A DNA stretch of 51,674 bases, taken from contig JAGQUR010000006.1 in NCBI GenBank assembly GCA_020438395.1, positions 1-51,674 of the forward strand, given 5' to 3'. Of the stretch, positions 1-51,674 are shown piece after piece; within the stretch, counting starts at the first letter, position 1; each line of letters starts with the position of its first letter. The position numbers and the translations under genes are program-made. The notes beneath the pieces are model-generated. The model did not search any database and was not told the DNA's origin. It was given only the letters and a program-made list of their open reading frames with translations. The DNA comes from Solirubrobacterales bacterium (GTDB lineage: Bacteria; Actinomycetota; Thermoleophilia; Solirubrobacterales; 70-9).

Positions 1-900
1 GTCTGGATCAGGTACACGATCGACAAGGTCCCGGGTCAGCAGGCAACCGGCACGACCTGGTTCACGCTCTTCGACGGTGAGACGGACAGCCCCCTCGCCC
101 GTCGCCATGTCGGGCAGACGGCGGGTGCCCCTCCCGACACCTGGGTGAGGATCGGCGACTCCTCGATCGGTCCCTCCGGAGCACGCGGCGACTGCTTCGA
201 GGCCAGTTGGAATCTCCGGTTCACCCCGCTCGCGCCGATCCTCTTCCACCTGCCCCGGCCGCGTTTCTACGAGCTGCCACTCCCGAAGACCAAGCCGATC
301 TCCCCGATCCCGCTCGGGGACTTCTTCGGCAGCTTCAGCTTCGGCGAGCGGGTAGTGAAGGTGGACGGCTGGCACGGGATGGTTGGCCACAACTGGGGCT
401 CCGAGCATGCGGAACGATGGATCTGGCTTCATGGCAGCGACTTCGAGGAGGATCCCGAAGCCTGGATCGATGTCGCAATGGGAAGGATCCGGGTCGGTGG
501 CCGGCTGCTTCCCTGGGTGGCCAATGGCGCCATTCACAGCGGAGGCCGGATCCAGAGGATCGGCGGCATGTTCGCTCCCGGGGTGGATGTGACAGAAAGT
601 CCGCTGCGGCTTGAGGCGGGGCTGCCAGTAGCTGGCAAGAGCTATCTGGATCTGGTGGTTGATTCGCCGCCGAACCTGACCGTCGGCTGGCAGTACGGCG
701 ACCCGGCCGATCCCGATGGAGAACACCACGAGGTCGCCAACTGCTCTGCTGCGCGAATGGAAGCGAAGCTCACGATGCCCGGCAACGCTCCTCCGGTCAC
801 CTTCACCACCTCCCGCGGAGCCGTCTACGAACTCGGGATGACGGAAACCGATCACGGAATACCGGTTGCAGACGGGCTGCCGCCGGAGCGGTCCGCCTGA
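1..900 (+). CDS. CrtC/AttH-type lipocalin-like protein, 5' end missing
   Basis: The frame is open from the first base of the window, so this is the last 299 residues of a longer gene. The visible part has the tryptophan-rich block typical of the hydroxyneurosporene synthase (CrtC)/AttH/tocopherol-cyclase-like fold: GWHGMVGHNWG followed by ERWIWLHG, then a second half of beta strands (GRLLPWV, LTVGWQYGDP). Family members act on hydrophobic substrates such as carotenoids, but the substrate cannot be read here. It is followed 24 bp later by a Nudix gene on the same strand. The fold assignment is fairly secure; the enzymatic role is not. Confidence 0.72.
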   Translation, partial: VWIRYTIDKVPGQQATGTTWFTLFDGETDSPLARRHVGQTAGAPPDTWVRIGDSSIGPSGARGDCFEASWNLRFTPLAPILFHLPRPRFYELPLPKTKPISPIPLGDFFGSFSFGERVVKVDGWHGMVGHNWGSEHAERWIWLHGSDFEEDPEAWIDVAMGRIRVGGRLLPWVANGAIHSGGRIQRIGGMFAPGVDVTESPLRLEAGLPVAGKSYLDLVVDSPPNLTVGWQYGDPADPDGEHHEVANCSAARMEAKLTMPGNAPPVTFTTSRGAVYELGMTETDHGIPVADGLPPERSA

Positions 901-924
901 CGGGCTGAGTAGCGTGCTGCCCGG

Positions 925-1407
925 ATGGGCAAGAAGAAAAAAGCCGGCCGGGTCAGCGCAGGCCTGATCCTTTATCGCCACGGCGCCGAAGGGCTCGAGG
1001 TGCTGATCGCCCACATGGGCGGTCCCCTCTGGGCGAAGAAGGAGCGGGGCTGGTCGATCCCCAAGGGCGAGATCGATCCCGGCGAGGAGCCCCTCGAAAC
1101 GGCCCGCCGCGAGTTCAGGGAAGAGGTCGGCATGGACCCGCCGGCCGGCGTACCGATCCACCTCGGGGAGATCACCCAGAAGTCAGGCAAGCGGGTCCTC
1201 GCCTGGGCGCTCGAAGGGGACCTGAACCCCGGCGACCAGGTGAGCGTGACCTGTGAGATCGAGTGGCCGCCACGCTCGGGTGAGCGGATCGAGATACCGG
1301 AGGTCGACCGGGTGGAGTGGGTCGCGCCCTCGACCGCGAAGAACCTGGTGATCGAGGGACAGATGCCGTTCTTCGACCGGCTCGAGAAGCTGGTCGCCTC
1401 CGGCTGA
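925..1407 (+). CDS. Nudix hydrolase
   Basis: This 160-residue protein carries the full Nudix box GX5EX7REUXEEXGU at about residues 48-70 (GEIDPGEEP, then REFREEVGM), with the metal-binding REXXEE glutamates intact. Such enzymes hydrolyse nucleoside diphosphates linked to another moiety. The N-terminal lysine run (GKKKKAGR), the AGLILYR strand and the KGEIDPGE loop resemble the small DNA-mismatch/NTP type of actinobacterial Nudix proteins. The substrate cannot be deduced. The stop lies 7 bp from the stop of a convergent minus-strand gene. Confidence 0.9.
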   Translation: MGKKKKAGRVSAGLILYRHGAEGLEVLIAHMGGPLWAKKERGWSIPKGEIDPGEEPLETARREFREEVGMDPPAGVPIHLGEITQKSGKRVLAWALEGDLNPGDQVSVTCEIEWPPRSGERIEIPEVDRVEWVAPSTAKNLVIEGQMPFFDRLEKLVASG

Positions 1408-1414
1408 GGACCGG

Positions 1415-2986
1415 TTAGCGCCGTTTGGGCCGGACCAGCCGGATCGAACCGGAACCCGACCCGCCGGAACCGTCTTCGCCGGTCAGGGTCACCTTGACCC
1501 GGGCGGTGACCCGGCTGCCGTTGCGAACGGCCTTCTTCATGGCCTTGACCCGCTTGAGCGGCACCTGGAAGGTGAGCTTGCCTCGAACCCCGGCCGCAAG
1601 GTCGGAGACCGGGGTCTTCAGGTTGAAGATCGCCGGCTTCCTGCGGAAGCGGTTTCTGGTGATCCGCACCTTCGTCGTGGCCGAAGCGGTGCAGGCGATC
1701 GAGCACTTCGCCCCGACCACCAGGCGTTTGGCGATCACCCTCCGTTGCGGGATGAACGAGTTGTAGGTGACCTGCCCCGGCGGTTCGGTCGTGACCGGGC
1801 AGGCGGTGGCAGTTGACCCGTTCGGCGCGACCCGGTACACGGCAGAGTTGCCGAGCACGTAGACGCAGCCTCCCGAGTCCTCGCCGAAGGAGCGCAGCGA
1901 GCCGACACCGTCGGGAATCACGAGTCCGGCCTGCTGCGGGTCCGCGCCCGCCGCGTCGAGGTTCAGGGTCCGCAGCGCGTCGTCGCAGAGGTCGCCGTAG
2001 AGATAGCGGCCGGTCAGGCCGCCGAGGCTCTCGTCCCGGACCACATAGCCACCGATGATCGCGCAGCCGCCGCCCTGATTGTCGACACCGTTGTCGTGGT
2101 TGTAGACGTAGATCGGAGCTGCAAAGGACGGGGTCAGAGTGGTGCAGAATCCCTCGCAGTCCGGCCAGCCGAGATTGGCGCCCTTGAGGTCTCCGACGTC
2201 GACCTCCTCCCAGGTGCCGTTGCCGACGTCACCGATCACGAGCCTGCCGTCAGGGGTGAAGGAGGCCCGGTAGGGGTTGCGCAGGCCCAGCGCGTAGATC
2301 TCGGTTCTCGCTCCGGCCTCGCCAACGAACGGATTGTCGGACGGCACGGTGTAGGTGGCAGCGCCGGCTCCGTCGGGGTCGGCCGGGTCGATCCGCATGA
2401 TCTTGCCGTAGACGTTGGTGAGCGTCTGGGCGTTGGAGCCGTTGGCGTTGTCCCCGATCGAGAAGTAGAGGTCACCGTCGGGGCCGAAGGCCATCCAGCC
2501 GCCGTTGTGGTTCCCCGCCGAATGTGGGACCGAAAAGACCAGCCGGGCCGAGGCGGGGTCGGCTTTGTCGGGATCCCCCGATGACACGTGGTACTCGACG
2601 ATCCTGATGTCCCCGGTGCTGCCGCCGAAGCCGTCGGCCGCGTGGGCCACGTAGAAGGCGTAGAAGAGTCCGCTGGTCGCGTAGTCGGGAGCAAAGGCGA
2701 TCGAGAGCAGCCCCCGCTCGCTGACCAGGTCGACGTTGCCTATGGTCAGGAAGGGCTGGTTCACGGGAACGCCGTCCTTGATGATCCGGACCTGGGCCTG
2801 ATGGCTGCCCGAGTCACCCCGTTCGGCGATGAAGACCCGGGAGTCGTCAGGGGGAGAGGTGAGGAAGCTCGGGTCGGACCCGAGGTAGCCGTCCGGAGTG
2901 ACCCGGACCAGCCCCGCGCCGAACGCCGACCCGCTGATTCCGAGCCAGCAAAGCATCACGACCCCCGCCGCAGTGATCCACTTCAT
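1415..2986 (-). CDS. Secreted PQQ-dependent sugar dehydrogenase-like protein, copy A
   Basis: This 523-residue protein starts at the ATG at 2986, which opens a clear signal peptide (MKWITAAGVVMLCWLGISGSAFG). An upstream in-frame start would add a non-signal extension. The body has soluble glucose dehydrogenase (GSDH) beta-propeller hallmarks: ERGLLSIAFAPDY, AGNHNGGWMAFGPDGDLYFSIGD, GLRNPYRASFTPDGRL and GANLGWPDCEG. Family members oxidise sugars with PQQ and calcium in the extracytoplasmic space. The C-terminal ~120 residues form a basic tail with paired cysteines (CSIACTA) and VRITRNRFRRKP, also present in copy B, likely an extra beta-domain. Copy B lies directly upstream, 16 bp away. Whether PQQ is made in this organism is not visible. 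Confidence 0.85.
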   Translation of the reverse strand: MKWITAAGVVMLCWLGISGSAFGAGLVRVTPDGYLGSDPSFLTSPPDDSRVFIAERGDSGSHQAQVRIIKDGVPVNQPFLTIGNVDLVSERGLLSIAFAPDYATSGLFYAFYVAHAADGFGGSTGDIRIVEYHVSSGDPDKADPASARLVFSVPHSAGNHNGGWMAFGPDGDLYFSIGDNANGSNAQTLTNVYGKIMRIDPADPDGAGAATYTVPSDNPFVGEAGARTEIYALGLRNPYRASFTPDGRLVIGDVGNGTWEEVDVGDLKGANLGWPDCEGFCTTLTPSFAAPIYVYNHDNGVDNQGGGCAIIGGYVVRDESLGGLTGRYLYGDLCDDALRTLNLDAAGADPQQAGLVIPDGVGSLRSFGEDSGGCVYVLGNSAVYRVAPNGSTATACPVTTEPPGQVTYNSFIPQRRVIAKRLVVGAKCSIACTASATTKVRITRNRFRRKPAIFNLKTPVSDLAAGVRGKLTFQVPLKRVKAMKKAVRNGSRVTARVKVTLTGEDGSGGSGSGSIRLVRPKRR

Positions 2987-3002
2987 GGGGATCAAACTAC
3001 CG

Positions 3003-4553
3003 TCATCGGGGACGGACCAGACGGATGCGCCCGTACCGGGTCTTCCCGGATCCATCGGATCCGGCCATCCTGATCCTTACCCGGGCGGCCACGCTGCTGC
3101 CGTTTCGCAGGGCCAGCTTCATCGACCGGACCCGTTTCGCTGGCACCTTGAAGGTCAATCGGCCCTGAACGCCGGCCGCCAGTTCAGCGGCCGCAGTCTT
3201 CAGGTTGTAGGTCACCGGCCTTCTGTGGTGGCGGTTGCGACTGATTCGGACCTTTGCGTTCGCCGAGGCGGAGCAGGCGATCGAGCATCTGGCCCTGACT
3301 GTCAGGCGGGCAGCAATCACTTCCCGGCGGGGAAAAGACGAACTGTAGGTTGCCGCCGGGGTCGGGTCGGGCGGCCCCGGGCAGGTGGACCCGGTCGCGC
3401 TTTCGCCGACCACCTTGAAGACGGCCAGGCTGGTCAGAACGTAGACGCAGCCGCTTGAGTCCTCGCCGAAGGAGCGAAGGTAGCCCCCATCCTCCGGGAT
3501 GCTGAATCCGGCCGGACGCGGGTCGCCTCCGGCGGCGTCCAGATCCAGGGTCCTTAGGGCAAGGTCGCAGAGGTCTCCGAACAGGTACCGGCCCGAAAGA
3601 GCGCCCATCCCGGTCCCCTGGACCACGTAGCCGCCGATCACCGCGCAGTTGTTCGGTCCGTGCGCGTAGGTGTAGATCGGTTCGGTGAACTCCGGGTGCG
3701 ATCCCGTGCAGAACCCCTCGCAGACCGGCCAGCCGAGGTTCGCCCCCTTGAGGTCGCCGACGTCGATCTCTTCCCAGTCTGCGTTGCCGACCTCACCGAC
3801 CACGAGCCTTCCGTCCGGCGCGAACGAAGCCCGGAACGGGTTGCGGAGCCCGTAGGCATAGATCTCTGGCTTGGCGCCGGCCACGCCGACAAAGGGATTG
3901 TCGGCCGGCACCGAGTAGGTGGCGGACCCGGCACCGTCGGGGTCGGCCGGATCTATCCGGAAGATCTTGCCGAAGAAGGTGTCAAGTTGTTGGGCGTTGA
4001 CCCCGTATCCATCGTCCCCGATCGAGAAGTAGAGGTATCCGTCGGGACCGAAGGCCATCCAGCTGCCCTGGTGGTAGCCGGTGTAGTGGGGAGTCCTGAA
4101 GACGAGCCGCGCGGAGTTGGGGTCGGCCTTGTCAGGATCGCTGTCGGAGACGTGGTATTCGACGATCCGGATGTCTCCCTCGGTTCCGCCAAACGGGTCG
4201 CCCCGTTCGTTTACGACATAGAACAGGTAGAACAGGCCGCTGGTCGCGTAGTCCGGGGCGAAGGCCATCGAGAGCAGCCCGCGTTCGCCTTCCAGGTTTA
4301 CGTTGTCGACGGTCAGAAACGGTTCGCTGAGCGGCTGGCCGTTTTCGATGATGCGGACCCTGGCCTGATGGGTTGACTCGTCACCCCTCTCGACGACGAA
4401 CTGCCTCGAATCTCCCGGCGGCGAGGTGAGGAAGACCGGATCCGACCCGAAGTAGCCCTCCGGGGTGATCCGTTTGAGGCCGGCCCCGGAAGCGGTCCCG
4501 GCAATCCCGGCCAGGCATGCCAGCGCGAGCGCCCCGGCCACCGCCCACTTCAT
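3003..4553 (-). CDS. Secreted PQQ-dependent sugar dehydrogenase-like protein, copy B
   Basis: This 516-residue paralogue of the gene downstream shares its signal peptide beginning (MKW), the propeller motifs ERGLLSMAFAPDY, MAFGPDGYLYFSIGDDG, GLRNPFRASFAPDGRL and GANLGWPVCEG, and the cysteine-containing basic tail ending IRLVRPR. The ATG at 4553 starts exactly at the signal peptide and lies 2 bp after the stop of the cyclase gene, so translational coupling is likely; longer readings run back through that gene. The two dehydrogenases are a local tandem duplication that has diverged considerably. Its position after patatin and cyclase genes suggests one exported or envelope-facing transcription unit. 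Confidence 0.85.
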   Translation of the reverse strand: MKWAVAGALALACLAGIAGTASGAGLKRITPEGYFGSDPVFLTSPPGDSRQFVVERGDESTHQARVRIIENGQPLSEPFLTVDNVNLEGERGLLSMAFAPDYATSGLFYLFYVVNERGDPFGGTEGDIRIVEYHVSDSDPDKADPNSARLVFRTPHYTGYHQGSWMAFGPDGYLYFSIGDDGYGVNAQQLDTFFGKIFRIDPADPDGAGSATYSVPADNPFVGVAGAKPEIYAYGLRNPFRASFAPDGRLVVGEVGNADWEEIDVGDLKGANLGWPVCEGFCTGSHPEFTEPIYTYAHGPNNCAVIGGYVVQGTGMGALSGRYLFGDLCDLALRTLDLDAAGGDPRPAGFSIPEDGGYLRSFGEDSSGCVYVLTSLAVFKVVGESATGSTCPGPPDPTPAATYSSSFPRREVIAARLTVRARCSIACSASANAKVRISRNRHHRRPVTYNLKTAAAELAAGVQGRLTFKVPAKRVRSMKLALRNGSSVAARVRIRMAGSDGSGKTRYGRIRLVRPR

Positions 4554-4555
4554 GG

Positions 4556-5365
4556 TCAGGGAATCAGCCCCGTGACCGTTGCCGGCGAGCCGGACCCGTC
4601 CTTCAGTTTGAGGGGTGCGATCACGATGCTCGCCCCGGTCGCCGGCATGCTGTCGAGGTTGGTCAGGTTCTCCAGCACGATCCGGGGCTGGCTCAGAACC
4701 TGGGTGTTGGTCGCGTAGGTCTCGTCCTGGCCCGGGTCGACCCCGTGGGTGTCGATCCCGACGCCGGCGATGTCGCGCTGGTCCAGCAGGTATTTCGTCG
4801 TCGATCCCGCAAAGCCGGGGAAGTGGAGGCCGCCCTTGCCGTCGAGACCGAAGAACTTCTGCGGGTTTCGCCAGTACTTCGTCCAGCCTGTGTTGAGCAG
4901 GACCACGCTGTCGGCCGGCACCTCGCCGTTCTGCTTCTCCCACGCCTTGAGGTCGTCGATGCTGAACGCGTAGTCCGGATCGGCGGCGGCCTGATCCTTG
5001 ACGTCGATCACGACCGCCTCGCGGATCAGATCCTCGGGCTTGTAGTAGTCGATCCCGACCCCGTCAGCGTGGAAGGAATTGGGCGCGTTCATGTGGGTGG
5101 CGCTGTGCTCGCCGATCTGGAACTTCCGCAGGTAGTAGCCGTCGTCCTTGAAGTTGGCCACCGTCGTGAACTTCATCTTCGGATCGCCCGGCCAGAGCGG
5201 GATGTTCTCGTCGACGGTGTGGCTCAGATCGATGACCTTCGAGACCCCCAGCGGGTTGGTCGCAGAGGCCTTGTCGCTGTCGTCATCGGATCCGTCACCG
5301 AACAGGGCGACCACTCCGGCACCGATCAGGAGACCCGCGAGGAGGGCTGTGATGACTTTGACCAC
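4556..5365 (-). CDS. Cyclase/kynurenine-formamidase-like metal hydrolase, membrane-anchored
   Basis: This 269-residue protein begins with a hydrophobic N-terminus (VITALLAGLLIGAGVVALFG), so it is probably anchored or exported. The rest matches the cyclase family: IDLSHTVDENIPLWPGDP near residues 43-60, a metal-motif region around residue 88 (GEHSATHMNAP), GIDTHGVDPG, and VLENLTNLD near the C-terminus. Canonical members have HxGTHxDxPxHF; here the Asp is Asn and the following His is missing, and the downstream His expected after the VDPG loop also appears as Asn (TNTQVL). Either this is a subfamily with a changed metal site or activity is reduced. It lies 4 bp after the patatin stop and 2 bp before copy B, an operon arrangement. 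Confidence 0.8.
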   Translation of the reverse strand: MVKVITALLAGLLIGAGVVALFGDGSDDDSDKASATNPLGVSKVIDLSHTVDENIPLWPGDPKMKFTTVANFKDDGYYLRKFQIGEHSATHMNAPNSFHADGVGIDYYKPEDLIREAVVIDVKDQAAADPDYAFSIDDLKAWEKQNGEVPADSVVLLNTGWTKYWRNPQKFFGLDGKGGLHFPGFAGSTTKYLLDQRDIAGVGIDTHGVDPGQDETYATNTQVLSQPRIVLENLTNLDSMPATGASIVIAPLKLKDGSGSPATVTGLIP

Positions 5366-5369
5366 AGGC

Positions 5370-6290
5370 TCAACCTAGCGCCTCCAGCACCGCCTGGCGA
5401 CCACTTTCCAGGCCGGCCTCGACCACGTCCATGTCGGATTCGAGCCGGGAGGGCACCGGCGAGTCGGGATGAGGACGGATCTGCAGGATGCTCGGATTGA
5501 CCCCGATCTCGCTGTCGTGGCGGGCCAGGAAGTGCTCATCGGCCCCTTCACGTGCGCCCCGGGTCAGGTATCCCTCGCGCACCGCCGGACTGATCCGGCC
5601 GAGGAACCGGCTGGTCAGCCGTCCGCCAATTCCCGAGGGATCGCTTGCGACGTCACCCTCCTTGCGTGACCGCAGGACCAGCAGGTGAGTGGCGCCGTCG
5701 TCGATCGCGGCCTGGAAGGGGATCGCCGCGCTGAGCCCGGCGTCCAGGTACCGGCCGCCGTTCATGGCGACGGGCGGGCCGCCGATCAGCGGCAGGTTCG
5801 AAGTTGCCCGGGCGGCGAGGATCAGCGACTCCCGGTCCCTGACCTGGTCGTGGAGATCGACCGCGAGGCCGGTCTCGATGTCGGTGGCCAGCGGATGGAA
5901 TTCGGTGTCGGCAGCAAGGACGGCCTCGAAGAGGCCGGGGGAGACGATCTCGTAGTTCTGCTCGATCATCGTCTTCATGTCGACGATCGGACGCTTCCCG
6001 AAGATCCGCCGCTTGCTCATCAGGTCCTTGCCGAGTTCTGCGTCGGTCCAGGTCGGCATGCCGTCCTCGGCTCTGCCGCTGATCAGCCAGAGGGCGTTCA
6101 GCGCCCCGGCCGAGGAGCCGTAGGCAGCATCGAAGCTTTCGGCCAGGCCGAGCTCATGCAGGGCCATCGCCATCCCTCCGGAAACGGCACCGCGCATGCC
6201 GCCCCCTTCGATCACCAGCGCAACCCTGTCCCCCTGCGCGGGTTCCCTTATTGCACGCAGTACGGGATGGATTTCAGCGGTGCCTGCCAC
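5370..6290 (-). CDS. Patatin-like phospholipase
   Basis: This 306-residue protein has all patatin landmarks: the oxyanion loop GGGMRG at about residue 29, the nucleophile elbow GSSAG at about residue 60, and the catalytic Asp in LDAGLSAA at about residue 183. Patatins hydrolyse acyl chains of lipids with a Ser-Asp dyad. No signal peptide is visible, so it is predicted cytoplasmic. It is the first gene of the minus-strand run down to 1415, and a divergent gene starts 55 bp away at 6345, leaving room for two back-to-back promoters. The lipid substrate is unknown. Confidence 0.88.
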   Translation of the reverse strand: MAGTAEIHPVLRAIREPAQGDRVALVIEGGGMRGAVSGGMAMALHELGLAESFDAAYGSSAGALNALWLISGRAEDGMPTWTDAELGKDLMSKRRIFGKRPIVDMKTMIEQNYEIVSPGLFEAVLAADTEFHPLATDIETGLAVDLHDQVRDRESLILAARATSNLPLIGGPPVAMNGGRYLDAGLSAAIPFQAAIDDGATHLLVLRSRKEGDVASDPSGIGGRLTSRFLGRISPAVREGYLTRGAREGADEHFLARHDSEIGVNPSILQIRPHPDSPVPSRLESDMDVVEAGLESGRQAVLEALG

Positions 6291-6344
6291 GGACCCGTTT
6301 TATCGCATCGCCGGATACCCTGACACCAGTCGACCCGGGGGAAC

Positions 6345-8525
6345 ATGACTTCACCGAAGACCATGAAGGTGCTCATCGGCTTCTCATGCAGCCTGGCCCT
6401 GGGCCTTGCCTGTCTCTGGCTTCTTGCCGGTCCGGCCTCTGCCGGCCTGGTCAGGACCGGCGGCTGGGAGAGCGAGAACACGGTTCGTCCCTTCAACCTT
6501 TCTTCGGTCACGGTCGACGATGACGGCAACGCCTACGTCGCGGATTACGGACTGACCCGGATCGTCAGGATCGATGCCAGCGGCGATGCCGACCTCAACT
6601 GGGGCACGGGTACCCCGGGCCTGAGCTACCCGCCTAATCCGGTCGACCTCACCACCGATGACGACGGCAACGTCTATGCCCTCGACATGGATGGCAAGAA
6701 GGTCCGCAAGTACTCGTCATCGGGCAACTTGCTGACCAGTTGGCCGGTCAGTTCCGCCTACTACGGCGGTAGATGGTCCATTGCGTGGGAGTCAGGAAAG
6801 GTGTGGGTCCTGACCGAGAACAAGGTTTCGGAATTCGAACCGGATGGCACACCAGTTGCGCTTGGTCAGGACGCTTTCGACTTCGATTCGATTCCGAATT
6901 ACGTCACGCCGCAGATCGCCGGCGACGGGAACGGCCACCTGGTCATCGCCTCGGCGGCATGGGTGACGGAGGGAACATCGGCGACCAGGTCGATCTATCG
7001 GTTCGACACGGACGGTTCGCTCCTTTCGAAGTGGACGTCCCCGGCCACCGTGACTCATGTGAGCCTTCCCGCAGGAGGCAGCTACTACACCGTTGACGCT
7101 TACTACAGTCTCGCGGTCGACCCCTCGGGGGATATCTGGGTTTCGACCGCCGGCTCCGACCATCCCTTCAGGGTGGTCGATGCTTCGGGACTGCAGCCGG
7201 GCGGGGTCGGTGACCTGACCTGGGGCGGAGACCTGACCATCGACAATGACAACGGGTTCTGGACGATCAGGTACAACCCGGACCATCTCGCCGAGAGCCA
7301 GGTCCGGCGGAGCGAAATCGACGGGTCGGGCCTCCAGATCTGGGGTGCCGGCGATTTTCCGGATTACGCCGATCAGGTATGGCCCGCGTCCTTCAAGTGG
7401 ATCAACGACTATTCGGTCGATTCGTCCGGCAACGTCGCGATCCTTGATCTCGGGTTTCACCGGGTCAAGATCTTCAATGCTGACGGAGATTTCCTCAGGG
7501 GGTTCAAGGTTCCCGAAGGGGTCGGCAGCGACCCGGACTACGTCGCTCGCGTGAACCTCAAAGATGACGGGACGGTCGAGGTATTCGATGGAAAAGACGG
7601 GAAGCTTCGTCGCTACGACAGCTCCGGTGCCCTGACCGGCGAGTCCGTACTCGACGTTCCCGGCAGGGTGAAACAGTTCGCCCCCACCGCGGATGGCGGG
7701 CACCTGATCGTCTCGAGGTCCGGCTCGGTCACCAACTTCGATGCGAACGACCTGGAAACCGGAAGCTGGAGCCTGCAGCCGCACGGGTCCGATATCGACA
7801 ATGTGAAGGGCATCGTTCAGGCTCCTGCCGGCGACGTCTACGTTCTGACGCCGGATTTCCTCGATCACTACTCGGCAGGCGGCGAGTTGCTCGGCACCTG
7901 GTCGCTCCGGGATGAGGAATGCGCCGAGGAATGGTCAGATGGCTTTGTCGATCTCGATGTTGACGCCGCCGGCAATGTGTATGCGACAGCCTCGCTCGGA
8001 GCGTGGATCAACTGGACCAAGCTCTACGCCTTCGATCCGGAACTGAACCTGATCTGGTCCGACAACATGGACCAGGGATGGGGCGCCACCGTGAAGGTGG
8101 CCCCGGACGGCTCGTTCCTGACCGCCGGCGACGGGATCAACCGCATCGGGCACGTCGGACCGGATGATCCCGGGCTCGTCACGACCTGCCGCAGGAAGCC
8201 AGGCACTTTCAAACTGCTCGGAGTGAAGTTTGGCCCGAAGCGGACCTGGGCCCGACTGCGCGTCTCGGTGCCCGAGGCAGGCAGACTCAGCGTGAAGGGT
8301 CGCAAGGTCATTGCCCGCACGAAGTCGGGCAAGGCCGCAGGCACCTACCGGATCGCGGTTCTCGCGAAGCCCCGGTACCTGAAGCCGTCCAGGCGCCCGC
8401 GAATCGTGAAGGTGCCCGTGAGAATCAGCTTCTCCGGAGCATCAACCGAAGTCTCGAAGCGGATCACGATCAGGCTGAAAAGCCGGAAACGCCAGGCGAC
8501 CCGGTCTTCCCGGGAAGGGACATGA
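6345..8525 (+). CDS. Secreted NHL-repeat beta-propeller protein, copy A
   Basis: This 726-residue protein has a signal peptide (hydrophobic stretch about residues 7-28 ending ASAG). Repeated blade motifs follow, such as VTVDDDGNAYVADYGLTRIVRID, LTTDDDGNVYALD and VDSSGNVAILDLGFHRVKIF, typical of NHL propellers. The last ~110 residues are a separate basic beta-domain (RARLRVSVPEAGRLSVKG ending ITIRLKSRK), related to tails in other secreted proteins here. The start ATG has the ribosome site GGGGGAAC just upstream. Its stop overlaps the start of the next gene as ATGA. NHL proteins usually bind ligands or partners; no catalytic residues are evident. Confidence 0.85.
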   Translation: MTSPKTMKVLIGFSCSLALGLACLWLLAGPASAGLVRTGGWESENTVRPFNLSSVTVDDDGNAYVADYGLTRIVRIDASGDADLNWGTGTPGLSYPPNPVDLTTDDDGNVYALDMDGKKVRKYSSSGNLLTSWPVSSAYYGGRWSIAWESGKVWVLTENKVSEFEPDGTPVALGQDAFDFDSIPNYVTPQIAGDGNGHLVIASAAWVTEGTSATRSIYRFDTDGSLLSKWTSPATVTHVSLPAGGSYYTVDAYYSLAVDPSGDIWVSTAGSDHPFRVVDASGLQPGGVGDLTWGGDLTIDNDNGFWTIRYNPDHLAESQVRRSEIDGSGLQIWGAGDFPDYADQVWPASFKWINDYSVDSSGNVAILDLGFHRVKIFNADGDFLRGFKVPEGVGSDPDYVARVNLKDDGTVEVFDGKDGKLRRYDSSGALTGESVLDVPGRVKQFAPTADGGHLIVSRSGSVTNFDANDLETGSWSLQPHGSDIDNVKGIVQAPAGDVYVLTPDFLDHYSAGGELLGTWSLRDEECAEEWSDGFVDLDVDAAGNVYATASLGAWINWTKLYAFDPELNLIWSDNMDQGWGATVKVAPDGSFLTAGDGINRIGHVGPDDPGLVTTCRRKPGTFKLLGVKFGPKRTWARLRVSVPEAGRLSVKGRKVIARTKSGKAAGTYRIAVLAKPRYLKPSRRPRIVKVPVRISFSGASTEVSKRITIRLKSRKRQATRSSREGT

Positions 8526-10669
8526 CTCCAGTCCGCGGTCAAGAGTTTGCGAGAGGATTCCTCGGCCTCGTGGCGGTCCTCTTCGCCTGCCTGACGATCC
8601 AGGCCCAGCCGGCGAACGCCGGCCTCGAAAAGACAGCCGAGTGGGGTGGGAGCAGCTTTGCGGCGTTCCTGTCGCTGCAGTCGGTCGCGCTTGACAGCAA
8701 CGGCAATGCGTACGTTTCGGAGTACGGACAGAACCGGATCATCCGGGTCGGAATCGAAGATGTCGCCGACCTGAACTGGCAGGTGAGTTCGATGCCGGAT
8801 CCAGCCAGGCTGTTCGATATCCGGATAGATCTCGCAATCGATGACAGCGACCACATTTACGCGACCGACAATCTGACCGGAACGATCAGGAAGTTCTCGA
8901 CCAATGGAGACCTGCTGGCCAGCTGGACGCCCGCGGTCCCGGACGGAACGGTCCTACAGTCGATCGCCTGGGAATCCGGATCGGTCTGGGTGTTGACCAA
9001 CACGGAAGTCCTGAGGTTCGCCCCCGACGGAACACCCCAGGGAAGCTGGGGTGGGTTCGAATCGAGCTGCTGCGCGGCGAATCCGATCATCCGGGGTGAC
9101 GGGAACGGTCACCTGGTCATCGCTGCCCTGAAGGTCGAGCCCGGCGTCACTTCGGCCACCAAGTCTGTCTACAAGTTCGACCCCGACGGGACCCTGATCT
9201 CGAAGTGGTCGCTGCCCGCCGTGATCATCCAGCAATGGCCGGGGTCCTACCCCATCGGCTACTCGGGCCTCGCGGTCGATGGGTCGGGCGATATCTGGGT
9301 GTCGTCGCAGGGGATGGACCCGGCTATCCAGAAGATCGGCCCCGGCGGACTCGAAGGGCCTGGAGTCGACACTCCGTACAGCGCCTCGCCGAATGCCATG
9401 GCGATTGACACCGGGGGGAATTTCTGGACGGTGCTCCTCGGGGGCCTGAAACGGATCGATGCCTCCGGGGATGTCACGGGAACCTGGGGGAAGAAGGACT
9501 TCCCGAGGTACGCCTTCGACACGACCGGTCAGGTCGGTTCGGTTGCGGCCCTCGCGGCGGGGTCCGACGGAACCGTCGGGGTCTTCGACTATGAACTGGA
9601 AAGGGTCCACACCTTCACTGCAGCCGGCGATCCCCTCACCAGGGTTGAAGACATCATCGGTTCCCCGCCCGCGAAGGAAGCAGTGAACCTCTACCTGGCC
9701 GATGACGGCACGATCGAGATTTTCAATCGAGTCACGGAGAAGCTCACCCGCTTCGACAGTGACGGAAACCTTCTGGGAGAGACCGACTTCCCGCTCGAGG
9801 GAGCGATCCGGGATTTCAACCGCGACCCGTCCGGCGGATACGTCGCGGTGGGGGGGAACCCGACCCGGATCGTCCGCTTCGACTCCGCGGGAACTGAAAC
9901 GGCCAGTTGGCCTTCGGTCTCGAGTTTCTACGACCATGGGGGTCTGCCCTGGTACGGGGGGAAGGTCGTGGCCGATTCGAGTGGCCGCATCTATGCGACG
10001 GATGGCTCCCGGATCGACGCCTACTCGTCGACGGGTGATTTCAGGGAAAGCCTGAAGATCCTCGAAGACGAATGCGTCGGTTATGGCGCCGCCATCATGG
10101 ACCTGGCGGTTGACTCCGAGGACAACCTCTATGCCCTGGTTCAGCCACAGGACGATGACGGCCAGGTCGCCGTTTTCAAGTTCAACCCGGACCTTCAGGA
10201 AGCATGGAGCGAGGAGACTCCGGGCTACCAGACCCATCTCGCGGTCGGACCCGATGGTTCCATCTACCTCGGCGGCCGCGGAAAGGTAAGCCGGTACACG
10301 GCCTCCGAGCCGCTGGGGTCACTGGAACCACCGGTTTGCGAGATCGAACCGGTTCCGCCGGTCGGCGATTTCAAGGTGAGGAAAGTCGTTTTCGGCCCCG
10401 GCCGGCACTGGGCGAAGGTCAGGGTCTATGCGCCGGAGAAGGGCCGGATCACACTCAGCGGCAGGAAGGCGATCACCCGCCGGGTGACGGCGGTCCGGAG
10501 TGGCGTCTACCCGGTGTCGATCACTGTCAGGCCCCGTTACCTGATGACCGCCCGGAAGGTTCGACGGTTCAAGGTCTCGGTGCGCATCGGTTTCGTCGGG
10601 CCCAACACCGACACCTCGCGCGCTTTGACCATCAGGCTGAAGAGCAGGCTTCGCAACCTTCGCCGGTGA
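8522..10669 (+). CDS. Secreted NHL-repeat beta-propeller protein, copy B
   Basis: This 715-residue paralogue of the preceding gene is coupled to it by a 4-bp ATGA overlap. It has a signal peptide (VAVLFACLTIQAQPANAG), the same opening motifs (VALDSNGNAYVSEYGQNRIIRV), central blades ending in SGDIWVSSQG and VDSEDNLYALV, and the same basic C-terminal domain (AKVRVYAPEKGRITLSG, then ALTIRLKSRL). The pair probably forms one secreted unit of related propellers. Divergence is extensive, so the duplication is old. No enzymatic motif was found. Confidence 0.85.
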   Translation: MTPVRGQEFARGFLGLVAVLFACLTIQAQPANAGLEKTAEWGGSSFAAFLSLQSVALDSNGNAYVSEYGQNRIIRVGIEDVADLNWQVSSMPDPARLFDIRIDLAIDDSDHIYATDNLTGTIRKFSTNGDLLASWTPAVPDGTVLQSIAWESGSVWVLTNTEVLRFAPDGTPQGSWGGFESSCCAANPIIRGDGNGHLVIAALKVEPGVTSATKSVYKFDPDGTLISKWSLPAVIIQQWPGSYPIGYSGLAVDGSGDIWVSSQGMDPAIQKIGPGGLEGPGVDTPYSASPNAMAIDTGGNFWTVLLGGLKRIDASGDVTGTWGKKDFPRYAFDTTGQVGSVAALAAGSDGTVGVFDYELERVHTFTAAGDPLTRVEDIIGSPPAKEAVNLYLADDGTIEIFNRVTEKLTRFDSDGNLLGETDFPLEGAIRDFNRDPSGGYVAVGGNPTRIVRFDSAGTETASWPSVSSFYDHGGLPWYGGKVVADSSGRIYATDGSRIDAYSSTGDFRESLKILEDECVGYGAAIMDLAVDSEDNLYALVQPQDDDGQVAVFKFNPDLQEAWSEETPGYQTHLAVGPDGSIYLGGRGKVSRYTASEPLGSLEPPVCEIEPVPPVGDFKVRKVVFGPGRHWAKVRVYAPEKGRITLSGRKAITRRVTAVRSGVYPVSITVRPRYLMTARKVRRFKVSVRIGFVGPNTDTSRALTIRLKSRLRNLRR

Positions 10670-10711
10670 AGGTGGACTGTCCCTGTGACCCGGGATATAG
10701 GGTCCGTGGTC

Positions 10712-11743
10712 ATGATCAGGTCCAACCCTTCCGGCAGGCGGAAAGTCCTCCTCGCCGCGGCCGCCCTGTCGATCCTTATTGCTTCCCTGGCTATCAGTGC
10801 CTGCGGCTCCTCTTCCTCTGATTCCGGAGATGGGACCCTGGCCGCGGCCGACGGCTGCAGCCAGACATCGACGGACGGGAACCTGACCGTGGTTCCGATC
10901 GACATCGAGCCTTACAAGACCGATTCCAGTCCCGAGGGTTACTTCGCGATCGCCTATGTCTGCGTCGGCGACAGCAAGAATCCCCTTCCCTTCAAGATCG
11001 ACACCGGGGCTTCGAACACGCTGTTCACTCCGGCAGCCGCCAAAGAAGCCGGGCTGAAGACGACGGAGGGCGATTTCTCCGCCGGTGCCAACTGCCTGAT
11101 CGAGACCAGGAACGCGAAGCTCTCCGGCTGGTCGCTGGCCGGGATGCCCCTGCCGGAGACCACAGTGCATGTAGCGAAGTCGCCTGAGGTAGAGGTCGGC
11201 GGGATCACCCCTGTGGGCCTGCTCGGCTCGGATGTCCTCAGCCGGTTCGGCGCCTTCCGCGTTGACTACGAAGGCTCGAGGGCGGTCTTCACGACCATTG
11301 CACCCGGAGAGAAGATCGACCCCGAGGCATTGGACGATCTCGCCGGCGGATCACCTGAGCTGAAGGCCCCGATGGACGTCCAGTCCGAGCAGGGTTCGGT
11401 AACGATGACGGTTCCGGTCCGCTTCGGTTCGGGCCCGCAACTGAAGATGTCACCGGACACGGGAGCGACGTGGACTATCGCCAGTTCAAAGGTGGCGAAG
11501 CAGCAGGACCTCGAACCGACGGGTGATACGGACAAGGTCGGGACCGCCTGCGGAAGCACCAAGGTCACCTTCTACGAGAGCGGAGACTGGACCCTGGCCG
11601 GTTCGGATCTTCCCGCCCAGGAGATCGGTACGACGGAGGGTCTTGTCGGAATCGACGGTTTGCTCGGGGCCGACGTGATGGAGCATTACGGCACGGTCAC
11701 CTTCGACTACGCCGGCGGCCAGTTGCTTCTTGGCACGGGCTGA
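10712..11743 (+). CDS. Lipoprotein with two retropepsin-like aspartic protease domains
   Basis: This 343-residue protein has a lipoprotein signal with lipobox AISAC (Cys31). A retropepsin-like lobe follows with the active-site motif FKIDTGASNTLF (Asp97) and the closing motif GLLGSDVLSRFG...VDYEG (about 169-188). A second lobe repeats the pattern: MSPDTGATWTI (Asp249) and GLLGADVMEHYGTVTFDYAGG near the C-terminus. Two DTG-containing lobes in one chain would give an intramolecular dimer like pepsin, but each lobe resembles bacterial single-domain aspartyl proteases. A GTG at 10685 is an alternative start with a fair ribosome site; the ATG gives the more usual lipoprotein signal length. It follows the NHL pair on the same strand. 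Confidence 0.8.
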   Translation: MIRSNPSGRRKVLLAAAALSILIASLAISACGSSSSDSGDGTLAAADGCSQTSTDGNLTVVPIDIEPYKTDSSPEGYFAIAYVCVGDSKNPLPFKIDTGASNTLFTPAAAKEAGLKTTEGDFSAGANCLIETRNAKLSGWSLAGMPLPETTVHVAKSPEVEVGGITPVGLLGSDVLSRFGAFRVDYEGSRAVFTTIAPGEKIDPEALDDLAGGSPELKAPMDVQSEQGSVTMTVPVRFGSGPQLKMSPDTGATWTIASSKVAKQQDLEPTGDTDKVGTACGSTKVTFYESGDWTLAGSDLPAQEIGTTEGLVGIDGLLGADVMEHYGTVTFDYAGGQLLLGTG

Positions 11744-11782
11744 TTTCACCCGGGTCCGCGCAGAGGGGGGAAGATAGGTCAT

Positions 11783-12025
11783 ATGAACGAGCAAGAGGCG
11801 AATGCAAGATGCGCGGAACTGGCCGGGAGCAGCCCCGACCGGGAAACCCACAGCTGGATCGCGAAAGAGCAGGCCGACGGCACCTGGATGGTGGTCAAGC
11901 TGGCTGTCCCGCCACCGAAGGCACCCGAATCGGTGAAGACGGTCAGCGAGAAGGACCAGGCCGGCAAAGAGGACCCCAGAACCCCGCTCGAACAGAACTT
12001 CCCGCCATACGGCATCGGGATGTGA
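11783..12025 (+). CDS. Small hypothetical protein
   Basis: This 80-residue protein starts NEQEANARCAELAGSSPDRETHSWIAKEQADGTW and ends in a proline-rich tail (PLEQNFPPYGIGM). I do not recognise a named family. A purine-rich ribosome site (GGGGGGAAG) precedes the ATG at the right distance and a near-perfect 15-bp terminator hairpin follows, supporting a real gene. The first half looks like a small alpha/beta module and the tail is disordered. No membrane segment or signal is present. Confidence 0.6.
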   Translation: MNEQEANARCAELAGSSPDRETHSWIAKEQADGTWMVVKLAVPPPKAPESVKTVSEKDQAGKEDPRTPLEQNFPPYGIGM

Positions 12026-12084
12026 ACTGGTTCTCCCGGCTGCTTGGTCGTGACGTCGAGCCTTCCTGGGCAGCATGCGTGCTT

Positions 12085-12120
12085 GTGGGAGCCCGAACCT
12101 GAGTTGGTTCGGGCTCCCAC
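12085..12120. terminator. Bidirectional transcription terminator hairpin
   Basis: A perfect 15-bp inverted repeat (GTGGGAGCCCGAACC, loop TGAGTT, then its complement) lies between two convergent genes ending at 12025 and 12140. There is no long T-run, as is common in high-GC bacteria. The location and stem quality argue for a shared terminator. Confidence 0.8.
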
Positions 12121-12139
12121 CGCCTACCGCCAGACCGCG

Positions 12140-12601
12140 TCAGTCAGCCCGCTCGGTCTGGACTTTGAGTACGTTGAACTGCTTGTCGAGAGAGACGGTC
12201 AGTTCGCTGGAACCCTTGGTCAGGTCGACCTGGTAGGCGGTGCCGGCCGGGGAGGCCTGCTCGCCGTTGTCCTGCTCATCACCCTGCTCGGGAGCGTCGT
12301 TGGTCTCGGCGGTCACTTGCCGGACCGTGCCGCCGGTCCTGGCCACCGCGGCTGCCTCGGCCTTCGCTGCGGCTGATGCCGAAACTGCCTCGCCCGGATC
12401 GGCCACCTCCTGGCCGTCTTCGCCTTTGTTGTCGTCCGCACCTTCCGGGAGAGACTCGTTCTCGTTGGCCGCTGCCTTCTCCTGGGCACCCTGGTCCTCG
12501 CCCGAGTTGCCATTAGTGGCCGAAGCGATCGCAGCGCCGCCGAGGGCGAGGGCAGCGAGCGCCAACAGCGACGCGAGTATTTTCTTGATCTTGGATGTCA
12601 T
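12140..12601 (-). CDS. Secreted PepSY-like protein
   Basis: This 153-residue protein begins at the ATG at 12601, preceded by AGAAGGAAG; a start five codons upstream is less well placed. It has a signal peptide (ILASLLALAALALGGAAIASA), a disordered acidic region rich in Glu/Asp/Asn (about 33-80), and a C-terminal part with EAAAVARTGGTVRQVTAE and AYQVDLTKGSSELTVSLDKQFNVL, resembling the PepSY fold (a helix, then strands). PepSY proteins are commonly adjacent to two-component systems and act outside the membrane, some as regulators or protease inhibitors. It is divergent from the response regulator at 12755 and shares with it an intergenic region holding two copies of the local operator motif. 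Confidence 0.75.
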   Translation of the reverse strand: MTSKIKKILASLLALAALALGGAAIASATNGNSGEDQGAQEKAAANENESLPEGADDNKGEDGQEVADPGEAVSASAAAKAEAAAVARTGGTVRQVTAETNDAPEQGDEQDNGEQASPAGTAYQVDLTKGSSELTVSLDKQFNVLKVQTERAD

Positions 12602-12651
12602 GGTCTTCCTTCTCATCTGGCCGATTGGATCGGCACGTTTCCAATGAGGCG

Positions 12652-12685
12652 AGTATGTGTTCGCGTCCCTGAACTTCTCCTGACC
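12652..12685 (-). promoter_or_regulatory. Predicted response-regulator box and -10 for the PepSY gene
   Basis: Read on the minus strand, 12685-12669 is GGTCAGGAGAAGTTCAG, two TCAG-type half sites repeated with an 11-bp period. Eleven bases later a -10-like CATACT lies at 12657-12652. This is the architecture of OmpR/PhoP-type activated promoters, where the second half site replaces the -35 element. The same motif and spacing recur before three neighbouring genes. Confidence 0.6.
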
Positions 12686-12695
12686 GGACGTGGTT

Positions 12696-12729
12696 TTTCA
12701 GGAGGCGTTCAGGTCTGTCGGCGATGATT
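12696..12729 (+). promoter_or_regulatory. Predicted response-regulator box upstream of the regulator gene
   Basis: The plus-strand sequence 12696-12712, TTTCAGGAGGCGTTCAG, repeats the direct-repeat motif seen on the other strand of the same intergenic region. A weak -10-like element (GATGAT or ATGATT) follows 10-11 bp later, and the regulator ATG is at 12755. The arrangement suggests autoregulation of the two-component operon. Confidence 0.5.
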
Positions 12730-12754
12730 GAACGGCCATGAATCGAGTGGACAG

Positions 12755-13420
12755 ATGAAATCGAACGTACTTGTGGTCGAGGACAACCCGGAGCTTCGGC
12801 GGCTGCTGAACGAAGGTCTCGAGGAGGAAGGTTTCGAGGTCGATCTGGCCCGGGACGGACGCGAAGCCCTGATGTTGGCCGACTCGCGCAAGCACGACCT
12901 GCTCGTGATTGACATTGGCCTGCCGGACTCCGACGGCCGGGATGTCTGCCAGGCCCTCAAGTCAAATGGAGTGGACGCACCGGTCCTGTTTCTCACAGCC
13001 CGGGATTCGGGCCCGGACCGCGTTTCCGGCTTCAGTGCGGGTGGAGACGATTACCTGACCAAGCCGTTCGTGTTTGCTGAGCTGGTGGCTCGACTACGGG
13101 TTCTCGCCCGGCGCTCGACGCAGGTCGACCGGACCACTGCCGGGGACCTGCGACTCGACCCGGTGAAACACGTCCTGGTCTGCCGGGACGATCAAGCCGA
13201 ACTCACTCCGACCGAGTTTCGATTGACCGGCGCCATGATTGCCCGTTCAGGAGAGGTGATCCGGCGACGGGAGATGATTTCCGCCGCGTGGCCTCCGGGA
13301 GCGATTGTCCACGACAACACAGTGGACGTTTACGTTCGGAGGCTCCGCAAGAAGCTGGAGACGCTCGACAGCGAGACCAGGATCCATACGGTCCACGGTG
13401 TCGGATACCGACTCGAATGA
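12755..13420 (+). CDS. OmpR/PhoB-family response regulator
   Basis: This 221-residue regulator starts at the ATG at 12755; an upstream TTG adds nine residues before the conserved first strand. The receiver domain has the acidic pair Glu9/Asp10, phospho-acceptor Asp53 (VIDIGLPDSDG), Thr81 and Lys103 (LTKPF). The C-terminal winged helix (about 130-221) contains LTPTEFRL and VDVYVRRLRKKL, the recognition-helix region of the PhoB/OmpR class. Its stop overlaps the kinase start as ATGA. Together with the PepSY gene, UppP and the COG4705-like protein it probably controls the 17-bp direct-repeat sites found nearby. Confidence 0.95.
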   Translation: MKSNVLVVEDNPELRRLLNEGLEEEGFEVDLARDGREALMLADSRKHDLLVIDIGLPDSDGRDVCQALKSNGVDAPVLFLTARDSGPDRVSGFSAGGDDYLTKPFVFAELVARLRVLARRSTQVDRTTAGDLRLDPVKHVLVCRDDQAELTPTEFRLTGAMIARSGEVIRRREMISAAWPPGAIVHDNTVDVYVRRLRKKLETLDSETRIHTVHGVGYRLE

Positions 13421-14775
13421 AGGGGACGATCCGGCAGCGCCTCACGGTGGCGGTGGTCAGCATCACGGCGGTGATGCTGACCCTGCTTGTATTGGGTTTC
13501 AACCTTTCGTTGAGATCCAGTCTGGACGGCGACGTGGACCGTTTGCTTCAGGCGAGGGCGCAGGCAACTCTCGACAACGTCGACCTGGAGAACGGGAAGC
13601 TCGAAGTGAACGAGAGCTCCGACGGCGGAGTGGAGGATGCGCTGGTCTGGATCTACGCAAACGGCAAGCCGCTCGAAACCCCCCAGGTGGGCAGCCGGCT
13701 GGACGTGACCGCGGCCTCGCTTGCGGCTCAAGGGTCCGGTGAACGGGATGATGCGGACAGCGACACCAGGCTGCTGGCGGTACCGATAGTCCAGGGAGGC
13801 AAGGAGGTCGGGACAGTGGTCACGGGGGTTTCGCTAGATCCCTACGAGCGAACTGCGGACCGTGCGGCGGTCGCCTCGGTAGTGCTGGCACTGATCATGC
13901 TGATCCTGATCACGATCACTACCGTCCTCGTGGTCGGGAGGGCCCTGAAGCCGGTTTCCAGAATGACCGAGGAAGCCGCGAACTGGAGCGAGCATGATCT
14001 CGACAGGCGGTTCAACGAGGGCGAGCCGACCGACGAACTGACGAAGCTCGCAGCGACTTTCGACACGATGCTGGACCGGATGGCGTACATGGTCCGACAC
14101 GAGCGGAACTTTTCCGCAGAGCTTTCGCACGAGCTCAGGACCCCCCTCTCTGCGATCTCCGCCGAAGCGGAGATCGCCCTTCGGAAGAGCCGAAACCCGG
14201 ACCAGTACCGGAAATCGCTCGAAAGGATCTCCGAACAGGCGAAAGACTTGACGAGGATTCTTGAGACCCTGCTGGATGTCGCCCGGTCCGAGAGCAGCGC
14301 TGTCCCCGAGGAGACGGTCGACCTTTTCGATTCAATCGAGGCAGCCGCCACCGGGACCAGATCCCTCGCAGACCAGTACGGAATCGCGATCGAACTTGAA
14401 CGCCCTCTCACAGACCCGAAGGCACAACTGGCTGGGGACAAGTTTCAGCGAATGATTGCCCCGATCCTCGAGAACGCGGTCACCTACGCGCGGAGTTCAG
14501 TATCGATCTCGGTCCTGACTTCCTCCCGAATGGCCCAAGTGATCGTCAGCGATGACGGTCCGGGGTTCACTCGCGAAGATATCGAGAGTGCCTTCGAGCC
14601 AGGGGTTCGGGGGTCTGCCAGGCGAAACCAGGCCGCTCCGGCCGGAACCGGCCTCGGCCTTGCTCTCGCCAGACGACTCGCGCGGGCCAACGGCGGCGAG
14701 GTCTCGATCGGGGAAGCAGCCGGTCGCACCGAGGTCACCTTGTCGGTCCCGCTGGCATTGGGTTCGGCCACCTGA
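13417..14775 (+). CDS. Sensor histidine kinase
   Basis: This 452-residue kinase has a first membrane helix at about residues 9-30, an extracytoplasmic region to about 148, and a second helix at about 150-175. A HAMP linker follows (LKPVSRMTEEA to about 225), then a HisKA domain with phospho-acceptor His238 (FSAELSHELRTPLSAI). The HATPase domain shows the N box (ENAVTYA), G1 box (SDDGPGF) and G2 box (GTGLGLALARRLARANGG). The ATG at 13417 overlaps the regulator stop. The sensor domain is short and its signal unknown, but the linked UppP and PepSY genes suggest envelope stress or cell-wall status. Confidence 0.95.
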   Translation: MKGTIRQRLTVAVVSITAVMLTLLVLGFNLSLRSSLDGDVDRLLQARAQATLDNVDLENGKLEVNESSDGGVEDALVWIYANGKPLETPQVGSRLDVTAASLAAQGSGERDDADSDTRLLAVPIVQGGKEVGTVVTGVSLDPYERTADRAAVASVVLALIMLILITITTVLVVGRALKPVSRMTEEAANWSEHDLDRRFNEGEPTDELTKLAATFDTMLDRMAYMVRHERNFSAELSHELRTPLSAISAEAEIALRKSRNPDQYRKSLERISEQAKDLTRILETLLDVARSESSAVPEETVDLFDSIEAAATGTRSLADQYGIAIELERPLTDPKAQLAGDKFQRMIAPILENAVTYARSSVSISVLTSSRMAQVIVSDDGPGFTREDIESAFEPGVRGSARRNQAAPAGTGLGLALARRLARANGGEVSIGEAAGRTEVTLSVPLALGSAT

Positions 14776-14777
14776 CC

Positions 14778-14811
14778 GTTCAGAAAATGTTCAGAAGTGC
14801 TGTGTCAATCT
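14778..14811 (+). promoter_or_regulatory. Predicted response-regulator box and -10 upstream of uppP
   Basis: The sequence 14778-14794 is GTTCAGAAAATGTTCAG, the cleanest copy of the half-site repeat (GTTCAG, 5 bp, GTTCAG). Exactly 11 bp later CAATCT at 14806-14811 fits a -10 element. The predicted start point is about 14818, which coincides with an ATG. Confidence 0.6.
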
Positions 14812-14817
14812 CCGGTC

Positions 14818-14853
14818 ATGGCCATACCTGAACATGCTTCGCAACCCGGTTAG
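14818..14853 (+). CDS. Possible leaderless 11-residue leader peptide before uppP
   Basis: The ATG at 14818 lies six bases after the predicted -10, the spacing expected for a leaderless transcript. It encodes MAIPEHASQPG and stops at TAG (14851-14853), in frame with uppP, whose TTG start is only one codon further on. Termination next to a weak TTG start could couple uppP translation to the leader. A second short frame, ATG at 14834, ends in a TGA overlapping the same TTG. No homology supports it; only geometry does. Confidence 0.3.
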   Translation: MAIPEHASQPG

Positions 14854-14856
14854 GGC

Positions 14857-15681
14857 TTGAACTTCCTTCAGAGCATCATTCTCGGTCTGCTTCAGGGCCT
14901 GACCGAGTTTCTTCCGATTTCGTCCAGCGGACATCTTCTGATCATGCCGGCGATTCTGGGATGGGATGACCCCGGAGCAGCCTTCACCGCAACCATTCAG
15001 CTGGGTACCGAGGCCGCCGTCCTGATCTACTTTCGAAAGGATCTCTGGAGGATCGCCCGGACCTGGATAGTTTCCTGGTCCGACCGGGACCTGCGCAGGA
15101 GCCCTGACGCTCGGATGGGGTGGTATCTGGTTATCGCAACGGTTCCGATCGCGTTGCTGGGATTCGCCTTCCAGAATCTGATCGAGACCGCTGCGCGGAA
15201 CCTTTGGCTCGTATCAGGAACCCTGATCGTCTTCGGTCTCGTACTTGGCCTGGCCGACCGGATCGGCGCCCGCACCAGAAGAACTGAAGAACTCTCGTTT
15301 CGTGACGGTGCCCTGATCGGGGTTGCGCAGAGCCTCGCATTGATTCCGGGAGTCTCCCGATCGGGGGCGACGATTAGCGCCGGACTCTTTCTCGGCCTTC
15401 AGCGCGAAGCGGCCGCGAGGTTCTCGTTCCTCCTCGCCATTCCGGCGGTGGTGTTGTCCGGTACCTACGAGTTGCTGAAGATCGTCACCGGCAAGGAACA
15501 TGTCGCCGAACCGCTGCTGAACGTGGCGGTTGCGACGGCCGTCGCGTTCGTGGTTGGCATGGCAGTAATCGCCTGGTTCCTCCGCTATCTCACCACCCAT
15601 TCGCTGAAGATCTTCGTCTGGTACCGGATCGGACTGGGCTGCCTCGTCCTGGTCCTGCTTTCCGCGGGGGCGATTTCCTGA
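14857..15681 (+). CDS. uppP: Undecaprenyl-diphosphatase
   Basis: This 274-residue integral membrane protein shows both UppP/BacA signatures: GLLQGLTEFLPISSSGHLLI at the N-terminus (conserved Glu and Ser-rich loop) and PGVSRSGATI in the middle, plus about seven hydrophobic helices. It removes a phosphate from C55-diphosphate, recycling the lipid carrier of peptidoglycan synthesis and giving bacitracin tolerance. The TTG start places the conserved first helix at the N-terminus. It follows the histidine kinase and carries its own predicted operator and promoter, so the two-component system may control carrier-lipid recycling. Confidence 0.95.
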   Translation: MNFLQSIILGLLQGLTEFLPISSSGHLLIMPAILGWDDPGAAFTATIQLGTEAAVLIYFRKDLWRIARTWIVSWSDRDLRRSPDARMGWYLVIATVPIALLGFAFQNLIETAARNLWLVSGTLIVFGLVLGLADRIGARTRRTEELSFRDGALIGVAQSLALIPGVSRSGATISAGLFLGLQREAAARFSFLLAIPAVVLSGTYELLKIVTGKEHVAEPLLNVAVATAVAFVVGMAVIAWFLRYLTTHSLKIFVWYRIGLGCLVLVLLSAGAIS

Positions 15682-15733
15682 CATTCACCCGGCGCGCCGC
15701 CCGGACTTGCGGACGACGCCCCGGGCAAGTCGA

Positions 15734-16579
15734 TCAGGTGTGGGTGGCTTCGGCTTCCTCCATCTCGGCCTCGACGAGTTCCGGCGGGGTCTGGTCGACC
15801 TTGGTTACCGATAGGTATATGACGAGACCGAGAATCGCTGCGAGGAATATGAAGCTGGTGTCGGTGGTGCCCAGCCCGAGCCCGCCGTCTGAGGTCGGTT
15901 GCGACATCCAGTCGCCGATCGATGCGCCGAGTGGCCGGGTCAGGATGTAGGCGGCCCAGAAAGCAGTGATCGCTCCAAGCCTGAACCTGAAATGAGCGAG
16001 TGCGACGAGCGCGATCGCTCCGGCAAAAATGAGGATCGAAACGAAGTAACCCAGGCCGTATTGCTCGGCAATCTGGTCACCGGCCGAGGTTCCAAGGGCA
16101 AAGGTGAAGAGGATCGCCAGCCAGTAGAAGGCTTCCCGTCTGGTTGTGGTTATCGAGTGGATCGAGAGGGTTCTTTCGAATGCGTACCAGACGATGAAAG
16201 TGATCGCCAGGGCCGCTGAAAATGCAATGGTCGTGGTTTCAAGGGGCACCCCCATGTTGTCGACAAGGTTGTCGGATATCAGGGTGCCGACCACGCTGAT
16301 CAGGACCACGGCGGTCCAGTAGATCCCCGGTACATAGCGCTTGGACCTGAACTGGAAAATCAAAGTGACGATGAGCAGGGCGCCTATCGCATAGGTGGTG
16401 TTGGTCAGACCGAAACCCAGGTCGACGTTCATGTAGTCGGCGGCGGTTTCACCAACCGTGGTGCAGAGGATCTTGATGATCCAGAAGAAGAGGGTTACCT
16501 CCGGAACCTTGTTGAGCATTTGCCGGGTGAGGGATTGGGGCGACCCCGGGATCGGGGCGCTCTCAGCAAGCACGTTCAT
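15734..16579 (-). CDS. COG4705-like multi-pass membrane protein
   Basis: This 281-residue protein starts at the ATG at 16579; further upstream the reading is not protein-like. It has about eight hydrophobic segments and motifs familiar from the COG4705 family, such as LFFWIIKILCTTVGETAADYM, EAFYWLAILFTFALGTSAGD and AFWAAYILTRPLGASIGDW, with acid residues inside membrane segments. The C-terminus is acidic. The family has only an old prediction of involvement in enzyme regulation; a transporter role is plausible but unproven. The gene is convergent with uppP and carries the same operator-promoter module, with a leaderless-type start. Confidence 0.75.
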   Translation of the reverse strand: MNVLAESAPIPGSPQSLTRQMLNKVPEVTLFFWIIKILCTTVGETAADYMNVDLGFGLTNTTYAIGALLIVTLIFQFRSKRYVPGIYWTAVVLISVVGTLISDNLVDNMGVPLETTTIAFSAALAITFIVWYAFERTLSIHSITTTRREAFYWLAILFTFALGTSAGDQIAEQYGLGYFVSILIFAGAIALVALAHFRFRLGAITAFWAAYILTRPLGASIGDWMSQPTSDGGLGLGTTDTSFIFLAAILGLVIYLSVTKVDQTPPELVEAEMEEAEATHT

Positions 16580-16585
16580 GCGGGG

Positions 16586-16619
16586 AGATTGCCCCGGCAA
16601 ACCTGAACGACTCCTGACC
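16586..16619 (-). promoter_or_regulatory. Predicted response-regulator box and leaderless promoter for the COG4705-like gene
   Basis: On the minus strand 16619-16603 reads GGTCAGGAGTCGTTCAG, differing from the PepSY site only in the spacer bases. Eleven bases later CAATCT (16591-16586) matches the uppP -10 exactly. Six bases separate it from the ATG at 16579, so the mRNA would be leaderless. Confidence 0.6.
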
Positions 16620-16765
16620 ATGTCCTGCCCGCCCCCAAACAAGAACCGGATCCAACCGCGAGGCGAGCAGAATTCCGAACCCTCAGGGAATGGGTCATTA
16701 CAGAAAAGTTTGAAGTCAGTTCTGGCGCGGGGTTGAGGGGCTAGTGCGCGAACCATTTGCCCAAG

Positions 16766-16785
16766 TGCTCAGACCAGTTCGCCCA
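16766..16785. repeat. 20-bp direct repeat, left copy
   Basis: TGCTCAGACCAGTTCGCCCA occurs here and, identical and in the same orientation, at 37042-37061. The two copies bracket the accessory genes and are 20.3 kb apart. They could be attachment sites, ends of related insertion elements or remnants of a composite transposon. Confidence 0.75.
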
Positions 16786-16882
16786 ACATTCTCAGACCCC
16801 CTCGTTGATTTTGGCTCTGTAGCTGGGCTTGACTGGTAGTCGTTTTGCCCAAGGGGTGAGGTTCTTGACCCTTGGGGTGATT

Positions 16883-16898
16883 CCGGAAAATGCCGCTT
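16883..16898. repeat. Imperfect repeat block, left copy
   Basis: CCGGAAAATGCCGCTT here corresponds to CCGGAATGCCGCTT at 37166-37179 with a 2-bp difference. Its distance from the 20-bp repeat is 117 bp here and 124 bp on the right, so the two island edges appear to share a longer, diverged end sequence. Confidence 0.45.
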
Positions 16899-16929
16899 GG
16901 CAACTGGACAGGCAACTAGGTTGATTGCG

Positions 16930-18075
16930 ATGTCTGCCCAGCTTGACTTCCCTTACCCGGACGGCCCTGCCGAAGAGTCGTTACGTACCTCTGACCTCTT
17001 GGCCAGGGCGCTGTTCTCGCAGCTTCGCAACCGAACGATTCATGAGCGCAGATACGTCCTCGAAGCCTTGATCGCGGCGAGCAACGGTGGGGAGATGACA
17101 AGTCCGCGGATGCGGGTGATGAAAGCCAGTCTCGCGTGGTACCAGGCCGAGAGCGGAAAAATCCCGGCGAAGGTTGCCTATGAGAGGTGGCGAAAGGAAC
17201 AGGACGATCCGGGACTGTGTCCGGCGAATCGAATGATCCGTCATTTCAGCACCTGGAATCGAGCGTTGAATGACTTAGGCATCAAGCCGATGCCGGATCC
17301 GCCGGCGCTGAGGGTGTTGTCACGGGGCCAGCAGATCTCTGACGAAGAGGTCCTTCAGGCGCTTCGTGACTGTGCCGCGGATCTTGGTTCGGACAATTTC
17401 ACGATCGCGCAGTACGAAAAGTGGGCGAAGGCGGAGCTCCTGAAACCGGAGAACAGGGGCAGAAAGATCCCGATCTCGAAATCGATCGCGACCCGCCGCT
17501 GGGGTACCGTCCGCCAAGCAAAGATTGCCGCTGGCCTCGACCCGAACTCTCCGTATCACTCAACCGGCCACTTCACCGATGAGGAACTCCTTGACCAACT
17601 GATTGGGGCTCGCGAGCAGATCGAAGGCCGGCTCAGTACCGCCAAGTACGCCGTCTGGCGAAAAGCCAAACTTGAAGAAGCCCGCCGGCGCGGTGAAGTC
17701 ATTCGAGTTCCCTGTGCGTTCACTTTCCACTCCCATTTCGGTGGCTGGCTAAACGCGGTAGCAAAGATCGAAGGCCTTCCGATTAATCCGCACGAGCATC
17801 GCGGTCCGCCGGTCTATACACCGGACTGGCTGGCCGAGCAGCTTCTGATCGCCTACGACGAACTCGGCGAACCGTTCTTCACCTCAAGCTACGTCCAATG
17901 GGTGAGAGACAAACGCAAAGAAGTCGACGTCGACTTCCCTCCCCCGGACTACACGACCGTCACCCGTCACGGCGTTTCCTGGCCAGAGGTCCGCGACAAG
18001 GTAAGGGTTGCGATCAAGACCGGAAACATCGAACCCCTCATCGAACAGTTCAAGAAAGGCGGAATGAATGGCTGA
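16930..18075 (+). CDS. Protein with homing-endonuclease-associated repeats
   Basis: This 381-residue protein consists largely of a repeating unit ending in an aromatic-Gly-x-Trp-like box and a short helix: FSTWNRALNDLGI, RRWGTVRQAKIAAGL and FGGWLNAVAKIEGL, with preceding YxxW segments (YERWRK, YEKWAK, YAVWRK, YVQWVR). This matches the HNH/homing-endonuclease-associated repeat, a DNA-binding helical unit. No HNH or other nuclease motif is visible, so it may be a DNA-binding accessory protein. The ATG at 16930 is chosen over a TTG at 16897. Its end overlaps the next gene by 8 bp, and both encode the same repeat type. Confidence 0.65.
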   Translation: MSAQLDFPYPDGPAEESLRTSDLLARALFSQLRNRTIHERRYVLEALIAASNGGEMTSPRMRVMKASLAWYQAESGKIPAKVAYERWRKEQDDPGLCPANRMIRHFSTWNRALNDLGIKPMPDPPALRVLSRGQQISDEEVLQALRDCAADLGSDNFTIAQYEKWAKAELLKPENRGRKIPISKSIATRRWGTVRQAKIAAGLDPNSPYHSTGHFTDEELLDQLIGAREQIEGRLSTAKYAVWRKAKLEEARRRGEVIRVPCAFTFHSHFGGWLNAVAKIEGLPINPHEHRGPPVYTPDWLAEQLLIAYDELGEPFFTSSYVQWVRDKRKEVDVDFPPPDYTTVTRHGVSWPEVRDKVRVAIKTGNIEPLIEQFKKGGMNG

Positions 18076-18661
18076 AACAGCACAACCGGTCAGTGAGGCC
18101 TGCCAGATTCTCGCCGCTACCGCCTCCGCCCTACCCGAGCAAACTCGCCATGAACTCGCGCGGCTCCTGAGCCACTCGGTGGCCATGCCGACAGCACAAG
18201 AACTCCGGGAAATGCGGCTCGGGCTACTGGTCGAGATGGTCAAAGACGGAACCCTTCCCCGCACCAAGGACTACGACGAGTTGCGAAACGCTCGACGCAA
18301 AGCTGGCGCCGACTGGCCGGGCAGCACCGGACTGATTCTTCACTATGGAACCTGGGCGGCCACATCAAGGGCCGCGGTCGATCTCGCATTCCACGAAACC
18401 ACCAACCGCGCCCGTGCCAGGACCCCGCACATGTGGCCGATCGTGCCCTACACGCGCAAGGAAATCGTCGAAGCGCTCGAGCTCGCGTCAGAAAAAGTCG
18501 GGCAACCCATCGGACAATGGGAATACGTCGAACTTCGACGGGTGGAACGACAACTCGCCTGGCGCAACGGTTCACCGGACCCGCGCTACCCCGAACTCGG
18601 CGTCATCCGAAAACACTTCGGAGGGTGGGACGCCGCCATTTCCCAGATTGTGGGCCCATAG
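18068..18661 (+). CDS. Second protein with homing-endonuclease-associated repeats
   Basis: This 197-residue protein is translationally coupled to the preceding gene. After a helical N-terminal segment (QTRHELARLLSHSVAMP) it has two repeat units: PRTKDYDELRNARR...LHYGTWAATSRAAVDL and PIGQWEYVELRRVE...RKHFGGWDAAISQIVG. The arrangement, variable helix then F/Y-G-x-W helix, parallels the partner, so the two may bind DNA together. No catalytic motif is present. Neither a homing endonuclease nor an intron is visible nearby. Its function is unknown. Confidence 0.6.
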   Translation: MAETAQPVSEACQILAATASALPEQTRHELARLLSHSVAMPTAQELREMRLGLLVEMVKDGTLPRTKDYDELRNARRKAGADWPGSTGLILHYGTWAATSRAAVDLAFHETTNRARARTPHMWPIVPYTRKEIVEALELASEKVGQPIGQWEYVELRRVERQLAWRNGSPDPRYPELGVIRKHFGGWDAAISQIVGP

Positions 18662-18798
18662 ATTCGGGTTGAAACCGACGTCGAGTCTCGGGCTCGGCCG
18701 TCCGACCACGACCTCAAAATAGGGGTCATGCGGAATCAGCTTCCGTCCCGAAATAGACCCGCCTCGGGTCGCATAACCCTTGTGCCGAGAGTCCATCG

Positions 18799-21423
18799 AT
18801 GACAGATGACGTGGAGCGGTCACAGGATGTAACAGCCGATCCCGCTGAGGCTTTGGTTCCCGCTCCTGAAGAGGAGACCACGGCGGCCTTGGACCCACGC
18901 GTGTTGCTCGCCGCGTGGGCGAATGAGAACGACGAGTGGGTGCGATACATCGTCGGTGGCGTAATCCAGGGTGGTGTTGCCCTTACAGACGCCCAGGTGG
19001 ACAGGGGATACGAGTTCTTCCGTCAGGAGAAAGGGCTCGACGGTCGAACTTTCCCTCCTGCTGCCCCGCTCGCCTTGGATGTCAGCCTAGATGAGACCGC
19101 TCCGGCGCTTGAGATCACCAAGCTTTCAGAGGTACAAGGTGTGAACGCGCTTGTACCTGGTGGCGTGATCGAACCGCACTCACGTCTCACGATCATCTAT
19201 GGCGAGAACGGCACCGGCAAGACCGGCTACGCGCGCATATTCAAAGCCCTTGCCCAGAGTCGCACCGATGACGACATACTGGGCGATATCAATGCTGAGG
19301 CCACGGGGAGTACCAGTGCGAGGCTCAACTACACCCTCGGGGGCACCGAGAACGAGCTGGCGTGGGAAGGCGATCACGGCGTCGCGCCTTTCACCCGCAT
19401 GTTCATTTTCGACAATCCTTCCGTCAACTATCACGTTGACGGTGACTTGGATTACGTCTATGTCCCAGCATCGCTTGCCTTGTTTAACCATGTTTCGGCA
19501 GCCATCAGAGGTGTGCAGGATCGAATCGACGGGAGAATCAACGCGCTCTCGGGCGGCACATCGGGGCTGTTGACCCGCTTTCCACGAGAGTCGTCCGTCT
19601 ACACCGACGTGGAGACTCTTGGCGCAGCGACCAGTTTGGAAGAACTCAAGGCCAAGGCAGATTGGGATCCAAACATTGAGGATCGCCTAGAGACACTTCG
19701 GCGAGCCGTTTCCGCCTTGCAAGGCGACAACCTGCGGACGCAGATCCAAACGCTGCATCGAGAAGCTCGGATTCAGGCGCAGGGCTTGGAAATAGCGGAA
19801 GGGCTCCGGTCCTTCGACACCGCGAAGTACAACGAACTGCTCGACAGGCGTACCCAACTCTCATCCGACTACGAGACGTTCCGAAAGGAGCTGTTTGCGG
19901 CCGCAAGCCTGCCCGCCGAACCCGAAGAAACTTGGCAGAACTTCGTTGTGGCCGCCGATGCCTATCGCCGACATCTCGTCGAAGTTGGAGCCCACGACGC
20001 CGACCACTGCCTCTATTGCCGGCAGACGCTGGAAGCTCCAGCTCGCGACTTGCTGGCCAAGTACTCCTCGTACCTCGAAGACAAGATCAGCACAGACCTA
20101 GGGGAAGTCAACTCTGAGCTTCGCGGCATGGCTGTGGGCGTACAGGGCCTCGCCCGACCTGAAGTGGAGGCGTTCCTCGCAGAGCAGGAAGCCCATGGGG
20201 AGACACCGACCTACGGTGTCGCTCTGGCGACCGTTGTCGAGACACGCCAAGGCCTCTACCAGACGATGATTGATGCGACACCTTTCGACAGTGACCTCCA
20301 GGGAGCAGTCGCCGAATCTTCGGAGTCTCTTTCCGAGGCACATGTCGCAACCACTGCGAAGGTCACCGAACTACAGACCCACGCGGCCGATCAGGTAGCA
20401 GCGCTGACAGAGAAGAAGACTGAACTCGCGGAACTGACGGCAGCGGCAGAGCTTGGCCGCGCGTGGACGACCATCGGGAGCCGCGTGCGGGACGCGAAGG
20501 AAGCGGACCAGCTGACGTTACTCAAGAGGGGATTCCGCGGACTGCTGCGAGGCCTCACTGACCTAGCGAAGGAAGCAAGCGACCAGCTGATCAATCAGAA
20601 CTTCGAAGGGCTGTTTCTCGAAGAATGCAAGGCCTTGCGCGCGCCCGAGCTCACGGTGGAGTTTCGTGGCCGAGACGGTCAGCCAAGGCGACGCAAGACC
20701 CTTAGTACCGAGTCCAAACCTTCACTCGTGCTCTCTGAGGGAGAGCAGAAAGTGCTGGCAATAGCCGACTTCCTCGCTGAGGCCAGTCTCGCGGGCATCA
20801 CCGCGCCCGTCATCTTTGACGATCCGGTATCGAGCCTGGATCACCGCCGAGTGAAGGAGGTCGCTGAGCGATTGACACTCTTGGCGCAAAACAACCAAGT
20901 GATCGTGTTCACGCACGACATTCTGTTTGCAACCACTCTCTATGCGCTGGCGGAGAGACCCGAGAATCTCGCGTACTTTGAGATCAGCGATGCTGGAGGC
21001 AAGGGGAATGTCACTCGCGGAACCCACCCCGCGGCCGACAGCATCGGCAACATCAGGGGCGACATCAACAGGACGATCCAAGCAGCCAAAGCGACCGAGG
21101 GCCAGGCACAAATCGCTCTCATCAAACACGCGTACAGCCGAATGCGTGCGTTTTGCGAGGTGTTTGCGGAACAGGATCTACTGGCCGGGGTTAGCCGCCG
21201 GTTCGAACCAAATATCCGAATCGGGAGCCTGTCGAACATCAAAGTGGACAAGCTCTCTGACGCAATCGAGACGGTAAACGGCATCTTCGAGGTAGCTTGC
21301 GGCTTTACAGAGGCTCACTCTCAACCGCTCCCCACCCTTGGTGTTGCTCCAACTATTGAGGGGCTCGAGGCCGACTGGGCAACTCTTCAAGAGTGTCGAA
21401 GCACCTACCGCACGGGAGGGTAA
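18799..21423 (+). CDS. RloC-like zinc-hook AAA ATPase, candidate anticodon nuclease
   Basis: This 874-residue protein has Walker A GENGTGKT (residues 135-142), a long coiled-coil middle, a CxxC zinc hook (CLYC, Cys404/Cys407), signature LSEGEQ (645-650), and Walker B VIFDDPVSSLD (671-681). The Rad50/SMC-like head plus hook matches the AAA_13/RloC group. RloC and PrrC are tRNA anticodon nucleases with an Arg-x3-Glu...His site; here Arg783-x3-Glu787 and His840 in the C-terminal domain fit that order, though the Glu-His gap is longer than in PrrC. It would act as a phage-triggered translation poison. A probable partner gene starts 8 bp downstream. The ATPase call is firm; the nuclease call is inference. 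Confidence 0.7.
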   Translation: MTDDVERSQDVTADPAEALVPAPEEETTAALDPRVLLAAWANENDEWVRYIVGGVIQGGVALTDAQVDRGYEFFRQEKGLDGRTFPPAAPLALDVSLDETAPALEITKLSEVQGVNALVPGGVIEPHSRLTIIYGENGTGKTGYARIFKALAQSRTDDDILGDINAEATGSTSARLNYTLGGTENELAWEGDHGVAPFTRMFIFDNPSVNYHVDGDLDYVYVPASLALFNHVSAAIRGVQDRIDGRINALSGGTSGLLTRFPRESSVYTDVETLGAATSLEELKAKADWDPNIEDRLETLRRAVSALQGDNLRTQIQTLHREARIQAQGLEIAEGLRSFDTAKYNELLDRRTQLSSDYETFRKELFAAASLPAEPEETWQNFVVAADAYRRHLVEVGAHDADHCLYCRQTLEAPARDLLAKYSSYLEDKISTDLGEVNSELRGMAVGVQGLARPEVEAFLAEQEAHGETPTYGVALATVVETRQGLYQTMIDATPFDSDLQGAVAESSESLSEAHVATTAKVTELQTHAADQVAALTEKKTELAELTAAAELGRAWTTIGSRVRDAKEADQLTLLKRGFRGLLRGLTDLAKEASDQLINQNFEGLFLEECKALRAPELTVEFRGRDGQPRRRKTLSTESKPSLVLSEGEQKVLAIADFLAEASLAGITAPVIFDDPVSSLDHRRVKEVAERLTLLAQNNQVIVFTHDILFATTLYALAERPENLAYFEISDAGGKGNVTRGTHPAADSIGNIRGDINRTIQAAKATEGQAQIALIKHAYSRMRAFCEVFAEQDLLAGVSRRFEPNIRIGSLSNIKVDKLSDAIETVNGIFEVACGFTEAHSQPLPTLGVAPTIEGLEADWATLQECRSTYRTGG

Positions 21424-21431
21424 GTCGGTCC

Positions 21432-22640
21432 GTGAACGGCGTAGGTAGTCAATTTACCGTTCGCGCTGGCCCAGTCGAAGGTGTTGGTCCTGACGCCGAC
21501 CTCTTCGATCGATCAATTCGAAACGACACCAGCGCTCCTCGACATTCTGAAAGTACCTACGAACTCATAAACCGAAGAGTCGGTCCTCTTTGGGAAGAGA
21601 TGCGCACCGACCTCAACCAGTGGTTCAACAACTTTCCTCAGGATGGCCGCGAGGACCTACGTCGCAGGTTTCAAGAGTCCAAGAGTGAGCAGCATGTGGG
21701 AGCTTGGTGGGAACTCTATGTTCACGCCCTACTACGCCGGCTCAACTATCGCGTGTCCCTTCACCCAAGCATCCCCGGAACTAGGCGGCGCCCAGATTTC
21801 CTAGCGGAGAACGACGAAGAGACCTTTTACGTCGAAGCCACTCACGTCAGGTCCGGCATCGTCGATGAGGGCAGAGAAAGCGACCGGGAAGACGTGATCT
21901 TCGATCTCGTGAACCAGGCAAGTTCAACTGACTTCACGGTAAGCATGGAACTAGAGAGAGTAGGGGTGGAGACTCCGTCTGCCTCTGAAATCGTCAGGCC
22001 TCTGGAGCAATGGTTGAGCACGCTCTCGGCTGATGATGTGGAGAAGGAGCAATCCGAGGGAGGCTCACTGCCATGGCTCGCCATAAGTGCTCGAGATTGG
22101 GTAATGACGTTCGAAGCAGTCCCCATTTCCCGACCGCATCGAGGCCAGGCCGAACGCATCCTAGGTTTCTATCCGGGCAAAACGGGATTCGTAAACGACA
22201 TACAGAAGTCAAGGGCAGCGCTCGATCGAAAGAAGCGACGCTATGGAAAGCCGGATCGACCAATGATTATCGCGCTGCTCAGCGACTCTTGGTTCTTCGA
22301 CGATGACGATGTCGGACAGTGCCTATTCGGTAGTGAAGCAGTCCAATATCGACAAAACGATCCGACTTTCAAGCCCCGACTCGTGAGGCAGCGGGACGGG
22401 TTTTGGATGTCGAACCGAGGTCCTTCGGGGAAAGGCATTTCCGCGGTTCTTCACGCAGATTGCCTCAGACCTTGGAGCTTCCGGGCCGTGACCCCACGCC
22501 TTTGGATCAATCCCTGGGCACAGCTTGAACTGGAGAGCCATATGGGTCTCCCTCTCGGACTGGCTGATGACGATGGAATGGTCCGCCTTGAAGAAGGAAA
22601 GGTCTCATCTGCCGGGCTATTTGGCGGTAAGCGCGAATGA
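21432..22640 (+). CDS. PD-(D/E)xK-like protein, partner of the zinc-hook ATPase
   Basis: This 402-residue protein is started at the GTG at 21432, which follows the ribosome site GGGAGGG; a GTG at 21393 is in frame but overlaps the ATPase gene and lacks such a site. Helices lead to EQHVGAWWELYVHALLRRLNYRVSLHP, then RRRPDFLAEN (Asp122) and FYVEATHV (Glu135). This Glu-first-helix, PD...ExK layout resembles restriction-endonuclease-like folds, but the Lys of ExK is replaced (E-A-T). The second half (about 220-370) is not recognised. Tight spacing after the ATPase suggests a two-gene system. The 3' end lies 5 bp from a convergent gene. Confidence 0.55.
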   Translation: MNGVGSQFTVRAGPVEGVGPDADLFDRSIRNDTSAPRHSESTYELINRRVGPLWEEMRTDLNQWFNNFPQDGREDLRRRFQESKSEQHVGAWWELYVHALLRRLNYRVSLHPSIPGTRRRPDFLAENDEETFYVEATHVRSGIVDEGRESDREDVIFDLVNQASSTDFTVSMELERVGVETPSASEIVRPLEQWLSTLSADDVEKEQSEGGSLPWLAISARDWVMTFEAVPISRPHRGQAERILGFYPGKTGFVNDIQKSRAALDRKKRRYGKPDRPMIIALLSDSWFFDDDDVGQCLFGSEAVQYRQNDPTFKPRLVRQRDGFWMSNRGPSGKGISAVLHADCLRPWSFRAVTPRLWINPWAQLELESHMGLPLGLADDDGMVRLEEGKVSSAGLFGGKRE

Positions 22641-22645
22641 GTGCC

Positions 22646-25423
22646 CTACGGGAGATCAATATGACGCCGGAAGCTCGTATGTCCTTTCGAGACCAGGAGA
22701 TTCACGATGAGCTCGGATTCATCTCGGAAGGGTCCCCCCGCTTCGATTCCAGCCTCGATCACCATTTGCAATTCACGTTCATATGAATCGACGGACCAGA
22801 GCGTCGGCGGATTCCTGACGTAGGCAGCGACGAAGCGTAGAGGGATCTCAGGGGATCGCCAAACTCGCTCGGCCACAGCCGGAAGCATGAGATGTTCCGG
22901 ACCGGCGACTACGCCAGCGTTGGTGAGTCTCAGGAGCTCATCGTCCCCCAAGCTGTCGAAGAGTGCGTCGACTACGTAAAGCTCACCGAACGAACCTAAG
23001 AGCTTCTCTTGGTCCTTTTCTGTTCGTCGAGAAACCCAGTCAGGCATTCGGACCCAAAGATCAACCACTCTGGTTAGGACGTCTGAATCGACGGGCTGAT
23101 TCTCATCGGCTTCAAGCGACGTGCCGAGCACATGGATTAGATGTATCGCGTCTTCGATTGGGGCTTGCGCAAAGAATTCGCGAAGCTCCGGATCATGTTC
23201 ACAATCAACCAAACCCCACCACATGAAGGAGGCCAGGTGTTCAGCCAACGATTCACCAATGGACCTCCTGAGTCCGTCCCCTTTTTGACCCGAACCGGAT
23301 AGTTGAGCGATCGCCTTCCGGTATTCCGCGCGCAGGGTGTCCCAAAGTCCCGGGTTCGGATGGTTCCATGCGAGGAACGTGTTCCAAACGGCGGAGCGTA
23401 GTTGCTTATTCCTCTCTTCTTCGGGGAGGATCTGTTCGAGGTTCGTTTCGAACCAGGTCGGATACTGGCTTTGCAGCGCAACCAACCAAGATCCAAAAAC
23501 TCCGCGAGTCGTCTCACTGGGATCTTTGCCTGGATCAAGGTGTTTGGTCAAGTTTGCGAGCGCTAGCTCGGAAACTTCAACTTCCTCGTTGCGCTTTGCC
23601 CACATTGCTGCCGCAAGAACCGCGTGCATGGCTCGACCTCTGGTCGTGTTGAGCGACAGCGTAAGCGGGTCCATGTTGTCTCCGCCAAACTGGGCTTCGT
23701 ACTCCGGAGTTGGATCTGGATCCCAACTCAATGCATCGAGCACCTTCCAGGTCCGTCTGGGATCAACGATGATCTGAACTTCGGACTCGAATGCCTTCTG
23801 GAGAAGACTCGCCGACGACTTGCGGGTCCAGTCCCAGTCGGGATCTCGATCCTCAAGTTCGCGTTGGTGCGGGGAAGTTGACGTGTTCGGGTTCGCCAGG
23901 GCTGTTTCCATGAGCTCTAGAACGGACTTCCAGTCAATCGGTAGACCTGCCTCCAGGGCTTTCTCAAATCCCTCAAGAACGGCTCGAACGTAGGTCGGGT
24001 CCAGACCCTTGATCTCCCGAACAACTTCACCGAAGTCATTCGGACGCTTCTCCACGGTTTTCGTCAACACCCGAGCGATTCCCTCAGGAGTAGGTCTCAT
24101 GAGACCTTCGGGCGGAATCCAGCTAGTCAAGAATTCGACTACATCGGTCGCAGACATGCGAGCGATCTGATCTTCATCCAACGGCGATTCTGGGCCAGAC
24201 CATGCGCCGCCGCTTCGGATGAAAATCGATTTCTGGGGAGCACCGTAGGCTGCCACCAGGCTGTCAAGTTCAGCTTCGATGACGGCAGGGAGGTTGCCTG
24301 AAAGAACGCTCAAGCGGTCACGTCTCCACACTTCCGCCCGCCGGCGGTCTAGGTCTTCGTCGCCGCTAGGTGGACTGCCAGAACCCAGAGAGATCTTCTC
24401 GAGATACTCCGCCTTGTCTGCTTCGGACAGCAAAGGATAGACGCTGCTGGCGAGCAGGTCTTGCTCTCGAACCAAGAACGGCTCTTGCTCGAATTGGAAA
24501 CCGAACAAGAGATCACGGCAGTAGTCCAGATCGATCAGTGGCGGTTTGGCTTCTATGTAAAGGACCAGGCGCCTGAAAATCACCCCTGATCGATTTCCGA
24601 GGTTGTTTTCAAATACTCGAAACATTTCGACGTTCGAAGTTGACTTCACTTTCAACGCGAGATCTCGAATCGCTGAAATGAGCGAATGCAAGGCTCGCTC
24701 GGTTCCCCTCGAGTGGTCTTCCCCAATGTCCTCGCGCCAGTAGTGCGAGTAGTCGCGGTGGACGCCCTCACGCTTGATCTTCTCAAGCCCTCGTTCAAGG
24801 AGATCGCACAACATCTTGAAGATTCCGACTGGGTCAGCTTCCGATAGTTCCGAAACGACTAGATTGATTACTCGTTCGTAGTCTCCCTCTCGAATTCGCG
24901 TTTCGACCACAGGGTCGAGCCCGCTTCGCTCTTGGGCTTCGCCCAGATCAAGAAGGTCATGCGCAAAACACCTGGCGAAGTCGGTGTCTCCATTTCGCGA
25001 GATGCTCACCGCTAGGCCGGCCATCGCCTCGGGAACTAGAAGGAAGTGACCCTCTGCATGAGTCAGCGACTTTCGCATCACTTTGCCGATTCTTCGCTGC
25101 GATTCGAGGTCGAGTTCCACGCCGATCTCGCAAACATCGATCATGACCCGCTCGTTGGGCGTAGCTTCGAAGCCTTCGATGGCTCTTGCCACTTCATTTG
25201 GCGCCCTGGAGGCCATGCGCTTCAGGTATCTCGACTCCGGCCAAGGCAGATGCAAAGTTCCCTCAACCGTGGTCACGGGATCGGGAGGTAAGTCGAAGAA
25301 ACCCGCTGCGCGGAGGGGCTCGATCCAGTCGGGATCCTGCAGTGAGTCGAAGAAGTAAGCGGACTGGACACTTCCTCGCGAGATCAGGTCGAGTGCTTCG
25401 TCGACTTCCTCATCGGTTGGCAT
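22646..25423 (-). CDS. Large helical-repeat protein of unknown function
   Basis: This 925-residue protein is started at the ATG at 25423, which overlaps the end of the upstream gene by 14 bp. It is acidic and almost entirely helical, with irregular 35-45-residue units resembling HEAT/TPR-type repeats. The N-terminus (YFFDSLQDPDWIEPLRAAGFFDLPP...PWPESRYLKRMA) is the best conserved-looking block, a pattern I have seen in large actinobacterial hypothetical proteins. No P-loop, nuclease, protease or membrane motif is visible. It is probably a scaffold or sensor working with the small coupled protein. GC content is lower than the flanking chromosome. Confidence 0.6.
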   Translation of the reverse strand: MPTDEEVDEALDLISRGSVQSAYFFDSLQDPDWIEPLRAAGFFDLPPDPVTTVEGTLHLPWPESRYLKRMASRAPNEVARAIEGFEATPNERVMIDVCEIGVELDLESQRRIGKVMRKSLTHAEGHFLLVPEAMAGLAVSISRNGDTDFARCFAHDLLDLGEAQERSGLDPVVETRIREGDYERVINLVVSELSEADPVGIFKMLCDLLERGLEKIKREGVHRDYSHYWREDIGEDHSRGTERALHSLISAIRDLALKVKSTSNVEMFRVFENNLGNRSGVIFRRLVLYIEAKPPLIDLDYCRDLLFGFQFEQEPFLVREQDLLASSVYPLLSEADKAEYLEKISLGSGSPPSGDEDLDRRRAEVWRRDRLSVLSGNLPAVIEAELDSLVAAYGAPQKSIFIRSGGAWSGPESPLDEDQIARMSATDVVEFLTSWIPPEGLMRPTPEGIARVLTKTVEKRPNDFGEVVREIKGLDPTYVRAVLEGFEKALEAGLPIDWKSVLELMETALANPNTSTSPHQRELEDRDPDWDWTRKSSASLLQKAFESEVQIIVDPRRTWKVLDALSWDPDPTPEYEAQFGGDNMDPLTLSLNTTRGRAMHAVLAAAMWAKRNEEVEVSELALANLTKHLDPGKDPSETTRGVFGSWLVALQSQYPTWFETNLEQILPEEERNKQLRSAVWNTFLAWNHPNPGLWDTLRAEYRKAIAQLSGSGQKGDGLRRSIGESLAEHLASFMWWGLVDCEHDPELREFFAQAPIEDAIHLIHVLGTSLEADENQPVDSDVLTRVVDLWVRMPDWVSRRTEKDQEKLLGSFGELYVVDALFDSLGDDELLRLTNAGVVAGPEHLMLPAVAERVWRSPEIPLRFVAAYVRNPPTLWSVDSYERELQMVIEAGIEAGGPFRDESELIVNLLVSKGHTSFRRHIDLP

Positions 25424-26150
25424 TAGTGGACCCCCGATCCAAGAGTCGGTCGATTGCCGCCAGGTCACGCACGGTTGCCGGAGCCCAGCGGGCGTTCAGG
25501 TACTCCTCAAGTTGTTCGAACCGACTCTTCACCTGGTCCAAAGTGGCGGCTCCGTCCTCAAGTGACCGATGGTGGGCGACGGAGTTGAAGTAGTTCCGAA
25601 GGTCTCTCCATTCTCGTTGCTTAACGAGACGGGACGGGGTAGGCAGCCGATCAAAGCAAAACTGGGCCATTGCCCCTGCGGCAGCCCCGGGTTCGTATCG
25701 GTTTCGGTTTCGCCAGGCAGCCACCTTGTCGATGACGTCCAGTAGCTCGGTAATTTCGCTCGACACCCGTTCATCGGCCCATGAGGCGCGATCCTGCGGG
25801 AGGGAGGATCGCGCGCTCTCTTGGGCTAAGAGAATCTCAGCGACGCGATCGTCTAAGTTCCCCGCAGTGTCGTCCGGTCCGCTCAAGACCAGAAAGCTCA
25901 GCTTCTCCATGAGCTCGCGGGCACCATGAGCTGCATGAGCTTCTACATCTGGTGAGGCGGGCCGTTCAAAGCACTCAAGAACTCCAAGATAAATGGGTCC
26001 CAGCTGCCGCGAACCTGCCCTCGAGCTGAAATTGGTCAGAGCCTCCCACAATGCCCGCTGACGGAAACTCAGTTGAACGGGAAAGGCGCGAGGCAGACCG
26101 CTGGATCCCGGGATCGCTCCGGATAGGTTCAAGTCCTGAGGTTCCGACAT
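25410..26150 (-). CDS. Small helical protein, possibly HEPN-like, coupled to the large repeat protein
   Basis: This 246-residue protein is read from the ATG at 26150. The frame stays open upstream to 26681, but that part is low-complexity and Arg-rich. The body contains AHAAHGARELMEKLSFLVL, then EITELLDVIDKVAAWRNRNRYEP, then WRDLRNYFNSVAHHRS near residues 185-205, and ends QLEEYLNARWAPATVRDLAAIDRLL. The R-x-x-x-FN-x-x-x-HH block is reminiscent of HEPN-type RNase motifs (RX4-6H), but spacing is not canonical. Its stop overlaps the start of the 925-residue partner, implying a two-component module. Confidence 0.5.
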   Translation of the reverse strand: MSEPQDLNLSGAIPGSSGLPRAFPVQLSFRQRALWEALTNFSSRAGSRQLGPIYLGVLECFERPASPDVEAHAAHGARELMEKLSFLVLSGPDDTAGNLDDRVAEILLAQESARSSLPQDRASWADERVSSEITELLDVIDKVAAWRNRNRYEPGAAAGAMAQFCFDRLPTPSRLVKQREWRDLRNYFNSVAHHRSLEDGAATLDQVKSRFEQLEEYLNARWAPATVRDLAAIDRLLDRGSTNANR

Positions 26151-26806
26151 TTCCGGAAAACGTGTCAGGCTACCCGGACGTAAGGGGCCTAGATTCACAC
26201 GAGCGGACCTATCCGGCTTATCTCCGGCCGCCCGGTCGGAGCATTGGTGCTCAATGAAAACGCGTCGGCTGGGGACATACGGACTCCGGCGGCGCCCAGA
26301 CGCGAAAACCGCCAGACAGTGGTCGTTGGCCGAAATATCCAGCGGTTCTACCCGGAACCCCCGCCGGCGCCGCCGAGGTTGGAGAAATAACGACGCGAAC
26401 GCCTTGGCTCGGCGGAATCCGGGTGCCTTCGGCGCAACCGGCTCATCTCTCGTTCCAGACTCCAGGAAGAGGCTTAAAGCGAAAGCGAACGTGAGCACAA
26501 CCGATACGTTGATGAGATTCCCGCGCCGAGCTTCATCACTTTTAACAGAGCCTTGGCAGCTCAGGCAGCGAACCACTTTCTCCTCATGATGGGGTCTCAT
26601 CGAGGGGAGGCTCACTCGGACTACATATGGATGAGACCGCGCAAGCGGAGCGTTGAACCGCAGGGACCTCCGCCCAATCAATCAGCTTGCCCCGACTGCG
26701 GGACTCAAATGCGACTCGGCGCGCACGTGGGGACCTGGACGAACTACCTTTTCCTCAACGCCAATTGAGGAGATGGCGGGTGTCCCTTTGGGGCTAAGGT
26801 TGGTCT
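26151..26806. other. Intergenic stretch with no confident gene
   Basis: These 656 bases separate divergent transcription units. A minus-strand frame is open across most of it, continuous with the gene at 25410, but its residues are biased (Arg/Pro runs) and unlike a domain, except for a possible hydrophobic segment (VSVVLTFAFALSLFLE). On the plus strand a frame ending at 26768 has one zinc-ribbon-like CPDCGTQMRL and then stops; this may be a gene remnant. Promoters for the genes on either side presumably lie here. Confidence 0.4.
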
Positions 26807-27110
26807 ATGACTGAGGTTCGCTCAACTCTGATTTCGAGATGCGTCGATCAGGCGCGCGACCACCAGATGGAACTTCCTGATTTGCTGGCGGAGCTATCGA
26901 AGTTCGATGAGGTCTTTCTGAAGGTTCTGGACAGCCACTCTTCCCCGATTTCGGTTGGCCAGCTGGCTGCTGAGTCCAGACGGTTCGGAGGAACTACTGA
27001 AGAAGCTCGATCGGCTCGCTTATAGGTCGCTTCGGCACGAAAGCGTGGCTTGGTCACCATTTCGGACAGCTAGCTCGGCGCAGCTTCCGTTTGGACCGGG
27101 TTCCCATTCG
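26807..27110 (+). pseudogene. Probable frameshifted winged-helix regulator remnant
   Basis: From ATG 26807 the first frame reads like a helical N-terminus followed by the first half of a winged helix (HSSPISVGQLAAES), then becomes non-protein-like and stops at 27025. The frame at 26955 picks up with GSEELLKKLDRLAYRSLRHES, which looks like the missing second half. The switch is near 26975. A single frameshift would reconcile the two, so this is probably a degraded DNA-binding gene or, less likely, two tiny genes. Confidence 0.35.
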
Positions 27111-27429
27111 CCCGACTGCCGGACCAAGACGGGCAGACGAGAGCCAAGACGGTCAGGGAGGGAGACTTCATGGACCAATCCAAGGATTCGAGGGGCATGA
27201 ACAGACTTCCCCGGACAGTGGCGGCGGAAGGGGTCGTCGGCAGATCGAAGAGAATTTGAATGCCGGAACGACTGGCCAGGATTCGACGCTACGTATAAGA
27301 CACGTACTTATGCTACGGAAAAACACCGAACCGTTACGGTTTACTACTGAAACGGCTTGACGATCTCACATTCAGAGCCTAACCTTCAATTACAGTAATT
27401 TGTAGGTCGTCCATGAGGGGGTTTCTGGA
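27111..27429 (+). other. AT-richer leader region upstream of the exported cassette
   Basis: There is no firm gene. One small frame, ATG 27170 to stop 27259 (29 residues, MDQSKDSRGMNRLPRTVAAE...), has an excellent ribosome site GGGAGGGAGA and might be translated. From 27290 the composition turns A/T rich, with an imperfect inverted repeat ATAAG...CTTAT near 27296-27312 and ATTACAGTAAT near 27391. This is the likely promoter region of the four-gene cassette. The ATG at 27430 is preceded by GAGGGGG. Confidence 0.4.
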
Positions 27430-30400
27430 ATGAAACTGAGCGCAAGATGTGCCTCGCTACTTGGAGTATCGCTCGCGATGATCGCTGTGATGCTGCTCGC
27501 AGGTAGTTCCCTGTCCAATGCATCAGAGTCAGGTAATAGCGGTGGACCTCAGTTGATGCCTCTCTCTCCTCAGGAAGCTCAAAGGTTGCCCGGGGACGAT
27601 GCTTATGCCCAGGTGGTCCACGCAACTGAGGTCAGTCAAGCCAATTCTGCGGCCGATAGGCCCAGTGAAGAGGAGCTCCAGGCGCGCTTAGCTAGTCAAT
27701 ACTCCCACTTGGATTTGACCGGCGCTCAGATCAAACAACTCTTGAGCAATAAATTCTCGGGCGAATTTGCCGACCTAAACTTGGATACTGGTCGCGCAAT
27801 CTCGAATGAGTCAATCGTTAGGCTGTTAGACAACGCCACCGCGATTGTCCGGCGAGAAAATGGGGACAATGCTCTTCTTGAGTCGTCAAAGCCTCTCACA
27901 GCTGACGGATCGAGCGACGAGGCAGAATCTATAGATCTACGTCTGGAACCAACCGAGGGTGGGTTCGCTCCGAGCAACCCTGTAGTTCCTACGGTGATAC
28001 CGGATTCGTCGGATCACACGGTTGAGGTGGGTGATCTCGAGATTGCTCCGGATAGCGATGGACAAGCTTCGGATGGAATCAAGTTCGGCGAGAAAAACGT
28101 CCTCTATCCAAATGTGGGTGAGAACGTAGATGCTTTGGTCTCTCCAATATATGGCGGTATCGAGCTCTTCTACTTGGTACGAACCCCGAACATGGCGTCC
28201 CCGATTCGGTTTGTTGCCGACGTCCCCGAAGGAAGCCACCTGGAATCGGCTTCTGATGGAATCGAGATAGTAGGGACCGACGGAAGCCAATCATCCGGTC
28301 ACATCTATCCGCCTACGGCATCGGATGCGCAAGGACAGAACGTCCCCGTGCAAATGACACTTGGCGAAGGTGACGAAATCGAGATCTCCATCCCGCACGA
28401 CGTTTCGAAGTACGAGCTACCGATCCTCGTAGATCCGGCGATCACCGTCTCCGACAACTGGCAAGATGGGCCTGACGGAAACAACACACGCTCCTGGTAT
28501 CACGGCTACAACTACGGAGGGATGAGCTACTGGTCTTGGAATACAAACGCTAGTCCCTCCACGCTTTACGTGAACCGTACAACCTGCTACTCAGAACAAG
28601 GTCGGTATTGCTGGGGATCGGGCACAGGGCTCTATGCATATTCTAAGCCCAACACAAACTATCCAGCGAATACCTGGGGTCAATACTCCTACACCGCGCC
28701 TGGGGGAACCAATTCCAGAATCATTTCGGCCCAGATCGGTCCCCAGTACATGCACCGAAACAACTGCACAGGAGCTTCATATCCGCAAATGTATGCTGGA
28801 TTGTGGAAGCCAAGCAACAGTACTTGGGCCGACATGCAGACTTCCACGACCGGCCTGGCTGGGGTTTACTGGAACCTCACGGGCGGTGCGGGGGTAAAGA
28901 GTGTCATTAGCGGAGTCGGGTCTGGAGCGTCCGCCGTCAACATAGTTTGCTGGAGGGACTTCCTGACTGGAGGTGCCTACGTCGAACTGGGAGACGGGGG
29001 TACGGCGCCGAGCCTCTCTGGGGTCTCAATCGCCGGCTGGTCAAATGGAACTACTAAGGCGAGGATAGCTGGAGTCGCCACCGACACCGGGCTGGGTATT
29101 CGGCAAGTGAAAGTTACTGCGCCCGACCCAGATGTTGTCGACGCAAACGGTGCCTACGGAACGCAATCCTGGACAACACCGGTGCCGTCAGGCTCGTCAA
29201 GCCCATGCACGGGAAGCTCGTCAAGCCCGTGCCCAACCAGCCTCAATCTGTACGCAGGGACAGTCGCGGCCGAGTGGCATCCTGAACTCATGCCGAGTGG
29301 AATTCAACCGGTCACGGTTGAAGTCCAAAATGCTGTCGGTACCTGGAGCAATCCGATGACGGTCAACGTCAAGATCGACAACGAGGTTCCCATTATCGAC
29401 TTTGGCGGCACCATGCCCGAAATGGCAGACGATGTCACGTCTTCGACCAAGGATCTCACGGTTACGTTCGACGACGGATACGCGACCGCTGGAAGCGGTG
29501 TGGCATCTGAGGATCCAACCGCCGTTGAAGACTACAGCCAATATGGATCAGGAATGAAGGCGTATTCGATCTTGGTCGACGGCACTCTCGTCAAGAACGG
29601 GACGATTACCTGCTCCACCCAAAACTGCCCAGCGTCTGACCAGATCGAACTCCAAGGATCTCAACTGGCGGTAGGAGATCACTACATTCTCGCGCTCGGT
29701 CTCGATCAGATGAACCAGTTGGCGGTAAAGAGGCTTGACTACAGGGTCAAGGTACCGTCCTCGTCACCAGTAGGTACCGGAGGACCAATCGTTCACGTGA
29801 CCCGGGTCGAAGATGACAACGGTGTCCGGCAAGAATTGGACGAATCCTGGGGTGTCCCCGGATCGCCACAGGGGCGAACCGAGTTCCCCGACGGCTCGTA
29901 CCAAACGAGGAGTACAGTGGCATGCGGCAGCGTGGACATGGAAATCGGTGGCAATTGTGAGGAATACCGCCGAGTCACCAAAGTCGGGGTAGACGAAGCG
30001 GAGCCCGTTTATGACTTTGAATCCACCTCAAGCGCAGAACTCGGCGATCAACAGCTCCCCACTGGCGCTGAGGGAACTATGGGTGTCGGCTCACCATCGG
30101 TCTCCCCGACCGCAACCGGACCGCTGGCCAGCGTCCTGGAGACTGGGCAAGATTTCCCTGGAGGTTCATCCGGAAAGACATTCAAGAAGTATGTCTTGAC
30201 AGATACGGAAGGCACATACACATACACTCAAGAGGCTAGCACCGGTCTCCCTATCCGGGAGGCGTTTACGTCACCAGATGGAATTGTCTACGCCGTAATC
30301 TACAACTACGATCCATCTACGTATAAAACTAGCGATCTCCCATCGACATTCTTCTCTCCCCCAGAGCCGGCAGGCTCCGTCGACACAACTAAAGTCAGGG

Positions 30401-30999
30401 TGTACGAACCCGGAAACGTTGATACGGTCGAAGATTCCGAAACGGGGAATCCCGTAGACACACAATTTGTGGGAGAGGCAAACAACATTCCTGACGTGGG
30501 GCGGGTCTGCCTAGATAATGTTGCCGTTGTCGACGAAGACATTGGTTACGACCCCGATGAGACATTTGCTCCGCCGAGTCCCGACCCCCTGACGCCGAAC
30601 GACGACCTGCATGGTCCGTCGACAAGGGTAGTGGCGACCTACGAGAAGCCGATTGCGACCGCGACCTGCGATGACGTGCGGGATCAAGCACGGCAATATT
30701 CCACGCTGGCAAATTCACTTTCCACGGGTTCTTTCGATGTCATATCCATGGACGCTGACTCAACCAACGCGCAATCTTGGGTGACGGTGATCTCTAGCGA
30801 CTCGGGGATTCCCGTTTCCACTCCCGCATTGACCAGAAGCAGCACGTCTCTCTATTACACGAGCCAGGACAGTCCGAGTGACATGCCAAGCCAAACACAG
30901 GCTATTACCAGATTCACGGACACATCGGTGATATACGAAGGGGACTTTGACCCTAGCGCCAGTCTTTCGCTACGGGCTGAAACGGAGGATATGCCATGA
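27430..30999 (+). CDS. Large exported protein resembling the N-terminal module of RHS/teneurin-like proteins
   Basis: This 1189-residue protein has a signal peptide (SLLGVSLAMIAVMLLAGSSLSNA). Around residues 215-340 it shows a run familiar from the N-terminal part of actinobacterial RHS-repeat wall proteins: SPIRFVADVPEGSHL, a DAQGQNVPV segment, IPHDVSKYELPILVDP. Later come a Trp/Tyr-rich, cysteine-containing domain (about 350-520) and Ig-like segments (GMKAYSILVDGTLV, about 715). A final part contains LTDTEGTYTYTQEASTGLPIREAFTSPDG, like lipoprotein-sorting folds. No RHS YD-repeats and no toxin domain follow. It overlaps the next gene as ATGA. Composition is AT-richer than the chromosome. Function is unknown; a surface or conflict role is possible. 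Confidence 0.6.
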   Translation: MKLSARCASLLGVSLAMIAVMLLAGSSLSNASESGNSGGPQLMPLSPQEAQRLPGDDAYAQVVHATEVSQANSAADRPSEEELQARLASQYSHLDLTGAQIKQLLSNKFSGEFADLNLDTGRAISNESIVRLLDNATAIVRRENGDNALLESSKPLTADGSSDEAESIDLRLEPTEGGFAPSNPVVPTVIPDSSDHTVEVGDLEIAPDSDGQASDGIKFGEKNVLYPNVGENVDALVSPIYGGIELFYLVRTPNMASPIRFVADVPEGSHLESASDGIEIVGTDGSQSSGHIYPPTASDAQGQNVPVQMTLGEGDEIEISIPHDVSKYELPILVDPAITVSDNWQDGPDGNNTRSWYHGYNYGGMSYWSWNTNASPSTLYVNRTTCYSEQGRYCWGSGTGLYAYSKPNTNYPANTWGQYSYTAPGGTNSRIISAQIGPQYMHRNNCTGASYPQMYAGLWKPSNSTWADMQTSTTGLAGVYWNLTGGAGVKSVISGVGSGASAVNIVCWRDFLTGGAYVELGDGGTAPSLSGVSIAGWSNGTTKARIAGVATDTGLGIRQVKVTAPDPDVVDANGAYGTQSWTTPVPSGSSSPCTGSSSSPCPTSLNLYAGTVAAEWHPELMPSGIQPVTVEVQNAVGTWSNPMTVNVKIDNEVPIIDFGGTMPEMADDVTSSTKDLTVTFDDGYATAGSGVASEDPTAVEDYSQYGSGMKAYSILVDGTLVKNGTITCSTQNCPASDQIELQGSQLAVGDHYILALGLDQMNQLAVKRLDYRVKVPSSSPVGTGGPIVHVTRVEDDNGVRQELDESWGVPGSPQGRTEFPDGSYQTRSTVACGSVDMEIGGNCEEYRRVTKVGVDEAEPVYDFESTSSAELGDQQLPTGAEGTMGVGSPSVSPTATGPLASVLETGQDFPGGSSGKTFKKYVLTDTEGTYTYTQEASTGLPIREAFTSPDGIVYAVIYNYDPSTYKTSDLPSTFFSPPEPAGSVDTTKVRVYEPGNVDTVEDSETGNPVDTQFVGEANNIPDVGRVCLDNVAVVDEDIGYDPDETFAPPSPDPLTPNDDLHGPSTRVVATYEKPIATATCDDVRDQARQYSTLANSLSTGSFDVISMDADSTNAQSWVTVISSDSGIPVSTPALTRSSTSLYYTSQDSPSDMPSQTQAITRFTDTSVIYEGDFDPSASLSLRAETEDMP

Positions 31000-31820
31000 A
31001 ATACGGACGGTTGATTGCTATTTTCCTTGCTGTGGTCATAGTGGGAAGCGTTGCGGCTCAGGGTTCCAGTGCGCATCTGAAATTTCCCAACGGACATTGG
31101 GCCATATCGGGTCTTACCTTCAGTGACACAACAAAGGAGTCACCGACGGACCCAATCACTCTCGTGTTCTCAGGTCCTGGAGGGCACGGCAACACCAATG
31201 CTTTCGACATGGTCAATCGCTTCTGGCAAAACAAGGGCAACATGGGTCCGCACGATCCCATCATCAAGGTGCCACACCTAGAGATATGCCCGATCACAGG
31301 TACATATCTGAGGTACGCGAGGCCCGGGGGCGCGGTAACGGGAATCACGAACGCTACGGCCGTAACGGGATTTCACCATTCAGGGTGTTTGGATCAATTC
31401 CACATGAGGATTTGGAGTTCCAGGTTGCACCGGAATTACTACCATCCCAACGTAGACGGAAATCAATGGTCGGTGGCCGGGGTACATTGGGACAATTACA
31501 TTGGTCCTGGGGCTGAGTGCGCAAAGCACCCTACTACCTCGTGTCTCCTACAGATTGGTCCCGAGATCGTCGGTTGTGTCAAGAACGAGAGTTGTCACGG
31601 CCGCCAAATCCAGTTCGAAACAGCTGCTTATGTGGCCTGGAAACAGCTCGGGGACAACTTCTGTTCGCTGAGAAGGTGGCGACGCCTACCTGGATCGCAG
31701 ACAGGACGAACCCACTCAAGTAATTACGATTACAGCGACGGGGTTCTCACGTGGATATCGACAGCGCGGATCGGAGATGATCCTGAGTGTCACTATGCGT
31801 CCGGATTGCTACCAGGATAG
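30996..31820 (+). CDS. Exported cysteine-rich protein of unknown function
   Basis: This 274-residue protein has a signal peptide (LIAIFLAVVIVGSVAAQGSSA) and starts inside the stop of the preceding gene. The mature part is rich in His, Trp, Gly and Cys (FHHSGCLDQFHMRIW, GVHWDNY, KNESCHGRQIQFE). It has an early GPGGHGNTNAFDMVNRFW block and two neighbouring cysteine clusters, suggesting a disulfide-bonded extracellular domain. I do not recognise the family. A conserved His-rich centre could bind metal or be catalytic, but no established motif is seen. Translational coupling ties it to the 1189-residue protein. Confidence 0.6.
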   Translation: MKYGRLIAIFLAVVIVGSVAAQGSSAHLKFPNGHWAISGLTFSDTTKESPTDPITLVFSGPGGHGNTNAFDMVNRFWQNKGNMGPHDPIIKVPHLEICPITGTYLRYARPGGAVTGITNATAVTGFHHSGCLDQFHMRIWSSRLHRNYYHPNVDGNQWSVAGVHWDNYIGPGAECAKHPTTSCLLQIGPEIVGCVKNESCHGRQIQFETAAYVAWKQLGDNFCSLRRWRRLPGSQTGRTHSSNYDYSDGVLTWISTARIGDDPECHYASGLLPG

Positions 31821-31955
31821 CGGCCTAATGAGGGTCCTTAATCTCCGGCAAAAAGGGACGGATTCCTCGATCGGAAGTCTGGTTGGCAGCAATTTTGGCG
31901 ATCAAAGGTTTCTAAGGTCAAAGCAGGGAACCAAGAGATTGAGGATGGTTTGAAA

Positions 31956-32522
31956 ATGAGATGGCTGAAGGGGTTGACGGTCGCCATTGCGCTTCTTGCG
32001 TCGCTGGGTGGATTCAGTACCGCGACAGCGCAGCAGAAGTGGGAAGGCCCGACGATTGCTCACGGCACCAGCAAAGGGGGAATCAACTGGCGAATATGGG
32101 GCGTTCGCGCGGGCGCGGGCCTTTTTACGGTGGAATTCGGAGCCTCGATGAAGTTGCCTGTCAAGTTTGATCGAACTGAGGTCAGCGGCTTCGCTTTCGC
32201 GATAGACCCCCGTGAACGCTTCCCTTCGGTTGTGTCTATAAGAAGGCAGAATCTTGGTCCGAGAAGCGAAACATGTGCGGCCGGAATAGCGACAGGTCGA
32301 GCAAAGTACCTCGTGTTTACCATGCGGTCTGGAAGGGCATTTCGACGAGAAACCCTCCACGTTGGGGATGCTCTAGCGGAGCGTTGGCCCGACTTGGCGC
32401 GACTCCGGTACTTCAACGAGTACTTTCACAATGGTCAGCTGCCCACCCGCGTCGCGGCGGTGAGCGCGTCCGGGAGAGTATTGGGTCGCTACAACTTTCC
32501 CCCTGTCGGCAAGAGAAGATGA
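31956..32522 (+). CDS. Small exported protein of unknown function
   Basis: This 188-residue protein starts at ATG 31956, placed 10 bases after GAGGA; a TTG two codons earlier is too close to that site. It has a signal peptide (LTVAIALLASLGGFSTATAQ). The mature part reads as beta-rich (INWRIWGVRAGAGLFTVEFGAS, GFAFAIDPRERFPSVVSI) with a single cysteine and a C-terminal half containing RRETLHVGDALAERWPDL. No family is recognised. It overlaps the next gene as ATGA, and 135 bases without a clear terminator separate it from the gene before. Confidence 0.55.
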   Translation: MRWLKGLTVAIALLASLGGFSTATAQQKWEGPTIAHGTSKGGINWRIWGVRAGAGLFTVEFGASMKLPVKFDRTEVSGFAFAIDPRERFPSVVSIRRQNLGPRSETCAAGIATGRAKYLVFTMRSGRAFRRETLHVGDALAERWPDLARLRYFNEYFHNGQLPTRVAAVSASGRVLGRYNFPPVGKRR

Positions 32523-33067
32523 GAGTCGGCCAAGTCCTTGCTTTCATGGTTGGATGCGTCGGTCTGTTAATAGCTGGCTGCGATTCTGACCATCGTGCCA
32601 ACCGCGAATTTGGAGTCAACTACTCGATAAACCGCAACGCCAAAGCCTCTTGGGCCGTTGACGGAGCTCAAGAGGCCGTAGACCGGGACAAGCTTGGTCT
32701 GGCAGAAGCGTATCTGCGGCAACTCCGCAGCTGGCACTACGGCATTCCCGTCGCGGCCCCGAACGACTCACCTAAGAGCTTCGAAGAGCTCATGGCCATG
32801 GCCAACAGCCTGGAGATCCGAACCGGCAGAAGCGTCGAGAGGGAGACTGAAGCCCTTAGTGCCCGAGATAGGACGCAAGCCGAGCTGGAACGAGCGATGC
32901 AGAAGATGCTCCAAGCCCAAATTGATGACCTGATCTCCTCAAACGACTTGGAGTCCCTCAGCGAAGGGGTCAGTTCCGAGGACTCGTACGAAGCTCAAGT
33001 TGAGAGGGTCCACAGGAATCTTAACCGCAAGTTTGGAGCGAAACTTGCGCGAGAATCAAATCAGTAG
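32519..33067 (+). CDS. Small lipoprotein of unknown function
   Basis: This 182-residue protein starts at the ATG overlapping the previous stop. Its N-terminus is a lipoprotein signal with lipobox LIAGC (Cys21). The mature protein is highly charged and helical, with a probable coiled coil (RETEALSARDRTQAELERAMQKMLQAQIDDLI, about 105-145). It is the last gene of the exported cassette, likely anchored to the outer face of the membrane. No family is recognised. Confidence 0.55.
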   Translation: MRVGQVLAFMVGCVGLLIAGCDSDHRANREFGVNYSINRNAKASWAVDGAQEAVDRDKLGLAEAYLRQLRSWHYGIPVAAPNDSPKSFEELMAMANSLEIRTGRSVERETEALSARDRTQAELERAMQKMLQAQIDDLISSNDLESLSEGVSSEDSYEAQVERVHRNLNRKFGAKLARESNQ

Positions 33068-33166
33068 CGACCAAGGTCGGGTCTGCCCCGGGTCTGGTTG
33101 ACACCTCAAGTCCGAGCCTGCGTCCTCACGCCGGCGCCTCCATTGGGTCCGGTGGCCCAGATCTAA

Positions 33167-33598
33167 CTAAACGGACCCGGTGGAACTGAGCCGAAAGGGC
33201 TCCCGAAACCGCCGAGGATCGCGCTGTTCGATGATCTCGACAACCTCCTGCCGCTTGCTCTCCGCTCGTCCGTGAGGATCGCAGCTGAGCTCCTCAAGTC
33301 TCATGATCGCTTCCGCGAGCTCGACTCCCTCGTCAAGAAGTACGAACAAGAAACCCTCGCAATCCACCCACGGTCGGTCGTTCTCGTCAAAGTTCCGGAC
33401 GTACGAGCGCCAAAGACTCACCCAGCCCACGCGAACAAGTTCGAGAAGCCGTCGTACAAGGACGTCAGAATCAAGTGGGACCAACCTGTCCAGCTCGTGT
33501 AGGAGGAGACCGCTCTCCTCCGAGATCCGGAGTGCCCCAAGGACCGCCATGGTTCCCGGTCGTTGAATCAGATCGAGTGGTTCCGCCGGATCAAACAA
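33167..33598 (-). CDS. Winged-helix regulator, HxlR-like, divergent
   Basis: This 143-residue protein has an HxlR-like layout: IQRPGTMAVLGALRISEESGLLLHELDRLVPLDSDVLVRRLLELVRVGWVSL corresponds to the helix-turn-helix and wing entry. The rest is more divergent than its two neighbours and there is no obvious sensor domain. It starts at a TTG, so the exact start is uncertain. It is the last of four tandem winged-helix genes on this strand and converges with the lipoprotein gene ending at 33067. Confidence 0.55.
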   Translation of the reverse strand: MFDPAEPLDLIQRPGTMAVLGALRISEESGLLLHELDRLVPLDSDVLVRRLLELVRVGWVSLWRSYVRNFDENDRPWVDCEGFLFVLLDEGVELAEAIMRLEELSCDPHGRAESKRQEVVEIIEQRDPRRFREPFRLSSTGSV

Positions 33599-33667
33599 AG
33601 GTGAACCCCATCAAACCACCCTTGACGTTAGCGCGTCTTGATTGTCGTCGGGCAAGCCTCAGTGAAA

Positions 33668-34000
33668 CTACGCCGCGATGACAGGAAGGTCCTGACGCCG
33701 CGATACTTCGTCGAGTACTGAGGCCGCCTCAGCCAAGTGACGGCCCGGGGCGGTGAGCGAGTATCGAGTCGCGAGGGGAGGTCCCAACTCCACATCTCGC
33801 TGGACCATTCCAGCTTCTCTGAGTTCGACCAGCCGGCTAACGAGAGTCTGTCGGCTTACCGAATCCAGCGACCTAGCAACTTCGCTAAATCGAAGCTCCC
33901 CTTCCTTCTCAAGTAGAAGCAGAATCTCAACGGTGCCCAGCCGACGGAACACTTGCCTGAAGATTGGCTCGCTTCCGGGGCTGTTTGCGGCGCTGGTCAT
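33668..34000 (-). CDS. HxlR-family transcriptional regulator
   Basis: This 110-residue protein matches the HxlR winged helix: FRRLGTVEILLLLEKEGELRFSEVARSLDSVSRQTLVSRLVELREAGMVQRDVELGPPLATRYSLTAPGRHL. HxlR proteins are one-domain regulators, often redox- or aldehyde-responsive through a cysteine, but no cysteine is present here. The ATG at 34000 is preferred over a TTG at 34033 because that TTG lies in a good promoter -35 whose -10 is six bases from the ATG. It lies 69 bp from the next regulator downstream. Confidence 0.8.
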   Translation of the reverse strand: MTSAANSPGSEPIFRQVFRRLGTVEILLLLEKEGELRFSEVARSLDSVSRQTLVSRLVELREAGMVQRDVELGPPLATRYSLTAPGRHLAEAASVLDEVSRRQDLPVIAA

Positions 34001-34006
34001 TCCCCA

Positions 34007-34033
34007 ATGATAGAGCGGTCGGTACCTAGTCAA
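34007..34033 (-). promoter_or_regulatory. Predicted leaderless promoter of the HxlR gene
   Basis: On the minus strand TTGACT (34033-34028) and TATCAT (34012-34007) are separated by 15 bp, and six bases lie between the -10 and the ATG at 34000. This spacing would start the transcript at the start codon. The spacer is slightly short, so confidence is moderate. Confidence 0.45.
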
Positions 34034-34083
34034 GGAGACTAGACGTGCTTGGTCCTCACACCAAAGGAGAATCGGAAAGCGAT

Positions 34084-34458
34084 CTATCTCTTCTTAGAAG
34101 ACTTGCTGCCCACTCGCACCAGAATCTCCGCCGCTTCAGCTACTTCGGTTCCGAGGGCGGTGAGTGAGTACCAGGTAGAAACGGGCGGGCCGTCGTTTAC
34201 ACGGCGATGGACGATTTCAAGAGAGTCGAGCTCATTGAGGCGGCTCACCAGGGTTTGCTTTGAAATTGACGGGATTGCTTCGAGTACATCGCGCATCCGC
34301 AACTCCTCGTCGCTTTGCAGAAGGGTCAGCAGCTCGATCGTTCCACGCTTCTGGAATGTCTTCCAGAGCTCGGGCTCCTCTTCTCGAGGTGATCTACCGA
34401 TGCTGCGAACGTTGGGGTCGGTCTTCCCCGGCTGCACTCGTGAGTCCCTTTCTGTCAA
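34084..34458 (-). CDS. HxlR-family transcriptional regulator, second copy
   Basis: This 124-residue paralogue of the neighbouring gene has the same core: FQKRGTIELLTLLQSDEELRMRDVLEAIPSISKQTLVSRLNELDSLEIVHRRVNDGPPVSTWYSLTALG, without cysteine. The N-terminal ~30 residues are polar and disordered. The start is a TTG; a GTG at 34437 seven codons later is also possible. Both copies share the QTLVSRL recognition helix, so they may bind related operators. It is separated from the MarR-type gene upstream by a strong terminator hairpin. Confidence 0.75.
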   Translation of the reverse strand: MTERDSRVQPGKTDPNVRSIGRSPREEEPELWKTFQKRGTIELLTLLQSDEELRMRDVLEAIPSISKQTLVSRLNELDSLEIVHRRVNDGPPVSTWYSLTALGTEVAEAAEILVRVGSKSSKKR

Positions 34459-34527
34459 TGGCCCGGTAGTTCTCCGAGCTAGCCCACCTTAGCGCTCCAC
34501 AGAGGGTCAAGGGACCTAGAAGGCGCG

Positions 34528-34558
34528 CTTCCCCGATCGCTTCATGCGGTCGGGGAAG
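34528..34558 (-). terminator. Terminator hairpin after the MarR-type gene
   Basis: A 13-bp stem (CTTCCCCGATCGC pairing with GCGGTCGGGGAAG, one G-T pair) encloses the loop TTCAT. A smaller hairpin (AAGTTCG...CGAACTT) adjoins it near 34557-34577. Both lie downstream of the minus-strand gene ending at 34653. Confidence 0.65.
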
Positions 34559-34652
34559 TTCGGGCAGTGCGAACTTCGCGTCCGCCATGACAGCTATTCG
34601 TTAAGTGGTCCAACAGATTGGACTTATTCCATGGCCCTTGACCGAACTGGAC

Positions 34653-35015
34653 CTAGAGACTCGCTTTGTACTCCCTCAGGAGATCCGCTCCTTGTTGGGT
34701 AACAGTGATGAGCTTGCGCCGCTTATCGCCGAGGTCGGGTTCCACGCTCAGCAGCCCTCTCTTCGTCAACGCCGCGATCGGTTCGCTGACCGAATTCTGC
34801 TCTACCAAGATGTTGTCGGCCACCTTGGTCGGCGAGGTCGGCTCCAGTTCAGCTACCGAGACGAGGACCTGGAGTTCAAGGGCATCGAAGTCTCCGAACC
34901 CGCCTCGAGGAAAGTCACGCCGGGTCTTGCGAAGGCTCCTCGTCATCCCGGCGAACTCTCTGGCCTCCTGGGCCGAGAAGAACCCGCCTTGATCTTGCAA
35001 CGGATCTTGCGACAT
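34653..35015 (-). CDS. MarR-family transcriptional regulator
   Basis: This 120-residue protein shows the MarR winged helix: FDALELQVLVSVAELEPTSPTKVADNILVEQNSVSEPIAALTKRGLLSVEPDLGDKRRKLITVTQQGADLL, including the DxRxx wing (DLGDKRRKL). It is shorter than typical MarR (about 145), lacking much of the C-terminal dimerisation helix. The ATG at 35015 is clear. It is the first of four winged-helix genes in a row and lies 173 bp from the divergent transposase gene. It may control neighbouring island genes. Confidence 0.75.
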   Translation of the reverse strand: MSQDPLQDQGGFFSAQEAREFAGMTRSLRKTRRDFPRGGFGDFDALELQVLVSVAELEPTSPTKVADNILVEQNSVSEPIAALTKRGLLSVEPDLGDKRRKLITVTQQGADLLREYKASL

Positions 35016-35115
35016 TACATCGGTTTCCGATCTAGTTTCGCCTCAGGTCTTGTCCAGGAATGCCTGAGTGAGAGGGGGAGCAATGACGTAGATCCACTAC
35101 GCCACTTCGATTGAC

Positions 35116-35175
35116 CCGGCCCGAGGGCCGGACCCCTCTTGTATGTCGATGAGCCAGCACCGCGGTTCTGGCTCA
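35116..35175. repeat. Two hairpins upstream of the transposase gene
   Basis: CCGGCCC, GA, GGGCCGG (35116-35131) forms a 7-bp stem, and TGAGCCAG...CTGGCTCA (35150-35157 with 35168-35175) an 8-bp stem just before the ribosome site AGGAA. The second could limit transposase expression by occluding the ribosome site or block read-through from outside. Confidence 0.4.
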
Positions 35176-35188
35176 GACAGGAAACGTG

Positions 35189-36961
35189 ATGACGAAAAAC
35201 AACACACCGGATGGAATTGTCAACAGGCGCCAGCGACTTCTTGCCGAGAGGCGTCGAGAAAAGGTTGTGGAGGCTCTTGCCAGTCACTACATGGAACTCG
35301 ACCCCGATCTCAGCCTGAGCAAGGCGACCACCAGAGCTGAAGAGTTCGCGAAAGAGGAAGGAGAAAAGAACCCTCACTTTGACGGAGTCTTTCTCGCTAC
35401 CGAACCGCCGTTTCGGTTGCCAGCCAGGTCGAGGACCTGTCCGATCGCTGAGATGAAAGGAATCGACGATCTGCCCGAAATGAGATGGCTGTTCGGTGAG
35501 ATGACAGCGGCGAAGACCGGTAGGCCCGCCAATCGCGAGATGGTCGTCGCGGCCTTCCGAAAGATGTCGTTCTTCGGAAGGCCCGACCTCCTTAATACCT
35601 ATCGCGAGTTCGCCTCGAACCCGGCTCTTGCCTGGGCTCATGGCGACCCGGAGATTCCGAGTTCGCTCTCGAAGCTCTACGACCAGCTCAAGTCGTTCTC
35701 GAGACGGATGCCTGCCGGCATGGTGATCCACGCCAACCTCGCCCTCGTCGATCGAATCGCCAACCTCAAAGACAGGAGGACCGGGAAGTTGCTGTTCCCG
35801 AACGCCTTCAAGTACTGCACTGTCGACGGAACCCTCATAGAGGCTGACGTGCCGCAAGGAGCTCCGAGAGGAAGGAGCCAGCGGGAGCGCAAGGTGATGG
35901 AGAGATCCATCACTGGTCCGGAAACCCGAATGGTTCAGTTCGTGTGGTACTCGCACACCAGCGGATCCGTTCCGGAAGACGGACCTGTCAGGCCGGCAGA
36001 GGTCTCCAAGAAATGCTTCGGTTGGAAGCTCGTGGTGATCTGCTGCCTCGACACCGGTACACCGATCACTTGGACCCTGATCCCGGCAAGCGGAGACGAA
36101 CGGATCGCACTCCGCGAACTCATCAGATCTCTCTACCTCCTCCGACCGGACTTCCCGATGGAGTACATCGTGGGAGACGGTCTCTACTCCATGTCGAAGG
36201 AGATATTCGACTTCATCGAACCCAAATACGGAATCACCACCGTGTTTCCTCGAGTTAAAAACCAGTCCACGAGCAAGAAGTGGTCGAAAACGGATGGGGT
36301 TCCCTGGTGCAAGCACGGCCTCATGAAGAACCGTGGAACTCAGCAGGCATGGAGATGGCGAACCAGGATCAAGCGAGGGGTCCGGCCCGGCGCACTCCCA
36401 CCACTGCGGAAATGGGAACAAGGCCACATCAGATGGACCTGTAAGGCCAAGTATGGCCACAAGTGCCCCGAGGTCAGGACCTACTTCAAGTGGGACCGAC
36501 ACCTCTACACCTTCCTTCCACACATGGGCGGAAGCAAGAAGGCAGCCCTGAGGTCTGTCCTTCAGGCTCGTCGCAACCGCAGCGAGTCGGTCTTCTCCCA
36601 AATGAAACACTCCGGGGCCGGCGCTAGGTGGCCCAACCGCGCCCGATGGGCGACCGACGACGGCATGCGGTGGCTGACCTCGATGGCCATGGTCCAAATC
36701 ACTGCCCGTCGCCTGATCCACCTCGATGGCAGCTACAAGAAAGCGCTGGATCGAACGCGTGATGAAGGTCTGCTGAATCCTTCGGACGAGCGTACGTTCT
36801 ACGCCCTGGTCGATGGTCGGGAGCCACTCGCCTCGGAGCCAGTGGAGGGCGCGGTCATTGAGCCCCCCGAGACCTGGGGAATCGATGCCGACCTCCCGAT
36901 CGACCGTGAGTACATCCTCCCATCGCTCGAGGAATTCAGCACCAAGATCGACCGGGAGTAG
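35189..36961 (+). CDS. DDE-type transposase-like protein
   Basis: This 590-residue protein has a transposase-like catalytic layout: Asp213 in KYCTVDGTLIEA, Asp330 in EYIVGDGLYS and Glu466 in RRNRSESVFSQMKHSG, the last resembling the E-x6-K signature. Between the second Asp and the Glu is a long insertion with a cysteine/histidine cluster (WCKHG, WTCKAKYGHKC) that may bind zinc. The ATG at 35189 is preceded by AGGAA; the GTG one codon earlier is too close. A strong terminator and the right-hand 20-bp repeat follow. I cannot name the IS family. It is the only recombinase-like gene seen in the island. Confidence 0.7.
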   Translation: MTKNNTPDGIVNRRQRLLAERRREKVVEALASHYMELDPDLSLSKATTRAEEFAKEEGEKNPHFDGVFLATEPPFRLPARSRTCPIAEMKGIDDLPEMRWLFGEMTAAKTGRPANREMVVAAFRKMSFFGRPDLLNTYREFASNPALAWAHGDPEIPSSLSKLYDQLKSFSRRMPAGMVIHANLALVDRIANLKDRRTGKLLFPNAFKYCTVDGTLIEADVPQGAPRGRSQRERKVMERSITGPETRMVQFVWYSHTSGSVPEDGPVRPAEVSKKCFGWKLVVICCLDTGTPITWTLIPASGDERIALRELIRSLYLLRPDFPMEYIVGDGLYSMSKEIFDFIEPKYGITTVFPRVKNQSTSKKWSKTDGVPWCKHGLMKNRGTQQAWRWRTRIKRGVRPGALPPLRKWEQGHIRWTCKAKYGHKCPEVRTYFKWDRHLYTFLPHMGGSKKAALRSVLQARRNRSESVFSQMKHSGAGARWPNRARWATDDGMRWLTSMAMVQITARRLIHLDGSYKKALDRTRDEGLLNPSDERTFYALVDGREPLASEPVEGAVIEPPETWGIDADLPIDREYILPSLEEFSTKIDRE

Positions 36962-37001
36962 AGCCCCTGCGGGGTTCTCATCGAACCCCACCAAGGAACA
37001 C

Positions 37002-37036
37002 ACGTCCCCGTAGGTCGCAGCGGCCTGCGGGGACGT
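37002..37036 (+). terminator. Strong terminator after the transposase gene
   Basis: ACGTCCCCGTAGGTCGC pairs with GCGGCCTGCGGGGACGT through 17 bp including two G-T pairs, followed by CTCTTT. It lies just inside the right 20-bp repeat, as often seen at transposon edges to block outside transcription. Confidence 0.7.
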
Positions 37037-37041
37037 CTCTT

Positions 37042-37061
37042 TGCTCAGACCAGTTCGCCCA
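37042..37061. repeat. 20-bp direct repeat, right copy
   Basis: This is identical to 16766-16785 and in the same orientation. It lies 81 bp after the transposase stop and 175 bp before the tRNA-Ala gene. An inverted TTGGGCAA about 50 bp further on complements the TTGCCCAA boxes of the left edge. Confidence 0.75.
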
Positions 37062-37165
37062 CCCGGGGCTGCGATTTGGCTCCCAGACTGAGGTTCACCG
37101 CGAAACTTTTTTGGGCAACAGTGCGACAAAAATGGCGGGAGTTTCCAAGTTGAATCTCCCTGAGG

Positions 37166-37179
37166 CCGGAATGCCGCTT
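37166..37179. repeat. Imperfect repeat block, right copy
   Basis: CCGGAATGCCGCTT corresponds to the left-edge block at 16883-16898, with two bases fewer. It lies 124 bp after the start of the right 20-bp repeat, extending the similarity between the two island edges. Confidence 0.45.
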
Positions 37180-37236
37180 CTGAAGCCGAATTTCGTCAAT
37201 CCTGACTTTTCAGAATGAAATCCCTAACGCCTCGAA

Positions 37237-37309
37237 TGGAGCTAGCCGGAGTCGAACCGGCGACCTCTTGGGTGCGATCCAAGCGCTCTGCCAACTGAGC
37301 TATAGCCCC
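37237..37309 (-). tRNA. tRNA-Ala (anticodon CGC)
   Basis: The 73-nt sequence folds as a full cloverleaf: acceptor GGGGCTA/TAGCTCC with the alanine identity pair G3-U70, D arm GCTC...GAGC, anticodon stem CTTGG/CCAAG with loop ATCGCAC (anticodon CGC), and T arm GCCGG TTCGACT CCGGC, then A73. CCA is not encoded. It borders the right edge of the accessory island. Confidence 0.95.
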
Positions 37310-37419
37310 GCGAGGGACAAAGGATACGGAAGGTCGGCGTGCAAAGTAGGGAAAGCTCATGCACGACGTCCGCGAAAACCGCATAGTCTTTACTACTACC
37401 GTTAGCTACTGAGAGATCA

Positions 37420-38442
37420 ATGGGAATTCTCGACGAGGCAATCCGGGAACACCTCGAGCTGAAGCGTCAGCACGGGGCCGACGAATCCGAACTCAAAGGA
37501 CTCGAGGACGAGGCATTCGGCGAGGCCGAACGCCCCGACGCCGTCGGTCCAACCCCGGGTTCGGAAGACGAGACCCAGATCATCAGCCCCGGCTCCAGCC
37601 TCACCGCCCCGGCCGGCGAGGGCGACCAGCTCGACAAGGTTTTCGAGGCCACCCGCCAGCGGGAAGCGGCCGAGCAGGAAGCCTCCGCGCGGGAAGCTGC
37701 CGCCAGGGAAGCCGCAAAGGCAAAGGAAGCTGACACCAGCGCCGAAGTGCCCGCCGACACCGAGGCAACTTTCGCCGAGCACCCGATTCCCGAGCCGCCG
37801 GCGCCCGCCGAGCCGGAATCGAAGGTCGATCCGGCCGTGACCGAAGCCGCCACCGTCGAATCACCCGAGGCGAAACCGGCCGAGCCCGAAGCGGGAGCGC
37901 CCGCCGGGGAAGAGGGCGACGCGAGCGAGATGCTCGAGGCCGAGCGCCATCATCTGGCCAGCCATCCGACAGAGCACTACGACGTTGACGCTGCGATCGC
38001 CGAAGAAGACGAGATCGACGTCCTCAGCGAAAGCTCGCTCTCCGACGAACTTGACCGGGCCCTCGACAGCGGCGAAGTGGCCTCGGCCGGCCAGCACGTC
38101 GAGTACGACACCCCCGCGGAGCCTGACTCGGGCGAGATCGATTTCGAGGAAGCGGATTCGGGAGAAATGGACTCGGCCGAACTCGAGGTCGAGGACGATT
38201 CGGCCGAGCATGAGGCGGTCGAGGAAGACTCCGCAGAGTTGCTCTATGAGGACGCCGCAACCGAGGACCAGCCGGCCGGCGAGGAAGAACCAGCCGAAAG
38301 CGAAGCGCAGGAAGGCGATCCCGACTTCTACGACCAGGACGACGTACTCGAAGCGACCCCGGAATTCCTTGAGGAGACGCCGGAGCACGACCAACTCTGG
38401 TTCGAGCAGAAGGAACCGAAGGACTTCGATTTCGGCGACTGA
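37420..38442 (+). CDS. Acidic, largely disordered protein
   Basis: This 340-residue protein starts MGILDEAIREHLELKRQHGADESELK, a short helical N-terminus that I associate with conserved Thermoleophilia hypothetical proteins. The rest is dominated by Glu, Ala, Asp, Pro and Ser with no fold signature. Internal near-repeats include DSGEIDFEEADSGEMDSAEL. There is no signal peptide or membrane helix. It may be a cytoplasmic scaffold or chaperone-like polyanion; the function is unknown. It is the first gene after tRNA-Ala(CGC) and converges with the ABC ATPase gene. Its GC content matches the chromosome, not the island. Confidence 0.75.
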   Translation: MGILDEAIREHLELKRQHGADESELKGLEDEAFGEAERPDAVGPTPGSEDETQIISPGSSLTAPAGEGDQLDKVFEATRQREAAEQEASAREAAAREAAKAKEADTSAEVPADTEATFAEHPIPEPPAPAEPESKVDPAVTEAATVESPEAKPAEPEAGAPAGEEGDASEMLEAERHHLASHPTEHYDVDAAIAEEDEIDVLSESSLSDELDRALDSGEVASAGQHVEYDTPAEPDSGEIDFEEADSGEMDSAELEVEDDSAEHEAVEEDSAELLYEDAATEDQPAGEEEPAESEAQEGDPDFYDQDDVLEATPEFLEETPEHDQLWFEQKEPKDFDFGD

Positions 38443-38472
38443 CCGGGACGCCCGGCGCCCCCGTTCAATCGA

Positions 38473-39327
38473 TCAGTGAATCGCGGCCGACCAGCGGCCT
38501 GATGACTCGCGCACCTCGATCGGCAGGCCGAAACAGGCCGAAACCGATTCTGAGGTGAGGGCCTCGGCGATCGGTCCCCGGGAGACGATCCGGCCCCCGT
38601 CGATCAGAAGCGCGTGGGTGCTCGTCGGCGGAATCTCCTCCAGGTGATGGGTGACCGTGACCGTGGTCAGGGAGGGGTCGTCCCCGGCCATCGAGGAGAG
38701 AGCGGAAACCAGCTGCTCGCGGGACGGCAGGTCGAGTCCCGAGGCGGGCTCGTCGAGCAGCAGCAGGTCCGGGTTCGGCATCAGCGCCCGGGCGAGAAGA
38801 ACCCGCTGCCTTTCGCCCTGGGAGCATTCGCCGAAGGCCCTGGTTGCCAGTTCGGCCAGCCCCACCACTTCCAGCAGCTCGCCGGCCCGTTTCAGGTGCT
38901 CCTCATTGAGCCGTTGGTGCTGCAGGGCGATGCTGTTGAAGGCTCCGGACTCGACCGTCTCGAGGACCGGACGCCGGGCCGGGATCGCCCGCGAGGTGCG
39001 GGCGTCGACCAGGCCGATGTCCTCGCGAAGGGCCCGCATGTCGGTTGCACCGAGCCTGCGGCCAAGCACCTCGACCGTGCCCCCGGAGGGGTGTGAGTCG
39101 GCGGCGGCCAGATGAAGCAGGGTGGTCTTGCCGGCCCCGTTCGGTCCGAGCATCACCCAGTGCTCGCCGCGTTCGACCTGCCAGTCGATCTGCTCAAGCA
39201 GCATGACCCGCTGCTTCAGGGCCGTCGACCAGCGGAACACGTTCACCTCCCGCGCCAGGATCACGGTTCCCGGGTCCGGTTGACCGTCCTTTCTGGCAAG
39301 AGTTGATGCGAGCTCGTCGATCGACAC
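38473..39327 (-). CDS. ABC transporter ATP-binding protein
   Basis: This 284-residue protein has Walker A GPNGAGKTT (about 59-67), a modified signature CSQGERQR, Walker B LLLLDEPASGLD, and the H-loop VTHHLEE. The signature CSQGE instead of LSGGQ and the N-terminal layout resemble ModF/iron-type ATPases found without a cognate permease. No transmembrane partner is adjacent, so its substrate, or whether it drives transport, is unknown. The start is a GTG (39327), 65 bp from the divergent tRNA-Ala(TGC). Confidence 0.88.
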   Translation of the reverse strand: MSIDELASTLARKDGQPDPGTVILAREVNVFRWSTALKQRVMLLEQIDWQVERGEHWVMLGPNGAGKTTLLHLAAADSHPSGGTVEVLGRRLGATDMRALREDIGLVDARTSRAIPARRPVLETVESGAFNSIALQHQRLNEEHLKRAGELLEVVGLAELATRAFGECSQGERQRVLLARALMPNPDLLLLDEPASGLDLPSREQLVSALSSMAGDDPSLTTVTVTHHLEEIPPTSTHALLIDGGRIVSRGPIAEALTSESVSACFGLPIEVRESSGRWSAAIH

Positions 39328-39392
39328 CGGCTCAGGCTATCTGCGGGAACGGTCCGGCCGGGCACTCAACCCGTACAATCACCGTCCACTCT

Positions 39393-39465
39393 GGGGCCAT
39401 AGCTCAGTTGGCAGAGCGCCTGCTTTGCAAGCAGGAGGTCGCCGGTTCGATCCCGGCTGGCTCCA
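39393..39465 (+). tRNA. tRNA-Ala (anticodon TGC)
   Basis: The cloverleaf has acceptor GGGGCCA/TGGCTCC with G3-U70, D arm GCTC...GAGC, anticodon stem CCTGC/GCAGG with loop TTTGCAA (anticodon TGC), T arm GCCGG TTCGATC CCGGC and A73. CCA is not encoded. It resembles the tRNA-Ala(CGC) at 37237 through most of its length. Confidence 0.95.
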
Positions 39466-39569
39466 TCGCACCGTCCGTCCTGATCGCCTGTCCAAGGTTG
39501 CGATCTCGCGCCGACCGAACTGCCGGGCATAAGCTCCCCGGGTCGGTTGCGTTCGAGGAGAGGAGCAGC

Positions 39570-40103
39570 GTGAGTCGGATTTTCGGGAAGGTCGCCCAGA
39601 ACGGGTACGTCGTCCGGGACATCAGGTCGGCGATGGACCACTGGGTTGAGCTCGGAATCGGGCCCTGGTTCTACATGGGCCGGGTGGAGATGGACTGGTT
39701 CCGTCATCGCGGCTCCGAGGAGAAGCCGGAGCTCAGCATCGCCCTCGCCAACTCCGGTGACCTCCAGATCGAGCTGATCCAGCAACGAAACGATGCGCCC
39801 TCGATGTACAAGGAATTCATCGACGCCGGTCACGAAGGCCTCCAGCACATGTCCTACTGGAGCGACGACTACCAGGCCCTCTACGACCGGGTTCTCGAAC
39901 TGGGGTTCAAGGTCGGGCAGGAAGGCTGCATCGGCGGTGAAAGGGGCCGGTTCGCCTACCTGGACACCGAGACCACGCCCGGCACCGTGATCGAGATCTC
40001 CGACGTGAGCGGACCGAAGGGCATGTTCTTCGAGCATGTCCGCTCCGAGGCGGATAACTGGGACGGCTCGGACCCGATCCGCGAACTGATCCCCGACCCC
40101 TGA
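39570..40103 (+). CDS. VOC (glyoxalase/dioxygenase-fold) protein
   Basis: This 177-residue protein starts at GTG 39570 after GAGGAGAGGAG; longer readings run through the tRNA gene. It has the vicinal-oxygen-chelate fold: GYVVRDIRSAMDHWVELGIGPWFYM at the start, LQIELIQQRNDAPSMYKEF, GLQHMSYWSDD (metal His) and a final TVIEISD (metal Glu). It resembles the Glyoxalase_4 group. It lies 9 bp before a carboxymuconolactone-decarboxylase-like gene. Such pairs are common in degradative or steroid/aromatic pathways, but the substrate is unknown. Confidence 0.85.
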   Translation: MSRIFGKVAQNGYVVRDIRSAMDHWVELGIGPWFYMGRVEMDWFRHRGSEEKPELSIALANSGDLQIELIQQRNDAPSMYKEFIDAGHEGLQHMSYWSDDYQALYDRVLELGFKVGQEGCIGGERGRFAYLDTETTPGTVIEISDVSGPKGMFFEHVRSEADNWDGSDPIRELIPDP

Positions 40104-40112
40104 GAGGAAACC

Positions 40113-40664
40113 ATGCCCCGCATTCCCTATCCGACCGAAGACCAGCTGGAACCCGAAGCTCGCGAGCTGATGGCCAACCTGCCTCCGCTCAACCTGATCC
40201 GCATGTTCGCCAACGCACCCGCCGCCCTGGGGCCGGTCACCGACCTCGGCCAGGCGATCCTGCTTCGCTCCGAGCTCGACATGCGCCTCCGCGAGATCGC
40301 GATTCTCGCCGTCGCCCGGGCCTGTGACTCCGACTACGAACGCCTCCAGCACGAGAACATCTGCCGGGCGATCGGCATGCCTGAGGAAGAGATCCGCGCC
40401 GCGGCCGACCGGAACCCCGAAGCCCTCGACGAAGAGGCCCGGATGGTCTGGACCTTCGCCGACCAGATCGCGAGAAACGTGCGGGCCGACGAGGACCTCA
40501 CTGCGAAGGTGCTGGAAAAGCTGGGCCGCCGGCAGGCCACGGAACTGGTGATCGCCTGTGCCTACTACTCGGCGATGGGCCGGATCATCGAGACGACCGG
40601 AGTCGAACTCGAGGAGACCCTCCCCACGGAGAACATTGACCCCGACGAGTACATTGACGACTGA
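40113..40664 (+). CDS. Carboxymuconolactone decarboxylase-family protein (AhpD-like fold)
   Basis: This 183-residue helical protein belongs to the CMD/AhpD fold, with RLREIAILAVARACDSDYERLQHENICRAIGM as the diagnostic block. The Cys-x-x-Cys peroxidase pair of AhpD is absent; a single cysteine (ARACDSDYE) sits where one of the pair would be, so a decarboxylase/isomerase-like role is more likely than peroxidase activity. It is in an operon with the VOC gene. The partner and substrate are not identifiable. Confidence 0.85.
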   Translation: MPRIPYPTEDQLEPEARELMANLPPLNLIRMFANAPAALGPVTDLGQAILLRSELDMRLREIAILAVARACDSDYERLQHENICRAIGMPEEEIRAAADRNPEALDEEARMVWTFADQIARNVRADEDLTAKVLEKLGRRQATELVIACAYYSAMGRIIETTGVELEETLPTENIDPDEYIDD

Positions 40665-40691
40665 GAGTCTCGTCAGAAGCGATCAGGGGCG

Positions 40692-41894
40692 GTGAAAAGG
40701 TTGTTCAGGCAGGGGAGCAGGAAACATTTCGCGGCAGGGGCGCTTCTCCTCGCATCGGTGATCGCGGTCGCCGGTCCCGGCAAGGCGGCCGCCGGCACAT
40801 GTCCCGCCAACCGGATCAGCACGGTCGACGGTTGTGCGACCCGGTCCGCGGTGGCTTCGGAACTGACCGGCATCATCAAGCAGAATCTGAACCAGGTTCG
40901 ACTGCAGGCTGTTATCGCCAGGGTTGACATCGCCGGTCACCGGATCCTCAGGCGGGGCTTCGGCGAATCCCAGGAAGGGGTCCCGGCGACCCCGGCCATG
41001 AATTTCCGGATCGGCTCGATGACGATTCCTGCGCTGACGACCCTCGTCTACCAGTTGCGGCAGAGGGGACGGCTCAAGCTTTCGGATCCGGTATCCCGGT
41101 GGCTGCCGAACCTCTTCCGGGCCTCAGAGGTCACGGTCCGCAACCTGATGAACAACAGTTCCGGTTACTACGACTGGATTCAGAACAATCCTGCGTTCCA
41201 GGACGAGGTGCTGGCCGATCCCTTCCGGATCTGGAGCGGAAAGGAACTTCTGGACACCGCTCTTGCCAGAGGCAGTGCCTGCGATCCGGGTGCCTGCTTC
41301 AGCTACGCCCACACCAATTTCCTCATCCTTGCCAGGATCGTCCGGCGGATACTCCCCCAGAAGAACCTGGTGACCCTGCTCAACAGGCGGGTCCTCAGAC
41401 CGTCCGGGATCTCGATGAATTTCTCCAGGCTGGCTCCGATCCCGCCCCCCGCCCTGAGCGCCTTTGCCACCGACCGGGGGATCTTCGAGGAATCAACCGG
41501 CTGGTCTCCTTCCTGGGGACTCGGCAACGGGATGCTGGCCACCACATCGATCGACAACGTCAGCCGGATCGCCACCGGCGTACTCACCGGAAGCACTCTT
41601 TCAAGCTGGGCGAGGAAGGATCTGGTGAAGCGTTACGCGCCCGGCCTGGAGCCCACACCGGACCGCGTCTACTTCGCGCAGGGAATCATCATGGTCAACG
41701 GATGGCGTCGCCAGAATCCGTTTTTCAACGGCTACATGGGCAACGTGGCCTGGTTTCCCTCCCGGCGGATCGCGATCTCGCTGGTCGGTACCAAGGGCCA
41801 GTCAACCACGGCTCCGGACGGGACGAACGTAACCGACGCGATCCTCGGCGACATGGCCGGATACCTGACTCCCGCGAATTCACCCGCCCTGTGA
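40692..41894 (+). CDS. Exported beta-lactamase-fold protein with altered active site
   Basis: This 400-residue protein starts at a GTG and has a signal peptide (AAGALLLASVIAVAGPGKAAAG). The fold follows the serine beta-lactamase/esterase family: NFRIGSMTIPALTTLVYQLRQRGRLKLSDPVSRWLP, LMNNSSGYYDW and FSYAHTNFLILARI. The three catalytic motifs are degraded: SxxK reads S-M-T-I, YxN reads Y-A-H, and the HxG-type motif reads G-Y-M-G. It may be a binding protein or regulator derived from a penicillin-binding-protein-like enzyme. It stands alone after the CMD gene with 27 bp between. Confidence 0.8.
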   Translation: MKRLFRQGSRKHFAAGALLLASVIAVAGPGKAAAGTCPANRISTVDGCATRSAVASELTGIIKQNLNQVRLQAVIARVDIAGHRILRRGFGESQEGVPATPAMNFRIGSMTIPALTTLVYQLRQRGRLKLSDPVSRWLPNLFRASEVTVRNLMNNSSGYYDWIQNNPAFQDEVLADPFRIWSGKELLDTALARGSACDPGACFSYAHTNFLILARIVRRILPQKNLVTLLNRRVLRPSGISMNFSRLAPIPPPALSAFATDRGIFEESTGWSPSWGLGNGMLATTSIDNVSRIATGVLTGSTLSSWARKDLVKRYAPGLEPTPDRVYFAQGIIMVNGWRRQNPFFNGYMGNVAWFPSRRIAISLVGTKGQSTTAPDGTNVTDAILGDMAGYLTPANSPAL

Positions 41895-41979
41895 TCCCGG
41901 CGACCGGCCCATGGCCGGGCGGGCCGGGGGTCGCGGGCCAGTTCATCGTTTTGTAATCGGGGTCGGTGAGGCTTGGTCC

Positions 41980-42468
41980 ATGCTTCCGGCAACCGACAAC
42001 CGAACAGGCCTGATCAGACGAGTCCAGATTGCGTCAATCATGCTCACAGCCACCCTTTCCCTCACAGCCTTCGGCTATTGGCCTTTCGAAGGCGAACGCG
42101 CCCGGGCCAAGCCCGGAACGAGGATCAAGGTGGACGACTCCCAGTTCGGGAAGGTTCTCTACTCCGGCCGCGGCCAGGCGATCTATTACTTCGACCGGGA
42201 GAAGTCAAAGCGTCCGCGCTGTTACGGATCCTGCGCCGCCGCCTGGCCACCGGTCTTGACCAAGGGCCGCCCGAAGGCCCTGGGCAAGGTGCGGCAGAAG
42301 TTGCTCGGCGTAACCCGCCGCAAGGGCGGCGGCCGGCAGGTCACCTACGCCGGACACCCTCTCTACTACTACGCGCATGAACCTCGCAACGTCGTCTTCT
42401 GCCACGACGTCTTCCAGTTCAACGGCCTCTGGCTGGCCGCCCGTGCCAGCGGCAAACCGGTGGGCTGA
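41980..42468 (+). CDS. Exported COG4315-type repeat protein
   Basis: This 162-residue protein starts at ATG 41980 and has a signal anchor (VQIASIMLTATLSLTAFGYWPF). It carries two copies of the YxYxxD-like repeat of the Lipoprotein_15/COG4315 family: GKVLYSGRGQAIYYFDREK with CYGSCAAAWPPVL, and QVTYAGHPLYYYAHE. No lipobox is seen, so it is secreted or membrane-anchored. The second repeat has lost the terminal acidic residue. Family function is unknown although such proteins are widespread in the cell envelope. A hairpin terminator follows at 42477. Confidence 0.85.
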   Translation: MLPATDNRTGLIRRVQIASIMLTATLSLTAFGYWPFEGERARAKPGTRIKVDDSQFGKVLYSGRGQAIYYFDREKSKRPRCYGSCAAAWPPVLTKGRPKALGKVRQKLLGVTRRKGGGRQVTYAGHPLYYYAHEPRNVVFCHDVFQFNGLWLAARASGKPVG

Positions 42469-42470
42469 TC

Positions 42471-42500
42471 AAAAGAAAAGGCCCGCCGAAGCGAGCCTTT
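42471..42500 (-). terminator. UUCG-tetraloop terminator
   Basis: Read on the minus strand the stem AAAGGCTCGC, loop TTCG and GCGGGCCTTT give 10 bp (one G-T pair), followed by TCTTTT, a strong intrinsic terminator. It implies a minus-strand transcript from the metW/tRNA-like region that ends here. On the plus strand the same hairpin may terminate the gene ending at 42468. Confidence 0.85.
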
Positions 42501-42563
42501 CCGAGGTGACGGGAGAACCACTCCCAACCGCCTGAGAAACGTAGTAAGACCTTAGCACCGGAC

Positions 42564-42649
42564 TTGCTGGATTCGGGGGTTGCCGTCGAAGGGGAACCAC
42601 CCGAAGCGACCTGAGTCTTGTCTGCCCGGCCTCGCCCCCGAACCAGCAA
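42564..42649. ncRNA. Long inverted repeat, candidate structured RNA
   Basis: TTGCTGGATTCGGGGG (42564-42579) pairs with CCCCCGAACCAGCAA (42635-42649) with one bulged base, enclosing 55 bases. It lies between the tRNA-like gene and the terminator at 42471-42500, inside a gene-free stretch (42469-42849), so it could be part of a minus-strand noncoding RNA of about 280 nt. I checked for SRP and tmRNA signatures and found none. Strand and function are not certain. Confidence 0.45.
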
Positions 42650-42654
42650 ATTTC

Positions 42655-42744
42655 TGGCGGAGGAAGGGGGACTCGAACCCCATCCGGCTGGTTAGGCCGA
42701 ACTCTCGCTTCTCAGGCGATTGCCGCCTGGCGGCTTCACCCTCC
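42655..42744 (-). tRNA. Unusual class II tRNA-like gene (8/4 fold, anticodon GAG, G73, encoded CCA)
   Basis: The 90-nt minus-strand sequence has acceptor GGAGGGTG pairing with CTTCCTCC (8 positions, one U-U mismatch), a GCCGCCAGGCGGC D arm, and anticodon stem TCGC/GCGA with loop CTGAGAA (anticodon GAG). A long variable arm (TTCGGCC...GCCGGA) precedes T stem GGGG/CCCC with loop TTCGAGT, then G73 and CCA. A standard 7/5 fold leaves mismatches in both stems; the 8/4 fold does not lose the T stem. G73 and the long arm are serine-like, while GAG is a leucine anticodon. It may be an allo-tRNA-type, suppressor-like, regulatory or degenerate tRNA. Confidence 0.65.
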
Positions 42745-42849
42745 GCTGACTCGAAGTTAGCTCAGCTGTCGCATTCGAATCCGGAGATTTTGCACTTCCG
42801 TCGCAGACTTCTTGCAGTTCTGTAAGGAAGTTGAGGGCTCGTTGCGAAT

Positions 42850-43443
42850 TCAGGCCGTGAGGGAGTAGACGGCTCTTTCTGCGAGGAGGTTCGGGGCGCG
42901 GCGGGCGAAGCCTCCGGTCTTTCGGCCGGTGGCGTCGATAAGGATGCGACGGTCGATTTCCAGGCCGAGTTCGCGGGTCAGGTTCTCAAAGTCGACGATC
43001 GTGCAGAGGTGGATGTTCGGAGTGTCGTACCACTGGTAGGGGAGCGCGTCGGTGACCGGCATCCGGCCGCGCAGGGCCAGGAAGGCCCGGAGCCGCCAAT
43101 GGGCGAAATTCGGCAGGGAGACGACCAGCCGGGCGGCGACCCGCTTCATCTCGGTAAGCACGTGGTCGGGACGGCGGACCGCCTGCAGGGTCAGGGAAAG
43201 GACCGCCACGTCGAAGTCCCCGGCCTCGAACAGGGGCAGTTCCTTCTCGAGGTCACCCTGGGTGACCGGCACGCCCCGGGAAACGCAGGCGTGGAAGTCG
43301 TCGAGTTCCCGTTCGACCCCGAGGCCGCGGCAGCCCCGGTCATCGATCAAATTCTCGAGCAGCGCCCCGTCACCGCAGCCGAGGTCCAGCACCCGCTGGC
43401 CTTCGCCGACCAGCGAAGCGACGATGTCGAGGTCCGGTCTCAA
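42850..43443 (-). CDS. metW: MetW-type methyltransferase-fold protein
   Basis: This 197-residue protein has SAM-binding motif I VLDLGCGDGALLENL near residue 18 and the MetW signature region LSLTLQAVRRPDHVLTEMKRVA, then SLPNFAHWRLRAFLALRGRMPVTDALPYQWYDTPNIHLCT. MetW is paired with MetX in many bacteria and is needed for efficient homoserine acylation. The TTG start overlaps the metX stop by 4 bp (TTGA), so the two are translationally coupled. After its stop come 380 bases without protein genes that hold the tRNA-like gene, an inverted repeat and a terminator. Confidence 0.92.
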   Translation of the reverse strand: MRPDLDIVASLVGEGQRVLDLGCGDGALLENLIDDRGCRGLGVERELDDFHACVSRGVPVTQGDLEKELPLFEAGDFDVAVLSLTLQAVRRPDHVLTEMKRVAARLVVSLPNFAHWRLRAFLALRGRMPVTDALPYQWYDTPNIHLCTIVDFENLTRELGLEIDRRILIDATGRKTGGFARRAPNLLAERAVYSLTA

Positions 43444-44603
43444 CCTGCTCTCCTCGCGGGGATGCCGCGCTGGACGGCGAGCCGGTCCATGTAGCCGGCG
43501 ACCGTCCGGTGGTACTCGGGCGGGTCGGGGAAGAGGAAGGAGTCATGTCCATGCGGGGAGGAGATCTCCTGGAAGGTGACCGGCGCCCCCGCCCCCCGCA
43601 GCTCGCTGGCCATCAGTCGGGCATGTTCGGTGGAGAAGCGCCAGTCGGAGTCGAAGGAGAGCACCAGGAAGCTGGTTTTCCCCTGGCTGATCTGCTTCTG
43701 GACCGCGACCCGGTCCTCGAAAGGATCGAAGTAATCCATGGTCCGGCCCATGTACAGGTAGGTGTTCGCGTCGAAGCGCTCGACGAAGGACTGGCCCTGG
43801 TAATGGAGATAGCTCTCGACCTGGAAGTCCACGTCGAAGCCGAATCGGGGCACCTCGGCGTCCTGGATCCGGCGACCGAACTTCTCGCGCATCGACTCTT
43901 CCGAGAGGTAGGTGATGTGGCCGATCATGCGGGCGAGCGCAAGGCCCGCGTCCGGGCGGCGGTCGTTTTCGTAGTAGTCGCCTTCGGCGAAGTCCGGATC
44001 ACGCATGATCGCCTCGCGGGCGACCGCGGAGAAAGCGATGTTCTGGGCCGACAGCCGCGCCGAGGCGGCGATCACCGCGGCGCCGTCGATTTCGGTCGGA
44101 TGGTCGATCGCCCACTGGAGCGCCTGCATGCCGCCGAGCGAGCCTCCTACCGCGGCCAGCAGCCGCTGGACCCCGAGTTCGCGGAGCAGGGCCCGGTGCA
44201 CCTCGACCAGGTCACGGACCTGGACCAGCGGGAAGCGGAGGCCGTACGGCTTGCCCGTCTCCGGGTCGACCGATGAGGGGCCGGTGGTGCCCTTGCAGCC
44301 GCCGAGCACGTTCGCGCAGACCACGAAGAAGCGGTCGGTGTCCAGCGGCCGTCCCGGACCGATGATGTTGTCCCACCAGCCGGGGCGGTCAGGATCGTCG
44401 CCTTCGTGGACTCCGGCCGCGTGGGCATCACCGGAAAGTGCGTGGCAGATGAAGACCGCGTTGGAGCGGTCCTCGTTGAGCTCGCCGTAGGTCTCGTAGG
44501 CGACCTCGACTTCGGGGAGCCTCGCCCCGGAGGCAAGGGTCAGCGGGCGGTCGCCGGTGAAGACGACCGCCCTCTGCGTCCCGACAGTGCCGACCCCGTT
44601 CAA
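43440..44603 (-). CDS. metX: Homoserine O-acetyltransferase
   Basis: This 387-residue alpha/beta-hydrolase-fold enzyme shows LPEVEVAYETYGELN, FICHALSGDAHAAG, GPSSVDPETGKPYG and the nucleophile elbow GGSLGGMQALQWA, with C-terminal DSDWRFS and HGHDSFL containing the catalytic Asp and His. It acetylates (or succinylates) homoserine with acyl-CoA as the first committed step of methionine synthesis. The start is a TTG 4 bp after the metY stop. Gene order metY-metX-metW makes a compact methionine operon. Confidence 0.95.
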   Translation of the reverse strand: MNGVGTVGTQRAVVFTGDRPLTLASGARLPEVEVAYETYGELNEDRSNAVFICHALSGDAHAAGVHEGDDPDRPGWWDNIIGPGRPLDTDRFFVVCANVLGGCKGTTGPSSVDPETGKPYGLRFPLVQVRDLVEVHRALLRELGVQRLLAAVGGSLGGMQALQWAIDHPTEIDGAAVIAASARLSAQNIAFSAVAREAIMRDPDFAEGDYYENDRRPDAGLALARMIGHITYLSEESMREKFGRRIQDAEVPRFGFDVDFQVESYLHYQGQSFVERFDANTYLYMGRTMDYFDPFEDRVAVQKQISQGKTSFLVLSFDSDWRFSTEHARLMASELRGAGAPVTFQEISSPHGHDSFLFPDPPEYHRTVAGYMDRLAVQRGIPARRAG

Positions 44604-44607
44604 CTAG

Positions 44608-45906
44608 CTACGACTGGGCCTTTGCCAGCGCCTGGTCGATGTCGCCGAGGATGTCGGCGATCGACTCGATGCCAACCGAGAGGCGCACCGTGTCGGCGGT
44701 GACCCCGGAATCCTCGAGCTCCTCGTCGTTGAGCTGCGAGTGGGTGGTGGTCGCCGGGTGGATTGCCAGCGACTTCGCGTCGCCGATGTTGGCGAGGTGC
44801 GAGAACAGCTCCAGTGAGTCGATGAACGTGCGGCCCGCGTCGCGGCCGCCCTTGATCCCGAAGGTGACCAGGGCACCGAAGCCGCCGGTCAGGACCTTGC
44901 TCGCCGTTCCGTGGTGGCTGAAGCCGGGCAGGCCCGGGTAGTTGACCCAGAGCACATCCTGGCTGTCGCTCAGGTGCCGGGCGACCGCCATCGCGTTCTC
45001 GCTGTGGCGCTCCATCCGGAGCGGCAGGGTTTCGAGGCCCTGCAGCAGAAGGAATGCATTGAACGGCGAAAGCGCCGCGCCGGTATTGCGGAGCAGCACC
45101 GTCCGGACCCGGCCGATGTAGGCGGCGGGGCCCATCGCATCCGCCCAGACCACTCCGTGGTAGGAGGGGTCGGGCTTGGTCAGTCCCGGGAAACGCTCGG
45201 CGTTGGCCACCCAGTCGAAGTTGCCCGAGTCAACGATCACGCCGCCGAGGGTGGTGCCGTGACCACCGATGAACTTGGTCGCGGAATGGACCGCGATGTC
45301 GGCGCCGAGCTCGAAGATATTGGCCAGCACCGGGGTCGCGACCGTGTTGTCGACCACCAGCGGCAGGCCATGGGCGTGCGCGGCATTGGCCCAGGCTTCG
45401 ATGTCGACAACGTTCAGGCGCGGGTTGCCGATCGTCTCCGCGAAGACCAGGCGGGTCTTCTCGTCGACGTGGCGCTCGAGCTCTTCCGGCTTGTCCGGAT
45501 CGACGAACTTCACCTCGATCCCGTATTGCGGGAGCGTGTGGGCGAACAGGTTGTAGGTGCCGCCGTACAGGGTCGAGAGGGCGACGATGTTGTCGCCGGT
45601 CCGGCAGACGTTCAGCACCGAATAGGTGACCGCGGCCTGCCCCGAGGCGGTGGCCAGGGCGGCGATCCCGCCCTCGAGGGCAGCCATCCGCTCCTCGAGC
45701 ACGTTCCAGGTCGGATTCATGATCCGCGAGTAGATGTTGCCCGGCTCGGCCAGGGCGAACAGGTCCTGGGCATGCTGGGCGTCGTTGAATTCGTAAGAGA
45801 CCGTCTGGTAGATCGGCACCGCCCGGGCGTTGGTGGTCGGGTCGGCCACCTGGCCCGCATGCAGGGCGTTCGTCTCCGGGCCGTACTGCTTCTCTTCGTC
45901 GCTCAT
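44608..45906 (-). CDS. metY: O-acetylhomoserine sulfhydrylase
   Basis: This 432-residue PLP enzyme of the Cys/Met-metabolism family starts [12 protein letters not shown] and has [31 protein letters not shown], the PLP-lysine block [20 protein letters not shown], and the C-terminal [15 protein letters not shown] and VRLSVGIE. It combines O-acetylhomoserine with sulfide to give homocysteine. A good ribosome site (AGGAGAG) precedes the ATG. It is the first gene of the met operon. The 115-bp upstream region shows no S-box (SAM-I) consensus that I can recognise, so its regulation is not evident. Confidence 0.95.
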
Positions 45907-45983
45907 TTCTCTCCTGATTGGGTGGCGTGGTCCTCTGACGCTATCGCGACCGGAAAGCCTAGTAGCTCAGATGAGAAACACAG

Positions 45984-46015
45984 CACCCGGGGAGCCGGGG
46001 TTCAGACGCCCGGTG
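45984..46015 (-). terminator. Probable terminator hairpin after the secreted-protein gene
   Basis: CACCCGGG and CCCGGTG pair (one bulged base) around an 18-base loop just after the stop of the minus-strand gene at 46023 and upstream of metY. It lacks a T-run. It would separate that gene from the met operon. Confidence 0.4.
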
Positions 46016-46022
46016 TCGGCAA

Positions 46023-47753
46023 TCAGTTGAAAGCGAAAATCTGACCCAGATCTCCCGAATAGGAATCCAGGTACTGCTGTTCACCGGTGTCCGGATCGAT
46101 CGTTCCGAGAAAGTTCTGGAAAGTCTCGTAGTTGATGCCATCGAAGTAGATCAGGTCATCACCCGGTGAATAGACCATGTGAATCACCTCAAGATCACCG
46201 GTCGGCGGTATGAGATGAACTGCCGAATCTGAAGTGTGGTCATAGATGTCGATGGTCAGTTTGTCGTCAGGATCCCTGTGGTTGATGACCAGCCTTGATC
46301 CGACCACGGTCAAGCTGGGTCGGGATGTGATCTGCGAGTAGTTCTCTTCGAAGTTGAGCCGCTTCACGGCGGGGTAGATCTCGACTAGCCCAAGTGTGCT
46401 GGTGGGGCCCAGCAGAGGGTCGCTTCCTGAAACGGTTTGCGTGCCGATCAACGCGCCATCCCCGAGTGCGGCCGACGGACAGGTCGGGGTCCAGGAGAAA
46501 ATCCACCCGTCCGATATTTCCGTGGTGCTGTGGGTGGCTCCAGACCCTGGCGGACCGATCCAGGCAGGCTCATCCAGAGATGCCGCTCCGGGTGTGTAAG
46601 TGAATATCTGCCCTTGCGACACCACGAAGAGTTTCCCGTCATGAAATCCACAAAGTTCGGTGTCGTTCGGCCAGACCACTTCCGGAGTTCCATCGGACTT
46701 GATTCGACGTAGCTTTTCGCCCACGACGATCAGCACGTCTCCGTTCGGTGAAACTTCAAACGGCACGAGGGCTTCGCCAATTGAAGTGGAGGGCAAAGTC
46801 TTGGCGATGTTCGCAACGACGGCAGGGTCGATCACATCGGAGGTGTCACCTTCAGGAGTCGATTTCTTGAGGTAGGTGCCGTAGTCCGAGCCACCGAATC
46901 CGGTGCCCCAGAAATACGCGTTGCCCGCGTCGTCGAACCTGACCTGGTCCGGATAGGTCAGCCATTGAGCCGATATGCAAACGACATCGCCGGTCTCAAA
47001 ATCTGCCCGGTACAGCTTGCAGGACGTGTTCGATGTCAAGGCGGCCGATGTAACGAAGATCAGGTCGTTGTCCGGCGCCAAAGCCATGAGCATGATCGAA
47101 CCGTCCAGCTCACCCGATGCGACCGGATCGAATGCGCTCTGGTTCTGTCCCCAGGCGATCAATCCTGATTCGCTGGGGGAAGCGCCACGAAGGGACACCT
47201 TCTGCTTTCGGGCCGACCCTGATAGCAAGGCCAGCGCCGAGGCATTGCGAAAGTCAAACGTGAGAGGGTCCGGGTCCGGCTTCGGGTCCGGGTCCGGGTC
47301 CGGCTTCGGGTCCGGATCAGACCCCGGGTCTGACTTGACCGGACAAGTGAGTTTCAATTTGTTGGCGAGCGAATTCAGACGATTGGCCTGTTTTCGCAGT
47401 TTCTTCCGGGTCGACTCGCGGGCCTTGCCCGATGTCGCTCGTTTCCGGTAGGTCGCCGCCTGGTTCTTGAGGGAAACGAACCAGATCGAACCACTGGGGA
47501 GCCGCGGACCCGAAAGTCTCGTTCCCGGCCGTTGTATGCGTGCCGGGTGACCAGCACCGGATCGGATATCGCAGGTCACTTTCCGGTTCTTGCCGGTCAG
47601 TGATTTCCATTCGGACTTGTCGAGTCGGATCACCTTTCCCCTGAAAGTTGACTTCTTCAGTGGCAAGGCAGCAGCAGTAGACGCGCTTGCACATGCACAA
47701 GCGATGACAACAACTCCCAGGATCGAGGCAATCCGGCCTCCGACTCTTTTCAT
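46023..47753 (-). CDS. Large secreted protein with a DPDP-repeat linker and propeller-like domain
   Basis: This 576-residue protein starts at ATG 47753 (an in-frame start 10 codons upstream lies in the promoter side) and has a signal peptide (IASILGVVVIACACASASTAA). The N-terminal ~120 residues are basic and contain a helical segment (RKRATSGKARESTRKKLRKQANRLNSLANKLKLTC). A Pro-Asp-rich linker (DPDPKP units, about 140-165) follows, then a ~400-residue beta-rich domain with propeller-like strands (NAYFWGTGFGG, SPNGDVLIVVGEKL, DGKLFVVSQGQIFTY). There are no catalytic motifs. It resembles secreted propeller proteins elsewhere in the window but shares no long motif with them. Confidence 0.75.
   Translation of the reverse strand: MKRVGGRIASILGVVVIACACASASTAAALPLKKSTFRGKVIRLDKSEWKSLTGKNRKVTCDIRSGAGHPARIQRPGTRLSGPRLPSGSIWFVSLKNQAATYRKRATSGKARESTRKKLRKQANRLNSLANKLKLTCPVKSDPGSDPDPKPDPDPDPKPDPDPLTFDFRNASALALLSGSARKQKVSLRGASPSESGLIAWGQNQSAFDPVASGELDGSIMLMALAPDNDLIFVTSAALTSNTSCKLYRADFETGDVVCISAQWLTYPDQVRFDDAGNAYFWGTGFGGSDYGTYLKKSTPEGDTSDVIDPAVVANIAKTLPSTSIGEALVPFEVSPNGDVLIVVGEKLRRIKSDGTPEVVWPNDTELCGFHDGKLFVVSQGQIFTYTPGAASLDEPAWIGPPGSGATHSTTEISDGWIFSWTPTCPSAALGDGALIGTQTVSGSDPLLGPTSTLGLVEIYPAVKRLNFEENYSQITSRPSLTVVGSRLVINHRDPDDKLTIDIYDHTSDSAVHLIPPTGDLEVIHMVYSPGDDLIYFDGINYETFQNFLGTIDPDTGEQQYLDSYSGDLGQIFAFN
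47266..47316. repeat. GGGTCC/GGCTTC tandem repeat within a gene
   Basis: Repeats of GGGTCC and CGGCTTC units encode the DPDPKP linker of the secreted protein on the minus strand. Length is likely variable through slippage, changing linker length rather than frame when whole 6-bp units are gained or lost. Confidence 0.7.
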
Positions 47754-47779
47754 GCGCCGGATCTTATGTGATCGGTCCT

Positions 47780-48397
47780 TCAACCGAAAGCAGTTGCCAG
47801 CCAGGCTCGCACCGCGAGCAGGTCGTCCTGGGTGATCCCGTGGCCCGAGGCGGGGTCGAAGACATACTCGACCTCCGCTCCGTGAGCCTCCAGCTGCTGA
47901 GCAAGCTCTTCACTTTCGGCCGCGGGCACGAAATGGTCCTGCCCGCCCGAGGCGACCAGGACGGGAGCGCCGTCGAGGTCCAGGTCCCCCGGCGGCGGGT
48001 AGGGGAGCATCGGCCTGAGCAGCGCCGCGCCCCCCAGGGTTTCGGGTCGACGGAAGAGCAGGCTGGCGGCGATGTTGGCGCCGTTGGAAATCCCGAGGCC
48101 GATCACCCCGGCCGGATCGAAGCCGTAGTCGCCGGCAGCCCTTCCCAGCCAGTCGGCCAGTTCGTCGGTGCGGGCAAGCAGGTCCGGGATGTCGAGCTTG
48201 CCGACCTCCAGACGACGGAAGAACCGGGGCATCCCGTTCTCCAGCACCTTGCCACGCGGACTGAGGATCCCGGCTCCGGGTGCCAGCTGGCGGCCGAGCG
48301 AGACCAGGTCGTTCTCGTCCCCGCCGGTGCCGTGGAGCAGCAGAAGGGTCCGGGACGGGTCGCCGGGTTCGAAGACGTGGATGAAGCCTTCGGACAT
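47780..48397 (-). CDS. Alpha/beta hydrolase, carboxylesterase/phospholipase type
   Basis: This 205-residue protein has LLLLHGTGGDENDLVSLGRQLAP near the N-terminus (oxyanion region), a nucleophile elbow GLGISNGANIAASLL (Ser), a catalytic Asp region ASGGQDHFVP, and the His in PASGHGI. This matches the phospholipase/carboxylesterase-type branch of the dienelactone hydrolase superfamily. No signal peptide is present, so it is cytoplasmic. It is the first gene before the large secreted protein, with 26 bp between. The ester substrate is not known. Confidence 0.9.
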   Translation of the reverse strand: MSEGFIHVFEPGDPSRTLLLLHGTGGDENDLVSLGRQLAPGAGILSPRGKVLENGMPRFFRRLEVGKLDIPDLLARTDELADWLGRAAGDYGFDPAGVIGLGISNGANIAASLLFRRPETLGGAALLRPMLPYPPPGDLDLDGAPVLVASGGQDHFVPAAESEELAQQLEAHGAEVEYVFDPASGHGITQDDLLAVRAWLATAFG

Positions 48398-48498
48398 GGC
48401 TCCACTCTAGGGGAAGCAGAATCCGATCTGGCAGCAACAAATTCTCCGCCTCCGTGTTCATGGGTCAGCGTCACCAACCAGTCCAAAGGGGGATCAAG

Positions 48499-49356
48499 AT
48501 GATCAAGGGAGTATTGGCCGCGTCGCTCGTCGCACTTTTCGTCCTGTCGGGGGTCGCGTGGGCGGAGGAGGGACCGGAGTGGATACCGCCGCTCGAGAAG
48601 GCCTCTCGCGATCGCGGGGAGATGGCGATGGACGATTGCCGGACGAAGCCGGATCAGATCCAACCCGTCATGTGCGTCTATGGCGATCCCCACGCGGACA
48701 AGACCGTCGCCCTGATCGGCGATTCCCACGCGATGCAATGGGGCCCGCCATTGATCCGCCTCGCGGAGAGAAGGGGATGGCGCCTGGTCACCTTCCTGCG
48801 AATGGGCTGCCCGATCGCCGACGTCAAGTTCGAACCGAACTGTGACCGCTGGCGCGATCTGGCCCTGACGCAACTGGCGGACCAGCGACCCGGGCACATC
48901 ATCGTCTCGACCTCGATCGCCCGCCGCTACACGCTCTCGGTCCGTGGCCGGAGCCTCTCCCGTCGGGGCAGCGAAAAGATGCTGCGCCGCGGGATGACCC
49001 GGACGCTGCGTCGCCTGGCCGGCATGCCCAGCCTGGTCCGGCGCGGGCAGAAGGTCAAGCTGATCCGGGACCAGATCACTGCGCCCTTCCTGCCGCCGAA
49101 ATGCCTGGCGAACCACCCGGATGACCCCGGGTTCTGCCGTTTCGCCCGCCACCGCAAGTTTGGTCCCGGGTTCGACGTGGCCGGAGCTACGAAGCTGGGT
49201 CTTCTGCCGGCGATCGATCCGCTGCAGGCGCTTTGTGCTCCCCGCTGGTGTTACTCGGCCCGCGGAAACGTCGTGATCTATCGCGATTCCGACCATCTGA
49301 CCGCGACATTCGCGCGTACACTCACCGACTGGCTGGGAAGAAGAATCGGGTTCTGA
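48499..49356 (+). CDS. Exported SGNH-domain protein, copy A
   Basis: This 285-residue protein starts at ATG 48499 after AAAGGGGGATC; further-upstream starts are not followed by a signal peptide. It has a signal peptide (VLAASLVALFVLSGVAWAEE) and an SGNH-type hydrolase domain: VYGDPHADKTVALIGDSHAMQW (catalytic Ser) and SDHLTATFARTL near the C-terminus (Asp/His). This is the domain attached to acyltransferase-3 (OafA-like) proteins that O-acetylate surface polysaccharides, here on its own. A tandem paralogue follows 14 bp later. Several Cys may form disulfides. The acyl substrate is unknown. Confidence 0.85.
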   Translation: MIKGVLAASLVALFVLSGVAWAEEGPEWIPPLEKASRDRGEMAMDDCRTKPDQIQPVMCVYGDPHADKTVALIGDSHAMQWGPPLIRLAERRGWRLVTFLRMGCPIADVKFEPNCDRWRDLALTQLADQRPGHIIVSTSIARRYTLSVRGRSLSRRGSEKMLRRGMTRTLRRLAGMPSLVRRGQKVKLIRDQITAPFLPPKCLANHPDDPGFCRFARHRKFGPGFDVAGATKLGLLPAIDPLQALCAPRWCYSARGNVVIYRDSDHLTATFARTLTDWLGRRIGF

Positions 49357-49370
49357 AGTACGGTTCCCGG

Positions 49371-50258
49371 ATGTTCCGGTCCCCCAAAGGGCGTCTGGCT
49401 GCCGCCCTGACAGGGACGGTCGTTGCCGCCTTCCTGCTCGGAAGCTGCGAAGCGGGCACTCGTCCCGCGACCATCGCGGACCTGATTCCGGCCCCCGGTG
49501 CGGCCAAGGAGGACAAGGGTCCGGCGATCCTCGACGGATGCCGTTCGGGTACCACTCACACCGAAGCCTGGAGCTGCGTGTACGGGGATCCGGGGTCGGA
49601 ACAGACCGTGGTCCTCTGGGGAGATTCGCATGCGATGCAGTACTTGCCACCCTTCGTCCGCCTGGCCCAGCAGCGGGGCTGGCGCCTCGTGACCATGTTC
49701 CGGGGCAACTGCCTGACCGCCGACACTCCCTACAAACCGAATTGCGACGCCTGGCGGGCCAATGCCTTCGAACGGATCGAGGAAGAGCAGCCCGACCTGG
49801 TCGTCACGTCTACCGACACCGGGAATGGCTATGCGCTCTGGCAGGACGGGGAAAGGCTGACCAGGGACGCGAGCGAACCGCTGCTCCGGGCCGCCTATGC
49901 CCGCACCCTTGAACGGCTGGAGGGGATGACCGGTGACCGACCGGGAGGGGTGATGGTCATACGCGACCTGCCCCGGGCCTCCTTCCGTCCGCCGGACTGC
50001 CTGCTCGAGAACCCGGACGATCTCGCCGCCTGTGACTTCCGGGGCTTCCGCAAGAACGCCCCGGGCTTCGACCTTGCCGCCGCCCGTCAGGTCGGCGGCG
50101 TCAGGCTGGTCGACCTCTCGGACATCGTCTGCCCCGGAGGGATATGCAGCTCCGCCCACAATGACATGGTCGTCTACCGCGACATGACTCACCTCAGCGC
50201 CACCTATGCAGCGACTCTCACCGACTGGTTCGGAGAGCAAGTAGGCTCCCTGCCATGA
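49371..50258 (+). CDS. Exported SGNH-domain lipoprotein, copy B
   Basis: This 295-residue paralogue of the preceding gene uses ATG 49371. The N-terminus is a lipoprotein signal with lipobox LLGSC (Cys about 26). Its domain retains VYGDPGSEQTVVLWGDSHAMQY and DMTHLSATYAATLTDWF, so the Ser and Asp-x-x-His residues are intact. Upstream in-frame codons overlap copy A and are not used. The pair suggests two related acetyl-transfer or deacetylation steps at the cell surface, one membrane-tethered. It overlaps the next small gene as ATGA. Confidence 0.85.
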   Translation: MFRSPKGRLAAALTGTVVAAFLLGSCEAGTRPATIADLIPAPGAAKEDKGPAILDGCRSGTTHTEAWSCVYGDPGSEQTVVLWGDSHAMQYLPPFVRLAQQRGWRLVTMFRGNCLTADTPYKPNCDAWRANAFERIEEEQPDLVVTSTDTGNGYALWQDGERLTRDASEPLLRAAYARTLERLEGMTGDRPGGVMVIRDLPRASFRPPDCLLENPDDLAACDFRGFRKNAPGFDLAAARQVGGVRLVDLSDIVCPGGICSSAHNDMVVYRDMTHLSATYAATLTDWFGEQVGSLP

Positions 50259-50509
50259 GCAAGCACAAGCACGGAAAGCCGAAGCCCGAAGGCGAATGGC
50301 AGGAGCCGGACGTCCCCGATTTCGTCGGTTTCAAGAAGGGCGAGAAGGTCTGGGTCCACACCCGGGGAGGCGGCCAGGTTCCCGCGATATACGTCGGCGA
50401 CGGCGAGAACGCAACCTTCTTCGGCGGCCCCCCGCTCGCATACGTGGTGCTGGAAGACAGCAAAGAGGGCACCGAAGTGGAGCTCGATCGCATCACCGCA
50501 CGGAAGTAG
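50255..50509 (+). CDS. Small basic protein with an SH3-like look
   Basis: This 84-residue protein has a Lys/His-rich N-terminus (SKHKHGKPKPEGEWQ) followed by a compact beta domain (FVGFKKGEKVWVHTRGGGQVPAIYVGDGENATFFGGPPLAYVVLE), likely SH3-like. It overlaps the lipoprotein stop as ATGA, implying coupling. I do not recognise the family; a nucleic-acid or protein-binding role is possible. After it a 123-bp gap precedes sdhC. Confidence 0.7.
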   Translation: MSKHKHGKPKPEGEWQEPDVPDFVGFKKGEKVWVHTRGGGQVPAIYVGDGENATFFGGPPLAYVVLEDSKEGTEVELDRITARK

Positions 50510-50632
50510 GCCTTATCCCGCCCTGTGGGGTGCGAATTAGGCTTCCCAAAGCCAGATGCGGCAAGCCCTCGGTCGCCGCCGGGCAATAGAATCGGCTTCC
50601 GTGATCAAGTCCGTCCAGCCTGAAATCAGCCG

Positions 50633-51361
50633 ATGATCGACTTCTGGCGATCCAGCGTCGGCAAGAAGAACATCGTCGCCGTCACCGGGGCGATCCTGAT
50701 CGGCTATCTGATCCTCCACATGCTCGGCAACCTCAACTCGGCTTTCGGGCCGGGAGCGAACGAACCCCGGGTCGACGAGTACGCCCACTGGCTCCGGGAC
50801 TTCGGCGAACCGCTGCTGCCCTACGCCTTCATCGTCTGGGTGGTCAGGGTCGTCCTGCTCAGTGCCCTGCTCATCCACATCACCGGAATCGTCCAGCTGA
50901 CCAAGCGCAACCGCGAGGCCCGGCCGGTGAACTTCCCGGCCAAGCGGATCGGCCGCAGCTTCGAGTCGACCCTGATGCTCGCCACCGGCTCCCTGATCCT
51001 CGCCTTCATCATCTTCCACATCCTCCAGTTCACGACGCTGACCATCGATGTCACGCCGCTGAAGGAAGGCGACGTCTACGCCAACCTCTACTACGCCTTC
51101 CAGAAGTGGTACTTCGTAGTGATCTACCTGGCGGCGCTGCTCCTGATCGGGATGCATCTCCGCCACGGCGTCTGGAGCCTCTTCCAGACCCTCGGTTTCG
51201 ACAATCCGAACCGGAACCCGATGCTGCGTCACGGCGCCACCGTCTTCGTCCTGATCCTGATCATCGGCTTCGGCTCGATCCCGGTCCTGTTCTTCACCGA
51301 TGTCCTCGACCCGCCGAAGACGACGGCGATGCTCACCGCGCTTTCAGGAGTCGCCGCATGA
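50633..51361 (+). CDS. sdhC: Succinate dehydrogenase cytochrome b subunit
   Basis: This 242-residue membrane protein has five hydrophobic segments and conserved His residues at [24 protein letters not shown] and MHLRHGVWS, a typical b558-type SdhC. It anchors succinate dehydrogenase and binds two hemes, passing electrons to quinone. Its TGA overlaps the next start as ATGA, consistent with the order sdhC-sdhA-sdhB; no separate sdhD is needed in this class. Confidence 0.92.
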
Positions 51362-51674
51362 CCGTCTTCGATTCGAACATCCCCGCCGGGCCGCTCGCCG
51401 ACAAGTGGCAAAACTGGCTGGACGCCCACACCCTGGTCGGCCCCCGCAACCGGGCCGGCAAGAACGTGATCGTGATCGGCACCGGCCTCGCCGGCTCCTC
51501 CTGCGCCGCCAGCCTTGGTGCCCAGGGCTTCAAGGTCAAGAGCTTCTGCTTCCAGGACTCGCCGCGCCGCGCCCACTCGATCGCCGCCCAGGGCGGCATC
51601 AACGCGGCCAAGGATTACGCCAACGAAGGTGACTCGGCCCACCGGCTCTTCTACGACACGATCAAGGGCGGTGA
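51358..51674 (+). CDS. sdhA: Succinate dehydrogenase flavoprotein subunit, 3' end outside the window
   Basis: The visible 105 residues contain the FAD-binding Rossmann motif [21 protein letters not shown] (about residues 37-57) and the covalent-flavin region [18 protein letters not shown], with the His that links FAD. The enzyme oxidises succinate to fumarate. The N-terminus ([28 protein letters not shown]) is the extended form seen in b558-type complexes. It starts inside the sdhC stop and is cut by the window end. Confidence 0.92.

What the first reader, a model, noticed from the sequence alone, without database searches (positions are those of the whole stretch)
42655..42744. Class II tRNA-like gene that folds best with an 8-bp acceptor and 4-bp T stem
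Seen: acceptor 8 positions (one U-U mismatch), T stem GGGG/CCCC, long variable arm, G73, encoded CCA and anticodon GAG in loop CTGAGAA. A 7/5 fold needs mismatches at 7-66 and 49-65. Known: 8/4 and 9/3 tRNAs (allo-tRNAs) with serine-type features and reassigned anticodons have been described in several bacteria. Inference: this could be an allo-tRNA placing serine at leucine codons, a regulatory RNA or a degenerate gene. Its position just after metW is unusual.
Basis: partly seen in the sequence, partly recalled or inferred. Interest (0 to 1): 0.8.

Follow-up and report, generated by a model that had tools for sequence, protein, structure and literature searches.

The report
Odd tRNA with matching antisense RNA
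A rare, oddly shaped bacterial transfer RNA that probably carries serine but reads leucine codons sits beside a small RNA whose sequence pairs with its reading end and has changed in step with it across many related bacteria, which points to a two-RNA switch for controlled misreading of genes that I could not find described before.

Summary
Minus strand 42744-42655 encodes a class II tRNA with an 8-bp acceptor stem (U7.U66 mismatch), 4-bp T stem, G73, CCA and anticodon GAG. Relatives settle the fold: the 8:65 pair is G-C in 23/23 aligned members; the 49:65 pair that a 7/5 fold needs forms in 0/23. It is an allo-tRNA (a known kind), in Solirubrobacterales, beside canonical Leu and Ser tRNAs. 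I found 31 members, only in this class, patchy and dispersed, reading CUY, UUY, AUY, GUY or GGY.

The larger result lies outside the given coordinates. Downstream on the same strand, 27 of 31 loci carry a compact small-RNA gene: -10 box, 11-19 nt complementary to that allo-tRNA's own anticodon arm, then hairpins ending in a terminator (window: ~42544-42471). The complementarity covaries position by position (tRNA 26-40), fits its own locus far better than others (0/2000 permutations) and tolerates G.U more than A.C. The tRNA trailer often holds a second anti-anticodon loop.

Best reading: a two-RNA module in which an antisense RNA masks a seryl missense tRNA. A toxin-antitoxin role is plausible but inferred. 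There are no expression or charging data.

The parts
42754..42759 (-). -10 box (TAACTT) of the allo-tRNA gene, 9 nt before G1
   Evidence: TANNNT at a gap of 8-12 nt before G1 accounts for 19 of the 20 such boxes found in the 70 nt upstream of 31 members; 18 fall in one 4-nt bin, shuffles mean 3.2, 0/1000; coordinates
42655..42744 (-). 8/4 allo-tRNA gene, anticodon GAG, G73, encoded CCA
42706..42721 (-). segment of the allo-tRNA (positions 26-41, anticodon at 42711-42713) that the downstream RNA is complementary to
42566..42647 (-). element A: long hairpin in the 3' trailer whose 9-nt loop shows an anti-anticodon (CUCAG; exact match CTCAGG at 42610-42615)
   Evidence: fold; 23 loci with such a trailer: matched complementarity sum 115 against permutation maximum 85, 0/5000
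42549..42554 (-). -10 box (TAAGGT) of the antisense RNA gene
   Evidence: 26 of 27 loci have TANNNT ending 2-8 nt before the antisense segment; shuffles mean 1.6, maximum 6
42471..42544 (-). element B: predicted antisense small RNA of about 70 nt (start and end inferred, not measured)
42526..42541 (-). antisense segment CGTTTCTCAGGCGGTT at the predicted 5' end of element B
   Evidence: predicted duplex with the allo-tRNA -31.6 kcal/mol, with canonical tRNA-Leu(GAG) -16.4
42511..42525 (-). short hairpin GGGAG-UGGUU-CUCCC of element B
42475..42502 (-). intrinsic terminator, 12-bp stem with T tract
   Evidence: scan; shuffles also give about 0.8 per region, so support comes from its recurrence at the other loci

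Best explanation
The locus is a two-RNA module. RNA 1 is an 8/4 allo-tRNA with tRNA-Ser-like identity that reads CUC/CUU. RNA 2 is a linked small RNA whose 5' end pairs with positions 26-40 of RNA 1, that is the 5' anticodon stem, the whole anticodon loop and the start of the 3' stem. Pairing would open the weak anticodon stem and keep the allo-tRNA off the ribosome; when RNA 2 is scarce, the serylated allo-tRNA would put serine at very common hydrophobic (or glycine) codons. Shown by comparative sequence evidence: the 8/4 fold, conserved -10 boxes before both RNAs, co-varying complementarity, linkage. Inferred: transcription, charging by SerRS, silencing by RNA 2, missense decoding, and whether the module acts as an RNA-only addiction/stress module.
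For: 8/4 fold by covariation. Ser-like identity: G73 in 29/31, acceptor starting GGAG or GGAA in 29/31 like the genome's own tRNA-Ser genes and unlike its tRNA-Leu genes; one canonical SerRS. Decoding anatomy kept: G34 and A37 never change in 31 members while position 36 changes at least 13 times; D-loop GG and the T loop kept. Codons read are among the most used in the window's genes: GGC rank 2, AUC 4, GUC 6, CUC 8, UUC 9. Antisense: mean longest exact complement 10.4 nt at the own locus, 4.2 at other loci, 3.4 upstream, 0/2000 permutations; in the 22 loci not looked at beforehand 10.5 against a permutation maximum of 6.5, 0/5000; per-position covariation over 26-40 that stops at 41, all four bases at position 36 matched; G.U 23 against A.C 6 among single-transition departures, p 0.002. 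Both RNAs have their own -10 boxes. Weak anticodon stems here, but no mismatch in 40 of the 41 canonical tRNAs found.
Against: No transcript, charging or growth data. Four of 31 loci (G010b, G010c, G027a, G033a) lack the full antisense segment and keep only the trailer match, so the small RNA is not strictly required. The register of the antisense pairing was chosen by best fit, which inflates per-position pairing somewhat (the permutations do not depend on it). Orthologous copies next to metW read different amino acids (CUY here, UUY in two relatives), so no single codon is the conserved target. Five members have C33. Some members have broken stems (G274c, G049b, G019).
Confidence: 0.62

Rival explanations
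1. Regulated adaptive mistranslation: the same two RNAs, but the small RNA tunes a useful low level of Ser misincorporation under stress; not an addiction module.
For: Natural mistranslating tRNAs exist in actinomycetes (tRNA-ProX of Streptomyces and Kitasatospora, reviewed in PMC11415595). Loci lie beside ordinary genes, here the methionine genes metW, metX and metY.
Against: Patchy distribution (14 of 232 genomes of the order), target codon not conserved between orthologues, several copies with different specificities in one genome.
Confidence: 0.3
2. Cis control: tRNA, trailer hairpin and element B form one long transcript in which the anticodon arm pairs intramolecularly and delays tRNA maturation.
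For: All parts are on one strand within about 270 nt, with one detected terminator at the end in the window; the trailer loop also covaries.
Against: 26 of 27 loci have a -10 box 2-8 nt before the antisense segment, which suggests that element B starts its own transcript.
Confidence: 0.2
3. Non-translational RNA pair: the tRNA-like RNA only regulates or sponges the small RNA (or other RNAs) and is never used in decoding.
For: Anticodon stem mismatches; some Acidobacteria allo-tRNA-like RNAs were inactive in E. coli (review PMC7609411); a normal tRNA-Leu(GAG) is present.
Against: G34 and A37 invariant, U33 in 26/31, D-loop GG and T loop kept, CCA encoded here although none of 41 canonical tRNA genes in this genome encodes it.
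Confidence: 0.2
4. Ordinary tRNA-Leu(GAG) with a slightly irregular 7/5 fold.
For: ARAGORN label and anticodon.
Against: 49:65 pairs in 0/23; G73 instead of the A73 of the genome's tRNA-Leu genes; position 8 is G, not U; a canonical tRNA-Leu(GAG) exists elsewhere in the genome.
Confidence: 0.02
5. Degenerate tRNA pseudogene with chance inverted repeats, or DNA-level inverted repeats of a mobile element.
For: Patchy occurrence; copies flank unrelated genes.
Against: Compensatory changes in the tRNA, conserved -10 boxes, matched complementarity, G.U favoured over A.C, no shared neighbouring gene; no match in viral contigs, phages or plasmids.
Confidence: 0.03

Closest known systems
Allo-tRNAs (Mukai et al. 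2017, as reviewed in PMC7609411 and PMC7590224)
   Same: 12-bp acceptor branch as 8/4, long variable arm, Sec-like long D stem, Ser-type features, non-Ser and variable anticodons. The review reports that an 8/4 and a 9/3 allo-tRNA from Silvibacterium bohemicum inserted Ser at CUC and UUA test codons in E. coli.
   Different: Reported from Clostridia, Proteobacteria and Acidobacteria; here Thermoleophilia (Actinomycetota). Anticodons are narrow (G34-A35-N36 or GCC) instead of spread over 35 codons, and a co-varying anti-anticodon RNA is linked, which I did not find in the passages of the two papers that I read (the 2017 paper itself is not in the library).
RNA-only (type VIII) toxin-antitoxin pairs such as SdsR/RyeA and CreTA (own knowledge; CreTA in PMC10097628)
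   Same: A potentially harmful RNA next to an RNA that would neutralise it; for SdsR/RyeA by base pairing.
   Different: The candidate toxin is a tRNA; the antisense is a separate downstream gene on the same strand, not the opposite strand; toxicity untested.
tRNA-ProX mistranslating tRNAs of Streptomyces and Kitasatospora (PMC11415595)
   Same: Actinobacterial tRNAs with the identity of one amino acid and the anticodon of another.
   Different: Pro identity, linked to a dedicated ProRS; no antisense RNA described in the review section read.
T-box riboswitches (own knowledge)
   Same: An RNA presents a codon-like loop to a tRNA anticodon next to an intrinsic terminator.
   Different: Pairing of 11-19 nt instead of 3-4, no gene downstream on the same strand in the window, no consistent UGGN bulge for the tRNA 3' end.
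tRNA-Sec (RF01852)
   Same: Long D stem, 8-bp acceptor, long variable arm.
   Different: 4-bp not 5-bp T stem, no UCA anticodon; SelA not found in this genome or in several other carriers.

Membership tests
Allo-tRNA | 12-bp acceptor branch as 8/4 or 9/3 | tested here: met
   8:65 pair 23/23, 49:65 pair 0/23, T stem of 4 bp with compensatory changes. Three members outside that alignment (G399, G361, G274b) may have a bulged U8
Allo-tRNA | Ser-type features (long variable arm, G73, Ser-like acceptor) | tested here: met
Allo-tRNA | Long Sec-like D stem | tested here: met
   5-6 bp with 3-5 nt loop in nearly all members; window 5 bp/3 nt
Allo-tRNA | Anticodon not for serine | tested here: met
   GAU 9, GAG 7, GAC 7, GCC 6, GAA 2 of 31
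Allo-tRNA | Charged with Ser (or Ala) and active in translation | not testable with these tools
   needs aminoacylation and reporter assays
Canonical tRNA-Leu | 7/5 branch, A73, U8 | tested here: not met
tRNA-Sec | 13-bp branch (8/5), UCA anticodon, SelA in the genome | tested here: not met
   4-bp T stem; 39 bits against a cut-off of 47; no SelA in own genome (86% complete) or in the 94% complete G010
RNA-only toxin-antitoxin | Linked antisense RNA specific for its partner | tested here: met
   sequence specificity only: (27 of 31 loci)
RNA-only toxin-antitoxin | First RNA toxic, second RNA neutralises it | not testable with these tools
   needs expression experiments
T-box riboswitch | Controls a downstream gene through termination, with a UGGN element for the tRNA 3' end | tested here: not met
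   next gene in the window is convergent; the hairpin loop is UGGU in some members, UAGC, UGAC, GCAA and others elsewhere

The most novel reading that the evidence does not exclude
An RNA-only toxin-antitoxin family of Thermoleophilia in which the toxin is a serine-charged missense tRNA aimed at the commonest hydrophobic and glycine codons, and the antitoxin is a linked small RNA that unwinds and masks its anticodon arm; pairs diverge in step, so that paralogous modules do not cross-talk.
Probability: 0.33. Interest if true: 0.95.

Novelty: categorically new. Interest (0 to 1): 0.88.

Why it matters
Allo-tRNAs have had no known role in nature. A linked, co-evolving anti-anticodon RNA supplies a partner and a testable mechanism: control of a missense tRNA by base pairing to its anticodon arm. 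It would be a tRNA with a dedicated antisense RNA, which I did not find described, and possibly a new class of RNA-only toxin-antitoxin module. Carriers include cultured Conexibacter strains, so it can be tested. It would also give matched pairs of suppressor tRNA and RNA off-switch for synthetic biology. The tRNA alone would be a new member of a known kind; the novelty label is for the two-RNA module and is limited by a literature search that covers open-access papers only.

Tried and rejected
Ordinary 7/5 tRNA-Leu: rejected by 49:65 pairing in 0/23. tRNA-Sec or sense-codon Sec insertion: rejected as a general role because SelA is absent from several carriers. Dedicated second SerRS: in each genome only one match is a full SerRS over the cut-off, the others being short and far below it. 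A shared neighbour gene or island: none found; window neighbours are metW, metX, metY, a secreted-repeat lipoprotein and a beta-lactamase-like protein. My automatic choice of neighbouring ORFs at other loci mostly picked shadow frames and was dropped. Phage or plasmid origin: no match. metW linkage as functional: present in 3 of 18 genus genomes, no convincing trace after metW in the others. Weaker model hits (about 37-50 bits), where read, were ordinary tRNA-Ser or tRNA-Sec. Search for further members to enlarge the test: none in the rest of the family of G274 or of the order. A covariance model of element B was not built because terminator hairpins would dominate it. The 2017 allo-tRNA paper is not in the library.

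Full report
Observation. The minus-strand sequence 42744-42655 is GGAGGGUG AA GCCGC-CAG-GCGGC A AUCGC-CUGAGAA-GCGAG A GUUCGGC-CUAACCA-GCCGGAU GGGG-UUCGAGU-CCCC CUUCCUCC G CCA. ARAGORN calls it tRNA-Leu(GAG). Rfam's general tRNA model does not reach its cut-off; tRNA-Sec is the best match at 39 bits, cut-off 47.

Where it is. The genome (G000, 2.6 Mb, 86% complete) belongs with Solirubrobacterales: a member of the same genus, G010, is the MAG 'Solirubrobacterales bacterium 67-14' (contig MKST01000002.1), and other carriers are Conexibacter arvalis DSM 23288, Conexibacter sp. CPCC 205762 and Solirubrobacteraceae/Thermoleophilaceae MAGs. The genome has canonical tRNA-Leu GAG, UAG, CAA and UAA and tRNA-Ser UGA, GCU, CGA and GGA. 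None of the 41 canonical tRNA genes encodes CCA.

The family. A covariance model found 31 members in about 22 genomes of this class: 14 of 232 genomes of the order and 8 of 103 of one further family. In the rest of the phylum nothing scored above about 47 bits, the level at which ordinary tRNA-Ser and tRNA-Sec score in this order. On 23 aligned members the 8/4 structure is kept in 94.6% of cells with 17 of 25 pairs changing on both sides; the 8:65 pair is G-C in all, and the 49:65 pair of a 7/5 fold forms in none. The D arm is mostly 5-6 bp with a 3-5 nt loop. In many members the anticodon stem carries one or two mismatches (27:43, 28:42), whereas 40 of 41 canonical tRNAs here have none and one has a single mismatch. 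Three members outside that alignment may have a bulged U8.

Anticodons. GAU 9, GAG 7, GAC 7, GCC 6, GAA 2. On a tree built without the anticodon arm, position 36 changes at least 13 times while G34 and A37 never change; the tree has weak nodes, so this is a count, not a precise history. The codons read (NUC and GGC) are among the nine most used codons of the window's genes. The three copies after metW are orthologous in place but read CUY (here) and UUY (two relatives); the 15 other genomes of the genus lack the gene there.

Promoters. TANNNT boxes lie at a gap of 8-12 nt before G1 (19 of the 20 such boxes in the upstream 70 nt of 31 loci; 18 in one 4-nt bin, shuffles mean 3.2, 0/1000), although the genomic contexts differ. 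In the window the box is TAACTT, 42759-42754.

The antisense RNA. Reading the downstream sequences showed stretches complementary to each tRNA's own anticodon arm. Tested on all 31 loci, the longest exact complement that spans the anticodon within 300 nt downstream averages 10.4 nt at the own locus, 4.2 at other loci, 3.4 upstream and 3.8 in the same sense; no permutation of 2000 came near. In the 22 loci I had not inspected before the test the mean is 10.5 against a permutation maximum of 6.5. In 27 loci the segment is 11-19 nt with G.U allowed. Aligned in register, tRNA positions 27-37 and 39 pair in 25-27 of 27 loci, most of them with several pair types; pairing fades after 40. Position 36 is matched for all four bases. 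Departures from Watson-Crick pairs at positions 27-39 are G.U 23 times against A.C 6 times (p 0.002), which points to RNA and to this strand. I chose the register by best fit, so the per-position counts are somewhat inflated; the permutation tests are not affected.

Anatomy of element B. In 26 of 27 loci a TANNNT box ends 2-8 nt before the antisense segment (shuffles mean 1.6, maximum 6), so the antisense segment would be the 5' end of an RNA of about 70 nt. A GC-rich hairpin follows in most loci, then a strong terminator-like hairpin. In the window: TAAGGT 42554-42549, antisense 42541-42526, hairpin 42525-42511, terminator 42502-42475. The predicted duplex of the allo-tRNA with this segment is -31.6 kcal/mol; the best canonical tRNA, Leu(GAG), gives -16.4.

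Element A. In 23 loci with a long enough trailer, the stretch between tRNA and element B was tested for a second match; 21 show an anti-anticodon of 4-9 nt, mostly in predicted loops, and the match to the own locus exceeds every one of 5000 permutations. In the window it is the hairpin 42647-42566 with ACUCAG in a 9-nt loop. The four loci without the full element B (G010b, G010c, G027a, G033a) keep a match of this kind.

How it probably works. Shown: fold, boxes, complementarity, covariation, linkage. Established knowledge: SerRS does not read the anticodon and binds the long variable arm, so changed anticodons keep serylation; the reviews state that allo-tRNAs inserted Ser at sense codons in E. 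coli (PMC7609411; PMC7590224). Inferred: the allo-tRNA is serylated and would put Ser at Leu (elsewhere Phe, Ile, Val, Gly) codons, changes likely to harm protein cores; the small RNA blocks this by invading the weak anticodon stem. Patchy, dispersed, sometimes multiple copies with diverged specificities resemble toxin-antitoxin modules, but controlled adaptive mistranslation is not excluded, and nothing here shows expression.

Relation to known kinds. The tRNA meets the structural tests for an allo-tRNA; charging and activity could not be tested. It fails the tests for tRNA-Leu and tRNA-Sec. The module works like an antisense RNA pair; membership in type VIII toxin-antitoxin systems is untested because toxicity is untested. 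Paper searches found no description of a tRNA with a linked antisense RNA, within a library of open-access papers only; the review mentions unexplained transcripts of allo-tRNA-like and irregular tRNA sequences from soil metatranscriptomes, which may be related.

Noticed in passing
L111 (G436:C48) downstream of the allo-tRNA, about +110 to +190 after G73: A second small-RNA unit of the same design follows the first; its antisense (GGGTGTCAGCCGGTC) would fit a different allo-tRNA that was not found in this incomplete genome: possibly an orphan antisense RNA.
   Followed up: no
G010:C2:330386-330477 and 343052-343143: Two recent allo-tRNA duplicates (G010c, G010b) differ almost only in the anticodon arm (GAC and GAG), as if that arm diversified or was exchanged as a unit.
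   Followed up: partly
G274:C41:39-124 and G274:C56:10-95: Identical allo-tRNA copies with a damaged acceptor end at two contig ends of one genome: probably one repeated or decaying locus.
   Followed up: no
L092 (G049:C24) 5001-5397: Two allo-tRNAs with GCC anticodons in tandem 311 bp apart, each with its own antisense unit; the second has lost its 5' acceptor strand.
   Followed up: partly
several element B sequences; window about 42510-42504 (-): UCACC(U), like the anti-Shine-Dalgarno end of 16S rRNA, often follows the element B hairpin; meaning unknown.
   Followed up: no
window 35186-36961 (+): DDE transposase-like ORF next to tRNA-Ala(CGC); the stretch with two tRNA-Ala genes and the allo-tRNA is partly shared with G007.
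   Followed up: no
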